Below, in pieces: positions 1 through 64,000 of a stretch of DNA of 64,000 nt; position 1 is the first letter of the stretch, and the number at the start of each line of letters is the position of its first letter. The translations under genes and the position numbers were made by a program. Location: positions 3,348,001-3,412,000 of the forward strand of contig KV748184.1 in NCBI GenBank assembly GCA_001692895.1, given 5' to 3'. The notes under the pieces were generated by a model. It was not told the DNA's origin, searched no databases, and saw only the letters and a list, made by a program, of their open reading frames with translations. Source of the DNA: Cenococcum geophilum 1.58. Taxonomy: Eukaryota > Ascomycota > Dothideomycetes > Gloniales > Gloniaceae.

Positions 1-2640
1 TAATTAAAGCTATATTGTTAAGAGATATAGGATTTATAATCTACTCTAAATATCCTAATCTAATAAAGGAGAAATATAATAGATTTAAAGGTTATTATGT
101 TAAATAAAGTAATAAAAAAAATAAGTTATATATATTTATTTTATATTTTAACAAAAACTTGATTATATATTAGCTTATATAGCTATTAAAGAAAATAATT
201 AGGCTTTATTACTAAATAGTTTGGTTTTAAATAAATATAAATAAATAAACCACCTAAATATGATGTAATTAGTTATTTAATTATTTTTTAAAGCTATATA
301 TGTTTATTAAAGTACTTTAGCTTAGTATAACTATATTGATTATAGAAAATTTAATTAATTAACTAGGGGCAAATATTATCCCTATAATAGGTACTTATTT
401 ATACTTATTTAATAACTATATAAAAACCTTCTTTTTAGAGGCATTTCTTATAGTTATTATGTTTATATATATACTTAATATAACTCTAAATTCATCTATA
501 TTCTAGGTTTTTTTGCCTATATATTAACCTTCCTTTATACCCTCTTATAAAGATTATAAAACATTTAAATTTACTTTAATTATGCCCTATTAATTTATAT
601 GCTTTCTATTAATTATATAAATAAATATTTAATTTAAAAGAGCTAATTACCTATATTTTACTAAAGGGCTTAGTATTGCCATTTTAATTAAATATTTAAG
701 CTACTATATTTCTACAATTATAAATATAAAGGAGTAAATCTTTATAGGTCTTGTTTAAGCACCCAATTAATAAATAAAACCTTCTATATAGGAGCTGGTT
801 AATAATTGTATTAGAGTATAAATTGTTTTGGTAGTATGCTATTTAATTAATCGCTTAAAATTGACAAAGGGACACTATATACGAACACTGCTCTTTGTAT
901 AGATTTATAAACACCAGATTTGGAATCTACGATAGCTATTTATAAGTTCTGCTTGTTTTGGTCTATATTAATAAACTCATTATAGAGAAAATAGATTAAC
1001 AAGTTAGTAAGTTAATTTTGGTGGGGTAACCGAGTTCTAGGGTTAACCGAGTTCCAGGTATCTGATCTTATATAAGTTTAGGTTTTTAGGGCTACCTCCT
1101 TATAGAGAGGTCTTACTTCTTCTAATAGGCCTTTTAGGGTATCTCTCTCTTTTCTTTTCTTTTCTTTTCTTTTATAAAGGGGTTTCTTATACTAGGATAT
1201 TTTATATATTGTCCCCTAGTAGTCTAACTTACTCTCCTCCTCCTTCTTCTTCTTCTTCTAATACTATATAGGCCTAGTTTAGGTTTTCTAGGGCCTTTTA
1301 TAGGTATTGTTTTAGAGACAGAGGGGGAAAACATACTAGCCATTATAGGCTTAGGCATTAGTATCTTTTTTTAGTAGTTCTCTTTAGAAGAAGATTATAA
1401 GTATCTTCTTTTTTTTCCCTTTTTTCTATATCTTTTTTAGATAGGTAGGGGAAAGATAGAAAAAAGAGGTAAATAAAGTAGATAAGAATTTATTATTACT
1501 TATCTCTATATAAAAAAGTTACCTTTAGAAGGCTTTTTAGGCTTAATATCCTAAGGATCCTTTGGTATTTTATAGCTTATAGCTTATAAAGAGGCTTCCT
1601 AGTTTTTTTAGTAGATAATAACCTCCTTAAGTCTCTTATCTCCTAGTATAGAGGTAAAAAACTAAGTAAAAAGCCTTTTTAGTTTTTACTATCTTTCTAT
1701 CTCCTTTTTTCTTATTAACCCTATTAGAGAGTTTCTAGGGAAATTAGACTAAAAGGTAGTCGAAAAACTAGGTAAAAGACTATATTAGTTATTTCCTTCT
1801 CTATTAAAAGTAGAAAAAACTATTAGAAAAAAGTACTTATTAGGCTTTTACTAGCAGAAAAGCCTAAAAGACAATTCTTCTCTTACTAAGGAAAATCTAA
1901 CTAAAGGAAATATAGAAAAAATACTTATACCTCTTATTTTATTAGGCTTTTGCTTTTTATAGAAGAAAAATCTAGAAAAGGTCTATATTTTATAGTTTTG
2001 GTATTTCTATCCCTATCTTACCTATTTTGCTTATAAGTTAAAACTATCTCTTAAAAGAATTTTCTATTAGGGAAAGGGGGTAAAAAGCTAAATTAATCCA
2101 CTTCTAGCTCGCTAAGCAGTAGTAATTAGGACTTAAAAGTTGGAAAATTAGTCATTTTTAATAAAAAGATAGGTATACGTAAGTTCTAGAGTGTGGCGCT
2201 ACCTTTTAGTAAGGTTGTATATGCGGTAAAAAGTACGTAGGTTGCTTATTAATTACGCCAATTATATATTTAGTGCATTTAATATATAACTTAATATATA
2301 ATTAAATTTTCTTTACCTCGCTTAATTTCCGCTTAATTTCCCTTAATAACGCCATTAAAAGCCTAATTATATAAAAATTTATTTTATAAAAAGTTTACTT
2401 AAAAAGAGTTTATATTATATAGTAAGGTAGTAAAATAATAAGATAGTGGGACTTTATAAATCTTTTTATAGGTTATATAGGTAAGTTGATAATTATATAG
2501 ATTACGCGTAGGTTGCGCGCAGATTGCTTATTAAAAGATTTTAACCTAGGCTTATTAAATAAGTTAGTTAAATATGCCAACGGCTAGCCGACTACGCACT
2601 TTACTAGCTATTATAGTAAATTACTATTGCCTATAAAACC
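1..2640. other. AT-rich, RIP-degraded DNA without a recognisable gene
   Basis: This stretch is very rich in A, T and TpA, and stop codons crowd all frames. I could not follow a reading frame or find paired terminal repeats. A pyrimidine-rich patch with short T/C runs lies at about 1140-1260. It is probably old transposon sequence, judged only by its likeness in composition to the mutated elements elsewhere in the window. Confidence 0.6.
1143..1173. repeat. TTTTC microsatellite
   Basis: A short CT run leads into five head-to-tail copies of the pentanucleotide TTTTC. It is a simple repeat in degraded intergenic DNA and has no visible function. Confidence 0.8.
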
Positions 2641-2642
2641 CT

Positions 2643-4196
2643 GCTGTTATATCTATAATTAATCTTTAATTATTAGTAATACTACACCTTTAATACCTAT
2701 TAAATACTATACATATAGCTAGCTTAGAGCTCTCTACCTATACTAAAACAGTGAGAATTAGCTATAGGTTAATAAAGATATTTATATTTTAAGTTAGGCG
2801 CTACTATTATATAAGCACCCTACTAAACTTATAGCGTACTAAAATAAGCCCCTAAGGGGTTATAGATAAAGGCTTTAATAGGACTCCTTATAGATAATAT
2901 ATAACTATTTTAAAGCCTTTTTACCTACTTAAAGCCGTTTATAAAGCTAATTTAGTAAATACTATATCTACTCCTATTATAGATTAACCTACTATATAGC
3001 CGCTTCCTTACTAACCCTTTAGGCCTACGCGATCAATTTAATCTCCTTAATAACCTTAAGCTATAGAGAGTACTATTAAAGTTTATTATACTAAATACTA
3101 TATTATTTAATACTCTATTTAGAATCTAGCGCTACTATAAAAGGATTACCTCGAAGCCTTTTAGTCTATTTACGCTAAAGGACCTATATAGACTTTACTA
3201 TATAGTATATATAATATATAAATAGCTACTTAGGCTAGAGCTTAAGCTTAAGCTTAGACTTAGACCCTTGATATAGCGGCGCCAGTAAAGGGGAAGCTAT
3301 AGTACTTACCTAAGCTTATATATACTAGCTTAGATATAAGTACTAATAGGTATACTATTAGATATAGATATATAGGTACTAAAGAGACTTTAATCTAGAA
3401 GGTAAGACTACTAGATATAAGTAATTAAAGTTATAAAGACTATACTTACTAAGACTTAGTTATATAGTTAAATAACGCCTATAGTTTATATACTATCTAG
3501 TTATTCTAGACGTCTATAGCCTTTAAATAGTTTATAATAACTAATATAGCTAGCTAGGGCTATCTTTCTCCTATTATAGGTAGGCTTTAACCTCCTATAT
3601 AAAGGGTGGATAGGCCTTATAATAAAAGACTAAATAGTTCTATATAGAGCTATTTATAAATATTTTATAGAGGACTACTAAGCCCTATAGGATAACCTCC
3701 TAAAGGTAGAATAGGAGGTTTATAATACCTATAATTATAAGGTTATTAATCTAACTGGGCTAAACTAACCCTTTTAGGTATTTAGCCCTAGCTAGATTAT
3801 TAATAGTAATATATTAGGGGGGGAGACACTTACCTTATAAATATTAAAGTAACCTATCTATAGTGTATAGCCAGCTATTATCTATATAAACTCCTATAGT
3901 AGTAAATTTAAATAGTAGCTAACTATTTACTATTAGTTTTATCTACTAGCGTACTTAATCTAGGTTTTACTAACCCTTTTTAGCTTTACTATTTTTGTCC
4001 TAGCGTTTTATCTAATATAGGTTTTCTTCTATAAAAAGACGCTAATATACTAAAACGCCTTAGTAACCTACTTCCGCTATAAGTTATATAAAAAGGCCGC
4101 CTTAAAGCCCTTAGTACTACTTTTAATTAAGTATATATTATATTATACTAACTACTTACTAAAGTCTAGAAATAGCTTATTATTAATATTTTAGTA
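2643..4196 (+). pseudogene. RIP-damaged long reading frame, part 1 (unknown protein)
   Basis: One plus frame (codon starts divisible by 3) runs for about 520 codons. Every stop met in the lines I read is TAA or TAG, none TGA, as expected when Gln codons CAA/CAG suffer C-to-T change. The implied protein is rich in Gln, Leu, Tyr and Pro, with a Gln/Ala/Thr run near 3243-3265 and a Pro/Gly-rich segment near 3660-3720. I recognise no domain. The frame is cut at 4196 by a MITE and resumes in phase at 4546. It could be a gag-like or captured ORF of an old retroelement, because a polypurine tract (11785-11797) follows its last part. Confidence 0.45.
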
Positions 4197-4543
4197 CAGT
4201 TGAAACTCTTTAGTACAATATCTAATTACAACGATATACTCTATATTACGATCTACACCCCTTAATCCAAATTTTTTTGGTGTAATATTACGATATACTA
4301 ACTATTTACAATATCGTTAAGTTTTCTCCACTAAAATCGTTATAACCAGTAGAGATTTTGTATAGGAGGGGTTATACTTAGCCCGTGAAATAAATGCCCT
4401 ACACCCTTTTAGGATGCTTAGCCACGCGTTAGCCTCCTTTTTCCTACTTATTAACCCAACACGTGACTCCATATATAACAATACCATTAATATTACAATA
4501 TGGTCGGCTGTACGACCCGCATCGTTATAAAGAGTTTTGACTA
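4197..4543. mobile_element. pogo/Tc1-like MITE with TA target duplication
   Basis: The left end reads CAGTTGAAACTCTTTA. The right end is its inverted partner, GAGTTTTGACTA, differing by transitions typical of RIP. Both ends are flanked by TA (4195-4196 and 4544-4545). The 347-bp interior has AACGATATA-like subterminal motifs and no ORF. Removing the element with one TA rejoins the surrounding reading frame in phase (GTA then GTA TAG AAA), which supports these boundaries. Terminal CAGT with a TA duplication is typical of the pogo/Fot branch of Tc1-mariner; assignment to that branch is inference. Confidence 0.7.
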
Positions 4544-4545
4544 TA

Positions 4546-5003
4546 GTATAGAAAATAGAAAGCTAGCCTACTAAGTATATAGATAAGTAGCTTCTTATTA
4601 TATAGAGCTCTAATAGTTTTAAGGTGGCTATAGTAGTTTTACTTATTAGCGTAAGTAGTAAATATAAGGGGTATATAGTAGGTAGGGCTATTACCCTTAA
4701 ACTTAAAGGTAAATAGATTTAAGATCTTAGTAAAGCACCTATTACTACTATAGGTAAGTATATAATAGCCTAGTAGGATATCTATAAGTATATAAAAGTA
4801 GTATTTTAATAAAGAGTATCTACAGAACTATAGATTATAGTAGATATCCTTAAACTTATTTTTTTATATATCTATTAAGTAGTATATCCCTACCCTTACT
4901 TATAAACTACTCCTTATTACGCTATACGCCCCTTTACTATAGAATCTTAGGACTCCTTAATATTATCCTTTTATAAGAACTAGTAGCTAGTAATATCTTA
5001 TTA
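4546..5003 (+). pseudogene. RIP-damaged long reading frame, part 2
   Basis: This continues the frame of 2643-4196 after the MITE. About 152 codons are open apart from TAA and TAG. It is cut at 5003 by the left LTR of Gy1. The last two bases (TA) join the A at 11350 to make one codon, and the frame goes on there in phase. No domain was recognised. Confidence 0.45.
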
Positions 5004-5190
5004 TGGGATAGGGGCAGTGGCTATAAGCGTATGTATTCGAGGAGTCTATAAGACGTTACGCGATTAATCGTAAGGGTTAAGGGCGTAAGGAGGTAATATA
5101 CCTACGCGTAGCTGATATAAGCTATACGCAAGGTATACGCGAGAGCACGGGGCTCTCCTATAGAGGCCCCTGCGGTAGAGTTCCGTAATA
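5004..5190 (-). repeat. Gy1 3' LTR
   Basis: It matches 11158-11344 over the full 187 bp, and nearly all differences are C/T or G/A. On the plus strand it starts TGGGA and ends TTCCGTAATA; the final TA is read as a RIP-altered CA. It carries more A where the partner carries G, so the two LTRs were mutated unequally. Confidence 0.93.
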
Positions 5191-5207
5191 CTACCCCCCT
5201 CCTATAG
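5191..5207 (-). other. Gy1 polypurine tract
   Basis: On the minus strand the sequence next to the 3' LTR is CTATAGGAGGGGGGTAG, a purine-rich run in the position where plus-strand DNA synthesis of an LTR element is primed. Confidence 0.75.
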
Positions 5208-5352
5208 AGGCGGAGCTCTAGCGACGCTGTGGTTACTATATATATATAAAAGGGACACTTAAGGTATAGAAAAGAAGAAAGGGGATATTGCTAAAGGCTT
5301 AAAACAACGTTATATAATAGGGCTTAGTATTTAAGAATCCAACCAATTAGAT

Positions 5353-5375
5353 AACTTTAACCGCCGGTTAAAGTT
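5353..5375. repeat. 23-bp palindrome near the Gy1 3' end
   Basis: AACTTTAACCG and CGGTTAAAGTT flank a single central base and form a perfect 11-bp inverted repeat. It lies in the non-coding stretch between the chromodomain and the 3' LTR. A related sequence occurs inverted near 33130-33170, where a fragment of the same family survives. Confidence 0.75.
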
Positions 5376-5529
5376 CCTAGATATCTTAACGATATTCCGG
5401 TCACGTGATCGCACTTTACCGTAATCTAACGGTAATTTGCTCTTACGTGGTAATATATAACGGTTTAACTCTATAAGGGCTCCTATAGAGGATTAGGTAT
5501 AAAATCTCTACTTAGGCCTAGTTTCTATA

Positions 5530-8500
5530 GGTTCGCGTAGTAAAAGTCACTAATTAGATCCTTTGCATTTTTAAAGTCTTCCTATAGTTACCATTCTGGC
5601 TAATCTATATCAAATCCTGTATATATAGCTTTATAGTAAAGCCGTCGTCCTCTACCTTTGCTAAAGTATTTAAAGTTAATAATTTGTTTAACGGTCCACT
5701 CCTTATAGTTCTTATCTTCGTTCTTATCTTAAATTAATACTAGTAGGGGTTTAGGCTATATCTGCCCCGGTAAGGGGTTAGGCTAATAGAGGTGTAGTAG
5801 CTATAGGTAAAATATAGGCTATATCCCGCGGGTGGCTAGGGTAGGCGGGAGTTCTAGCTTATATGCGGCTCCCTTATTAATAACTCGTTTAATTAGATAG
5901 GGGCCGAGGTTCTTATAATTAAGTGACTTTATAGGCCTTTGTGTAGAGATATTATATATATCTAGCTATACCTAGTCGCCAATACGCATCTCCGGTGGTG
6001 GCGTTCTATAATAATTAGCGAAGTAGGCCTACTTTGCTTAAGCCTAGGCTATTTCTCCCTTATAGTAGTTAAGTAGATTTTTTATACAGTCTATATACTA
6101 GTTGGTAAGTAGCATCTTAAGGCGTTTTCTATATGGCAGTTTTTTATTAATAGGTTCTGGTAGCTTTATGCTAGATTAGGGGTAATAACCCTTGTTTGTA
6201 AAGAACGGGGTAAGTCCTATAGTGGTTAAGATATGGTTATTTACTGCGAATTTACCTAGTAGGAGGTAATCTACCTAGTTATCTTAACTATAGGCAACTA
6301 CCTATTATAGGTATGCTTTTATACTGGCATTAGCGTTTTTTAGTTGCCCGGTAGTTTTATAGTAAAAGGATATAGATATCTTAACGAAGATGCTAAGGTG
6401 TTAGTAAATTCGTCTCTATATATTGGAGTTAAATTATATACCTTAGTCGGACGTAATTAAGTTAGGTAACCTATATAGTTAATAAACTTTATAGAAGAAG
6501 GCGTTAGTAACATCGCTGACGGCTACGCCTTTAGTTAAGACGTAGTGGCGCTCTTTTATAAGTCGGTATATTATTATAAGGATGTTCTTATAGGTACGGC
6601 CGTGTTATTTATAGGGTAGTAGGTTAACAACGAAATCTATAGCGATATCCGCCTATTGTTATATAGGTACTAGTAGGGGGTATAGTAGTCCTTAGTACTT
6701 TATATTAAAGGCCTTAGTACACTTATAACTATAGTAGGCACCTATAAAGCGTTTAACTAAGTCTATTATTTTAGGCTAGAAGTAGTATCGGCTAAGGAGC
6801 TTATAGGTTTCTCTTTTACCTAGGTGGCCGCTTAACCGGAGGTTGTAGGCTATTTAGATTAATTACCGTTATAAGTTCTTTAAGTTAAGGATAAATAGGC
6901 GGCCTCTATAATAGAGTCTGTTCTCTTTTACTTTTAAGGCTGCTATATTAATCTAGCCTAGGCTTTAGAGGTTAGTAGGTAGTATATGGGCGCTAGCGGT
7001 CTTTGCGGTAATAAATTAATATAGTAATAGGTTAATAGAAGTATTATATGCCGTAGTAATAAGCTTATTAATTTTAGGAGGTAACTTTAGTTCTATAGTA
7101 CAAAGCTAAGGTGCTATTAGCTCTGTTATAGGTAGCATACCTAGGGCCAGATTCCGTGCTTTTAGGATTATCTATTACTAAAACTAATTTTAAGGGTCTT
7201 TTTTTAACTAAGGGAGGTTTTATAAGCGGCGTATTAGGCTATCTAGCTTAGTACTTTATACTCCCGGTCTATATATAATTTTAAAGTTAAAATTAGAGAG
7301 GAACTTATTCTAGCGTACTTAGCGTTAGTTTAGCTACTTTATAGTTATAAAGTATTTAAGGTTGCGATGGTTTATAAGGACTTTAGTTAGCTAATTAGGT
7401 TCTATTAAGGAGAGTTCCAGTTAGAATTCCTTAAACGCTTATATAATTGCGAGAAGTTTCTTATTATAGATCTTGTAGTTATACTCTTATAGTGTAAGCT
7501 TAGATAAGTAGAATGCGACTAGGTGGAGGAGGCCGTTATTACCTATCTAGGAGAGAATACCTGCGTTAACGTGGTCTAAGGAGTTGGTTTTAAGGTAAAG
7601 TTGTTATTTTAGTACAAAGTAAGCTAGGGTAGGTGCTTTAGTAAAAGTATTTTTAAGGTCTTAGAACGCCTTCTTATATTTAGGCGTCTAGGTAAAATAT
7701 AGGTACGTTTTTCTTCCTTTTATAGAAAGGCCCTTTGTTTATATTATTGCTATAAGTAGTGCTATTACGCCTAAGAAGTTGTATATAAATTTCTAATAGA
7801 AGTTAGCAAAACTAAGGAAGGCTTATACGTCCTTAATGCAGTTAGGGGCTTATTATTTAGTAATTATGCGTACTTTCTTAAGGTCTATACAGATACCCTT
7901 AGTAATAATAATTAGTTTAAAGTATTTTACTTCTGTAACTAAGAATTTATACTTTTTTAAATTAATATAAAGTCCTACGTCCCTAAGGCGCTCTAGGACT
8001 TTTTAAACGTGCTTAGTATACTTAAAAGGGTTATTACTATAAATAAGTATATCGTCTAGGTACGCAGAGCAGAAGTTATTAAGGTAGTCCCGTAAGGCGT
8101 TATTAATATAGCTTTAAAAGGTGCCTAGGCCGTTATATACGCCGAAGGGTATAATAGTATATTTAAATTGGCCGAAGCGTAATGCGAATGCGGTTTTCTA
8201 TTTGTTACCTTCCCGTATTCGGAAATAGTTAAAGGCGGCAATAATATTAAGCTTAGTGTAGATTTTAGCTTAACTAAGCCGCTTAAAAGTCTTATATATA
8301 AGCGGTATGGGGTATTAGTTCTTAATTATAATAGCGTTAAGTCCTTTATAGTTAATATAGAATCTAATACCTCCTCCTAGCTTCTTAGTGAGAAGGATAG
8401 GGGTGGCTGCTAGGGATATGCTAGGACGAATAAATCCTTTATTAAGGTATTTGTTAATATACTTTTTTATAACTAGAAGTTCGTCTTTAGATATTAGGTA

Positions 8501-9290
8501 GGGTCTCTTATAAGGTAGCATTTTTCCTTATTTAATGTTAATAGTATAGTTATTGGGTTAATGTAGGGGGAGTATATCTACGCTCTTTTATGAGTATATG
8601 TCGATAAAGTTATAGTACCTCTTAGGGAGGAGCTTGTGGAGTTCTTTATTAGTAAATCCTTTTTTAAGTTTTATAAACTTCTTAAAGTCTAAAGGTAAAA
8701 GTCTGTAGAGTTTTACAGGGGCGTCGTCTTCTAGAAGGTTAACTATGTCTATTCTATTACTATAGAGGACATAGTCTTATTTTTTATTAAGTTTATATAG
8801 TCGTAATTAGGAGGCTATAGTAATGGTTTAGCCTTTTCTACGTGCTATGCGGTAGAAGGCTGCGGCACTTATATAGTAGCAGTTGGTCGTAGGTAGGGTA
8901 ATAAGGGGTTTCTTAGGTTAATATCCTAGTGAGTAAATAGAGGCGGCTAGGCTATGTCCTAGGCAAGTCTCTCTACAGTATTTAGAGTTAAAGGTTGCTT
9001 TTTTCTTTTCCTAGTTAATAGTAGGGTTATATTATTTAAGCCAGCTTATTCTAAGGATAATAGGGTAGTTAGTAAGTGGTATAATATAGGCCTAGAGCTC
9101 TTTCTGGTGCCCGTTTATATCTAAGTAGAGTTATACTATATAGGTAATCTTCTATACGGTAGAACTACTATTAGCAAGTTATAGGGCGCGGGCTTTAGTA
9201 AGGGGTAAGGTAGGTAGGCTATAAGTACGCATAAATTAGGTATCTATAAATTTATTAATAGCTCCGCAGTTAATTATAAAACGGCTTTTA
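5530..9290 (-). pseudogene. Gy1 pol relic: protease, RT, RNase H, integrase, chromodomain
   Basis: Translated on the minus strand, retropepsin remains as NYPIILRISWLK near 9000-9290. Reverse transcriptase includes a stop-free 68-codon piece (8315-8521) with GFIRPS and LTKKLGGGIRF, then PFG and the catalytic [10 protein letters not shown] box at about 8045-8066. The integrase core follows at about 6380-6660 (DIAIDFVVNL). A chromodomain at about 5530-5705 begins EWTVKQIIN, and its later Trp codons are now TAG. Chromodomains at the end of integrase direct insertion towards heterochromatin in known chromoviruses. Stops are TAA or TAG at Gln and Trp positions, so the protein cannot be made. Confidence 0.9.
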
Positions 9291-9499
9291 TATTATTTTT
9301 TGGTAGTAGTTCCTATTATAGGTAAAACTATCTATTTCTATCCGTTTATTTTTACTAAGTTATCTATTAAGTAGGCCGATATATAGATCTCTCTATTATT
9401 AGGGCGTCCTAACCCGCGACTTAGGGTAAGGACTTAGCATTTTCCGCTTCTATATCCGATTCTACTACTATTACTACGTCTTCGTCTTATATAGTAGTG

Positions 9500-11150
9500 G
9501 CGCGTAGTAATATATTTAGTATTTAGGGCATTATATTAGGTATTAGACGGCGGCTACTAAACCTAGCTATTAGGTAGTTTAGGTTATTACAATAATAGCC
9601 TTCTTAATAGTATCTATAGCAGCGTTCTAGTTTCTAAAGTAGCTCGCGCTCTCCGTCTAGGAGTTTTTATAGAAAGGTTAGTATAGAGAAGTCAATATTA
9701 GCTCCCGTGGTACTTAAGGTAGTAGGTGTTAGTAGCTTAGTGTATATAGGTTTAGTAGGCCTAGAGGGCTTCTATAGAGAGGTCTTTAGGTAAGAGTTAG
9801 CGGTAATAATCTAATTTAGTTATTATTCAATTTTCTATAGAGCTGCTACTATATTATAAACGTTATTGTAGTTATAGCTGGCGGCTGCGTGACTAAGGCG
9901 ATAAGTAACTTTTTTAAGAAGGTCCTTTTGGTCTTTAGTATTATCTTAGGTAAGGGCTCTAGTATATTCCTAAAATTTAATATAAAATTCGTTAAATAAT
10001 TTAGTAGGGCTTATCTTTAGGGCACGTAGTTTAGCTCAGTTGGTGGCTAGTAGGTTGTAGTTACGGTATATTAAGTTAAGATCGTTAAGGACTTCTTAGT
10101 AGAATTGCTACTTTTAGGGGCTACTAGTCTCCCATTAGGCGAAGAGTCTATTAAATAGTGTACCTTTTATTCGCCTAATAATATAGCCGATCTTAGTATC
10201 TTCCGTAAAAAAAAGGTAGGCGCTCTAAGTTAATTTTTCGCGGATTTGTATCTTCTAGTAGCTGTATTCCTTGCGGTCTCCCTAAAAGACTAGGGGATTA
10301 GGGTAGCGTATATTAGACCCTATAGTAGCAGTTTAGGTCCAGTTATTATAGCTTTTATTATTACTGCTTTAGTAGGGGTTCCTATTAGGTAAAGCTGCTT
10401 AACACTAGCCCTCTATTAAGCGTTAAGTAGGTAAAGTTGCTAGGGGCGTAGAGACTTAGGTAGCGTTATATATAGTAGAGAGGTATCTAATATTATTACA
10501 AATGTGTTCGTTAAGCTAAGATTATAGGTATTTAATTATGCCTTCTTTTTTAGTGACTGTAGCAATTAGTGTAATCTTAGCCTTCTTTAACTGTTAGACG
10601 TCGCGTTTAGACACGCGGAGGTTATCTTTAGTTTCTTAACGTGTGTTATTAGCAAGCGCCTTACGAGCTTGTAGGTCTTGGATAATATCGCGATCTTAAG
10701 TAGTACGCATCTTGGCTTGTATAAGCTTTAGGTGGTAGTTCTATAGAAGGCAGTAGTATTTATTAGGGTCTCGTACTACCATTTTTGCAAACGTCTTAGC
10801 GTCTCGTATTTTGATTTTAATGGGTAGTCGCCCTTCTGTTTGCTTGTCTGTAGTTATATAGTTAATAAAAGATAAGATATTATCGGTGTCTGTCTCCTTA
10901 AGGGTTAAGGCTAGTACTAATAAATTAAATTCTCCTAGGATTAATTGGCGTTGTAGGTTAAGTGTAGGTATTAGGTTATTCTTTAGGTTTAATATAATAG
11001 CTAGTAAGAAATATTGTCTTACTATTATAGGTTCCTTAGAAATATAAAGTAAGGTAATTTATAGACACGCTATTTCTAGCAGCGCCTATAGTATTGCAAA
11101 GACGTAGAATTGGTCGTAGGCTGAGCGTTGGTGGTAAAAAGGCGCAACGT
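9500..11150 (-). pseudogene. Gy1 gag relic
   Basis: On the minus strand the region beside the 5' LTR encodes a charged, probably coiled-coil segment (for example MVVRDPNKYYC, near 10760-10790). A decayed CCHC-type knuckle follows near 9580-9610 (CYRYYKKAYYCNN, in which Cys and His have become Tyr). This is the capsid/nucleocapsid part of the Gy1 polyprotein. TAA and TAG stops interrupt it. Confidence 0.65.
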
Positions 11151-11157
11151 AATGTCA

Positions 11158-11344
11158 TGGGACGGGGGCAGTGGCTATAAGCGTATGTATTTGAGGAGTC
11201 TATAAGACGTTACGCGATCGATCGTAAGGGTCGAGGGCGTAAGGAGGTGATATACCTACGCGTAGCTGACATAAGCTGTACGTGAGGTGTATGCGAGAGC
11301 ACGGGGCTCTCCTATGGAGGCCCCTGCGGTAGGGTTCCGTAATA
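11158..11344 (-). repeat. Gy1 5' LTR
   Basis: This 187-bp partner of 5004-5190 is better preserved, keeping CGATCGATCG and GGTCGAGGG where the left copy has A for G and T for C. It would hold the Gy1 promoter, transcribed leftward. I could not recognise a tRNA-type primer-binding site next to it. Confidence 0.93.
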
Positions 11345-11349
11345 TATTT

Positions 11350-11797
11350 ATAGCTTCCTATACTTAATAGAGGTCTATTATAGCTATAATACAGCTATAA
11401 ATTAAGCGTTAAAAGAGCCACATCTTATTTTAGGGTATATTATTACTAGCCTTATAGCTTTTAGCCTTTAGTAGCTAGCCTATAACCTCCTTAATAAAGA
11501 GATAGAAGTAGTTTATCCTCTATTACTATATTATTATTATTATACTACTTCTACTTATAAAAGGCTTAAAAAGAAGGCACGCGTTAGCTATAAGTATACA
11601 ACTTTATAAAGTACCTACCTACCTACCTACCTTATACTCTTTCTACTTTAGCTTATAATTTAAGATATATAAGGGCGAGAATACTTTACACGTTAGCGTA
11701 GTTTAGTATTATTTATAATATTAATCTCTATATAACTAATTAATGCTATTTTTAAAATAGGACGCTAATAGAGAAGTAGCGCCCTAGGGGGGGAGAG
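11350..11797 (+). pseudogene. RIP-damaged long reading frame, part 3, with a polypurine tract
   Basis: The frame from 5003 resumes here in phase and runs about 130 codons or more with only TAA and TAG stops. It includes a Pro/Tyr-rich piece from four ACCT repeats (about 11619-11635). It approaches a CCTAGGGGGGGAGAG tract at about 11783-11797, followed by TTCTATTTTATATATA. A purine tract followed by that sequence resembles the junction of a retroelement interior with its 3' LTR. I could not find a matching 5' LTR upstream, so the element type is unresolved. Confidence 0.4.
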
Positions 11798-11977
11798 TTC
11801 TATTTTATATATATATATACAGACATAGACCAGAGAGAAGAGGTAGAGAAAGTATACCTACCGGCCGCTTAGCGAGCGGATAAGTAACCTTACTATATAG
11901 GGTAAATATATAGGCGCACGGCTGGCCTAATAAGCTAATGGTACGCGCGTATTAGCGGCTTAATTAGTGGGGGGTAA
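11798..11977. other. Possible LTR remnant between the old ORF and the palindrome
   Basis: A TATATATATA run and a purine-rich stretch follow the polypurine tract, then CpG-bearing sequence (CCGGCCGCTTAGCGAGCGG near 11862). This looks like a retroelement LTR by position only. No second copy was found in the window. Confidence 0.3.
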
Positions 11978-12035
11978 GATATTCGAATATATCCACGGCT
12001 TGGCTGCAGCCTAGCCGTGGACATTCGCGAATGTC
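11978..12035. repeat. 58-bp imperfect palindrome
   Basis: The two 29-bp halves match at 23 of 29 paired positions around a central GGCTGCAGCC. Several mismatches are transitions. Two small palindromes (ATTCGAAT and ATTCGCGAAT) sit at mirrored places in the arms. It could form a cruciform or be the terminus of a lost element. It stands 15 bp from the fold-back element. Confidence 0.75.
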
Positions 12036-12050
12036 AACGGGGGTGTAGGA

Positions 12051-13083
12051 GTTCTCCCCCCTCCGTGCACGGTCCCACTCAATGCACGGTTTTCCTTACC
12101 AAAATTTGCCTAAATACACCTTTTTATACCACCTATAACTTAATAACCTTTTAATAGAATTTTATAAAATTTTAAATATAGCTTATCAAATACTAAAACT
12201 ATAATTTTATATAAAAATATTATAAAATATTATAANATATATATACTTAAAATTAGGTTAAAAAAGTACTTTTTTTAATAAGACTTAGTATTATTAATAT
12301 TAATATTAATAAAGCTATTATATAGCTAGATTTTATATATATTTATATTTATTATATAAATAAGTGTTTTTAATATTTATATATTAAGTAAATTATATTA
12401 AAATATATATATTTATATTATAAATAAAGTTTTTATATAATAAATTAAAGCCATAAAATACTTTACTATAAGTAAAATTAAGTATAAAAAATACAATTAA
12501 GCTTATTATTATATCTAATATAAAAATTGAAATTTTTTAGTATGGATAAAAAGTAAGCTTCTTTATTTTATATTATAACCAACAATATTTTTAAATTTTT
12601 ATTTTATAAATGCTTTTACCTTTTATATAATAAGCTATATTAAATTTTTTATATTAATTGCTATTATAGTGATTAAGTTATAAGCATTTTAAAAAAATTC
12701 TATAAAAATTTCCCCAGAACTATATACAAGCTAACTATATATATAAGCCGGTTACCTATATATTAAAAAGCTTATTTATATTATAAATATAGATATATAT
12801 AAAATCTAGCTATATAATGGCCTTATTAATAATAATATTATTAATATTAAGTTTTATTAAAAAAGTACTTTTTTAACCTAACTTTAAGTATATATATTTT
12901 ATAATATATTATAATATATTTATATAAAATTATAGTTTTAATATTTAATAAGCTATATTTAAAATTTTATAAAATTCTATTAAAAGGTTATTAAGTTATA
13001 GGTGGTATAAAAAGGTGTATTTAGGCAAATTTTGGTGAGGAAAACCGTGCATTGAGTGGGACCGTGCACGGAGGGGGGAGAAC
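12051..13083. mobile_element. Fold-back element with about 330-bp inverted arms
   Basis: The left arm (12051 to about 12385) and the right arm (about 12752 to 13083) are inverted copies. Both start GTTCTCCCCCCTCCGTGCAC from the outside and stay nearly identical for over 100 bp before RIP-like differences accumulate. The centre, about 366 bp, is extremely AT-rich and has no ORF. No convincing target duplication is seen (GGTGTAGGA left, CCGTATGTG right). Long arms with no coding capacity fit a fold-back or non-autonomous TIR transposon. It lies about 610 bp upstream of the isocyanide synthase start codon, so its transcripts or silencing could affect that gene; this is inference. One N is at about 12236. 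Confidence 0.85.
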
Positions 13084-13695
13084 CCGTATGTGTCGTGTGC
13101 GACTCCGAGCCGTGTGCGACTCCGAGCCGTGAAACACCACATCATCAATGGCATCTACGCCACAAAAACCGGCCAGGAACCTGGAGAAGCATCGGCAGGA
13201 TTTGACATCCTCACCACCTTGTGGCGCTTATTAGCGTGCAAAGACTTTGTTGGAACTCTTGCCTAGCCTCATACAGCGTTATTATGGCCATCTTCTTTAA
13301 AACAGAGTCTTGCAATCTTGCAACAGCAGTCGGGCCGTTCGACACAAAGATCTTGTGCTTCCGGGATCGCCAACAGTAAGCCACTCGATACGGGTAATAC
13401 GAAAGCCTGAGAATCTGGCGAAGGAATCTAGGAAGGATGTTCACGAGGACAGCACAAAGCTCTATTATAAGATGCTGTGCCATGATTGTGTGAGACGGCT
13501 TAATTATATTGCCTCAGTGAGGCCCGCGTCATCGTATTCGGGCTCATATCACGGTGAGGCATCTGGTGGGAGAATAAATACTTAGCGGCCTCCAATATTA
13601 GCTGCCTTTTAGTCCAGTTGTACTTTGAGTCGTTCTTCTTCTGACTCGTAATTCCGTCTTGGTTATATTTGGACTTCAACGTCACTTTGCCAATC
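13084..13695 (+). promoter_or_regulatory. 5' flank of the isocyanide synthase gene
   Basis: About 610 bp of normal-GC, unmutated DNA separates the fold-back element from the start codon and presumably holds the promoter and 5' UTR. It begins with two tandem copies of a 17-bp unit, CGTGTGCGACTCCGAGC (13094-13127). An ATG at about 13149 opens a 28-codon frame that is not continued. Short frames exist on both strands, but none shows a domain. I saw no exact match to the TGTGCTCA-type site I recall for copper-sensing Mac1-like factors, only partial resemblance near 13343. Confidence 0.45.
13094..13127. repeat. 17-bp tandem repeat, two copies
   Basis: The unit CGTGTGCGACTCCGAGC occurs twice without a mismatch, just right of the fold-back element. 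Function unknown. Confidence 0.85.
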
Positions 13696-16600
13696 ATGCA
13701 CATCAATCCCAAAACCACAAACTCCGTCGCGGTGATGGACCAGAAATCCTCCGATACCTCACAGACCGCCATGGAGGTAAAACCGATAGACAGCCTCGTT
13801 AGGCTTGCCCCGGTCGACGACAACTCCTCCGATGCCTCGCATACCACCATGGAGGTGAAAACTTCCACAAACGGCCTGGGCCTTCTTGGGCTTTCTCCGG
13901 TTGATGAGCAATCCTCCCAAGCCGCGCCTACCACCCTGGAGGTGAGGGATGTTTCTCATCTGATCTTGGATATAATTTTTGAGTACGCGCTCAACAAATT
14001 CGACGACTCGAAGGACCGACTCGCCGCGGGCGCGGCCAAGTTCTTGTCAGTCATTGACCAGTTCGTCATAGCGGGGACACGGGTGGAAGCGTGCCTCCCA
14101 GCATTCCCGTTCAAGTCGGCAAACAAGGTGTACAAAGTGCTCGGTACTCTACCTGATAAAGCCGAAGAGTTGGCTCTTGAACGGTTGAATTCTATGTGCA
14201 CACGCATCCGGGACGTGTACCCACCTGGCGCTAAAGTCACCATCATCTCGGACGGCATTACATACAATGGTGTGTCCAATACCAATTCAATCGTCTCCCT
14301 CGCTAATGTAATTGTTTTTTGCATTGTCAGACTTATTGTCCATATCGGATCGCGATACCTGGGCTTACGGAGAGGCTCTACGCAAAATGGCTATCCAGAA
14401 GGGGTTTAACTATATTGGCTTCTCCAGAATGAAAGACTTGCTCGATTTCCCTCTGCCAGAAAAGCTAAGAGAGATCACTTACGTCGCCAATTGCACCAAT
14501 TTTCGCCGATTTCTCCTTGATAAATACGGCAGACCTGACCTCGACACCGATCACGAAATTGCCACGAATCCCGATACAAAGTTGACTTACCTCGGATACC
14601 GAAGATTCCTGGAGTCAGATTTAAGGCATATCTTCACACTCGGGCAGAATAGAACCAGCAACGGCTATAAGAGAGACGTGAAGTATCTTGCCAAGCAAAT
14701 GCTGATCCGAGGATATGTAAGTATATTCCAACTGCCCTCTCTAGACCTTTGCAAGCATGGCATATTTAGTAATGTCTCTGGTTAACCACTTCTCAAACAG
14801 TCTTTTGCTGGGGCGGTCAAGAACGCCTTTCCAAACCATTTGCGGCTTTCTATCCACGAATCGATAGGCGAGCACAAGGTATCCATGAGTCTGCTGAACA
14901 CCAAGACCGGATTTACGACTCCATGGCATTGTAGCGTCGCTTTACTGGCGGATGGGGAGTGGATCAGCGCTCCAATGGGTGATTTCAAGAAAGATCCCAG
15001 GCTGGAACTCGTGTACGAGGACGGCCGACCCAGCTATTTCAAGGAGAAGCCGCGTGAGGCCAATGCTCCTAGTATCAGCGAGACATCAGCAAGCTACCTA
15101 CAAGCACCCAAACGACTCAGTGGGTACCTCAGTGGATACTCTTCACCCAGTGTGGCCTCAGGAGTCAGTGGATACTCTACACCCAATGGGCGCTCTCCCA
15201 GCCTTGTGTCCGGTGTGGAAGCTGCTGTGAAGAAGCCAACCAATTCATATACGAATGGGACTACTTCGACACCATACGGCAGAAGGCTCATCCCTCAGAT
15301 CATGGACAGCCTGGCTTCTGCCGAGCCAGATCGCACCATATTCTCAGTAGCGACATTTTCCGATAATTCCCTTGGATTTCGGCATATTTCTGCTCACGCC
15401 TTTACAAAGGCGGTTGACAAAACCGCTTGGTGGCTTCACAACCAGGTTGGAAAACCCACGTCGATCCAGCCGGTGGGCTATATTGGACCGCGTAAGTTGG
15501 AGAGAAAGCCTCAAGCTGAGCATTCTTGTTCCAGTCCATGACTGACTATACAAAGATGATCTTCGACACATTCTGTTGACCTACGCGTGTGTCAAGGCTA
15601 GTTACGCGGTGAGTCTACGTTCCTCCGTACCACCATGAATATCACTTGGAATTCGGCTGGCTGACGCAGTTCATTCCCGCAGGCCTTGTTCCTTTCGCCC
15701 AAGAACAACACAGAAGGGGCACTAGCAGTCCTCAATGCAGTAAAATGCAACATCTGGGTCAAACCTGGTGAGGTGGCCACTATTCCTCTGGTGAAAGACG
15801 TCCTGCAGCAACGCCCCATGAAAGTTCTAGATCTCCCTATACTCGACGAGCTTCTCGATGCTAAATCTACCGAGCCTTTCCCATACACCAAGACGTTTGA
15901 GGAAGCTACCAATGACCCATTCTGCTTCCTGCATACCTCTGGGACCACAGGAGTGCCGAAGCCTATTCCATGGTCCCACGGTCTGATTGGCACGATGGAT
16001 GCGGTGCGGCTGCTCCCGCCTACCAAGGGCGATGATGGGTTGGCCCCGTGGACATCTGATTGGGAGGAAGGCGATAGGATCTACTCGTCATTCCCTATGA
16101 GTCACGTACGTATCTTGTTCCTAGCTGCCCTGGAAGCCTGTGGGCTAATTTCATGACATTAGGGTGCCGGTATCATCATGGACATCCTTATGCCTGCCCT
16201 CTTCAACCTGCACTGCGTCTTGGGACCTGCGGGTGTTCTGCCCAATATCAACCTCGTGGAATCTCTCGCAGACCATGGGAAGATCGACATCTGGAGTATG
16301 GTCCCGTCACTTGTCGATGAGCTGGGTGAGGCTCCTGAAGTCTTAGCAATGCTCAAGTCATCGAAATTCATATGTGCATCTGGCGGTAAGCATATTCTTT
16401 TTATTGTTTCCCCCTTCACAGTCATAGCACTAACTCTCTTGTTCTTCAGGTCCCGTTAGCCCAGTCAGTGCTGGCAAAGTAAACGACGTGATCAGAGTCC
16501 TGAACTTAACCGGTACAACCGAGGGTCTGTTCATTGGTAACCTTGTGGTACCAAGGGAAGACTGGTTCTGGTTCGCCTTTCACCCCTACTCCGGCTTCGA

Positions 16601-19103
16601 GTTCAAAGAAGTGGAGCCCGATACCTATGAGCATTGGGTGCATCGCAACGAGCACTGGCCCTTGTTCCAGGGCATTTTCCACACGTTTCCGGACAAGCAA
16701 TCCGTCAACTTCAAAGACTTATACATGAGGCATCCCACCAAGCCGAATCTGTGGGCCTTCAAGGGAAGAAGCGATGATCTCGTCGTCCTGTCCAATGGGT
16801 ATAAAATATCGCCCTTGGAGACGGAAGCCTTTGTCACCACACACCCTGCAATCAACGGGTGCCTTGTTGTAAGTGAGCCCATTCAAACTCTCCCCAAGTC
16901 GCAAGAAGGAGCGCCCCATATTTAACGCAGCACTGCGCCGCAGATTGGGACCGGAAAGCCCCAGGCAGCCCTGCTTATTGAGTTGAAAGATCCGTCATCC
17001 AAAACCGACGAGCTCCTCGACAGCATATGGGCAACAGTCGAAAAAGCAAATTCGCTGTCTCGACACAAGAACCAGCTGCTGAGGGACTTCATTACCTTTA
17101 CAGAGCCAGACAAACTCTTTATCCGCACAGACAAGGGGACTGTCAAGCGACCCGCCACTCTGGCACTTTATGCTGACTACATTGAGCGTTTCTATAGCTC
17201 ACGAAGTGATGACCTGGTTGCTTTCACCGTCGATACAAGTTCGGTTGAGTCGATTCAGGATTCTATCCGCGAGATCATTGCCTCTTCATTGCCTGCAATT
17301 CAAGAAGCCTCGCCAGATGACGACGTGTTCGGTCTCGGGCTAGACTCCCTCGGTGTGTTCGCGGCTGTCAAGACCATTCGGGCAGCCACGGGGTTACGGG
17401 ATCAACTTGCTCTTCGACACCTTTACGCCAATCCCACCCTTGCCAAGTTCTCTGCTGCTCTTGCACGTTTAGCAGCCGAGGCGAAAAGTACAAACGGAAC
17501 GGCCTCAGGGAACCCTGTTGACGACGATTTGGCCAAGATGAAAAGGATGATTGCCCAACACAAGGCGCGGCAATCGTTCAAGTTGAACGCACTCGATTAC
17601 GTCAACCCGAATCACTACATGGGATTGGTTTTCTACTTTCCTCTACATAAACGGGTCAGTTTCGAACAAGTCTTTGCGAATCTACAGGAGGGTCTCAATC
17701 GCACATTGAAACTTATTCCAGCCCTCGGCGGCAAGATGATGAATTGCTCGGAACAAGAAATTGGTTACAAGAAGGGCGACCTCTGCGTCACAATTCCCCC
17801 CCTTTCATTGTCAGCCTCGGTTAGCAATCGTCTGATCTATAAGGATCTGTCTCGTGTTCTTCCGCCATTCGAGAAGTTGCGAGATGCAGGGTTCGTGCCA
17901 TCCGCCTTCAAGGACGAACTTGTCCTACCAGATGATCCGTTCCCGAAGATGCCCGCTGACATCTTGGTCGCACAAGCCAACTTTGTCGAAGGCGGCTGTA
18001 TTCTCGCCGCCAACCTGAACCATTGCTGCCTTGATGGCCTCGGTGTTATGGTCGCTCTCAAGGCCTGGGCCGAGAACTGCAGATATCTGCAAGGCGACAA
18101 GTCAGCAACATGCGACTGGTACGACCCGGAGAGCTTCAGTCACAGCTTTCCAGAGATCCTACATGAACAGGAAGGGTACGCCCGACCAGTTCATGAGGTA
18201 GATTCTGGTACATGGGGCTTTCTGCCATTTTTTCCCCCAGAGGGACCCCTTGAGAATCAGACGAACGGTATAGTTAAGACTGAGAAGTCTCGCCTTCCAA
18301 AGGAAGGAGCTCTCCCTCGGCCACCTGTTTTCCCTCTGCACTCCGTCTGGCCACTGCCTTGCGCTGAGAGAGCCTTGAGCACTACCTTATTTTTGATTCC
18401 ACCCGAGAACGTGCAGAATCTTAAACAAGAAGTAATTGCCGACCCAGAGGCCAAGGGGGTTATCACATCTATCAGTGATATTGTGCAAGCCTTCTTCTGG
18501 CGCTCTGCGATCAGAGCACGATACCGTGTGGCCAAGGAGCTCCGGGGAGAAACATTTGGACCCGACAAGATGTCCATTCTGGAGTTACCTACTGATGGCC
18601 GCCCTTACTTCTCTTCTTTGTTGCCATCAACGTATATGGGCAGCATGCTCATACTGAATCGATCCAGCATGCCCATCGAGACACTCTGCTCGCCCGAGAC
18701 GAGCATTGGACGCATCGCATATCTGCTCCGCGGGTCTGCTGCGCGTATCACGCCCTCGCTTGTGCACGATGCGTTTACGCTTCTGCAGTCTTTGCCAGAC
18801 CATAGCAGGTTCTCTACTGCCAACATGGGTCTCGCGCATATGCACGCCATGATTTCCAACATGATCCTATTCCAGACGAGTGAGATCTCCTTTGGAGATA
18901 AATTCTTCGCCAACGGAGGCTCACCTGAAACCATGCGACCGCAACTCGAACGGGGCAACGGCCGTTTCCGGTTTTTGGTCATCTTTCCCATGAAGAAGGA
19001 TGGAGGCGTGGAGCTGGTACTAGGCACATTCCCTGAGGAGTTGGAGATGTTTAAAACGGATGAAGAGTTCACCAAGTATGCAAAGATTGTGGATAGTTGC
19101 TAA
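13696..19103 (+). CDS. crmA-like: CrmA-like hybrid isocyanide synthase / NRPS-like enzyme (ICS-A-T-acyltransferase)
   Basis: Eight exons join in phase into 1642 codons: 13696-14269, 14331-14716, 14801-15491, 15556-15608, 15683-16105, 16163-16385, 16450-16868, 16944-19103. All seven introns are GT-AG. Residues about 86-405 are a DIT1/PvcA isocyanide synthase (KVLGTLPDKAEELAL, VTIISDGITYND, PWHCSVAL). This family turns an amino acid's amine into an isocyanide. Residues about 486-1010 are an adenylation domain: HTSGTTGVPKP (652), LNLTGTTEG (801), GRSDD (889), Lys991 in GTVKR. Next come a carrier domain with Ser1058 in LGLDSL and, to the end, a BAHD/trichothecene-type acyltransferase with HCCLDG at 1283. 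This is the order known for Aspergillus CrmA, a copper-starvation-induced enzyme of valine-derived isocyanides (from memory). ATG 13696 is the first after an in-frame stop at 13642; Met14, 26 and 52 are alternatives. No frameshift, no missing core motif, no cluster partner in the window. Substrate not readable. Confidence 0.93.
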
Positions 19104-19380
19104 GGCTGGTCTGGGTACTTGTTTCATATAGGTCTACTCCGTATGTTCGTCACTTTAAGTCTGAACCAGATTGCTGTATATCGTTCTGTAGATGGGTAAA
19201 TGTTCAATCGCTGTCTCTCCTGCGGTACCGATGATGATGCATCCACATTGTTCCCACGTGCGAGACGAGACTGATCAGGCCTGTCAAACGTCAAAGTAAT
19301 GAATGGCTGCTGTCGCTACCAAGGATACGCAGGGCTACATACCCTCTTGATCGTGCTGGCCCTTCGGGTCCAGACTTGCT
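19104..19380 (+). other. 3' flank of the isocyanide synthase gene
   Basis: This is normal-GC DNA without an ORF, probably the 3' UTR and terminator region. An AATAAA lies at 19381 just beyond it. RIP-type AT-rich sequence starts shortly afterwards, so the unmutated island ends within about 350 bp of the stop codon. Confidence 0.5.
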
Positions 19381-19423
19381 AATAAACAAACAGCTGTTTG
19401 CCTGTTTCCATCGTTTGTTTATT
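19381..19423. repeat. 11-bp inverted repeat at the island edge
   Basis: AATAAACAAAC (19381-19391) and GTTTGTTTATT (19413-19423) are perfect inverted copies enclosing a 21-base loop that itself contains AAACAGCTGTTT. It could be a transcript-end hairpin or the edge of a small element. Confidence 0.7.
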
Positions 19424-19424
19424 T

Positions 19425-19503
19425 GTACCAAACAATTGATTAATCTATAGGGCTTAAACTAGGCAATTAATTAATCTAAATGGGGGCTTATTTGTTTGGG
19501 TAG
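19425..19503. repeat. Small inverted-repeat unit with an internal direct repeat
   Basis: TACCAAACAA and TTGTTTGGGTA close an interval of about 79 bp. Inside, two direct copies of a roughly 27-bp unit (CAATTGATTAATCTA and CAATTAATTAATCTA, each ending in GGGCTTA or GGGGGCTTA) lie head to tail. The size suggests a tiny MITE, but no target duplication is certain. Confidence 0.45.
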
Positions 19504-20636
19504 ATTGGGTCGTTTATATATATATTCAGTGGTTAAGGTTTAGGCAATTATATAATATACGCAGGCGTAATATAATATACTTAATCGCGGAAAAGTTAAC
19601 ACCTACTACTGCTACGTCGTCTATTATTAATATACCGCCTCCGATATATCTTACTATCTTGCTAAAGCTAACCTTGTCGATTATATGGAGGAAATACCCT
19701 TAGTTGCGACTACTGAGGCTGCCGAAGCCTCCGACGACGATACTACTAACTTAGTATAGGGCTTAATTGGAATAAGGTACTAAGGTACTAACGGCCTCAG
19801 CCTAACCTAAAACGTACGCTAAGCTATGTTTGGGACTATTCCTGGCGACTTTAGCAGTAATATAGTGCTAAATCGACCGTTTGGCTGTATAAGTATGTCA
19901 CGGGTCTCACCCGCGCACGTTCGTCCCGTGACACCTACGCACGTTCCACGACGGCCCCTATTTCTTTGACCACCGACATATTCTGTTTCTTCATCCAAAT
20001 GTCTTTGTATCAACCACGCATAGTTACGTGTATCTAGAAGAAAGATATAAACTTCTTATACTTCTTTATCCTATATAGGGAGACTAGCAAGAGAAAAGAT
20101 ACTAGAATAATGGAAAAACAACTAGCAGTAAAATAAGAATAAAGGAAAACACTATACTAGAATCTATAATGGAGGCTATTCCTTTTCTCTTAAAGCCCCT
20201 AAGAATAAATATCCTAAAAAGCTATAATTAGTTTTTTTGTAGCTTAAGCTAGAGAAAGGCTACTTTAAATCCTTCTCTAAAACAATAAGGAAGGATAAAA
20301 AAGGTAGATACTTTAGGGAATATAACGCTATATAAACCCCTAAACCCCTACTACTAAACTACAGCCTATATATAGAAGAGAGAAAGAAAATATAAAGGCA
20401 ACTAAGCTCTTCTCTCTCTCTAAAAAAGTTATTTTATATAAGAAAAGAAAAAGAAATAGTCTTTCTATTTTTAAATAAAATAGAAATAACTACTAGAAAG
20501 TGGCTAGGATTTCTAGAAAAAGGTAACTCCTATTAAGTTCCTAGTAAATAGATAATAGAGAGTAAAAGAATAGGGACAAGTGTTAGGATTTCTTATTTCT
20601 TATAGTCTTTTCTATTATTTTCTTATTACCTAATAG
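19504..20636. other. Mosaic repeat debris, no confident gene
   Basis: The part up to about 20030 is moderately GC-rich with CpG left, and has short frames that end at RIP-type stops. TGTCACGGG (19896-19904) and CCCGTGACA (19925-19933) form a perfect 9-bp inverted repeat; TGTCACGG is also how the Gy2 LTR starts. From about 20030 to 20620 the sequence is A/T- and purine-rich with no frame I could follow. Confidence 0.5.
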
Positions 20637-20866
20637 TTATTATTAGCGACTTAGTTAATCGAGGTGTAAGTACAGCAAGAGGAACGTGTAAGCCTATATA
20701 ATTAAATTGTCTATAAATAAGGATCTAAAGCTAGAGAAAGGAAAGGAGAAGAAGAGTAGCGCTGGTTAAAATAGGATTCTTTTATACGGTCCTCTAGTTA
20801 TATAACTATAAAGTTCTACCAAGTTCTGCCAACTAAGTTCTGCTGTTTTCTGCTAGTGCCGTGACA
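20637..20866 (-). repeat. Gy2 3' LTR
   Basis: On the minus strand it starts TGTCACGGCACTAGCAGAA, contains several GCAGAACTT-like repeats and ends near CGCTAATAATA. An inverted copy is at about 30647-30870 and a shorter direct piece at about 30236-30345. The left edge is approximate. Confidence 0.75.
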
Positions 20867-20882
20867 TACCCCCCCCCTTTAG
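20867..20882 (-). other. Gy2 polypurine tract
   Basis: Nine C followed by TTTA on the plus strand gives TAAAGGGGGGGGG on the coding strand, directly before the 3' LTR, where an LTR element's plus-strand primer is expected. Confidence 0.7.
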
Positions 20883-21243
20883 TAAAGCCTGCCCTTAGGC
20901 TTTATATCCATATTATACCTATAAGGCGTTCTTATCCTTATATTCTTCCAGTAGCTTATTATCTTCGCTATACTAGCACTTTATCTACTTATCTAGGTTC
21001 TTTAAAGGTCCTAGTTTATTTAGGTAATAGCTATAGAATTTTTAAAGCTTATGGGGACTGCTAATAAAGTTCTATATAGGGCACTAAGTAGGATTTAGGT
21101 TATAGCCTTTTTAACTAATATAGTACTTTAGCGTTTTCCTTACTAGTTTATAGACTAGTATTTCTTTAACTTCCTATTTATCGTCGCTATTAACTTAAAT
21201 TAGTAGGGGAGGTTTGTTCTTTTATTTAGGTAATGTTAGGTAA

Positions 21244-21360
21244 CCGAGCCACCTCGCTTATATATATTGTTCCGCACAGCCGTGCCTGGCGTCAAGCCAG
21301 TCACTCGCTTACCTTTTGTGGGTTTGTGTGGCTAAGTGGTGCGGAGCTTATCACCTCACA
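21244..21360. mobile_element. 117-bp insertion with perfect 5-bp duplication
   Basis: GGTAA occurs on both sides (21239-21243 and 21361-21365). The insert is GC-rich and unmutated beside RIP-degraded flanks, so it is probably young. Read on the minus strand it starts TGTGAGGTGATAAGC, contains TATATATAAGCG, and ends GGCTCGG without the CA expected of an LTR. A 5-bp duplication and a TG start suggest a very small solo LTR or SMART/TRIM-like element; a small DNA element is also possible. Removing it restores the pol frame of Gy2. Confidence 0.6.
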
Positions 21361-21504
21361 GGTAATAGGTTATTTACGGCTTTCTATAGCTTATTTAGTA
21401 AGAAAATAAGGTAAACCTTAATTAAATTTAGGAGTTTTACTTTATATAAGTTGCCTATTTTTTAAAGGACCTTATATAGTCCTGCTACTTAATAGTCTAG
21501 CCTA

Positions 21505-21635
21505 TCCCTTCGCACGTTGGTTTGCGTCCTACGGTATCGATAAGGGCCTGGCCAATAAGAGGCGCCCGTTGGGCGCCCGTGTGTACGATGTTCCTAGGCT
21601 TGGCGCCAAGTGTAGGACTCCAACGTGCGAAGGGA
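21505..21635. mobile_element. 131-bp hairpin MITE, Tc1/mariner type
   Basis: The termini TCCCTTCGCACGTTGG and CCAACGTGCGAAGGGA are perfect 16-bp inverted repeats flanked by TA on each side (21503-21504, 21636-21637). The interior continues as an imperfect hairpin with GGCGCCC-type sequence near its centre. There is no coding capacity. The size, TIRs and TA duplication fit a Tc1/mariner-derived MITE. It lies in the integrase tail of Gy2 and shows little RIP. Confidence 0.85.
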
Positions 21636-21690
21636 TAGCTAAGCCGTTCCATCTTTTAGTTTTTTATTATAACCTAAACTATATCACCTA

Positions 21691-22007
21691 TCCTATGCGC
21701 CGTCAAGGTCCAATAGCGAATATGGCCCGTGCGCGAACACTAAAATTTTTAACAAACGTCTCTACTACAGAGTCTATAACTTCTTACCTAGATTATATCA
21801 CTCTAATGGGCCGCAAACATGCAGGAATACCTTGATTGAATTAAAGGACCGTAGAGTCAAGTATAGATCAATTTTGAACTTTATTATCACGAGTTGGTAT
21901 CACGATTAATTAATTAAGTCTTTAGCTTTGTTTTGCTAAGACTACGTTAAATCTAGACGATTTGGTTAATTCGCTTCCTACTGGACCTTTCTTGACGGCG
22001 CATGGGA
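21691..22007. mobile_element. 317-bp MITE, Tc1/mariner type
   Basis: The left end TCCTATGCGCCGTCAAG and the right end CTTGACGGCGCATGGGA are inverted copies with one transition, flanked by TA (21689-21690, 22008-22009). Similarity goes further inward (GGTCCAATAG against GGTCCAGTAG) with a short gap. The interior has no ORF of note. The terminal sequence differs from the 131-bp MITE 56 bp to the left, so these are two families inserted close together. Confidence 0.8.
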
Positions 22008-22796
22008 TAGTAAAGTCGGGCTTACGCCTATACTTATTTGCCTACTATTCTATTAATTTCTAGGCCTTTTTTGGATTTGTATAGGCTACTATCTAGGCTT
22101 TTTCTAAGCGCTTAGCGTACTGCTAGGCTTCTTTATAAAATAGTTTCCTACATATAATCCGTGGTCCTTTTAGCCTATCCTAATTAAATCTTATTTAGGG
22201 CAAATACCCTATTTTTAGTTAAATAGGTATAAATCCTATAGAGTTATAGGGTAGGGTTACCTGGGCGTAGTCTATTAGGGGTAATAGTTTACCCTAATTA
22301 TTTTAAAAGTAGTTAATAAAGGGCCAAAGTCTCTAGTCTAAGTATTAATTTATAATCTTTGTCTAACTATCTATTTAGGGGTAGTACACTATAGAAAGTT
22401 TTAGTTTAATCCCTAGGATCTAGGTAAACTTGTTCTAAAAGGCTAATATAAACTACGGCCTATAGTCCGATATAATAGTATCTAGTAGTCTATAAATTTA
22501 GTGAATATAGTAGATATATAGTTAGGCCGCCTCTTTAGTATTAATATTTTTGTAATAGGGAATTAAGAAAGGGCGTTTTCTAAACTAGTTAACTAGGATT
22601 ATAACTATATTATACCTGTTATAGATTATTAGTAGTTTATAAAAGTCTATAGAGATATACTACTAGGGGCGCTTTAGTATTAGAAGTGGCTTTAATAGTT
22701 CTAGGGTTTTATCTCTTAGAATTATAAACATATAGTAGTTATTACAGCTCTATATATAACGGTTAATATTTATAACTATTTTAGGCTAGTAGTAAC

Positions 22797-23055
22797 TATC
22801 GGTACCAATTTAATGGTATAAGTGAGTCGTGTCTAGGGGCACGAAATACGTATAGTATCGTATGCTCATTTAGACGGTGATGACTGTCGATTCTATTGAG
22901 GTAGGCTACGTGGTCTATATACTAACGCACCTCCCCCCTAAGCTAGTGTTTCAGGAGTGCACTAGACGCGTAAGCGAACCGAACGCGTAAACGCGTACTT
23001 GGTGTATCAAACCGCGTAAGCACGCGGTTAGTACAGCAGGTGCTATAATTATATA
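22797..23055 (-). repeat. Co1 3' LTR
   Basis: This matches 28899-29157 over 259 bp. It starts TATCGGTACC (TG read as RIP-altered to TA). It has three ACGCGT hexamers (22966, 22983, 22991) and a CACCTCCCCCCTAAG tract, and shares this layout with the 271-bp LTR of Co2. Confidence 0.93.
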
Positions 23056-23339
23056 CTAGCGGTACTTGGAAAATGGAACCACTTGCGTATAGCCTCCGTA
23101 ATTGCCTTAATAGAACCATAAAAGACGTAAGAAAATACATAGGAAATCCCTCCCGAGGTGCCTTTTGGGTTACCTTCCGAACGGTGCTCCAAGCTAGCCG
23201 TAAGTCCTACTTATGGTCCGTAAAATAAACTATACGCCCTTTAACGGGCNGTAAATNCACNNTACGGCCTTCCNAACGGGCCGTAACTAAACCNTAAATG
23301 CTCCGTTAGTCTCGCTCTACCCATTCTATAACCTTTAGG

Positions 23340-26300
23340 TTAAGCTTATTTATATTAATTAGGGTTTTAAGAGCTTAACACGGCTTTGCCTTCATTATAG
23401 CGTTTGCTAGGTTATCTCCGCTGCTAATCCATTTAACCTCCGTAATCTCGCGTCGTTCGTAGGCCTAATATAGGCACATTAGGTCAACTATGAGCCTCTT
23501 CTCTTATGTTATACCTAGTTTAACTAGGCAGTTATAGAGGGACTTTAAATTAGTGCATAAAACTAGGGGTAGCTGCTCCAATTATAGGATCTTCTAGATC
23601 GTTAATTTGATTACGGCTGCTATATTAAAGCCATGGGCTAGTATATATAGTTTAGAAGCTAGTACACTGCGGGTTACTTGCTTGCATTTAATTAAAGACT
23701 AATACAGTATATTTGCGTCTTAATTACGGTCCGTAAGTATAATTATGAAGCCAATTTGCGATAATAGGTCCCTATTATTAGCGAAGGAGGCGTCCATAAA
23801 TACCATTACGCTAATAGAATTTAGGTCTAGCGGTATAAAAGTAAGTCCTCTTATCGCGTTATTAATCTGCCATTAAATGCGCTTATTAAGCTGCTTAATA
23901 TTTTCTTCTTGCAGATCTACTGCCTAGGCCGTAAAGGATAAGTTATAGGCAGATTTAGGTTGACAGACTATAGCAATATAGGCACCTCTTACACGCTATG
24001 CAGCGTATTAGTCCTTTATATTTACGGTTTTACGGGTTTCTCCGCGGGAACTAGTAAGGTCTATAGGCTTTACCGTAATAGGCTTTAGGTTTTAAGCTTA
24101 GCGTTCCTAAGTTAGCTAAATTAAGTTGCCCTTTTGTGTAATTAAGCCTCTGTTAAACTTAATTAGAGTCTACTTAGTTAACTACTCCTATGGCTTTACT
24201 AGGAACTTAGCCTCTTATAGTTCGGTCTCTTCTATATCCATAAAAGTTTAGTCCGCTAAAAAAAGGGTATCGTCTATTTAGAGTCTAACGATGCTAAGGC
24301 CGTTTAATAGGGTATATAGAAGGCAAGGGTTATAGGTCGACTACTCCATCTTAAGTTTACTAACGTAGTGCTAGTAGTATATCTTAAATTAGTAGTTTCT
24401 AACTTCTGGTACTCCGTAAAGTAGTTTTATAACCTATAAAATTATTCCTAGTTATAGATTAAGCTTAAGTAGTAGCCGTATAAAGATATCCCTACTTAGG
24501 TAGGTATTAGACTGTATATAGGCTTGTAAGATATCCCGTAAGTAGAGAGCTACGGGTTTGGTTTTCTGTAGACCTAGTATAAGCGTAAGTATAATCCGTT
24601 AACTAACCCGTTAAATTGTAGGCGATTATATAAGGATAAGGTCCTTTCCCTAGTTATTATAAGCTTGTATAATAAGCCTTAACTTTTTAAAGGCTTTATT
24701 AGTACTAGGGTGCTTAATTTTGTTAATAAAGCGCGAGTTAAATATACGGACGCCTTGTGGAACGTCTCTCTCTATTATAACCGTAAAGACGCCCTTCTTA
24801 AGTAGTCCGTTAATCTCTTTGCGTCGTAAGTCCGTAAAGGGGGTTTCCTATACTAGAACTGATATATCCGCAGGCGGATATTGTTTTACAGATGTACCTG
24901 CGGAGGTGTCTGCGGAGGTTAGGTAATTCTCCGTTATAGGGTTTTTAGTTATGGGGTACTTTTGGGGGCGCCCTCGGCCACGCTTTATAGTAGGTTTTGC
25001 AGGCTTAGTAGGTTTCTAGGGGACTTCTTTGGTAGGTAAGGGTGCTTCTAGTTTATCTGGTTCGGCGGGTGCTTCTAGTTTATCTAATTTGGTAGGTGCT
25101 TCTAGTTTATCTAGCTTAGCGGGTGCTTCTAGTTCGTCTGGCTTAACGTTATAGGTGCTTTTGGGCCGAAAATAGGGTTTTATAGACGTGCTTCTAAAGC
25201 TTATTGGTCCGCTAGGGAGCTGTATATAGCAGGTCTCGTCTTCTACGGCCAGTAGACGGTAAGGTCTAGTCTAATTGCCGCTTTCTCGCCACATAAGGAC
25301 TTTAGAGTTAAGCGGGAGGTTATATACTAGGGTTGTATTAGGTCCGTTGCGGTAGTATAGGGCGTTATTAACAGCTTGTTTGGCCCGTAGTTTGACTATC
25401 TTAGCCATTGCCTTTTGTATTGTAGCTACTCGTTCCGTAATAGATGGGGTAGGGGGGTCTAGGTTACTTATCCTTAGGTAGGCTCCGTAGACTAAGAGGG
25501 TAGGTACTAGTCCGTTAGGGCTAGCGGTGTTATTAACGGCTTTTACGGCTATCTATAAAGCCAGTTCCTTTTAGATATTTTTATACTTGTCCGTAATAAT
25601 CTAGTAAGCTCTCTATAAAGCTAGGTAAGCTCACTTAATAAGCTTAACGGATTAGTATGCCTTAACTAGAACGGCTTTTATTAATATAGCCATGGCCATA
25701 GTATACTGCTGGAATTTCTTGCTAATAAAGTTCCTACTAGCGTCGTAGGTAATATACTTAGGAGGCCTAAGGTATATATTAATCTAGTAGGTCCGTAAAA
25801 TGTCCTAAGTATATTTTGTGGATATATTTTGCAATTAACGGGCGGCTTAATAGTGGGTTGCCTTGTTAATTATATATAATACTAGACTGCCGTTAATATA
25901 TATAATATCTACGTATACTAAGTGGTTGAAATTAAGGTCCTTATAAAGGGTGAACTTAAATCTACCTAGGGAACGTCCGTATTTCTGGCAGAAAGAGTAG
26001 TATTTAGTTAGGTGGTCGATTGCCTTCCTATTAACGTTGTCGTGTCTAGAACGTTCAAGGACTCTATATAGCTTTTTAGCTAACAGGTGGCCGAAGCGGC
26101 GGTGTAGGCGGTGGATCTCCGTACTAGTGAGGTAGTATGGGTTATAGTTAAAAGATTCCTAAATATAGGTCTGTAAAGTCTCTCCCTATATAAGGAACGG
26201 GTGTCTAAAACGTTATATAATTGGTAGGGTAATATATTTGCTTCCTGGGGCAGTTATAGGGCCAATTACGGTGTCCGTAACGTTGTTATAGTAGACCTAT

Positions 26301-28369
26301 AACCTATCTATATCTGCAAGGCAGAGTAGAAAAGGGGTGTCCGCTTTTACCACGTGGAAGTTAACTAGGCTAATTGGGGTCTCAACTGTAACTGATCCAA
26401 TTAATATAGTTGAGCTGATGCCAAATTAGACGTTTACGGCCCCAGATTGTATAGTATTAATATCCGTATTATTATTTACGGTGGTCTTATATGTAAGGTA
26501 TTATCTATAACCTATAGTAGACTTCTTAGAGGCACCTGTATTGATTATAACGCCATAGAATTCTTTAGGGGTATAGTGTTTTGTAGTGATATATATAAAT
26601 AGGTCCTATTTACGGTCCGTAACGTCCGTAACGGGTCTAATAGGTATACTTACGGGCCAGTTTTTAGGTGCAATTGAGTGTATAAAGGAACGGTTGGTTA
26701 ATATGGTCATAGTATTAAAGGCTTAACTATCCATAAAAGGTCTGAAAGTAGTTAGGAACGTCTTTAAGGTCTCCTATTCCTAAGTGTTTAAGTTAAAATT
26801 AATTATAAGGGCTTCCATTGACTCGTTAAGAGACTCTTCTACTTTCTCTCCTTTGTATTCTAAGATAAACTAGTTAATCCGTTTATTAAATTTCTTCTTA
26901 GACCTATTACGTTCTTCTTAGGTATGCCTTATAGACTAATATCCTTCCTTGCCGCACACAAAGCACTTCTAATTAGTTTGTCTGTGGGGGTATACTTTTG
27001 TATAGGAGTTGCTATAAAGGTTGCGGGTAGAACCTGGTTGATGCGGGTGCTGCTAGCGGTAGCGGCGGTCCGTAAAGTAGGCATCTAAGTTAGTTTGCGG
27101 ATTTTATAGGTCCGTAATAAAGGCTTAAGTACTACCTAGCGGGTTTAAGGCTTTATACGTTATAATAGAGGACCATAAATTGTTAATAAGGCCAGCTATG
27201 GTGTCTGCGGGCTTATAATAGGCGTATTTATAGGGTTCTATTTCCTAGCAGGCCGTAATTAGTTTATTATGCAAGAAGTCGTCCATTTAAAGCTTAATAT
27301 TAAGACCGTACTATAGGTGGCGGAGGTCTTTAATAAGGATTTGTAGGCACTCTATGGTTAATTTTTCGGTATTCTTATCCATTACGGTCCGTAACTTAGT
27401 CGCATTCTATTAGGTAAGGATATTACGCCTATATTCCGGCCCTTTAAAGTAGTTATATATAGCTTTATATAGCTTATTAAAGGAAATACCAAGGGGGTTA
27501 CTCTTAAGGTTAGTGTAGTAGTGGTCAAGTGCTAGGCCGCGCAGCATAGTAGAGTAGGCTTGGCTAAACTCCTATTTAGGAATATCGGCCTTCTAACAGA
27601 GGTCCGTAAAGATAGTCAGTTTAAAGTTAAAGTTATTATTTTTACTGCTGTACTTAGATTTGTTGGTATAGAGCTTAGCTAGGTTAGCTAGCTCCTTACC
27701 ATAGGTCTTTACTTAGGTAGTTTATGGGTCTATAGCTTATAGATTTATAGGTTGTGGATATATGGGTTATAGATCTATAGTTTAAATAATAGAAGGGGTT
27801 TAGTCCGTATTTTAGTTCGCGGGGGTATTATAGTCCGTAATTTAGGTTATAGGGGTATTATAGTCCGTAACATAAGTACTAGGTATACTTTAGCTAGTAA
27901 AATTAATTCTAAAACTACTTAGGTTTATAGGACAAATTTAGTTAAGAGGGTTAGGTATAAGGCTAGTAATTATATTAAGTTTAGAAGAAGCAAAGAGTTC
28001 CTTAATAGTGTTATACTCGTCTAAGATTTCTTCCTTAGTCTATTCCGTTTGGTCCTTTTTATATATTATATTATATAAGGACCGTGCAACAGTAACCCAT
28101 TTGTTCCTTTTAACCTATACGCCTTAGTTATATAAAAGGGTCCGTAGGTTACGGATAGTAGTGGGGTTGCATTCCTTAAAGATGGCTTTTATAAAGTCCG
28201 TAAAGTCTTCCTAGTATTGCTTCTATAGGTCAACGTTTATAAGCTTAAAGTATTCGTACTTAAGGATTTTAAATTTAATATAGTTGTTAATATTATTTAT
28301 AGACGTAACGTTGACTCCTTGTCTCCACTTCTTTTAACCTTTATTAACCTGCTTGCTAATATCTACCAT
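23340..28369 (-). pseudogene. Co1 gag-pol relic
   Basis: The start codon is at 28369 (MVDISKQVNKG). Gag holds a CCHC knuckle near 26925-26985 (KCFVCGKEGY; the final Cys/His side is altered). The GAG-pre-integrase/zinc part of integrase (HRRFGHLLAKKLYRVLE, about 26050-26120) with downstream CQKYGRSLGRF follows. Reverse transcriptase carries the Copia box IDDTLFLAD at about 24235-24270, where many families have VDD. RNase H includes FMDASFANNRDLLSQIGF near 23740-23810. These are capsid, integration and cDNA synthesis functions. Multiple TAA/TAG codons disrupt the frame. Confidence 0.9.
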
Positions 28370-28898
28370 ACTATATAGTATAGTATAATGCGTAGCGGGT
28401 AGAAGAGGTCTTGTAAGGGTCCGTAAAATCGGTTAACGGGCCCGTAACAGTTCGTAGAAGGGTAAGGGGGTCTCCATAGGGTCTTAATAGGTCCGTAGTG
28501 GTTTGCAGGAGGGTAAGAGGTCTCCGTAATGGTCCGTAAAAGTGATTAACGGGTCCGTAACAGTTCGTAAAAGGGTAAGAGGTCTCCATAAGGGGTCAGA
28601 GAGGAGGCCGGGGTATTTTAGTAGGGTGTGGTAGTCGCGTTCTTAGTATAATCGTGTTCTTAATATGGTCGCGTTAACTACTAGTACAGTAGTCAATATC
28701 TCTAATTAAGGTGGAGCGTAAACGTCTTCTAAAACCAGGGTAGATTTAAGGTAATTCTAGGTAAGGTGGAGCGTCAGACGTCTTCCAAATCTAGAGTACT
28801 TTAATTCTCTTTAACTGAAATAGGGGCTTACAAGGTAGAGCGTTGGACGTCTTCTAAGCAAGTGCGTATCTCCTAATCTGTGCGCGCTTACTGATCAG

Positions 28899-29157
28899 TA
28901 TCAGTACTAATTTAATGGTATAAGTAAGTTGTGTCTAGGGGCACGAAATACGTATAGTATCGTATGCTTATTTAGACGGTAATGACTGTCGATTCTATTA
29001 AGGTGGGCTACGTGGTCTATATACTAACGCACCTCCCCCCTAAGCTAGTGTTTTAGGAGTGTATTAGACGCGTAAGCGAACCGAACGCGTAAACGCGTAC
29101 TTGGTATATTGAACCGCGTAAGCACGCGGTTAGTATAGCAGGTGCTATAATTATACA
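28899..29157 (-). repeat. Co1 5' LTR
   Basis: This 259-bp partner of 22797-23055 ends GCTATAATTATACA before GTAAC. The 22 bp on its inner side (CTAATCTGTGCGCGCTTACTGA) is nearly conserved in Co2 at the same place, so it may be the primer-binding region, though it does not read as a standard tRNA 3' end. Confidence 0.93.
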
Positions 29158-29465
29158 GTAACGGTTACTAATAATTTTATAGGTCTTATTTTTCTTAGGG
29201 TAGGCCGTAAAGACCTAGGTATATACTTTAGCAATAAGCTAGATTTATAAGTTCTATTTTTTTTATTACTACTAGTCGTTCCTAGTACTTAAGTAATCTA
29301 TTTTTAAGGGACTAGGGGCTAATAACGTCCTTTACCTTTTCGTGGTATTCCTATAGAGAAAGGCCCATTCGGTTTACTTATAGTAGTTTATTAATAGGGT
29401 TAATAGGACATATTTTAGCGCTTAAAGATTTAGTACTTAGTTCTTCCTATATCTAAGGGTTAAGG
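29158..29465 (-). pseudogene. Gy2 integrase relic, second part
   Basis: After the GTAAC duplication the minus strand continues integrase-like sequence (NRLLKY, LGLYGLP). This places the insertion of Co1 inside the Gy2 integrase. The frame is poor and ends where GC-richer sequence starts. Confidence 0.45.
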
Positions 29466-30010
29466 TACACCAGACGAATAGACTCGCACCTTCTCGTAGT
29501 GTCCGGTGTCTAGTATCTTTACCTGTCGGAGTGGTGAACCGACTTGTATTAAGAAGCTAAGACGAGTTCGAGTAGACGACGACACGAGCGGCCACGCACA
29601 ATAGGGAGAGAGAGAGGAAGGCAGTCTCTTATCCACCAATTAAATCAAATCTAACGCGTATATAGGGTCTATACGAACACAACTTAACCTCAATCCGAAT
29701 ACCTCAAACCTTAACGCTTAAGATTACAGCCGTTAACGACTTAGAGGAACGGCCGTTGCACTATAACTACTAGCTTACAATAAAGAAAAACCACGTTTTA
29801 GTGTTAAACACTATAGTTTTAGCGGCGCTAAGCTACTTACCCACAGCCCCTACCTTTATTAGATTTGCTATCCTTTTAATATAAATATACGCTATGGTAC
29901 GCAAGAGGTAGAGGCCTTAACATTACTACTTAGGGGATATTTAATTGGGGTGGAGTTAGTATATAGTACGTGTGGCTTTAGATACACTATACGGCAGAAG
30001 TCCCCTTAGG
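29466..30010. other. CpG-bearing, little-mutated insert of unknown type
   Basis: The base composition changes sharply to near-normal GC with many CpG (for example GAGTTCGAGTAGACGACGAC near 29559). It has no long ORF. The end CCCCTTAGGGGGGTGG (about 29992-30007) resembles a polypurine tract. It may be the LTR and leader of a younger retroelement, but no partner copy exists in the window. Confidence 0.4.
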
Positions 30011-30646
30011 GGGGTGGAATATAATAGAGAGAGTAATGGTTTCCTTTATTTGGTTAAGTTATTATTTATAGACAAGCTCTCTATATAATTCTACTATAAT
30101 AAAAGACCTAGCATAGCGCTTAATGGCAGCTAAAACGGTATATAATTTTTTTAAAAAAAAAGGGTTAAGGTACTCTAGCTATAGTAAGTCTGTTTAATAG
30201 GTCATTTTAAGATATAGGGGTGTCTCTAGTTTTGAGCAGTTCTTATAGCCGTTTAAAGTAGTGTTCTTTTATATAGCCCTTTAGTTACATAATTATAAAT
30301 TTCTATTAAGTTCTGCTAACTAAGTTCTGCTATTTTCTACTAATGCCATAATAGTTATTAGTAACTTAGTACTTTACTAAGGAGCTATAAACTTTTAGGG
30401 GTTTATAAACTACTAGAATATAGCTACTAGTATATATTAAGCTGCCTAGAAAGGATTTATATATATAGAGCTATAGAGCTATAGCCTAGAGGCTGCATAC
30501 GCAGTATTATATATAGTATAATATAATAGATAAAATAAAATAAAAGAAGGCCCGCTTAAAACCCTTATTAATTTTATCTACTTAATCTATTTACCTTAAA
30601 TATACAAAGCGCTCTATTAATTTTAGTAAGAGGATAACTATTACAG
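30011..30646. other. Degraded repeat debris with a Gy2 LTR fragment
   Basis: A piece at about 30236-30345 matches the terminal half of the Gy2 LTR in the same orientation (GTTCTGCTAACTAAGTTCTG). The rest, including 30346-30646, is AT-rich with no readable frame. Confidence 0.5.
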
Positions 30647-30872
30647 TACTGGTAGAATTTGGCAGAACTTGGCAGAACTTAGTAAAGAGATGCGGTTACG
30701 TAACTAGAGGGCCGCATAAAGGAACCCTACTATAAACGGCGCTGCTCTTTTTTTTTCTTTCCTTTCTCTAGCTTTAGATCATCATTTATAGACTACAAAT
30801 TCTATAGGCTTGCGCGCGTTGTATTGTCGTGCTAGTGCCTCGATTAACTGGGTCGCTAATAATAACGATATA
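30647..30872 (+). repeat. Inverted (plus-strand) copy of the Gy2 LTR
   Basis: It starts TATTACAGTACTGGTAGAA, the RIP-altered form of TGTCACGGCACTAGCAGAA, and ends near GTCGCTAATAATA. ATAAC appears on both sides if the LTR ends at CTAATA, which would make this a solo LTR, but the shared end sequence with the other copy makes that call weak. Confidence 0.65.
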
Positions 30873-30879
30873 CTACCGC

Positions 30880-32000
30880 GCGACGACTTTATAGTCCGCG
30901 AGGTAGATAAACCTATTAAGACTTAGTAGAATAACTACCTACTAACGCTTATACGGGCCGGTAATCTCTAAGGACCTATAATAGCAATAATAGCGTATAA
31001 CATTAATAAATAGAATAAGAAGACCGCAGCTATTAAAGCAGCTTAAGTATAATAGAAAAAGCTATTAAAAGCAAAGCTTCCGGAGCCTTCCCTCTACGTT
31101 AAAGTCGGCGGCCTTACTATGCATAATTACGATATTATTAAGTAGTATATTGCGGTCCTCTAGCCGCTTTATAAGGCAACTCTTAAGCTTAAAGTAAGAG
31201 GTAGATCTAGGCGTAATGGCGTAATTTAGGAGGTGTATCCTTATATAAAGTAGCTTATAAAGATATTTAAAGAAGCTAAAGCTTAAATAGCTAAGGTGGT
31301 AATAGAGGATTATCCTAATTAAGAGACGATTAAGGTTTACTATAATATTGATATTAACGCGGCGTAGAGTAAGCTTAAAAAAATTATAAGAAGCTTAACA
31401 ATATGCCTATTAACTATATAGCTATTCTTCTACACCTAAATCTAAAGCAATTCTTCTAAAACGCCTAGGTAAATAGGCCCGAATAGATTATTAAAGGCGA
31501 CGCCTCCTTTTAGGGGCTCTAGTTTTAATATAAAGGTAAAAAGCCGCGAATTAAAAAGTAGGTAGTTTAAAGGATCTAAAGCTAGCAATTTAATATTAAT
31601 AACTTTACTAGAGGCCTTATAGGCTTTAATACCACGCCCTCTTCTTTTTCTTTAGCTAATGGTAATAATAATAACGACAATAAGTATAAGGAGTAGAAAA
31701 AGCTTAACCTACTACTAGAGAAGTACCTACTAGCTTAAAACATATCCCTTTACTAGATTATAATAATAGAGCAATATCTAAATATTAGCTAGATAGTGCT
31801 TAATATTCTTTTAATTTTAGTAATAAGCTATATATAAAAGCTTAGTCAATAAAATAGAATCTATTAGTAGCTAGGTTATTAGAATTTTAAAATAAGGACT
31901 AGGAAAAGGTTAAGGAAAGGACACGCCTATATATATAGCGCTAAGCCCTAAGACGAGCCCCTAACTAGGGCCTGGAATAGTGCCGTAACACTATAACTAT
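30880..32000 (+). pseudogene. hAT-family transposase relic
   Basis: The plus strand encodes, with Trp and Gln codons as stops, the C-terminal half of a fungal hAT transposase: LPEPSLYVKVGGLTMHNYDI (about 31080-31138), LKVRGRSRRNGVI and VYPYIK (about 31190-31250), then NNMPINYIAILLH followed by VNRPE (about 31400-31485). The last block corresponds to the KL..P.YYAA.VLHP...W..RPEW signature of the family. A one-base shift lies in the A-run at about 31377. The family's terminal repeats were not found, and a Gy2 LTR abuts its 5' side, so only an internal fragment is left. Confidence 0.75.
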
Positions 32001-32745
32001 AAACGTACTTTTAGTAAGTTAGGTAATATACTAGCGCCTTAATAATTAAAAATAAAGCTAAACGTAATAGCGGCCTTATAGCATAATCGCAGCTTTAATT
32101 ATAACGGCTTTATTAAAAAACAACCTTTCCTAATAAGAAAATTATAAACTAGTTTTCATTTAAGCAGATATTATACTATTTAACTTAGTTTGCTAATTTT
32201 TAAGCATATCCTTTGCAAAATCTAATTTTTATTATTAATCCTTTATAGAACGAGATCCTTTCTCCCCCCTATATTTTATAAACCTACTATTATATAAGCT
32301 AACTAATATATCTACAATAATAAGTTCTAAGGTTTAGCTTAATAGCTAGATTGATATTGCTATCATTCTAGGTAGTAATTAATTTTTTAGTAGATTCTTA
32401 ATAGATAAAGCTCTCTATCGAAACTAAGGTCACGTAATACTATTTAGGAACTCTAGAGTAATGCCAACAATTACTTAATACTATAGTAAGTCATTCTTAT
32501 ATAATGTTTAGATGGCCTTATAGTAACTAATATTAATAGATCTACCGGTTTAAATTATTGAAATAGTATATTATTATTAATTCTAATATAGGTAATAAGT
32601 CTTATTCCTAACCTAAATCTGTAATACTAAAAGTCTATTACCAACTCTCTTAACCCTAAAATATTACTGCTATACTACGTAAGGGCCTATAGGGAACTAT
32701 TTTCTATTATTACTATACTTACAAAGCCTTTTACTATTAACTATT
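32001..32745. other. AT-rich degraded sequence, no gene seen
   Basis: Dense stops lie in every frame and TpA is very high. I see no terminal repeats, LTR pairs or domain traces. Confidence 0.5.
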
Positions 32746-33363
32746 TTATTGTAAGGTAAGGATGTGGATAGGGAGTCTAATAATAGAATAATAGGGTATA
32801 TTGTATATACAGAGACAAATCCTTAAGGAAAAGGAGGAGTCTATATGTAAGGTAGGAAGGGTTTTCCCTAGGTATATATAACGCACGTACCTTATAGGCG
32901 AGTTACCCCTAGGTTACCCTAGGGTCGCCTATACCTTATAGCTATATAACTATCTACTTAGGTTTTACTAATAATACCCCCCCTTTAAAAAGGGTTGTCC
33001 CCAATCCTTTATATACTTAAGCCTTAATAAAACCCTATTAAAAAAACCTTAGTAAGGAAAAAATTTAGAGGGAAAAGAGCGTTTTAATTTTGCGTATAGA
33101 GAGACGAGTAGTATATATACGCGGCGTGAAGATATTAAGGAACTTTAACTAGTGGTTAAAGTTATTTAATTAGTTAGATTTACCTTACTAAGACTCCCCC
33201 GCATTTAACTAAGCTAATAGCAATTTTCTATCCCTAGGATAGAAAATTCTAATTGGTCCATTTAACGCCTAGAGCCTATAGCTCAATATTATTACCTAAA
33301 TTTAGTAGACTATTAAAAGTATTCTAAAGCTCGCTTATATAGGTAGGTTGCTAATACCTTACG
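32746..33363. other. LTR fragment, polypurine tract and hairpin
   Basis: A sequence ending TACTAATAATA at about 32982 is followed by CCCCCCCTTT, the same LTR-then-tract arrangement as at 5190 and 20866, so a minus-strand LTR of about 240 bp is likely. The block at about 33130-33170 matches the inverse of Gy1 near 5340-5390. At 33222-33248 AATTTTCTATCC and GGATAGAAAATT make a perfect 12-bp stem with a 3-base loop. A degenerate copy of that hairpin is at about 45770-45800. Confidence 0.45.
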
Positions 33364-33773
33364 TATTACGGACGCTTTAAGTACAATATTATAACTACTA
33401 GGAGAGAAGTTAGAAGAAGCTAGTTAGTTAATTTAGGTAGTGTCTAAGATAGAGCTAATAGAGCTATATAACGAGGAATAGTAACTAAGGTTATATAACG
33501 TTATACGTAGTATACGCAGTGTATAAAGGGAATGTATATATAATACGTACCTTACGTATAAAGGGGATTTCTTAGAAGTACGGTTGTGTATTTAAAGGAC
33601 CATAGTCCTTATCTAGATAGTTCTCTCCTTTATAGTAAATCTTAGAATATAATTAGAGTTAATTTATTAGGTAACTACTCTACTAGTTATATTTATGTTA
33701 TTAACTATTCTATACCTATATACCCAGCCTATTAATAAGTCTACTATAGTTCCTGCTATAAGGCTTTATTATA
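33364..33773 (+). repeat. Gy3a 5' LTR
   Basis: It starts TATTACGGACGCTTTAAGTA and ends AAGGCTTTATTATA, the RIP form of AAGGTTCCGTTACA seen in Gy3c. At about 410 bp it is slightly shorter than the 424-426 bp of its relatives because of small deletions. Confidence 0.88.
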
Positions 33774-35183
33774 TATTTACTACCAAGGTTATAGTAAAAG
33801 AAGTTAAATAATATGCTACTAAAAGCAGTAGCTATAACGGCGTCCACAGCGGCGACTACCTTAAGATTAGGTAATAACACTAGTATAGCAGATACTAACT
33901 CGCAATTAGTTACTATTAGATAGCTATAGGAAATAGTTAATTAATTAATAGATAACAATAGGATACTTAAAGAAAGGATTAACGGGATTGGAGTAGCTAA
34001 GGTTAAGTTACCCTTAATTAAGCGATTCTTAGGAGGGAAGTTAAAGCTTAAGGGATTCCTTATGTAAATGCACTTTAAGGTTATATAAGAAGGAGTAAAG
34101 CTAGGAACGCCTATAGATTAAGTTACTTATATAAAATTATTCTTAACGGGAAGGGCACTTAAGTAGTTTAAGTCTTACCTTATAGAGGTATAGGAGTATA
34201 GTATAACGACTATTAACTAAAAGGTATAGTATATATTCTTAAGTTGGAACGGGTTCGCGGAATAATTAATATAAATATTTGAAGACCTAGAGGTAACTAC
34301 TACGGTAGAAAGAAAGCTTTAAAAACCTAATATAAAAAACCTTAGTAATTAAGTATATAATATAGTTTTAAACGTTAGTAATATAAGTTAAATGGAATAA
34401 TAAAGCGCTTATGGCATAGTATAAATAGGGACTTAAGGTAAAAATCTAGGATATAATTATTCTAATAGAAGATACAGATACTCTTAGGGAATTAATTAAT
34501 TAAGTAATTAAAATCGATAATAGGATCTATTAGAGAGAGTAGACTAAAAAGGGTTAGGATGGAGTTCTATAGTTATATAAGGCGCAGGGCACGTAATAAT
34601 AAAGTTAAAGTTAAAAACTATAGTATNGCGCAGAGCTAATAGACNTAAGTAGTANNAAANAANNTAANAAATANAATAANNNANTATNGAAACCTAAAGG
34701 ATAAGGATTAAGTAATTAAAGGTCTAAGGAGTAGAGGCTAAACTAGGGATCTTAATAGTAGAAGACGTTTAGGCGGACTTTATAGTAAGAAAAATAGTTT
34801 AAAGAAGAAGCTTATATAAATTGCGGAAAATAAGGTTATTATATTAAAGACTATAAAAGTAGTTAGAGTTACTATATAGTAAAAGGAATAAGACTAGTAG
34901 ACGATATATACGTATAGAGGAATAATAATATACTGCAAGGAACGAAAGAATGTTTAATTAAGAGTTTTGCGTTTTATTATAATAACGTATACTAAATTTA
35001 TAAAGACGCTAAGTATAGCACAAGCTATTAGCTATAGGAGCTAAAATTATTAAAGTTTAGAGGAACTAACGAACTAGTTTATAAATTGGATATTAAGGAT
35101 AATAAGTTTAACGTAGGCGAAATATTCTATAATAATAAGGTAATAAAAGTAGCTTACTAGGAGTATATAAACCTTAAAGATGT
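33774..35183 (+). pseudogene. Gy3a gag relic
   Basis: The frame starts near 33815 (ATGCTACTAAAAGCAG) and corresponds to gag of Gy3b and Gy3c. A zinc knuckle remains at about 34811-34850 (INCGK and GYYIKDY, with Cys, His changed to Tyr). It is cut at 35183 by Gy3b inside GATGT. Confidence 0.75.
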
Positions 35184-35609
35184 TATAACGGAACCTTGTA
35201 GCAAGAACTACAGTGGGTCCTATTATTAGGCTAGGTGTATAGGAAATGCAAGTATAAGAGTCGACAACGTAATAATAACTAGTAGAGTGGTTGCCTAACA
35301 GATTAACTTTAATTATATTCTAAGAATCACTATAAGGAAGGAACTATCTAGGTAGGGACTAAGGGTCCTTAAATACATAACCGTACTCCTATAAAATCCT
35401 TTTTATACGTAATATACGTCTTATATATAAGGTATATAAGTTCCTCTTATTCCTCTCGTTTAATATATAGCACATTATATAACCTTGGCTACTATTCCTC
35501 GTTATATAGTTCTACCGGCTCTATTCTAGACTATGCCTAGATTAACTAACTAGCTTCTTCTATTTCTTTTTTAAGTAGTCGTAATATTGTACTTAAAGCG
35601 TCTATAATA
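35184..35609 (-). repeat. Gy3b 3' LTR
   Basis: The plus-strand ends are TATAACGGAACC and GCGTCTATAATA, against TATAACGGAACC and GCGTCTGTAACA in the partner. Length 426 bp, and the differences from 42684-43109 are mostly transitions. This left copy is the more mutated of the two. Confidence 0.93.
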
Positions 35610-35689
35610 CTATCTCCCTCCTTTTTATCTTCGTCCTTAAAGATCTAAAATATCTCTAAGTTATTTACTAGAGGTATAATATCCGTCTA

Positions 35690-36340
35690 ATTAATTTGGT
35701 TAATATTATTGCTTATTATACCTAAAGTAATTTCTTCTTTATACGCCTAACGTTATGCTCGCACTGTTACTATAATATTATCTCTTAGTAAGATTATACC
35801 GTCTCTATATTCTCGCTGCTTAAAAAAGGGATTAGTTTATATTACGTTAGCGAACCTATCTTCGCGACAACCGTCCTCTTACTTAGAGTACACTAAAGCG
35901 AATATTTATTTATCCTGTGACGTTCGCTTTACTTCTAATACTAAATATGCGCGACTTATTACTCTTAATAGTTGTCTAGTTCCCTAATTAATTTATCTTA
36001 GGGTTTTATATTTAATCTACTGCTATATAGCTAGATAGTGAACTATCTTAAGCCCTTACTAAATTAGAACGTTCTTGTGATACGGAACAGAAGGCCCTAG
36101 ATGCTCGTATTGCGGCGTCTACTCGTTTACTTCGTCTTAAGAAGGTTTATAAGAAGGTTTGTTCTAAGAAGTAGAAACTTATAGAGTAAGATTTACAGGA
36201 ACTTAGTAATAAAAGAACGGATTCTCTTCTAATAGAGAAGGAAATAGATTTGAATAGCTTGGCAACTGCCCTTCTTAGGTCCCCCTTAGGTGACTTATTC
36301 TTTAGCGATCCTTTTTTATTAATACTGCCTAACCTAATTT
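35690..36340 (+). pseudogene. Antisense Cys-rich/coiled-coil reading frame of Gy3b
   Basis: Opposite to pol and between chromodomain and 3' LTR, the plus strand encodes two joined segments. The first (about 35865-35935) reads SSYLEYTKANIYLSCDV, a Cys-type motif in which Tyr stands for Cys after RIP. The second (36019-36300) is LTKLERS, then ALDARIAASTRLLRLKKVYK and SKK, charged and heptad-like, with stops only TAA or TAG. There is a frame shift near 35970 between them. Similar Cys-plus-coiled-coil frames are, to my recollection, often annotated as hypothetical proteins in ascomycete genomes. Function unknown; a nucleic-acid-binding or regulatory role is inference. Confidence 0.6.
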
Positions 36341-36369
36341 CTTTTAATACTCCTGTACCTTTTCTATAG

Positions 36370-39300
36370 CATTCTTTAGATTCTCTAGTAGCTCCTAGGT
36401 AGTCTTAGTATAGCCTATCTACTTAACCTTATATTATATTTTATCATTAATATCCTCGTAACTAATGATCCTCAAAACTTACCATTCGTTTTCTTCTTAT
36501 TCTCTATACGTGTCTGCTTTATAAACCGGTGGCTTAATATTCCTATATACTGGCTCTAATATTGCAATATATTATATAGGGTAGATCTTTATCTTAGCTA
36601 GTAGGTTTAACTTAAATATAACCGGTAAAATCCTTTACGTAATTTTAAAAGGTCCTAGTCTAACGTAGTCTAACTTCTTACTTAGTTGTCGACTTTTGAA
36701 ATTTTTGTGTAGTAGCTATACTTTATCTCCCTCCTTAAGATCTGGTCCCTTAGATCTCTTAGCGTTATAATACCTTTTTATTCTTTCTTGTACCTTCTTT
36801 ACTAATTCTATAAGGTCTATATAAAGATTTATTAACGTCTTTATTCTTTCTTTAGCTATACTACTTATTTTCTTTACTTATTATAGTAATAATAATGTTC
36901 TTAGCTTATACCCATAATTTGCCTTAAATAGTAATATGCCTATTCCTTCTTAAGGTGTTATATTGTATGCAAACTATATAACTAGTAATAGCGATACCTA
37001 ATTGTTCTATGCGTAATTAATATAATATCTTAGATACTATTCTAGCGTCTAATTTAATCTTTCTATTTAACCATCTGTCTATAGATAATATGCGGTAAAA
37101 GTTACTACTTAAACTCCTTGCTCCGCCAAGAATACCTTCTAAAATGCTACTACGAATCTTAGATCTCTATCTAATATAATCTTACTTAGTGCTCTATATC
37201 TTATAAACACTTCTTTAATATAGATTCTAGCGATATCTTCCGCTAAGATTTCTTTTATATATGCTATAAAGTATCCCTACTTTATAAGCTTGTTTACTAT
37301 TACTAAGATCGCATTATAATCTTATCCAGTAATAGGATTTTTTGACTTTAGCAACTTAATAATAAAGTCCTATAATATAACCTCCTATAGTCTCTCTGGT
37401 ATTTTAATAGGTTATAGCCCTCTATATAGCTTATGCCTTATTAGTTTATTCCTTTAGTAATCTAGATATTCTTTTATAACCTTCCTAGCTATTCTCTAGA
37501 TTCTGTTAATAATATACTCCTCCTAAAGTCTTAACACTAAGCCCATAGCTCTATTATGTTCTTAAGTTAATCCCTTATAGAAGTCCTCTATAAACTGCTC
37601 TGCTATACTTCTTAGGATATACTTTACTTCTTGGTTTTCGTATATATCTGTCTATAGATCTTTTAGTTATACTTCTAGAATTCTTTATACCTAAAAGCTC
37701 TTTAGTATCTCGTAGACTCTTTCTAACTTATCGTTCTCCTAAGTTGCTATAATTTTCGGATAATTATACCTAATTAATCCGTCTATATCCTTTTGTAGTA
37801 AAGCCCCTAATGGCTTTCCGTCGTTTTATAGTTTAGCTTTACAGCTTAAAGCGTCTACCCGCGTATTGTCTATACCCTTAGTATACTAAATCTCGAAATA
37901 GTATTCTGTAAGCATCTCTGCCCATCTAACCTATCTTTAGTTAAGTTCCTTTATTATTAGGAATCCTATTAGGTTCTTATAATTCGTTTTAACTATAAAT
38001 AGTTTTTCTGTGCCTTATAAGAATGCTCTTTATTTCTTTAATACTATAACTATACCTAACAACTCCTTATTATAGATGTTATAGTTTAACTCTAGTAGTA
38101 TTATCTTCTAACTATAATATGTTACTAGGTGCTATCTATCCTAATGCCTTTATATAAAGTACGCCCCTAGTATATAGTCTAATGCATCTATTTCTATAAC
38201 CGTCTCTAGTTTTAGCTAATAGATCTTAAGAACTGGTTCCTAGGTAAATAACTCTTTAACTTTCTTAAAGAGTTCCTTTTATTCCTTTCCCTATGCCTAT
38301 AGTTCTTCTTTCTTTATTAATTACGTAAACGGCTTAATATCCTTTAACTATTATGCTATAAACCTTCTACAGTAATTGCAAAACCCTAAAAACAATCTTA
38401 ACTGCATAATATTCTCTAGTTCTTACCAATTTACTATAGCCTTAATCTTCTTTAGATCTATACTAAGTTAGCCTAGTTTAATAATAAATTTAACAAAATT
38501 GGTTTTCCTGGTAAAGAACTCGTATTTTTTAATTACTACTGGCATCTGTTCTTCTTGTAGTCTCTTTAAAACCCATTTAACGTATTCCCCGTATTCTTCC
38601 TTAGTTATTAAGTAGATAATAATATCATTAAGGTATACTATAATAAATTTATCTAATTATTCTCCTAATACATTATTAATACGCTTCTGGAACGTTGCTA
38701 GTACGTTTATAAGCCCGAATTATATAACTAATAGCTTATATAGTTCTTCCTTTGACTTAAAGGCTGCCTTCTATTCGTTACCTTCCTTAATTCTAATCTA
38801 ATGGTACGCCTATCTTAGATCTATCTTCGTAAAGATTTGCGTATTACCTATTCTGTCTTAAATTTTGCTAATTAAGGGTAAAGAATACCTATCCTTTCTA
38901 GTAATGCTGTTTAACTATCTATAGTCGATACATAGCCTTAGTTTACTATTCTTCTTTAGTATAAATAGTACTAGATAATCCGCTAATGACTATAATGGTC
39001 TAATGTATCCCTTTTATAAGTTTTTCTAGATAAACTCTTTTAATGCTCTACCTTCTTCTTCGGTAAGCTTATAGATTAGAAAGAACTTTAGACTTATTTC
39101 TAGCTCCAATTTTATCTTATAGTCCCACGCTGCATACTCTAATAGCTTTTTACTTTCTAGTGACCATAGTTTCTTGCTATACTTATGGTATCTCTTTAGT
39201 ATATAACTTAAGCCTCGCTTAGTCTCCTTATATATTACTCCGACTTGGTACTATACTATCTTAGCTTATTATCGTATTTTACGTTATTAAGTATCCCTAA

Positions 39301-42300
39301 TATTAACCTAACCTGTAATTTAATCAATCTTTAGATTGTATTCCTATAACTAAGGCATACTTAATACTGCCTCATCCCGTCCTAATAGTAGGATATTAAA
39401 AGACATCTTAATTCGTCTTCCTTTAATAGTTATTTAAATAGGTCCTGTTTTAAGATTAATAATCCCTCCTCTATAGGTTATTAGATCTCCTAAAATTATT
39501 ACTAATAGGTAAGGTTCCTTCTTTTGTCTATAAGGTAATCCTATCCTTTTAACTACTATTAGCGAGATATAGTTTCTTGTTGCTTCACTATCTATTAATA
39601 CCTCGAACTATTAATCTTGCCACTTTACTTATAAATTTAGGTGTTGTTCTTAAATTCCTTTAAGGGTCTAAGGCTCTACTACTGGCTCCCTTTAGTCCCA
39701 TAGGCCTCTACTTTTCCTAACTATTAGCTGCTTAATTCTTATATACTTAGCTTACTTTTTAGCTAATACCTAGTTCGCTTTTTATCTTTAATATACTATA
39801 AATACGTGTTCTCTAGGTATTCCTACCACTATTATCCGTCTAAGCATTCTTCTATAAGAAATCTTCCTAGTTAAAGTACTAAGCTTTCTTCCTCTTAAAC
39901 TTCTGCTAGATGCTATCTATACATATATTTGGTATTCCTGCACTATTGCTTATCTATTATCCAGTATATCCTTATAGGGTATTTCCAATTCTTTTCCTTT
40001 GGATTCTTATGCATTTTGTATATATTGTCCATACACGCAATCTATAATAACGTATAGTGTGCTAGGTGCTTTAGATTAACTCTTAACTCGTCTTTATCCT
40101 TAAGTTTAAACCTTTATTATGCTAATCTAAACGTTATAACTTTGTTTATAGGTACTAAGATACGTCTCTTACTTCTCTAATCCTCTAATTATTCCTCTAG
40201 ATCCTTTAACGTTATAATTAAGGCTTCTTTAATGTGTGTTATAGCCTTTTTTATAATTAGGTGGTCCTAGATAACTTTCTTATTTAACTATATATAGAAA
40301 TCTTCCTACTCGTTATTGTGCCTTTATCTATACTACTTTTAATATAGCTGCTAGAGTGTATACGGTCTATTCGTAAGGAAGTATCTTCTTATTACTATAT
40401 TATAATAGCCCTTTATATATTATTCTTCAAACCTAGTTAGGATTTCTAGATCCTCTTCTTCTTCTAGTTTAGTAAGCCACTTAGCTCTTAGTATGCCTAC
40501 CCTAGGCCTATTAATAATTCTTTATACTAGTGCTCTATCCTTTATATATCCTAATATGCTAAATCTCTTATCTAGTTTCTGTTTTTGCTATGCGATAATT
40601 CTTTATCTAAACTCTTCTATGGTTTCTTTTAGTTTGCGTCTTACGCTTAGATCCTTAAAGTTCTCTTACTTCTTAATCTTAGTATTAACTTTTTAATCTT
40701 TAGTCCGAACACTATGTTCTACTAGTAAGTCCTCTAGGTCTATATATTTGTCTCCTAGTCTAATTGCTATTTATACTATAGATTCTCTGATCTATAAAGA
40801 AGCTCCTTACCTCTTACTTATGGGTGTTCTAATTCGTACTCTAAATTCTTAATCCCTTAGATTCTTTAATCCTAAGCTTACTTCTAACTTAAGCTTAGCT
40901 CCTGCCTTAGTCTAACTAGGCTTATTTAGTGTTCTTATCTTGTCTTAAAAGTCTTATATCTATGGGAAACTTCGTCCCAAGCTTATTCGTATATTATTAA
41001 ACTAAGCTACTACTCTGCTCCATTGGTTTTTATCTATTATAGGTCCTTAAGCTTACCTTATCTCGTTTTAAGAATCTTAGTTATCTCTTATCTCATCTTA
41101 AAAATCTTAAGCCTTTAGTCTTTTGCCTTTATTAAGTGCCGAAGTAGTTTGCTATCCTACTTCTCTTGCGTCTTATAAAGCAATAAATATTATATTTAGT
41201 GGGGTCTTAATCCCTACTAATATTCCCTGTTCTGTAGTGGAATTATCCTCTACCTTTAGTATAACATCTTCAATGGCTACGTGTTCCTAGTAAACCGCTC
41301 TTATTACCTTATCGTTACGGAATATTTCGCCTACGTTAAATTTATTGTCCTTAATATCCGATCTACAAACTAATTTATTAGTTCCTCTATATCCTATAGG
41401 TGCTAGCTCCTATAGCTAATAGCTTACGCTATACTTAGCGTCTTTATAAATTTGGTATGCGTTATTATAACAAAACGCAAAACTTTTAATTAAATATTCT
41501 TTTGTTCCTCGTAGTATATTATTGTCCCTCTATACGTATATATCGTCTACTAGTCTTATACTCTTTACTATATAGTAACTCTACCCACTTCTATAGTCTC
41601 TAACGTAATAACCCTATTTTCCGCAATTTATATAAGCTCCTTCTCTAAACTATTTTTCTTGCTATAGAGTTCGCCTAAATGTCTTCTGCTGCTAAGATCC
41701 CTAATTTGGCCTCTACTCCTTAGACCTTTAATTACTTAATCCTTATCCTCTAGGTTTCCACGGTTTTTTATTCTATCTCTTATAGGCTTCTCTAGTACCA
41801 CTTAGGTCCATTAGCTCTGCGCCATACTATAGTTTTTAACTTAGCTTTTGTTATTACGTGCTCTGCGCCTTATATAACTATAGAACTCTATCCTAGCCTT
41901 TCTTAGCCTATTCCCTTTAGTAGATCCAATTATTAATCTTAATTGCTTAATCTATTAGTTCCCTTAGGGTATCCACATCTTCCATTAGGATAATTACGTC
42001 CTAGACTTTAGCCTTAAGTCCCTGTTTATACTATACTATAAGCGCCCTATTATTCCACTTTACTTACGTTACTAACGTCTAGAACTGCGTTATATACTTA
42101 ATTACTAAGGTTTATTATATAATGTCTTAGAGTTTTCTTTCTACCGTAGTTATTGCCTCTAGGTTTCCAAACATTTATATAAGTTATTCTACAAATCTAT
42201 TCTAGCTTAAGAACATAAACCATACCTCTTAGTTAGTGGTTATTATACCATTCGCTTATATCTCTATAAGGTAAGGCTTAAACTATTTAAGTGCTCTTCC

Positions 42301-42639
42301 TATTAAGAATAGTCCTGTATAGGCTATTTGATCTATAAATGTTACCAGCTTTGCTCCTTCCTATACTACCTTAAAGTATATTTATATAAGAAATCCTTTA
42401 AGCTTTAATCTCTCTCCTAAGTACCTTTTAATTAATAGTAACTTAACCTTTGCTGCGCCTATCCCGTTAATCCTATTTTCTAACGTTATATTATTCTTTG
42501 TTAACTAGTTAACTATCTCCTATAGTTATCCAACCGTTATAGGTTGCTGTAAGTCAGTATCTGCTATGCTGGTGTCATTACCTAATCTTAATATAGTTGC
42601 CGCCGTTAATAGCGTTATAGTGGCTGCTTTTGGTGGCAT
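36370..42639 (-). pseudogene. Gy3b gag-pol relic
   Basis: The start codon is at 42639 (MPPKAATITL). Gag is followed by a CCHC knuckle at about 41595-41640. Reverse transcriptase keeps FIIVYLNDIIIY at about 38610-38650 (Asp of YxDD changed to Asn by RIP) and LFLGFCNYCRRFI at about 38350-38390. Integrase has the zinc part with LDYxRNK near 37450 and a core including FIIKLL and NAILVIVNKLIK at about 37290-37400. The chromodomain at about 36370-36520 ends YKVKWIGYTKTTWE in near-consensus form. It is non-functional because of TAA/TAG stops. Confidence 0.9.
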
Positions 42640-42683
42640 GTTATCCGACTTTCTATACTAATACTATAACTAGGTAGTAATTA

Positions 42684-43109
42684 TATAACGGAACCTTATA
42701 GCAAGAACTACAGTGGGTCCTATTATTGGGCTAGGTGTGTAGGAAATGCAAGTATAAGAGTTAACAACGTAATAATAACTAGTAGAGTGGTTGCCTAATA
42801 GATTAACTCTAATTATATTCTAAGAATTACTATAAGGAAGGAACTATCTAGGTAGGGACTAAGGGTCCTTAAATACACAACCGTACTCCTATAAAATCCT
42901 TTTTGTACGTGATATACGTCTTATACGTAAGGTACGTAAGTTCCTTTCGTTCCTCTCGTTTAATACGTAGCACATTATATAACCTTGGCTACCATTCCTC
43001 GTTATATAGTTCTACCGGCTCTATCTTAGACCGTGCCTAGATTAACTAACTAGCTTCTTCCGTCTCTTTTCTAAGTAGTCATAATATTGTACTTAAAGCG
43101 TCTGTAACA
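42684..43109 (-). repeat. Gy3b 5' LTR
   Basis: This 426-bp partner of 35184-35609 ends CTGTAACA at 43109 and is followed by GATAT. It keeps more CpG and CpA than the left copy, for example in TACGTAAGGTACGTAAG near 42930. Confidence 0.93.
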
Positions 43110-43818
43110 GATATTATATAAGAGGTAGAGGATAATTCTACTACGGAATAGGGAATATTAGTAGGGATTAAGACCCTACTAGATATAATGTCTATTGCTT
43201 TATAAGACGTAAGAGAAGTAAAATAGTAAACTACTTTAGCACTTAATAAAGGCAAAAGGCTAAAGACTTAAGATTTTTAAGAAGAGATGCAAGACGACTA
43301 AGATTCTTAAGATAAGATAAGGTAAGCTTAAGGACCTATAACGGACAATAACCGATAGAGTAGAGTAATAGCTTAGTTTAGCGATATATAAATAAGCTTA
43401 GGACGAAGTTTCTTAAAGATATAAGACTCTTAAGATAAGATAAGTAAGATTTAAGACTTTTAAGATGAGATAAGAACACTATAAAAGCCTAGTTAAACTA
43501 AGGCTAAAGCTAAGCTTAAGATAGAAGTAAGCTTAGGATTAAGAATCCTATAGGACTAAGATTTTAGTAACAGAATAAGGACTATTAAAGAAATTGCAAG
43601 TAAGGCTTAGTAATAGGATTAAAATATAGATACTAAGATTAAGAAGTAAGAAAACTTTAAGGATTTATCTATAAGACGTAAACTAAAAGAAACTATAGAA
43701 GAGTTTAGGTAAAGAATTATCGCATAGTAAGAACAGAAACTAGATAAAAGATCTAGTATATTAGGTTGTATAAAGGATAGAGTACCTATACAAAGAATTA
43801 CTAATAGGCTTAGGGTAG
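43110..43818 (+). pseudogene. Gy3a internal segment between insertions
   Basis: It continues Gy3a from the GATAT duplication with the sequence that follows GATGT in Gy3c (TTATATAAGAGGTAGAGGAT). It is the linker between gag and protease and has repeated AAGACTCTTAAGATAAGAT-like units. It stops at GGTAG, the duplicated site of Co2. Confidence 0.75.
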
Positions 43819-44011
43819 TGTTCGTACTAACTTAATAGCACGAGTAAGTCGTATCCCGGGGCACGAAATACGTATAGTATCGTATGCTCTTTAGGATGGT
43901 GGTAACTGTCAATTATATAAAGCAGACTACGTGGTCTATATACTGATGCACCTCCCCCCTAATTAGTTAGTGCTTTATAAGTGCACCAGACGCGTAAACG
44001 AGTGGTTAGTG
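43819..44011 (-). repeat. Co2 3' LTR, outer part
   Basis: It starts TGTTCGTACTAACTTAATAG and runs to GGTTAGTG, where the hAT-like element is inserted. The remaining 78 bp follow at 45434-45511. It differs from the right LTR mainly by transitions. Confidence 0.93.
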
Positions 44012-44489
44012 CAGTGTGTTCGACAGGCAATCAATCGCAGGCAGGGGCCCCCGGTTGCGATTGATTGGCCAAAATCCTGGTTGCGATTGATCGACTGATG
44101 AGAATTAGCTGATTGATTGAAGTGATTGCGATTGATTGCTAAGAATTACCCTATTGGGTAATCCGTGATAGAGAATCTAGGTACTAAACATTTTTTTAGC
44201 AGAGCTTCGCCTTATGTAATAAATATACACTCCAAAAATAAGTCCTTCCTGTACTCCTTATTTATCCTCATCCTTTTCTATATGCCCTTTATTTAACCAG
44301 CTCTTCTAAAGCTCTAGCGCCTTAATTATCTTATCAGCCAGGCGGTTTTGGTTGTTAGTAATTACGTTAGCAGAGCTAAACTCACGCTGGCACTTAGAGC
44401 TTATTGCTGGTATATAAAAGAGGTCTATTGCGCGTTGTTAATTAGAATAAGGGAATTACGTGTTAATGGTGTCAAATTTGATGATAATA

Positions 44490-44700
44490 AAGACGGTAGG
44501 TAGAGCTCTACGTGGAGCCTTGGCAGAGCTTCGTGCAGAGCTTCTTGCAGAGCTTCTGGCAGAGCTTCGTGCAGAGCCTTTGGTAGAGCTCTATGCGGAG
44601 CCTTGGCAGAGCTCCGTGCAGAGCTTTGAGGGAGCTTCGTAGAGAGCCTTTGGCAGAGCTTCGCGCAGAGCTTTCTGGCAGAGCCTTTGGTAGAGCCTCT
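44490..44700 (+). repeat. GCAGAGCTY tandem array, plus orientation
   Basis: About a dozen degenerate copies of a 13-16 bp unit with core GCAGAGC(T/C)T are spaced by GTGC, CTTG or TTTG(G/T). The short ORF that runs through them (44460-44642) is a repeat artefact rich in Ala-Glu-Leu. An inverted counterpart starts 115 bp downstream. Confidence 0.85.
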
Positions 44701-44814
44701 AACTCAGTTTTAGCCCGTGCTACATTTAACTAAGAGTCTACTAATCTATAATAATTCTAGCTTAAAGCTAGGCCCCATAATTAATTTCCCTAGCTACCAA
44801 ATCTTTACTGGACC

Positions 44815-45000
44815 CTCTCCGCACGGGGCTCCGCACGGAGCTCTACACGAGCTCTGCACGGAGCTCTACCAAAGGCTCTGCCAGAAAGCTCTGCCAGAAA
44901 GCTCTGCACGAAGCTCTGCCAGAGGCTTTCTACGAAGCTCCCTCGAAGCTCTGCACGGAGCTCTGCCAAGGCTCCGCATAGAGCTCTACCGAGGGTAAGG
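44815..45000 (-). repeat. GCAGAGCTY tandem array, minus orientation
   Basis: This is the reverse-complement counterpart of 44490-44700. A block of about 57 bp here (near 44933-44990) is almost identical to the inverse of 44587-44643. Together the arrays can fold into a long hairpin. The antisense ORF at 44930-45121 reads the same repeat and ends in the same residues as the ORF on the other arm (VQSFEGAS). Confidence 0.85.
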
Positions 45001-45433
45001 GCGAGGTTCTAGGCCTTCGTTTGGCTCGTTGGAAGGGGTTAAGAGGCATAGTATTGGAGGTGGTTAAGGTAATGGAGGTTGGAAGATAATTAAAAAACTC
45101 TACGGGGACAGGCGCAAGCAAATACAGCTAATAAAACGCGTTCTATAGACTACGCTAAACCTATTAATCTTAGCGTATTTAATTGCTGCATTCCCAAGCG
45201 ATCTAATTAGATTAATACTGCACACCTTATTAAAACCGGACACCTTAACACCAAAAGTCTATCACGAACCACCCCTGAGATTTTATATCAATCAATCGCA
45301 GGCGCTTGATGAGAATTCATGGTTGCGATTGATTACTTGATGGCAATTCCTGGTTGCGATTGATTGCTTATTAATCAATCAATCGCAGGCGCGCTCGTCG
45401 AGCGGCTTGCCTGTCGAACACACTGGGTTAGTG

Positions 45434-45511
45434 CACTAAACGCGTAAACGCGTACCTAGTGTACCGAACGCGTAAGCACGCGGTTAGTACAACAGGTGCT
45501 GTAATTATACA
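45434..45511 (-). repeat. Co2 3' LTR, inner part
   Basis: This completes the LTR after the hAT-like element and ends GCTGTAATTATACA, as the right LTR does. It carries three of the four ACGCGT hexamers of this LTR. Confidence 0.93.
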
Positions 45512-45999
45512 CTAGCGGTACTTGAAAAATGAAACCACCTATACACAACCTCCGTAATTGCCTTAATAAAACCATAAAACACAAAGGAAAATATATAGGA
45601 AATCTCCCCCGAGGTGCCGTCTAGGCTGCCTTCCAAACGGTGCCCCAAGCTAGCCGTAAGTTCTGCTTACGGTCCGTAGAATAAACCGTACGGCCTTTCG
45701 ACAGGCAGTAGACGAGCCATAAGTTAGATCTTAAGGGCCGCTAAGGCGCTAGTACTAAGCGAGCTAATGGCGATTTTCCGTGCCCGGCATGGAAAATTGT
45801 AATTAGTTAATTCGACCACCATGGTAGAATATGGCAGAATTTAGCAGGTTACGTAAGTCCACTAAGTTCTACCGTAGCTTTCTACCGTTTTCTACCTAAT
45901 AGCTTATGGTCCGTAGAATAGGCCGTATAATAAGCCGTACGGCCTTTTAATGGGCTATAGGCGTACTATAGGTACTCCGTTAGTCCCGTTCTACCTATT

Positions 46000-48900
46000 T
46001 TATAACTTTTAGGTTAAGCCTATTTGTGTTAATTAGGGTTTTAAGGGCTTAATACGGCTTTGCCTTAGTTATAGCATCTACTAGGTTATCTCCACTACTA
46101 ATCCATTTAACTTTTATAATCTTATGTCGTTTATAGGCCTAATATAAGCATATTAGGTTGACTATAAGCCTCTTCTCTTATATCGTACCTAGTTTAACTA
46201 GGCAGTTATAAAGGGACTTTAAATTAGTATATAAAACTAGGGGTAACTGCTCCAGTTATAAAATCTTCTAGACCGTTAATTTAATTACGGCTGCTATATT
46301 AAATCCATAAGCTAGTGTATATAGTTTAGAAGCTAGTATACTATAGGTTACTTATTTACACTTAATTAAAGACTAGTGTAGTATATTTGCGTCCTAATTG
46401 CGGTCTATAAGTATAATTATAAAGCTAATTTATAATAATAGGTCTTTATTATTAGTAAAGGAGGCGTCTATAAATGCTAGTAAGCTAAGGGAACTTAGGT
46501 TTAGTAGTATAAAAGTAAGTCTCCTTACTACATTATTAATTTGCCACTAAATGCGCTTATTAAGCTGCTTAATATTTTCTTCTTATGGATTTACTACCTG
46601 GGCCATAAAGGACAAGTCGTAGGCAGATTTGGGTTAGCAGACTGTAGCAATGTAGGCGCCTCTTACACGCTATGCAGCGTATTAGTCCTTTATATTTACG
46701 GTCTTATAGGTCTCTCTATAGGAACTAATAAGGTCTATAGGCTTTACTATAACAGGCTTTAGGTTTTAAGCTTGGCGTTCCTAGGTTAGCTTAATTAGGT
46801 TGCCCTTTTATATAATTAGGCCTCTATTAAACTTAATTAGATTCTACTTAGTTAACTACTCTTATAGCTTTGCCAAGAACTTAGCCTTTTATAGTTTAGT
46901 TTCTTCAGCGTCTGTAAAGGTTTGGTCTGCTAGGAATAGGGTATTATCTATTTGGAGTCTAATAATACTAAAGCCGTTTAATAGGCTATATAGGAAATAG
47001 GGGTTATAGGTTAACTGTTCTATTTTAAGTTTACTAATATAGTGTTAGTAGTATATCTTAAACCAGTAGTTTCCAGCTTCTGGTACTCCGTAAAGTGGTT
47101 TTATAACCTATAAAATTGTTCCTAGTTGTAAATTAAGCTCCAGCGGTAGTCGTATAAAGATATCCCTACTTAGGTAGATATTAAATTATATATAGGCTTA
47201 TAAGATATCCCGTAAGTAGAGGGCTACGGGTTTGGTTTACTATAGTCTAGGCGTAAGTATAAGTATAATCCGTTAACTGACTCGTTAAATTATAGGCGAT
47301 TGTATAAGGACTAGGCCCTTTCCCTAGTCGTTATAAGCTTATATAATAAGCCTTGACTTTTTAAAGGCTTTATTAGTACTAGGGTGCTTAATTTCGTTAA
47401 TAAAGCGTAAGTTAAATATACGGACGCCTTACGGAATGTCTCTCTCCATTATAACCGTAAAGACGCCCTTCTTAAGTAGTCCGTTAATCTCTTTGCGTCA
47501 TAAGTCCATAAAAGGGGTTTCTTATACTAGAACTAATATATCCATAGGTGGAGGTTGCTTTGCGGATATATCTACGGAGGTTAGGTAATTCTCCATTATA
47601 GGGTTCTTAGTTATGGGGTGCTTTTGGAGGCGTCCTCGGCCACGCTTTATAGCAGGTTTAGCTGGTTTAGTAAGTTTGCGGGGGACTTCTAGAGTAGGTA
47701 GAGGTGCTTCTAGTTTATCTAGTTCGGTAGGTGCTTCTGGTTCGTCTAGCTCGATATTATAGGTGTTTTTGGACTGAAAATAGGGTTTTACAAACGTGCT
47801 TCTAAAGCTTGTTAGTCCGCTAGGGAGTTATACACAGTAGGTCTTATCTTCTATGGCTAGTAAACAATAAGGTCTAGTCTAATTGCCGCTTTTACGCCAT
47901 ACGAGGACTTTAGAATTAAGTAGGAGGTTATATACTAAGGTTATATTAGGTCCGTTACGGTAGTATAGAGCGTTATTAACAGTTTGTTTGGCCCGTAACT
48001 TGACTATTTCGGCCATTGCCTTCTATATTACAGCTGCTTGTTCCGTAATAGACGGGGCAGGAGGGCCTAGGTTGCTTATCCTTAGGTAGGCTCTATAAAC
48101 TAAGAAGGTAGGTACTAGTCCGTTAGCGTCAGCGGTATTATTAACGGCTTTTACGGCCATCTATAAAGCTAGTTCCTTTTAAATGTCCTTACACTCGTCT
48201 ATAATAATCTAGTAAGCTCTCCGTAAAGCTAGGTAAGCTCGCTTAATAAGCCTAATGGACTAGTGCGCCTTAACTAGAACGGCTTTTATTAAAATAGCTA
48301 TGGCCGTAGCATACTATTGAAATTCCTTACTAATAAAGTTCCTACTAGCGTTATAGGTAATATACTCAGGGGGTTTAACGTATGTATTAATCCAGTAGGT
48401 CCGTAAAATGTCCTAAGTATATTTTACGGATATATTTTGCAACCAACGGGCGGCTTAATAGCGGGTTGCCTTATTAATTATATATAATACTAGGCTGCCG
48501 TTAATATATATAATGTCTACGTATACTAAGTGGTTAAAGTTAAGGTCCTTATAAAGGGTGAACTTAAATCGGCCTAGGGAACGTCCGTATTTCTGGCAAA
48601 AAGAGCAGTATTTAGTTAGGTGGTCGATTACCTTCCTATTAACGTTATTATGTCCAGAGCGTTTAAGGACTCTATATAGCTTTTCGGCTAATAAGTAGCC
48701 GAAGCGGCGGTGCAGGCAGTAGATCTCAGTACTGGTAAGGTAGCATAGGTTATAGTTAAAAGATTTCTAAATATAGGTCCGTAGAGTCTCTCCTTATATA
48801 AGGAATGGGTGTCTAAATTGTTATATAATTAGTAGGGTAATATGCTTGCTTCCTAGGGCAGTTATGGGGCCAATTATAGTATCCGTAACATTATTATAGT

Positions 48901-51058
48901 ATACCTATAACCTATCTATATCTACAAGAGAGAGTAGGAAGGGGGTATCCGCTTTTATTACGTGGAAGTTAACTAGGCTAATTAGAGTCTTAACTTTAAC
49001 TAATCTAATTAATACGGTTAAGCTAATGCCGAATTAGACGTTTATGGCCCCAGTTTACGTAATATTAATGTCCGTATTATTATTTGTGGTGGTCCTATAT
49101 ACGAGGTATTATCCATAGCCCGCGGTGGACTTCTTTAAGGCACCTATGTCGATCATAACACCGTAGAATTCTTTAGAGGTATAGCGTTCTATAGTAATAT
49201 ATGCAAATAGGTCCTGTTTATAGTCTATAACGTCCGTAACAGGTCTAGTAGATATACTTATAAATTAGTTTTTGGGTGTAATTAAGTGTACGAATAAGCG
49301 GTCGGCTAATACGGTTATAATATTAAAGGCTTAACTGTCCGTAAAAGGTCTAAAAGTAGTTAGGAATATCTCTAAGGTCTCCTGTTCCTAGTTATCTAGG
49401 TTAAAGTTAATTATAAGGGCTTCTATTAAGTTATTAGGGGGTTCCTCTTCTTCCTCTCCTTCGTATTCTAAGATAAACTAGCTAATCCGTTTATTAAATC
49501 TCTTCTTAAACCTGTTACGTTCTTCCTAGGTATACCTTATAGACTAACATCCTTCCTTACTATATACGAAGCATTTCTGGCTTAGTTGTCTACGGGGGTA
49601 TACTTTTGTATAGGAGTTGCTATGGGGGTTATAAGTGGGACTTAGTTGGTACGGGTGCTGCTAGCGGTAACGGTGGTCCGTAAAGTAGACGTCTGAGTCT
49701 GTTTACGGATATTAAATATCCGTAGTAAAGGCTTAAGTGCTGCCTGGCGGGTTTAAGACTTTATATGTTATAATAGAGGACTATAGATTATTAATAAGGC
49801 CAGCTAAGGTATCTACGGGCTTATAATAGGCGTATTTACAGGGTTCCATTTCCTGGCAAGCCATAATAAGTTTATTGTGCAGGAAGTCGTCCGTTTAAAG
49901 CTTGATATTAAAACCATACTATAGGTGGTAGAGGTCTTTAATAAGGATTTACAGGCACTCTATGGTCGATTTTTTAGTGTTCTTATCCATTATAGTCCGT
50001 AGCTTAGTCGCATTCCATTAGGTAAGGATATTACGCTTATATTCCGGTCCTTTAAAGTAGTTACGTGTGGCTTTATATAGCTTATTAAAGGGAACACCAA
50101 GGGGATTACTCTTAAGGTTAGTATAGTAGTGGTTAAGTGCTAGGCCGCGTAGTATGGTAAAGTAGGCTTGGCTAAACTCCTATTTAGGGATATTAGCCTT
50201 CTAACAGAGGTCCGTAAAGATAGTTAGTTTAAAGTTAAAATTGTCGTTTTTACCGCTGTATTTAGACTCGTCGGTATAAAGCTTAGCTAGGTTGGCTAGC
50301 TCCTTACCATAGGTCTTTACTTAGGTAGGTTGCGGATCTATAACTTGCGGATCTATAGCTTGCGGATATATAGCTTATAGATATGTGGTTTGCGGGTATA
50401 TAGCTTACAGATCTATAACTTAAATAAGTTGCGGATCTATAACTTAGGTAAGTTGCGGATCTATAACTTAGGCGACGGCGGAAGGGTTTTAGCCCGTATT
50501 TTGGTTTGTAGGGGTATTATAGTCCGTAACTTAGGTTATAGGGGTATTGCGGTCCGTAACTTGTGTACTAGGTATACTTTAGCCCGTAAGATTAATTCCG
50601 AAACTGTTTAGGTTTATAGGACGAATTTAGTTAAGTATATTAGGTATAAGGCCAGCAATCCTATTAAGTTTAGAAGAAGTAAAGAGTTTATTAGTAGCCT
50701 TGACCTAGTCTAGGATTTCCTCTTTAGTTTATTCTGTTTGGTCTTCTTTATATAGTATATTATATAGAGACTATGCAATAGTAACTCGTTTATCTTTTTC
50801 AACCTATACACCTTGGTGACGTAAAAGGTTTTATAGGTTACGGATAGGTATAATGCTGCAAGCCTTAAAAGTAGCTTCCGTAAAGTCTGTAAAGTCTTCC
50901 TTATATTGCTCCTATAGGTCGTCGTTTATAAGCTTATAATGTCCGTATTTAAGGACTTTAAACTTAATATAGTTATTGACGTCGTTTATAGACGTAAGGT
51001 CGACTCCCTAATTCCACTTCTCTTAGCCTTTATCAATTTGCTTGCTTATGTCCGCCAT
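46000..51058 (-). pseudogene. Co2 gag-pol relic
   Basis: The start is at 51058 (MADISKQIDKG). The order is the same as Co1: gag with knuckle near 49550-49590, integrase zinc region near 48540-48690, reverse transcriptase near 46850-47500, RNase H near 46400-46560. A Gln/Ile-rich repeat of GCGGATCTATAACTT-like units lies in gag at about 50330-50465, longer than in Co1. TAA and TAG stops are dispersed. Confidence 0.85.
50330..50470. repeat. Minisatellite in Co2 gag
   Basis: Short tandem units based on TTGCGGATCTATA(A/G)CTT occur about eight times with variation. Co1 has a shorter version at about 27715-27785. It probably expanded by slippage inside the gag coding region. Confidence 0.7.
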
Positions 51059-51564
51059 ACTATATAGTATAGTGCGTAGCGGGTGGGGAGGGTCTTGTAG
51101 TGTCCGTAAAAGCGGTTAGCGGGTCCGTGGTGGTTCGTAGAAGGGTAAGGGTGTCCGTAATAGGTCTTAATAGGTCCGTAGTAGTTCGCAAAGGGGTAGG
51201 AGGTCTCCGTAATGGTCCGTAAAGGTGATTAACGGGTCCGTAACGGTTCGCAGAAGGGTAGGGGGTCTCCGTAAGGGGTCTAAAAAGACGTCGGAGGTAT
51301 TAAAAGAGGGTGTAGTAAGAATAGGGGTTCGAGGTTTAAAGAGGTTGAGGGTAGGGGGTTCTATACAGGTCTGTATTCGCGTCTATAAACTTCCGGTAAA
51401 CTATACTAAGACTTAAATAAGTATACAGAGTTGGTAATAGTCCGTAATCCTTCACCTTCCAACCTTCCAGCAGGTCGTACTGGGATTAAACGGGTAGTTG
51501 CTGTCAAGTATCGCTCGGGGGGAGGTGTTAAGTGATTGCTAATCTGTGCGCGCTTACTGATTAG

Positions 51565-51835
51565 TATTCGTACTAACTTAATAGCACGAGTAAGTCGTAT
51601 CCCGGGGCACGAAATACGTATAGTATTGTATGCTCTTTGGGATAGTGGTAACTATTAATTGTATAAAGCAGACTACGTGGTCTATATACTGATGCACCTC
51701 CCCCCTAATTAGTTAGTGCTTTATAAGTGCACTAGACGCGTAAACAAGTAGTTGGTGCACTAAACGCGTAAACGCGTACCTAGTATACCGAACGCGTAAG
51801 CACGCGGTTAGTATAACAGGTGCTGTAATTATACA
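51565..51835 (-). repeat. Co2 5' LTR
   Basis: Intact 271-bp LTR with four ACGCGT hexamers (51736, 51764, 51772, 51792). It starts TATTCGTACTAAC and ends GTAATTATACA before GGTAG. The site occupied by the hAT-like element in the other LTR is empty here (AGTTGGTG). Confidence 0.93.
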
Positions 51836-51840
51836 GGTAG

Positions 51841-53649
51841 GTATACTAAGAGCTAAGTGGCTTACTAAATTAGAAAACGAAAAGGATCTAGGGATCCCTA
51901 CTAGGTTTAAAAAACGATATATAAAGGGCTATTACAACATAGTAATAAGAAGATACTTCCTTACAGATAAGCTATATATACTTTAATAGCTGTACTAAAA
52001 GTAGTATAGGCAGCGACATAATGATAAGTAGGAAGATTTCTATATATAGTTGGATAAATAAATTATTTAGAACCACCTAATTATAAAGAAGGCCATAACT
52101 TATATTAAAGAAGCCTTAATTATAACGTTAAAGGATCTAGAGGAATAATTAGAGGACTAGAGAAGTAAGAGGCGCATCTTAATACCTGCGAATAAAGTTA
52201 TAACGTTTAGATTAACATAATAAAGGTCTAAACTTAAAGATAAAAATAAGTTAAGAGTTAACCTAAAGCACCTAGCATACTATACGCTATTATAGATTAT
52301 ATATATAGACAATATATATAAAATGTATAAGAATCTAAAGGAAAAGAATTAAAAATACCCTATAAGGATATATTAGGCGCCAGATAAGCAATAGTATAAA
52401 AATACTAAGTATATACACGGCTAGCATTTAACAGAAGTTTAAGAGTTAGAAGACTTAATACTTTAACTAAAAAAAATTCCTTACGGAAGAATGCTTAGAC
52501 GGATAATAGTAGTGGGAGTGCTTAGAGAATATATGTCTATAGTATATAAAGGATAAAAAGCGAACTAGGTATTAGCTAAAGAGCGAGCTAAGTATAATAG
52601 GATTAAGCAGCTAATAGTTAGGAAAAGTGGAGGCTTATAGAACTAAAGGGAGCTAGTAGTAAAGCCTTAGACCCTTAAAGAAATTTAAGGATAATACTTA
52701 AATTTATAAGTTAAATGGTAAGATTAGCAGTTTAAAGCACTAATAGATAGTAGAGTAATAAGAAACTATATCTTACTAATAGTAGTTAAAAGAATAGAAT
52801 TACCTTATAGATAGAAGGAACAACCTTACCTATTAGTTATAATTTTAGGAGATCTAATAGCCTATAAAGGAGGGATTATTAACCTTAAAATAGGACCTAT
52901 TTAGATAACTATTAAAGGGAAATAAATTAAAATATCTTTTAATATCCTACTATTAGGACGGGATAAGGCAGTATTAGGAATGCCTTAGTTATAGAAATAT
53001 AATTTAAAGATTAATTAGATTATAGGTTAGGTTAATATTAGAGATACGCGATAATATAAAATGCGATAGCAAACTAAGTTAGAGTAATATATAAAGAGAC
53101 TAAGCGAGGCTTAAGTTATATACCAAAAAGATACTATAAATATAGTAAGAAACTATAGAGCCTAAAAAGTAAAAGGCTAGTAGATTATATAGTATAGGAC
53201 TGTAAAATAGAGTTAGAACTAGGAATAAGTTTAAGGTTCTTTTTAACTTATAAGCTTATAGAAGAAGAGTCTAGAGCACTTAAAGAGTTTATTTAAGAAA
53301 ACTTACAAAAGGGATATATTAGACTATTATAGTTATTAGTAGGTTATCTAGTACTATTTATACTAAAGAAGAATAGAAAACTTAGGCTATATATTAACTA
53401 TAAATAGTTAAATAATATCACTTAAAAGGATAGGTATTTTTTACCCTTAATTAGCAAAATCTAGGATTAGATAGGTAATGCATAAATCTTTATAAAGATA
53501 GATTTGAGATAGGCGTACCATTAGATTAAAATTAAGGAAGGCAATAAATAGAAAGTAGCCTTTAGGTTAAGAGAAGGACTATATAAACTATTAGTTATAC
53601 AATTTAGATTAATAAATGCACTTATAATATTTTAGAAAAGAATTAATAG
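51841..53649 (+). pseudogene. Gy3a protease and partial reverse transcriptase relic
   Basis: Continuing Gy3a, retropepsin is recognisable at about 52735-52990 (ALIDSRVIRNYIL, where the Gly of DSG has changed, and LLLGRDKAVLGMP). RT fingers follow at about 53290-53640 (FILKKNRKLRLYINY, then IDLRxAYHxIK). It ends in the middle of RT at 53649, where Gy3c starts. Confidence 0.8.
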
Positions 53650-54073
53650 TATTACGGACGCTTTAAGTACGATGTTATAACTACTTAGGGAAGAGTTAGA
53701 AGAAGCTAGTTAGTTAATATAGGCACGGTCTAGAATAGAGCCGGTAGAGCTATATAATGAGGAATAGTAACTAAGGTTATGTAAGGTAATCTGTATAATC
53801 TATAGGATCTATATAATCCGTAATAGAGTAGATAGAGNNNANNTATATTANNTATAAGAAGGATTTTATANGAGTACGGTTGTGTATTTAAGGACCCTTA
53901 GTTCCTACCTAGATAGTTCCTTCCTTATAGTAATTCTTAGAATATAATTAGAGTTAATCTGTTAGGTAACCACTCCACCAGTTATTATTATATTATTAAC
54001 TTTAACTTATATTACCTATATACCTAGCCTAATAACGAGCCTATCGTAGTTCCTATTATAAGGTTCCGTTACA
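53650..54073 (+). repeat. Gy3c 5' LTR
   Basis: This 424-bp LTR is the inverse of the Gy3b LTR and parallel to that of Gy3a. It keeps CpG and CpA at many places where the Gy3a copy is altered, so it is younger or less mutated. A few N occur inside it. Confidence 0.9.
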
Positions 54074-54120
54074 CAATTACTACCTAGTTATAGTATTAAA
54101 GTATAAAAAGTCAAATAACA

Positions 54121-55101
54121 TGCCACTAAAAGCAGCCACTATAACGCTATTGACGGCGGCAACTACTTTAAGGTTAGGAGGCGATACTAGTATAGTAGAT
54201 ACTAATTCGTAGTAACTAGTGACGGTTAGGCAACTATAAGAGATAGTTAACTAGTTAATAATAAACAATGCAGTGTTAGAAGAAAGGGTTAATAGGATAG
54301 GAGTAGCGAAGATTAAGTTACTATTAATTAAGAGATACTTAAAAGAGAGGTTAAAGCTTAAAGGATTTCTTATATAAATGCACTTTAAGGTTATATAAGA
54401 AGGGGTAAAGCTACTAACACCTATAGATCGAATAGCCTATATAGGACTATTCCTATTAGGAAGGGCACTTAAGTAGTTTAAGTTTTACCTTATGGAAATA
54501 TAGGTAAATGGAATAACGACCACTAATTAAGAGGTATAATTTATGTTCTTAAGCTGGGAAGGGTTTACGGAAAGACTTATATAAATATTTAGAGACCTAG
54601 AGGCAGTAACTATGGTAGAAAGAAAACTTTAAGACATTATATAATAAACCTTAGCGATTAAGTATATAATATAGTTCTAGATATTAGCGATATAAGTTAA
54701 GTGGAATAATAAGGCGCTTATAGCATAGTATAAATAAGGACTTAAGGCTAAAGTTTAGGACATGATTATCCTAATAGAAGATGCGGATACCCTAAGGGAG
54801 TTAATAAATTAAGTGATTAAGATTAATAATTAGATCTACTAAAGGGAACAGGTTAAGAAAGGCTAGGATAGAGTTCTATAGTTATATAAGGCGTAGGGTA
54901 CGCAATAACTAAAGCTAAATTAGAAACTATAGTATGGCGTAGAGCTAATAGACCTAAGTAGTACTAAAAAAGCCTATAAGAGATGGAGTAAGAAACCGTA
55001 GAAACCTAAAGGTTAAAGATTTAGTAATTATAGGACTAAGGAGTGGAGGCTAAACTAGGGATCTTAGTAGCAGAAGATGTTTAGGCGGACTCTATAGTAA
55101 A
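54121..55101 (+). pseudogene. Gy3c gag relic
   Basis: An ATG at about 54121 opens MPLKAATITLLTAATTLRLG, equivalent to the gag start of Gy3b. The capsid-like region (GRALK, SWEGFTERLI) follows to the GTTAA at 55102. Several TAA/TAG stops. The part with the zinc knuckle is beyond Gy4. Confidence 0.8.
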
Positions 55102-55106
55102 GTTAA

Positions 55107-55484
55107 TGTAACGGAATTCCCTAAAAGGTATATATTAGATGAGATAGAAGGAGGTCTCATCTATGTTCCAGAAGGAGGTCTTATCTATATTCTAGAAGGA
55201 GGTCTTACCTATATTCTATCTACGTCCCAGAAGACACGGTTAGATAGATAAGGGGTAAAGGGTTTTGTTAGCGTCTTAGAAAGATCATATAGGGAGCTAG
55301 TTCTCCTCTAGAGAAGAACTAGCAATTAGTCTTTGAATAGAAGTGGTTAGAAGTATTTGTCCTTTAATATGTGAAACTTATTCTACCTTTAACTTACCTT
55401 TTATTTACCTTTAATTTACCTTCTACTTACTGGTGACACTGTTAATTAGATAATTATATATTCTAGTTAGGCTGGCCTTTTATA
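55107..55484 (+). repeat. Gy4 5' LTR
   Basis: It starts TGTAACGGAATTCCC. It contains three tandem copies of a 24-bp unit based on AGAAGGAGGTCTTATCTATG (about 55147-55218) and four tandem 11-bp units of the type TTTAACTTACC (about 55388-55430). The ends are set by comparison with the right LTR; the terminal dinucleotide is TA where CA is usual. Confidence 0.93.
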
Positions 55485-55535
55485 ATTCTAATTGCTTATA
55501 ATCCGTTAGGAACGTACGGCTATTAATTAATAATA

Positions 55536-58500
55536 ATGAACTATACTCCTGTACCCTATAAAGCAACGCCCTTACTGTAAGAGGCTTAAAGAGTCTCCCT
55601 AGAGGAGCGTATTTCCTCTTCCTATAAAGAAGCCACGGCTGGTCTGTTTAACCTTGTAAGACTTTTAGGAACAATTACCGCTGGGGAGTTATTAGAGCGG
55701 TTGCTATATAAGACCCTATAAAAAATAAAGAAGTTGGAGATATGATTGAGATAAGCATATTAAAACTACTAAGAATAATTGTAAGGATAATTGGGGGAAG
55801 TATAGATACCCCAGACACGAAGCGGACTTAAAGGGGTAACGCTATACTATGCTGTGACGTTAGAAAAACCTAAATTCTATATAAAGGAACCTGATAAGTA
55901 CTATAGTAATAGTCTTTAGAACTATAATTGTTTTATCCGATAATATAAAACTAAGTTTTAGCTGGATCCGAAACGTTACTTTAATGAGTATAATTAGACA
56001 CTAATTGCTTCTACCTTCCTGTATAGCACTATTAAGAGTTTATAGACACGCTATAAGAAGAAACTTACTATACCCCTTAAATTTAGTGAACTTAGGACCT
56101 GGTTAGTTAATTAGGTCTAAGACCTTACTAATTAAGGGATGGACTATAACTAGTGATACCACGACGCTAAATAGCGGGATGGTTAGACTGTGGTCTAGTT
56201 TATAAACTACTTAAAAGAACTAGAAGATAATATACCCTACTTAGATCTGTAGGATGATGCTATATAACTTCACTAGTTACTCGCTAAGCTATAACCTAAG
56301 ATTTGATAGGCTATATAAGAAAAGGGCGAAATTCCTACCTCTTAAAAAAAGCTTATCTCTGAAGCTACTCGGATTAAGAGTACTAAAAGAGACTATTTAG
56401 GTAAGCGAAAGGAACGAGACGCTAATAATAAAGAGTGTAGGACTAGACCTAGCTTTAATAATAGGGGTAGATTCCGACTTAACTGCTCTGCGGAAGGATA
56501 ACGCGAGTAGGCCTTGTAGCCTTAGAGTAATGCTAGTTAACCCTAAAATAATAATAGGTAGAGACCTAATCCGTAGGAGGGGAACTAGGAGACACGTACT
56601 TGTTATAACTGTGGTAAGAAGGGCTATATAAGCCGCTTCTGCTAGTAGAAGAAGTAAGAGTTGGCCTAATTAGGAAAAGAGACAGCCTAGTAGATCTTTA
56701 CTCCCTTATACTAGGCTAGTAAGAGAAGGAGGGAGTAAACTGCTGTATGGTTATTTCTGTCTCTATTTAAGTTAATAATAAATAGGTGACGCGAGACTGC
56801 CTTGTAGACAGCGGCGTGAGTATAGGGTTTATTTCTTAATTATTGGTAAAAGAATTAGATTTAGACCTTAGCGGCTTATAGGTGTGTACTGTTTGAAGCA
56901 TTAGAGGCTACTGGATTCCATGCTATGGGGAATAGGCTTTTTCCGTGGCTAGCTAGGACCGCGATGGTCTATAGGATACGTAGGAGATGCGCTTCTATGC
57001 CGCAGAAATTAAGGGGTATAACCTTGTTTTGGGATACCTATGGCTTTACTAAGTTAATCCGGATATTGATTGGCCTTTAGCCTTATATTGATATTAGAAG
57101 TCTTAACTACGTATTATAGTTGAAGATTAAGAGACTTTCTTAAACTATATGTAAGAAGAAGGGTGGGTATATACTATATATGCCACTTTTGATACTAAGA
57201 ACGGGGATATAGAATATTTATTTTTGGATATCCGGCTATACGCAGTTGAGGAACTAGAGATTCTATAGGAATATATAGACTTAGAGGATGTTTTTAGTAA
57301 AGAGGCTGTATAAACCTTACTTGACCCTATATTAGTTAAGCACGAAATAGATATAGGGGATAAATAACCTCCTTTTAGACCGCTGTATAACCTGTTAGAA
57401 AATGAGCTGGTGGTACTGCGTTAATATATAGTGGACAATCTTTAGAGAGGATGGATTTGGCCCTTTATAAGCCTGGTAGGGGCGCTGATTATATTTATAC
57501 CTAAGAAGGACGGGACCCTTTGCCTTTATGTTGACTATTAGGCGCTAAATAAGATTACTGTAAAGAATTGCTACCTGTTATTTTTGATAGGGGAGCTTAT
57601 TAATAGGCTATTGGGTATAAAAATATTTACGAAATTGGATTTAAAAGATGTATACTATTGAATCCGGATTAAAGCCGGCGATGAGTGGAAAATGGTGTTC
57701 TGAATATAGTACGGCTACTTTAAGTACCTGGTGATGCCATTTAGGCTTACTAATGCACTAGTGACATTTTAGGCCTATATTAATAAGGTATTATTAGGCC
57801 TATTAGATACGATATGTATGGTCTACCTTAATAATATTATAGTTTACTCTAATGACTATAAAGCATATACGTACTATATGTAAATAGTACTAGAAAGACT
57901 GCGGGAATATAAGCTCTATATAAACCTGAAAAAGTGTATGTTCTATACTACTAGTATTAATTTTTTGGGCTTTATTGTTAGTGTTAATGGAGTGTTAATA
58001 GAGAAAAGTTGGGTGGACGCTATTAGGGAATGGCTTTACCCTATAATATTTAGAGAAGTATAGGTTTTTTTAGGTATGGCGAACTTCTACTAAACGTTTA
58101 TTGTTTATTATTTATAAGTGATACTTCTAATTACCGATTTACTAAAAGGATCTAAAAATGGCAGGAAGTTAGGACCCTTTATATTTGGGGAAGCTGCTAA
58201 GTAGGCTATAGACTGGTTGAAGGATTTGTTTATATTGGCGCCTATCCTAATATACTTCTGCTAGGAGCTATATATATACCTTAAAACGGATACATCCGGC
58301 TTTGCCCTAGGGGCAATTATATCTTAATTAAAAGACGGAAAATGGTATCCTATGGCGTTTTGGTTAAGGAAAATGACCCCTATAGAGCAGCGTTATATAA
58401 TATATAACTAGGAGCTGCTCGTAATAATTATAGTAATAAAGTACTGGCGATATTATTATATGGGAAGCAATTATCCTATTAAAGTTCTTATAGACTATAA

Positions 58501-60580
58501 TAACCTGGAATACTTTATAACTATAAAGGTGTTAAGTGGTTAATAAGCTAGGTGGGCAGAGGCACTATTATAGTATGATTTTGAGATTACGTACCGCCCA
58601 GGAAAGACAAATCCTGTTAATAGGTTATTAAGACGTCTGGATTATAAGATAGGGAGGATCTAAGATAGTATAGGGGAAATAATCCCTATATTGCAAAATT
58701 TGCTTAGGAAGAAAGAAGACTCTTTCTCTGGAACTATAGAATTTCGTGGCAGGGTAGAGGTCCTGGCAATGCAGCTGTGAAGCGATATAATTGTGGAGCC
58801 GTAGGATATAGTTATAGACTAGGTTATAGACTAAGCAGACGTCACAAAGTTAGCGTACCCTAGAATTAGCGAGAATTCTGCGGGATGTGCTAGAGGTGTT
58901 GTGGTACCTTTGACTTAACGGCGTATTAGCTGCAAGTTCTCGGATCTAAGGGGGATAGGCAAGATGCCTATCCGTAGCGTGGCATACTATATAACGGCAG
59001 GAGAATCTACTAGCACTAATGGTTTGAAATGTCTTATGCTATACCTTAAGTCTATAATAGCGGCAGGCGAAATGGAAGTAAGCGATCTGTATAAAACCTT
59101 TCTAGATCTTTTTTTTTAAGCTTAATAAAGGGACGCCTTTGCCTTTGGGGAGAGGTGGAAAGATATAGTGGAGATTGACTTGGCTGGAGTCACTAAAAAG
59201 CTATAGTAGTAAGACTAAAAGGGTTTATTGCGCTTTAAGGGTGCTGTATATATCCTAAAGGACTAAGTAATTTAAGACGAAATTTTAAAGGTCTTCTATA
59301 ACGACCCTTTTAGGGGTTACTATGGTGCTAATAGAACCCTTAAGGCTGTTTAAAGGAAATACTTTTAGGATGGAATGTCTAAAGAGGTTAAGGACTATAT
59401 ATTAAGGTGTGATATGTGCTAAAGGATATAGATATCTAGGCATTATCTATATAGCGAGTTATTAGTGCTTCTTATTCCGTAGGGACCTATATTAAAATTA
59501 ATAATGGATTTTATTATAGGCTTACCCCTTACTAAGATAAGAACTAGAGAGGTTGCTAACGCTATCCTAGTAATTGTTAATAGGTATATAAAGTTTTTAG
59601 GATACTTTGCTATTATAATAACGATTATAGTAGTAGAACTGGTAGACCTGTTTTTGGAACGGTGGCTCTCATTTAATATACTAAGGGGAATTATGTCTAA
59701 TAGAGGCACCGTATTTAATAGTGTATTTTGGTCTTTATTTTATCTTTTATTGAAAATATGGTAAAGGATAAGCACTACCTTCTACCCGTAAATAGACGGG
59801 TAAATAGAGCGTCTAAATGCGTTATTGGAACACTACCTCTGCTGCTATATTAATTATTAACAGGATGATTAGACATTATAGTTGGCTCTGGTATAGCACG
59901 TATATAATATAAGTATTTATAGTAGTATAAAAATGACCCCTTATAAAGCATTGTTTGGGGTAAAAGTAAATGACCTTTAGAATGTTAAGGACATTGTTCC
60001 TAAAAGAGAGGCACTAGCGGCGTCCAAAAGAATTAAGCAAATGAGAATTTGTAGAGAGGAACTTAAAAAGCACTTGCTAGACGCCTAGGCCGTGCAAAAA
60101 AGGTACTATAATAAAAAATATATACTAAAAGAATTTGAGATAGGAGACAAAGTCTTACTGTTTATAAAAAATATCCGAATAAAACGTATTAAGAAGAAGC
60201 TAGATTACCAGTGGCTCGGACCCTTTAAGATAGTTAAGAAAACTAAAGGAAACTAAGCCTATGAATTAGAATTACCAAAATCTTATCTAATATATCCTAT
60301 ATTTTATATTTCCTTACTAGAGCTATACCGGAGAAGAGATAGTGCGGAACCGCCCCTACCTAGCGAAATTAATGGGGAACTAGAATGGAATGTAGAAGAT
60401 ATTCTGGACTAAAGATAGCGCTAGAAGAAGCGCGAATTTTTAGTTTATTAGGAAGGATACTTTTAGGTATATAATAGTTAGGAATCTAAGGAGTACCTTT
60501 AGCTAGGATGCGACACTGTAATTAAAACCTTCCTAAGAACTAAAGGTAAAGACTTAAAAATGGTTCCGGATATGCCATAG
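55536..60580 (+). pseudogene. Gy4 gag-pol relic
   Basis: The start codon is at 55536 (MNYTPVPYKATPLL). Gag ends with a knuckle at 56601-56642 (CYNCGKKGYISRFC, His now Tyr). Protease has VDSGVSIGFIS near 56800. Reverse transcriptase spans about 57350-58100 (FIPKKDGTLCLYVDY, VYLNNIIVYSND with both catalytic Asp as Asn). RNase H follows. Integrase contains a stop-free 86-codon stretch (59504-59764, MDFIIGLPLTK). The chromodomain at about 60377-60560 starts EWNVEDILD. RIP has destroyed the catalytic motif and the frame. Confidence 0.92.
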
Positions 60581-61114
60581 GTGAAGTAATAGGGAAGACC
60601 CCGTAAATTAAAACTATAGGATTAAGTATAGGCATTAAGAACGGAAATGTTTTGCTATTATAATAGGGATTCTAGAATTTTATAAGAGGAAGCCTATAGG
60701 GATCTATAGGAGAACTACTAGGGATACTATTTAAAGAAGACGCTGTATAAGAAGGAGTAGTAGTACTATAAGAAGTGGCCTTGGGGATTTAGTAAGATCC
60801 CCTAGGGATAAAAGGAGAGTATCCGGCCTGGTATTAGAGATACGTAATAGAGTTAATGGTACGAAGAGGAGTAAAAGGACAGCCTATAAAGAATTAGAAA
60901 TTTTAAGGAATTATAAGGCACCTATAGGAANACTACCCGTTTATTANATATNGGGATTATAGTAGTGNACTGCGTTTATATNNATTGTTACNAAAGNTTA
61001 GAATAAAGGTATCCCTAAAGTATAAAGTTAATTCCTAATAATAGGGCATCCTAGAGGTACCTAAGAGGCACTATATAAAGCTATTCTATAAGAAGGAAAG
61101 AGCTAGGTAATAAC
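60581..61114. other. Gy4 non-coding stretch after the chromodomain
   Basis: It has charged, Arg/Lys-rich translations on the plus strand with many stops and no domain. N characters cluster at about 60931-60995. It precedes the antisense frame. Confidence 0.45.
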
Positions 61115-61875
61115 TTAAATACCGGTAGCAGTAATAGGAGCCTCCTCTTCTATCTTAACGTTATTATTAACGGTATTATTGGCTCCTCCATCCCTAGAAG
61201 CATTAGTACTTCCACTAATATTCTTCTTGGAATAATGGGTACTGGAAGGACCAGCACGGGTAGGAGACTGGTGAGGAGAACGTTTATCTTAACCTTTGTT
61301 GCTATTCTTAGTATCCCTAGGTTCTAAATTGGCGTCTAAGTAGGGATTAGAGAGATATTGGCTAAAGAAGTTAGCATAGTTCCTAAGTGAGTTATTAGAG
61401 AAACTTACCTGGCTAGAGTAGCCCGCGTAAGAGTATGAATGTTATTATTAATAAGGACGAGCTGTTTGTATATGCGCTCCTAGATACTATATATCTGAGA
61501 ACGTTGCGTCTTTATAGTAGTAGAAACCCTTATAGAATTAAAGAGTTTATAAGTAAGGGAAGACACCTTCTATCCCCGCCTGTTACTATTAGGATGTTAG
61601 TGGAAATCTTAGATAGCGCGTTGGAGCCTATAAGTCTTATATGTATAGACAGCGGGGATTTAGTATAATTAGCGAAATCTAGAATAGGACGGAATGGGAA
61701 ATACTAGGACGCAGGTCTTTCTCCTACTGCGACAATGGGAGTACTTGGATTTGTTTTTGCCGGAGTAAGGCATCTTATAGATGTAGGAAGGATCCTGTGT
61801 GAGAGTATAAACGTAGCGATGATAGTATTTTAGGGAAACTGCTATAGGAGTAATAGATGCTGTCTGGGGCGTCAC
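61115..61875 (-). pseudogene. Antisense Cys/Gln-rich reading frame of Gy4
   Basis: On the strand opposite to pol, a frame ending at TAA 61115 reads upstream for over 200 codons with stops only TAA or TAG. It is rich in Gln, Ser, Asn and Tyr (SYSYAGYSSQVSFSNNSLRN near 61375-61430; IEEEAPITATG at the end) and has runs of Gln codons turned to stops. In another frame at 61669-61875 a stop-free 68-codon piece has KYSHCRSRRKTCVLV, a Cys motif; one of the two is the genuine N-terminal part and a frame shift probably joins them. The purpose is unknown. Position and orientation match the antisense frame of Gy3b. Confidence 0.6.
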
Positions 61876-62515
61876 TGGGAGATTAATAACACTGCCGCCG
61901 GTCTGGGGACCACGAGCTATTATAAGAGAATACTCTGAGAAGTTAGTATTGTTATAAAAAGATGAGGTAGGGATTTTGTTGCTTATAGACGTATTACGAG
62001 AAGAGAATAAAGCAGCTATAAAAGAATAGCTGGAGATACGGAAGCTAAAAGTGGAGATGTAAAGGAAACAGTCTGCTAAAAGACGAGATGAATGGTGTTG
62101 TTAATGAAAAGACGCGTAAGAGGCGACAGCTTATAAACTGGAAGAAAATTAAAATAAAGACGTTATTATTAGAATCTATTTTAGGTGAATAGGGATAGTG
62201 GCTTGTGGACGCGTTGTATAGGATAACCTCTAGATTAACTTATAATAAACTCTTATAATAAGAAAGGTGAATCCCATCTAATTTTTATTATTATTATTTT
62301 AGTTTTATTATAAAGGCATTATAGGGAACTATGGTGGGAAAAGAGCAGAGGAACTAAGGATAAAGTGAGGTTCTATGCTAGTGAAGAACTAGCTATAAGC
62401 CGCATTATGGAGTACCTTTCTACTGAGAATTTCCTTAGTGGTTTTAGCCGGAACTTTATAAAAGCTTAGTAGAGGCGAAGTCTTGGAGGACTAAGACCCT
62501 TAAAGGGGAGGCAAT
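61876..62515. other. Gy4 3' leader and polypurine tract
   Basis: No clear frame. The end AAAGGGGAGGCAA just before the right LTR is the polypurine tract of the plus-strand element. Confidence 0.6.
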
Positions 62516-62893
62516 TGTAACGGAATTCCCTAGAAGGTATATATTAGATGAGACAGAAGGAGGTCTTATCTATGTTCTAGAAGGAGGTCTTATCTATGTT
62601 CTAGAAGGAGGTCTTACCTATGTTCTATCTACGTCCCAGAAGATACGGTTAGATAGATAAGGGGTAAAGGGTTTTGCTGGTGTCTTAGAAAGATTATATA
62701 GGGAGCTGGTTCTCCTCTAGAGAAGAACTAGCAATTAGTCTCTAAATAGAAGTGGTTAGAAGCATTTGTCCTTTAATATGTGAAACTTATTCTACCTTTA
62801 ACTTACCTTCTATTTACCTTTGACTTACCTTCTACTTACCGGTGATACTGTTGATTAGATAATTATACGTTCCAGTCAGGCTGGCCTCTTATA
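62516..62893 (+). repeat. Gy4 3' LTR
   Basis: This 378-bp partner of 55107-55484 has the same 24-bp triple and 11-bp quadruple repeats, with most differences being transitions. It ends GGCCTCTTATA before GTTAA. Confidence 0.93.
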
Positions 62894-64000
62894 GTTAATG
62901 GTTTAAAATAGAGCTTATATAAATTGCGGAAAATAAGGTTACTTTGCGAGAGATTATAAAGATAGTTAGAGATACTATATAATAAAGGAAACTAGACTAA
63001 TAGTAAAAGATATATACGTATAAAAAGATAATAGTGTACTATAAGAAATAAAAGAGTGTTTAATTAGAAGTTTTGCGTTTTATTATAATAACGCATACTA
63101 AATTTATAAAGACGCTAAGTACGGCATAAGCTATTAGCTATAGAAGCTAAAATCCTTAGAGTGCAGGGGAACTAATAAACCAGTTCGCAGATTGGATATT
63201 AAGGACGATAAATTTAATATAGGCGAAATATTCCGTAACAATAAGGCGATAAAGGTAGCTTACTAGGAGTATATAAACCTTAAAGATGTTATATAAGAGG
63301 TAGAGGATAATTCCACTATAGAATAGGGAATATTAGTAGGGATTAAAACCCTACTAGATATAATATCTATCGCTTTACGAGACGTAAGAGAAGTAGGATA
63401 GTAAGCCACTTCGGTATTTAATAAAGGCAAAAAGCTAAAGGCTTAAGATTCTTAAGACAAGATAAAAGACGACTAAAACTCTTAAGATAAGATAAGGTAA
63501 GCTTAAGGACCTATAATGGACAGAAACCGATGGAGCAGAGCAGCAGCTTAGTTCTAAGATATACGAATAAGCTTAAGACAGAGTTTCCCATAGGCATAAG
63601 ACTCTTAAGACAAGATAAGTAAAATTTAAGACTCTTAAGACGAGATAAGAATACCTAAGTCTAGTTGGACTAAGGTAGGAGCTAAGCTAAAAGTAAGCTT
63701 AGGATTAAAGAATCTAAGGGACTAGAAATTTGGAGTACGAATAAGAACACCTATAAGTAAGAGGTAAGAGGCTTCTTTATAAATTAGAGAATCTGTAGTA
63801 TAAACAGCAGTTAGACTAGGAGACGAATATATAAACTTAGAGGACTTACTAGGGGAACGCAGTGTTCGGCCTAAAGATTAAAAAGTTAATACTAGAATTA
63901 AGAAGTAAGACGACTTTAAGGATCTACTTGTAAGACGCGAAGAGAAAGAAACTATAGAGGAATTTAGAGCAAGAATTACCTTATGGTAAGATCGGAAACT
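62894..64000 (+). pseudogene. Gy3c gag-protease relic, continuing past the window
   Basis: From GTTAA the Gy3c sequence resumes. The zinc knuckle is at about 62914-62955 (INCGK and GYFARDY). The gag-pol linker with AAGACTCTTAAGACAAGAT repeats follows at about 63440-63660. The GATGT at 63285-63289 is the undisturbed Gy3b target. Nothing indicates the 3' end before 64000. Confidence 0.8.

Follow-up and report, generated by a model that had tools for sequence, protein, structure and literature searches.

The window analysed here, a 64,000-nucleotide stretch of the Cenococcum geophilum 1.58 genome (contig KV748184.1), carries an isocyanide synthase (ICS) gene that is probably a working CrmA orthologue and a member of a conserved isocyanide module of two genes, the other being a PDR-type ABC transporter gene beyond the left edge of the window. 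From sequence comparisons we consider it likely that the two genes represent a conserved make-and-export pair that was pulled apart by transposons. This would place an isocyanide pathway in a dominant ectomycorrhizal symbiont.

An intact CrmA-type gene

A sequence-only reading had joined eight in-phase exons into 1642 codons with the order ICS, adenylation (A), thiolation (T) and acyltransferase, and the open frame and Pfam domains agree with that model (Table 1). Splice sites predicted from homology and open frame delimit GT-AG introns of 57-84 nt, and the joined exons, 4929 nt long, contain 1642 codons and a terminal stop in an uninterrupted frame. The DIT1_PvcA, AMP-binding, PP-binding and Transferase families suggested as a check all matched the spliced protein, DIT1_PvcA with 324 bits (E 8.8e-97). 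Pfam splits the adenylation part into AMP-binding (aa 495-815) and AMP-binding_C_3 (aa 892-1009), and the acyltransferase part into TRI-like_N (aa 1148-1302) and Transferase (aa 1410-1632).

Table 1. Coordinates of features at the ICS-ABC locus (window positions unless marked C9)
Feature	Position	Strand	Remarks
CrmA-type ICS-A-T-acyltransferase gene	13696..19103 (C9:3361696-3367103)	+	8 exons, 1642 aa
Exons 1-4 of ICS gene	13696-14269, 14331-14716, 14801-15491, 15556-15608	+	
Exons 5-8 of ICS gene	15683-16105, 16163-16385, 16450-16868, 16944-19103	+	
Isocyanide synthase domain DIT1_PvcA	14053..15010	+	Pfam, aa 120-390; introns 14270-14330, 14717-14800 within
Adenylation domain AMP-binding + AMP-binding_C_3	15323..17201	+	Pfam, aa 495-1009; introns within
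Thiolation domain PP-binding	17262..17462	+	Pfam, aa 1030-1096; LGLDSL
BAHD-like acyltransferase TRI-like_N + Transferase	17616..19070	+	Pfam, aa 1148-1632; HCCLDG (HxxxD)
RIP-free 5' flank of ICS gene	13084..13695	+	~610 bp
AT-rich foldback (palindromic) repeat	12051..13083	.	directly upstream of ICS gene
RIP-mutated LTR retrotransposon between ICS and ABC genes	5003..11344	-	putative LTRs 5003-5190 and 11157-11344, 91% alike
PDR-type ABC transporter gene, probable partner	C9:3340914-3346320	-	intact; outside window, 1.7-7.1 kb left of base 1
Related foldback element	C9:3346425-3347170		outside window; ends ~105 bp upstream of ABC start codon

The core motifs SDGITYND, HTSGTTGVPKP, LGLDSL and HCCLDG, reported earlier from the letters alone, are all present in the spliced protein. 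We compared it with 84 orthologues, those of its best 96 protein matches that are at least 1500 aa long, and most positions of the four motifs carry the residue commonest among them. HTSGTTGVPKP and LGLDSL align with the 84 orthologues, with the carrier serine in 83 and a gap in one, while the H and D of HCCLDG occur in 84/84. Overall, the protein matches 329 of 333 near-invariant columns. DIT1_PvcA (PF05141) was found at a single locus in the 177-Mb host genome, which is this gene, and a search with five queries detected no ICS relics elsewhere in a 183.7-kb stretch (best E 0.18).

A PDR transporter gene as probable partner

The ICS gene had been described as alone, a claim that no longer holds: some 15.4 kb upstream, in divergent orientation, there is an intact PDR ABC gene, a close homologue of which adjoins the CrmA gene of Chaetothyriales sp. 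CBS 134920. The accompanying claim that partner genes are missing is correct within the window, but the candidate partner starts 1.7 kb past its left edge. Pieces of this gene match ABC_trans_N, ABC and PDR_CDR. We considered and rejected a broken gene at this locus, as the guided model is stop-free and 1405 of 1405 aligned residues equal those of an annotated Cenococcum protein (P0241), indicating an intron-rich intact gene. No gene-like island was found between the ABC and ICS genes. The host genome has at least four PDR loci as counted by PDR N-terminal domain matches, and with so few of these domains the chance closeness of one to the ICS gene is unlikely.

The same pairing was read from gene numbers and contig sizes in other fungi. 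The best CrmA match (P0001, DV735_g1890) and a close transporter match (P0270, DV735_g1891) are consecutive models of Chaetothyriales sp. CBS 134920, both on contigs of 311,512, and in Amniculicola lignicola the CrmA row P0005 and the ABC row P0243 lie on contigs of equal size (504,244). Both Chaetothyriales models are flagged partial. For the close CrmA rows P0002 and P0003, no recognisable ABC neighbour appears among the best 120 transporter matches listed.

Sixteen of the best 120 matches to the ICS protein (P0104-P0117, P0119 and P0120) are ICS-ABC fusion proteins, which span Dothideo-, Eurotio-, Leotio-, Lecanoro- and Sordariomycetes; in 15 of them the ABC alignment starts 29-63 residues past the ICS alignment. 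In a 41-row ABC tree, where every fusion but P0108 was placed, the 15 fusion rows and 12 solo rows form one 27-row clade (SH-aLRT 100). The solo rows represent 11 distinct proteins. Among them are the two CrmA neighbours and the Cenococcum ABC gene, entered once as our model and once as P0241; a CrmA link was observed for three of the proteins. The most similar other PDR gene found in the host, the C2 paralogue, falls outside the fusion-containing clade, which has 16 rows in the tree that includes this paralogue. With 14 of the 16 fusions as queries, five of which were trimmed to a C-terminal stretch of 351-381 residues, the C9 transporter outscored the next PDR gene by modest bit margins, except that one query (P0117) favoured the other gene. 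In an ICS-domain tree with 16 fusion-type rows, from which P0115 was left out and which included P0118, a row without an ABC part, fusions and CrmA are not cleanly separated into two clades. On balance we lean towards the view that this PDR subfamily is a dedicated exporter of CrmA-type isocyanides across Ascomycota, encoded beside CrmA or fused to a CrmA-like synthase.

PDR pumps are often general efflux pumps, and the Cenococcum CrmA might instead be a self-sufficient enzyme with no local partner, the nearby ABC gene being an unrelated drug-efflux pump. The 15.4-kb separation of the two genes is consistent with this, as is the finding of 0 matches to the crmB-type AATase domain in the host genome, a result that the control genomes share. 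The consecutive models in Chaetothyriales sp. CBS 134920, the equal-size contigs in Amniculicola, the transporter clade common to the ICS-ABC fusions and the small chance of a PDR gene lying nearby all argue against it, and we regard a stand-alone enzyme as unlikely.

crm-type partners and copper

In A. fumigatus, crmA, which yields valine isocyanide (PMC9381783), is flanked by crmB (alcohol acetyltransferase), crmC (siderochrome-iron transporter) and crmD (Ctr copper transporter) (PMC5974471, PMC9381783). Searches for the crmB and crmD types found neither beside the Cenococcum ICS gene: Ctr matches lie only at C51 and C25, and AATase has none in the host genome or in the control genomes. In the available text of PMC9381783, crmB-D are little conserved in more distant species, so such neighbours are not a strict criterion for CrmA. 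The premise that CrmA sits with partner genes is thus weak for distant species, though three Pleosporales retain crmB together with an alpha/beta-hydrolase (PMC9381783). The same source reports that deletion of crmB-D left crmA-dependent features unaffected. Given this dispensability and low conservation, it is possible that the Cenococcum product needs no A. fumigatus-type local tailoring. The four-gene A. fumigatus cluster, as described in the portions available, has no ABC gene, yet crmA products are made.

The neighbouring gene-rich island (C9 3271-3319 kb) contains 42 ORF pieces of 130 aa or more, and the 20 of these that were scanned include no crm-like partner. Named matches there are WD40, SIR2, a Cu-oxidase fragment, PigL_N, IBR, kinase and DUF7932. 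Copper-responsive promoter motifs include TGTGCTCA and TTTGCTC with their variants, and none of these was found upstream of the ICS and ABC genes, nor within 1.5 kb upstream of either Ctr match. The ICS gene may be under copper control.

Kinship of the ICS gene

The proposed CrmA-like identity is borne out by 60-row and 25-row trees, in both of which the ICS protein lies inside the CrmA clade on a short end branch (0.059 and 0.047, respectively). The other 59 and 24 rows were drawn from the best 102 of 126 matches, among which P0090, P0096 and P0098 show no ICS domain.

These trees bear on whether the ICS gene, alone or with the ABC gene, was transferred from one fungal class to another and inserted among repeats close to the end of a Cenococcum contig. 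The top matches listed are from Chaetothyriales and Pyrenula (Eurotiomycetes, 81-82%); for a nearby host gene, the closest of the named matches come from Dothideomycetes. Grouping the nine Eurotiomycete CrmA rows of the 25-row set as one was rejected (log-likelihood 443 lower, AU p 3e-51), and the contig ends 64.6 kb beyond the ICS gene. On the other side, the ICS branch is very short and the trees leave its order relative to Amniculicola (Dothideomycetes) unsettled; Cenococcum may have inherited the gene and Chaetothyriomycetidae received it, or old paralogues may have sorted. Telomere repeats were not seen at the contig end, and we rejected a subtelomeric location for the gene. We regard a horizontally moved cassette as unlikely.

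Repeat surroundings

RIP acts on repeats, and its absence from the ICS gene, over which the RIP composite index (CRI) is -0.66, is expected because the gene is single-copy. In the ranges 1-13000 and 20001-58000, 50 out of 51 one-kb blocks qualify as RIP-mutated by the criteria used (the exception, block 44001, has a CRI of -0.06). So do five of the last six, where block 58001 narrowly misses; block 19001 (CRI 0.41) does not qualify. Per-block and gene-wide indices thus agree with the earlier description of an undamaged gene between RIP-type or repeat flanks.

The gap between the ICS and ABC genes consists mostly of multi-copy, RIP-mutated repeats. The retrotransposon contains a reverse-transcriptase-like relic recognised by eye (8318-8527, minus strand), and its 5000-7500 stretch recurs in at least 39 other copies at 88-91%. 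If up to two mismatches are allowed, a 20-mer near the end of the foldback repeat has 70 occurrences in the genome, against 0 for the reversed control. The unaffected 5' flank of the ABC gene measures only ~105 bp, so that its promoter may be damaged.

That the ICS gene is an open-looking relic, silent or already losing function inside heterochromatin, is very improbable: RIP-mutated repeats do lie on all sides of it, one nearly abuts the ABC promoter, and a Cenococcum-named CrmA protein is absent among the best 120 of 126 matches, though the ABC protein is annotated, but the gene has no stop, frame break or RIP signature and retains its near-invariant residues and complete motifs.

Discussion

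The ICS domain would convert valine to the corresponding isocyanide, as A. fumigatus CrmA does. An acyl group would be loaded by the A and T domains, and release as an ester would fall to the BAHD-like domain. The ABC pump would then export this product, which would protect the producer and supply the soil with a compound that binds copper or inhibits microbes. Transposon insertions probably pushed the two genes apart, with RIP afterwards mutating the repeats and sparing the single-copy genes.

The available literature on CrmA links its products to copper starvation and to inhibition of microbes, and in those portions does not describe how they exit the cell. A recurrent ABC partner, at times fused to the synthase, is a direct candidate for export and self-protection. 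The genera with CrmA are in the majority pathogens according to the accessible text of PMC9381783. Cenococcum and isocyanide were co-mentioned in the reference list of a single paper, and isocyanide work on this fungus is named in no title or abstract start among the 8 of 185 literature matches listed. If the two-gene reading is true, a tree-root symbiont carries a module dispersed by transposons, and an ICS architecture is missing from ICS surveys: the three eukaryotic architectures named in the available parts of PMC5974471 and PMC10153163 do not include an ICS-ABC fusion. A pair separated by transposons in this way can also escape cluster searches based on distance; in the genome study of C. 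geophilum, the largest gap allowed was 3 kb (PMC5023957).

Among known systems, A. fumigatus CrmA (P0022) has the same ICS-A-T-transferase order, with identities of 77% (ICS), 82% (A), 67% (T) and 75% (transferase), but its neighbours are crmB, crmC and crmD, whereas the nearest gene found in Cenococcum encodes a PDR ABC transporter. PvcA of Pseudomonas and dit1-type ICS share the catalytic family of the ICS domain, whose best solved relatives by sequence are 3e59 (PvcA), 9dhm and 9dh4; these enzymes are single-domain and lack the A-T-acyltransferase extension of the Cenococcum protein. CrmA with a C-terminal transporter domain, found mainly in Dothideomycetes (PMC9381783, available text), resembles the Cenococcum pair in tying a CrmA enzyme to a transporter, but there the transporter is fused and, in the rows examined, of MFS type (PF07690, on 4 of the best 102 rows matching the ICS protein), whereas in Cenococcum it is a separate PDR ABC gene. 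The ICS-ABC fusions have an ICS domain 64-79% identical to that of Cenococcum and an ABC part in the clade of its transporter (15/15 placed); they are one protein without A, T or acyltransferase domains, whereas Cenococcum has two genes and an ICS protein with all three.

The window gene is intact and belongs to the CrmA family

The sequence-only reading had described an undamaged CrmA-like isocyanide synthase (ICS) gene standing alone among RIP-mutated transposons. The proposed gene structure holds at the coordinates it named, with eight exons that join in phase into 1642 codons, GT-AG introns and zero internal stops. Pfam places DIT1_PvcA, AMP-binding, AMP-binding_C_3, PP-binding, TRI-like_N and Transferase domains along the protein, in agreement with the claimed order of ICS, A, T and transferase. 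The gene itself has normal RIP indices (composite index -0.66), and most of the kilobases around it have RIP-like ones, as had been read from the sequence. The gene is the sole DIT1_PvcA locus that we found in the host genome (177,193,698 bp in 162 contigs, of which the window's contig, KV748184.1 or C9, spans 3,431,692 bp). The published C. geophilum assembly is reported as 178 Mb with 81% repeats (PMC5023957).

We aligned the window protein with the 84 orthologues among the first 96 matches that are 1500 aa or longer. The protein agrees with 329 of the 333 columns in which one residue reaches at least 98%, the mismatches being at aa 255, 321, 566 and 1322; that at aa 566 could be a RIP-type transition, provided that the orthologue codon, judged by eye, is one base away. 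It also lacks two residues present in at least 90% of the 84 orthologues. Its N-terminus includes 25 residues, within a self-repeating stretch, that are matched in no more than 2 of the 84, which makes the true start codon of the ICS gene uncertain. Three imperfect, SSxxxxTxxEV-like repeats are encoded in this N-terminus (window 13696-13950).

A homologue search with the window protein found 126 proteins, 120 of them listed. The best of those listed come from Chaetothyriales sp. CBS 134920 (82%), CBS 135597 (81%) and Pyrenula (82%), and the A. fumigatus homologue is 73% identical. Phylogeny places the window gene on a short branch inside the CrmA clade. It is a new CrmA family member, in an ectomycorrhizal fungus. 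Our trees gave no settled order among the window gene and the Chaetothyriomycetidae and Amniculicola CrmA. A single Eurotiomycete CrmA clade was rejected (AU p 3e-51). CrmA of Chaetothyriales and Pyrenula (P0001-P0003) group apart from those of Eurotiales and Onygenales, and either transfer or old paralogy may lie behind this split. Lojkania enalia carries two distant CrmA copies (P0010, P0015), one with an MFS domain.

A PDR-type ABC transporter gene lies upstream

We inspected 100 kb leftward of the window, and rightward up to the contig end. The next non-RIP island leftward (C9 3340-3346.5 kb) contains one PDR-type ABC transporter gene. Spliced alignment guided by a Caloplaca ICS-ABC fusion yields a stop-free model of 17 exons and 1405 residues, to which the annotated Cenococcum protein supplies one more exon and both ends; all 1405 of 1405 aligned residues are identical to this Cenococcum geophilum-named protein. 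The claim that the ICS gene is alone therefore does not hold: an intact, divergently oriented ABC gene lies upstream, outside the window, with 15.4 kb between the two start codons. Between the ICS gene and the contig end on the right, we saw no further gene-like island except for a small block rich in repeats (window 44-45 kb).

Although the Cenococcum ABC protein is listed in the database, no Cenococcum-named protein occurs among the listed CrmA matches; annotation may have missed or split the gene, or it may be absent from the sequenced strain. Among the 120 listed matches of a kinase ORF of the host, which lies 50 kb upstream, none is named Cenococcum; the best named match is Mytilinidion resinicola (Dothideomycetes, 81%), and one nameless match reaches 96%.

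Features of the ICS-ABC region (C9, contig KV748184.1)
Feature	Position	Strand	Remarks
PDR-type ABC gene	C9:3340914-3346320 (window -7086 to -1680)	minus	spliced alignment, annotated protein
Related AT-rich foldback element	C9:3346425-3347170		directly upstream of ABC gene, outside window
Repeats	within window 500-4900		parts match many places, 74-91%
LTR element, 6.3 kb	window 5003-11344		2.5-kb probe: at least 39 further copies
Repeat	window 11345-12050		~39 further matches, 74-82%
AT-rich foldback element	window 12051-13083		directly upstream of ICS gene
12-base repeat (GAGCCTTTGGCA-type), two facing arrays	window 44515-44994		open frames rich in Ser, Ala, Leu, Pro; GC above surrounding repeats

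ICS and ABC genes are associated in other fungi

Synteny elsewhere, ICS-ABC fusions and a shared ABC clade together suggest that the neighbouring ABC gene is probably the partner of the ICS gene. Chaetothyriales sp. CBS 134920 has the top CrmA match as DV735_g1890 and a close match of the ABC protein (81%) as DV735_g1891, both on contigs 311,512 long, and in Amniculicola lignicola the CrmA and ABC matches are both on contigs 504,244 long. No such neighbour of P0002 or P0003 (close CrmA matches) was seen among the 120 listed ABC matches.

A CrmA-like ICS domain and a PDR transporter are joined in one protein in 16 of the 120 listed homologues (P0104-P0117, P0119, P0120), which we take, from genus names, to span five fungal classes. 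The ABC alignment starts 29-63 residues past the ICS alignment in 15 of them; in the sixteenth (Stagonosporopsis) it begins only from query residue 139. All 15 fusion rows included in an ABC tree of 41 rows fall into a single clade together with 12 solo rows (SH-aLRT 100). Among the latter are the Cenococcum gene, counted twice (our model and the annotated P0241), and both CrmA-neighbouring transporters. Four PDR loci were found in the host, the next most similar of which falls outside this clade, and the C9 ABC gene is the top host match for 13 of 14 fusion ABC parts, by modest margins. In the ICS tree, fusion ICS domains adjoin those of CrmA but form no single clean clade.

Repeats occupy most of the DNA between the two genes

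Multi-copy repeats fill much of the gap (table), which fits a scenario in which transposons would have pushed an older ICS-ABC pair apart. A 20-mer near the foldback ends occurs 70 times in the genome with at most 2 mismatches (control, 0). The stretch C9:3347050-3347900 is repetitive in no more than its right half, which begins near 3347477; C9:3347050-3347476 (~400 bp; 50-54% GC from 3347101) has no match elsewhere in the host genome and might be a leftover of the original intergenic DNA. Judged from sequence, the notable feature of this locus would be a conserved, partly fused ICS-ABC partnership rather than solitude, the pair apparently being split here by repeats. Transport by the ABC protein, control by copper and the nature of the product are inferred here.

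Comparison with known isocyanide synthase systems

According to PMC9381783, the A. fumigatus CrmA product is a valine-derived isocyanide, crmA-dependent features are unaffected by crmB-D deletion, and crmB-D show little conservation among more distantly related species; A. brassicicola, L. maculans and C. heterostrophus keep crmB together with an additional alpha/beta-hydrolase. The same source describes CrmA with a fused transporter domain as mainly Dothideomycete. A preprint places 87.5% of 4,341 fungal ICS genes in predicted clusters (PMC10153163), so ICS genes outside predicted clusters are already known. We found no published description of an ICS-ABC fusion in literature searched mostly by title and abstract start, and the word "ABC" appears nowhere in the body text of PMC9381783, PMC5974471 or PMC10153163 (preprint). 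Three eukaryotic ICS architectures are named in the latter two surveys, namely single-domain, ICS-dioxygenase and ICS-NRPS-like, and the ICS-ABC fusion falls outside the three as named there.
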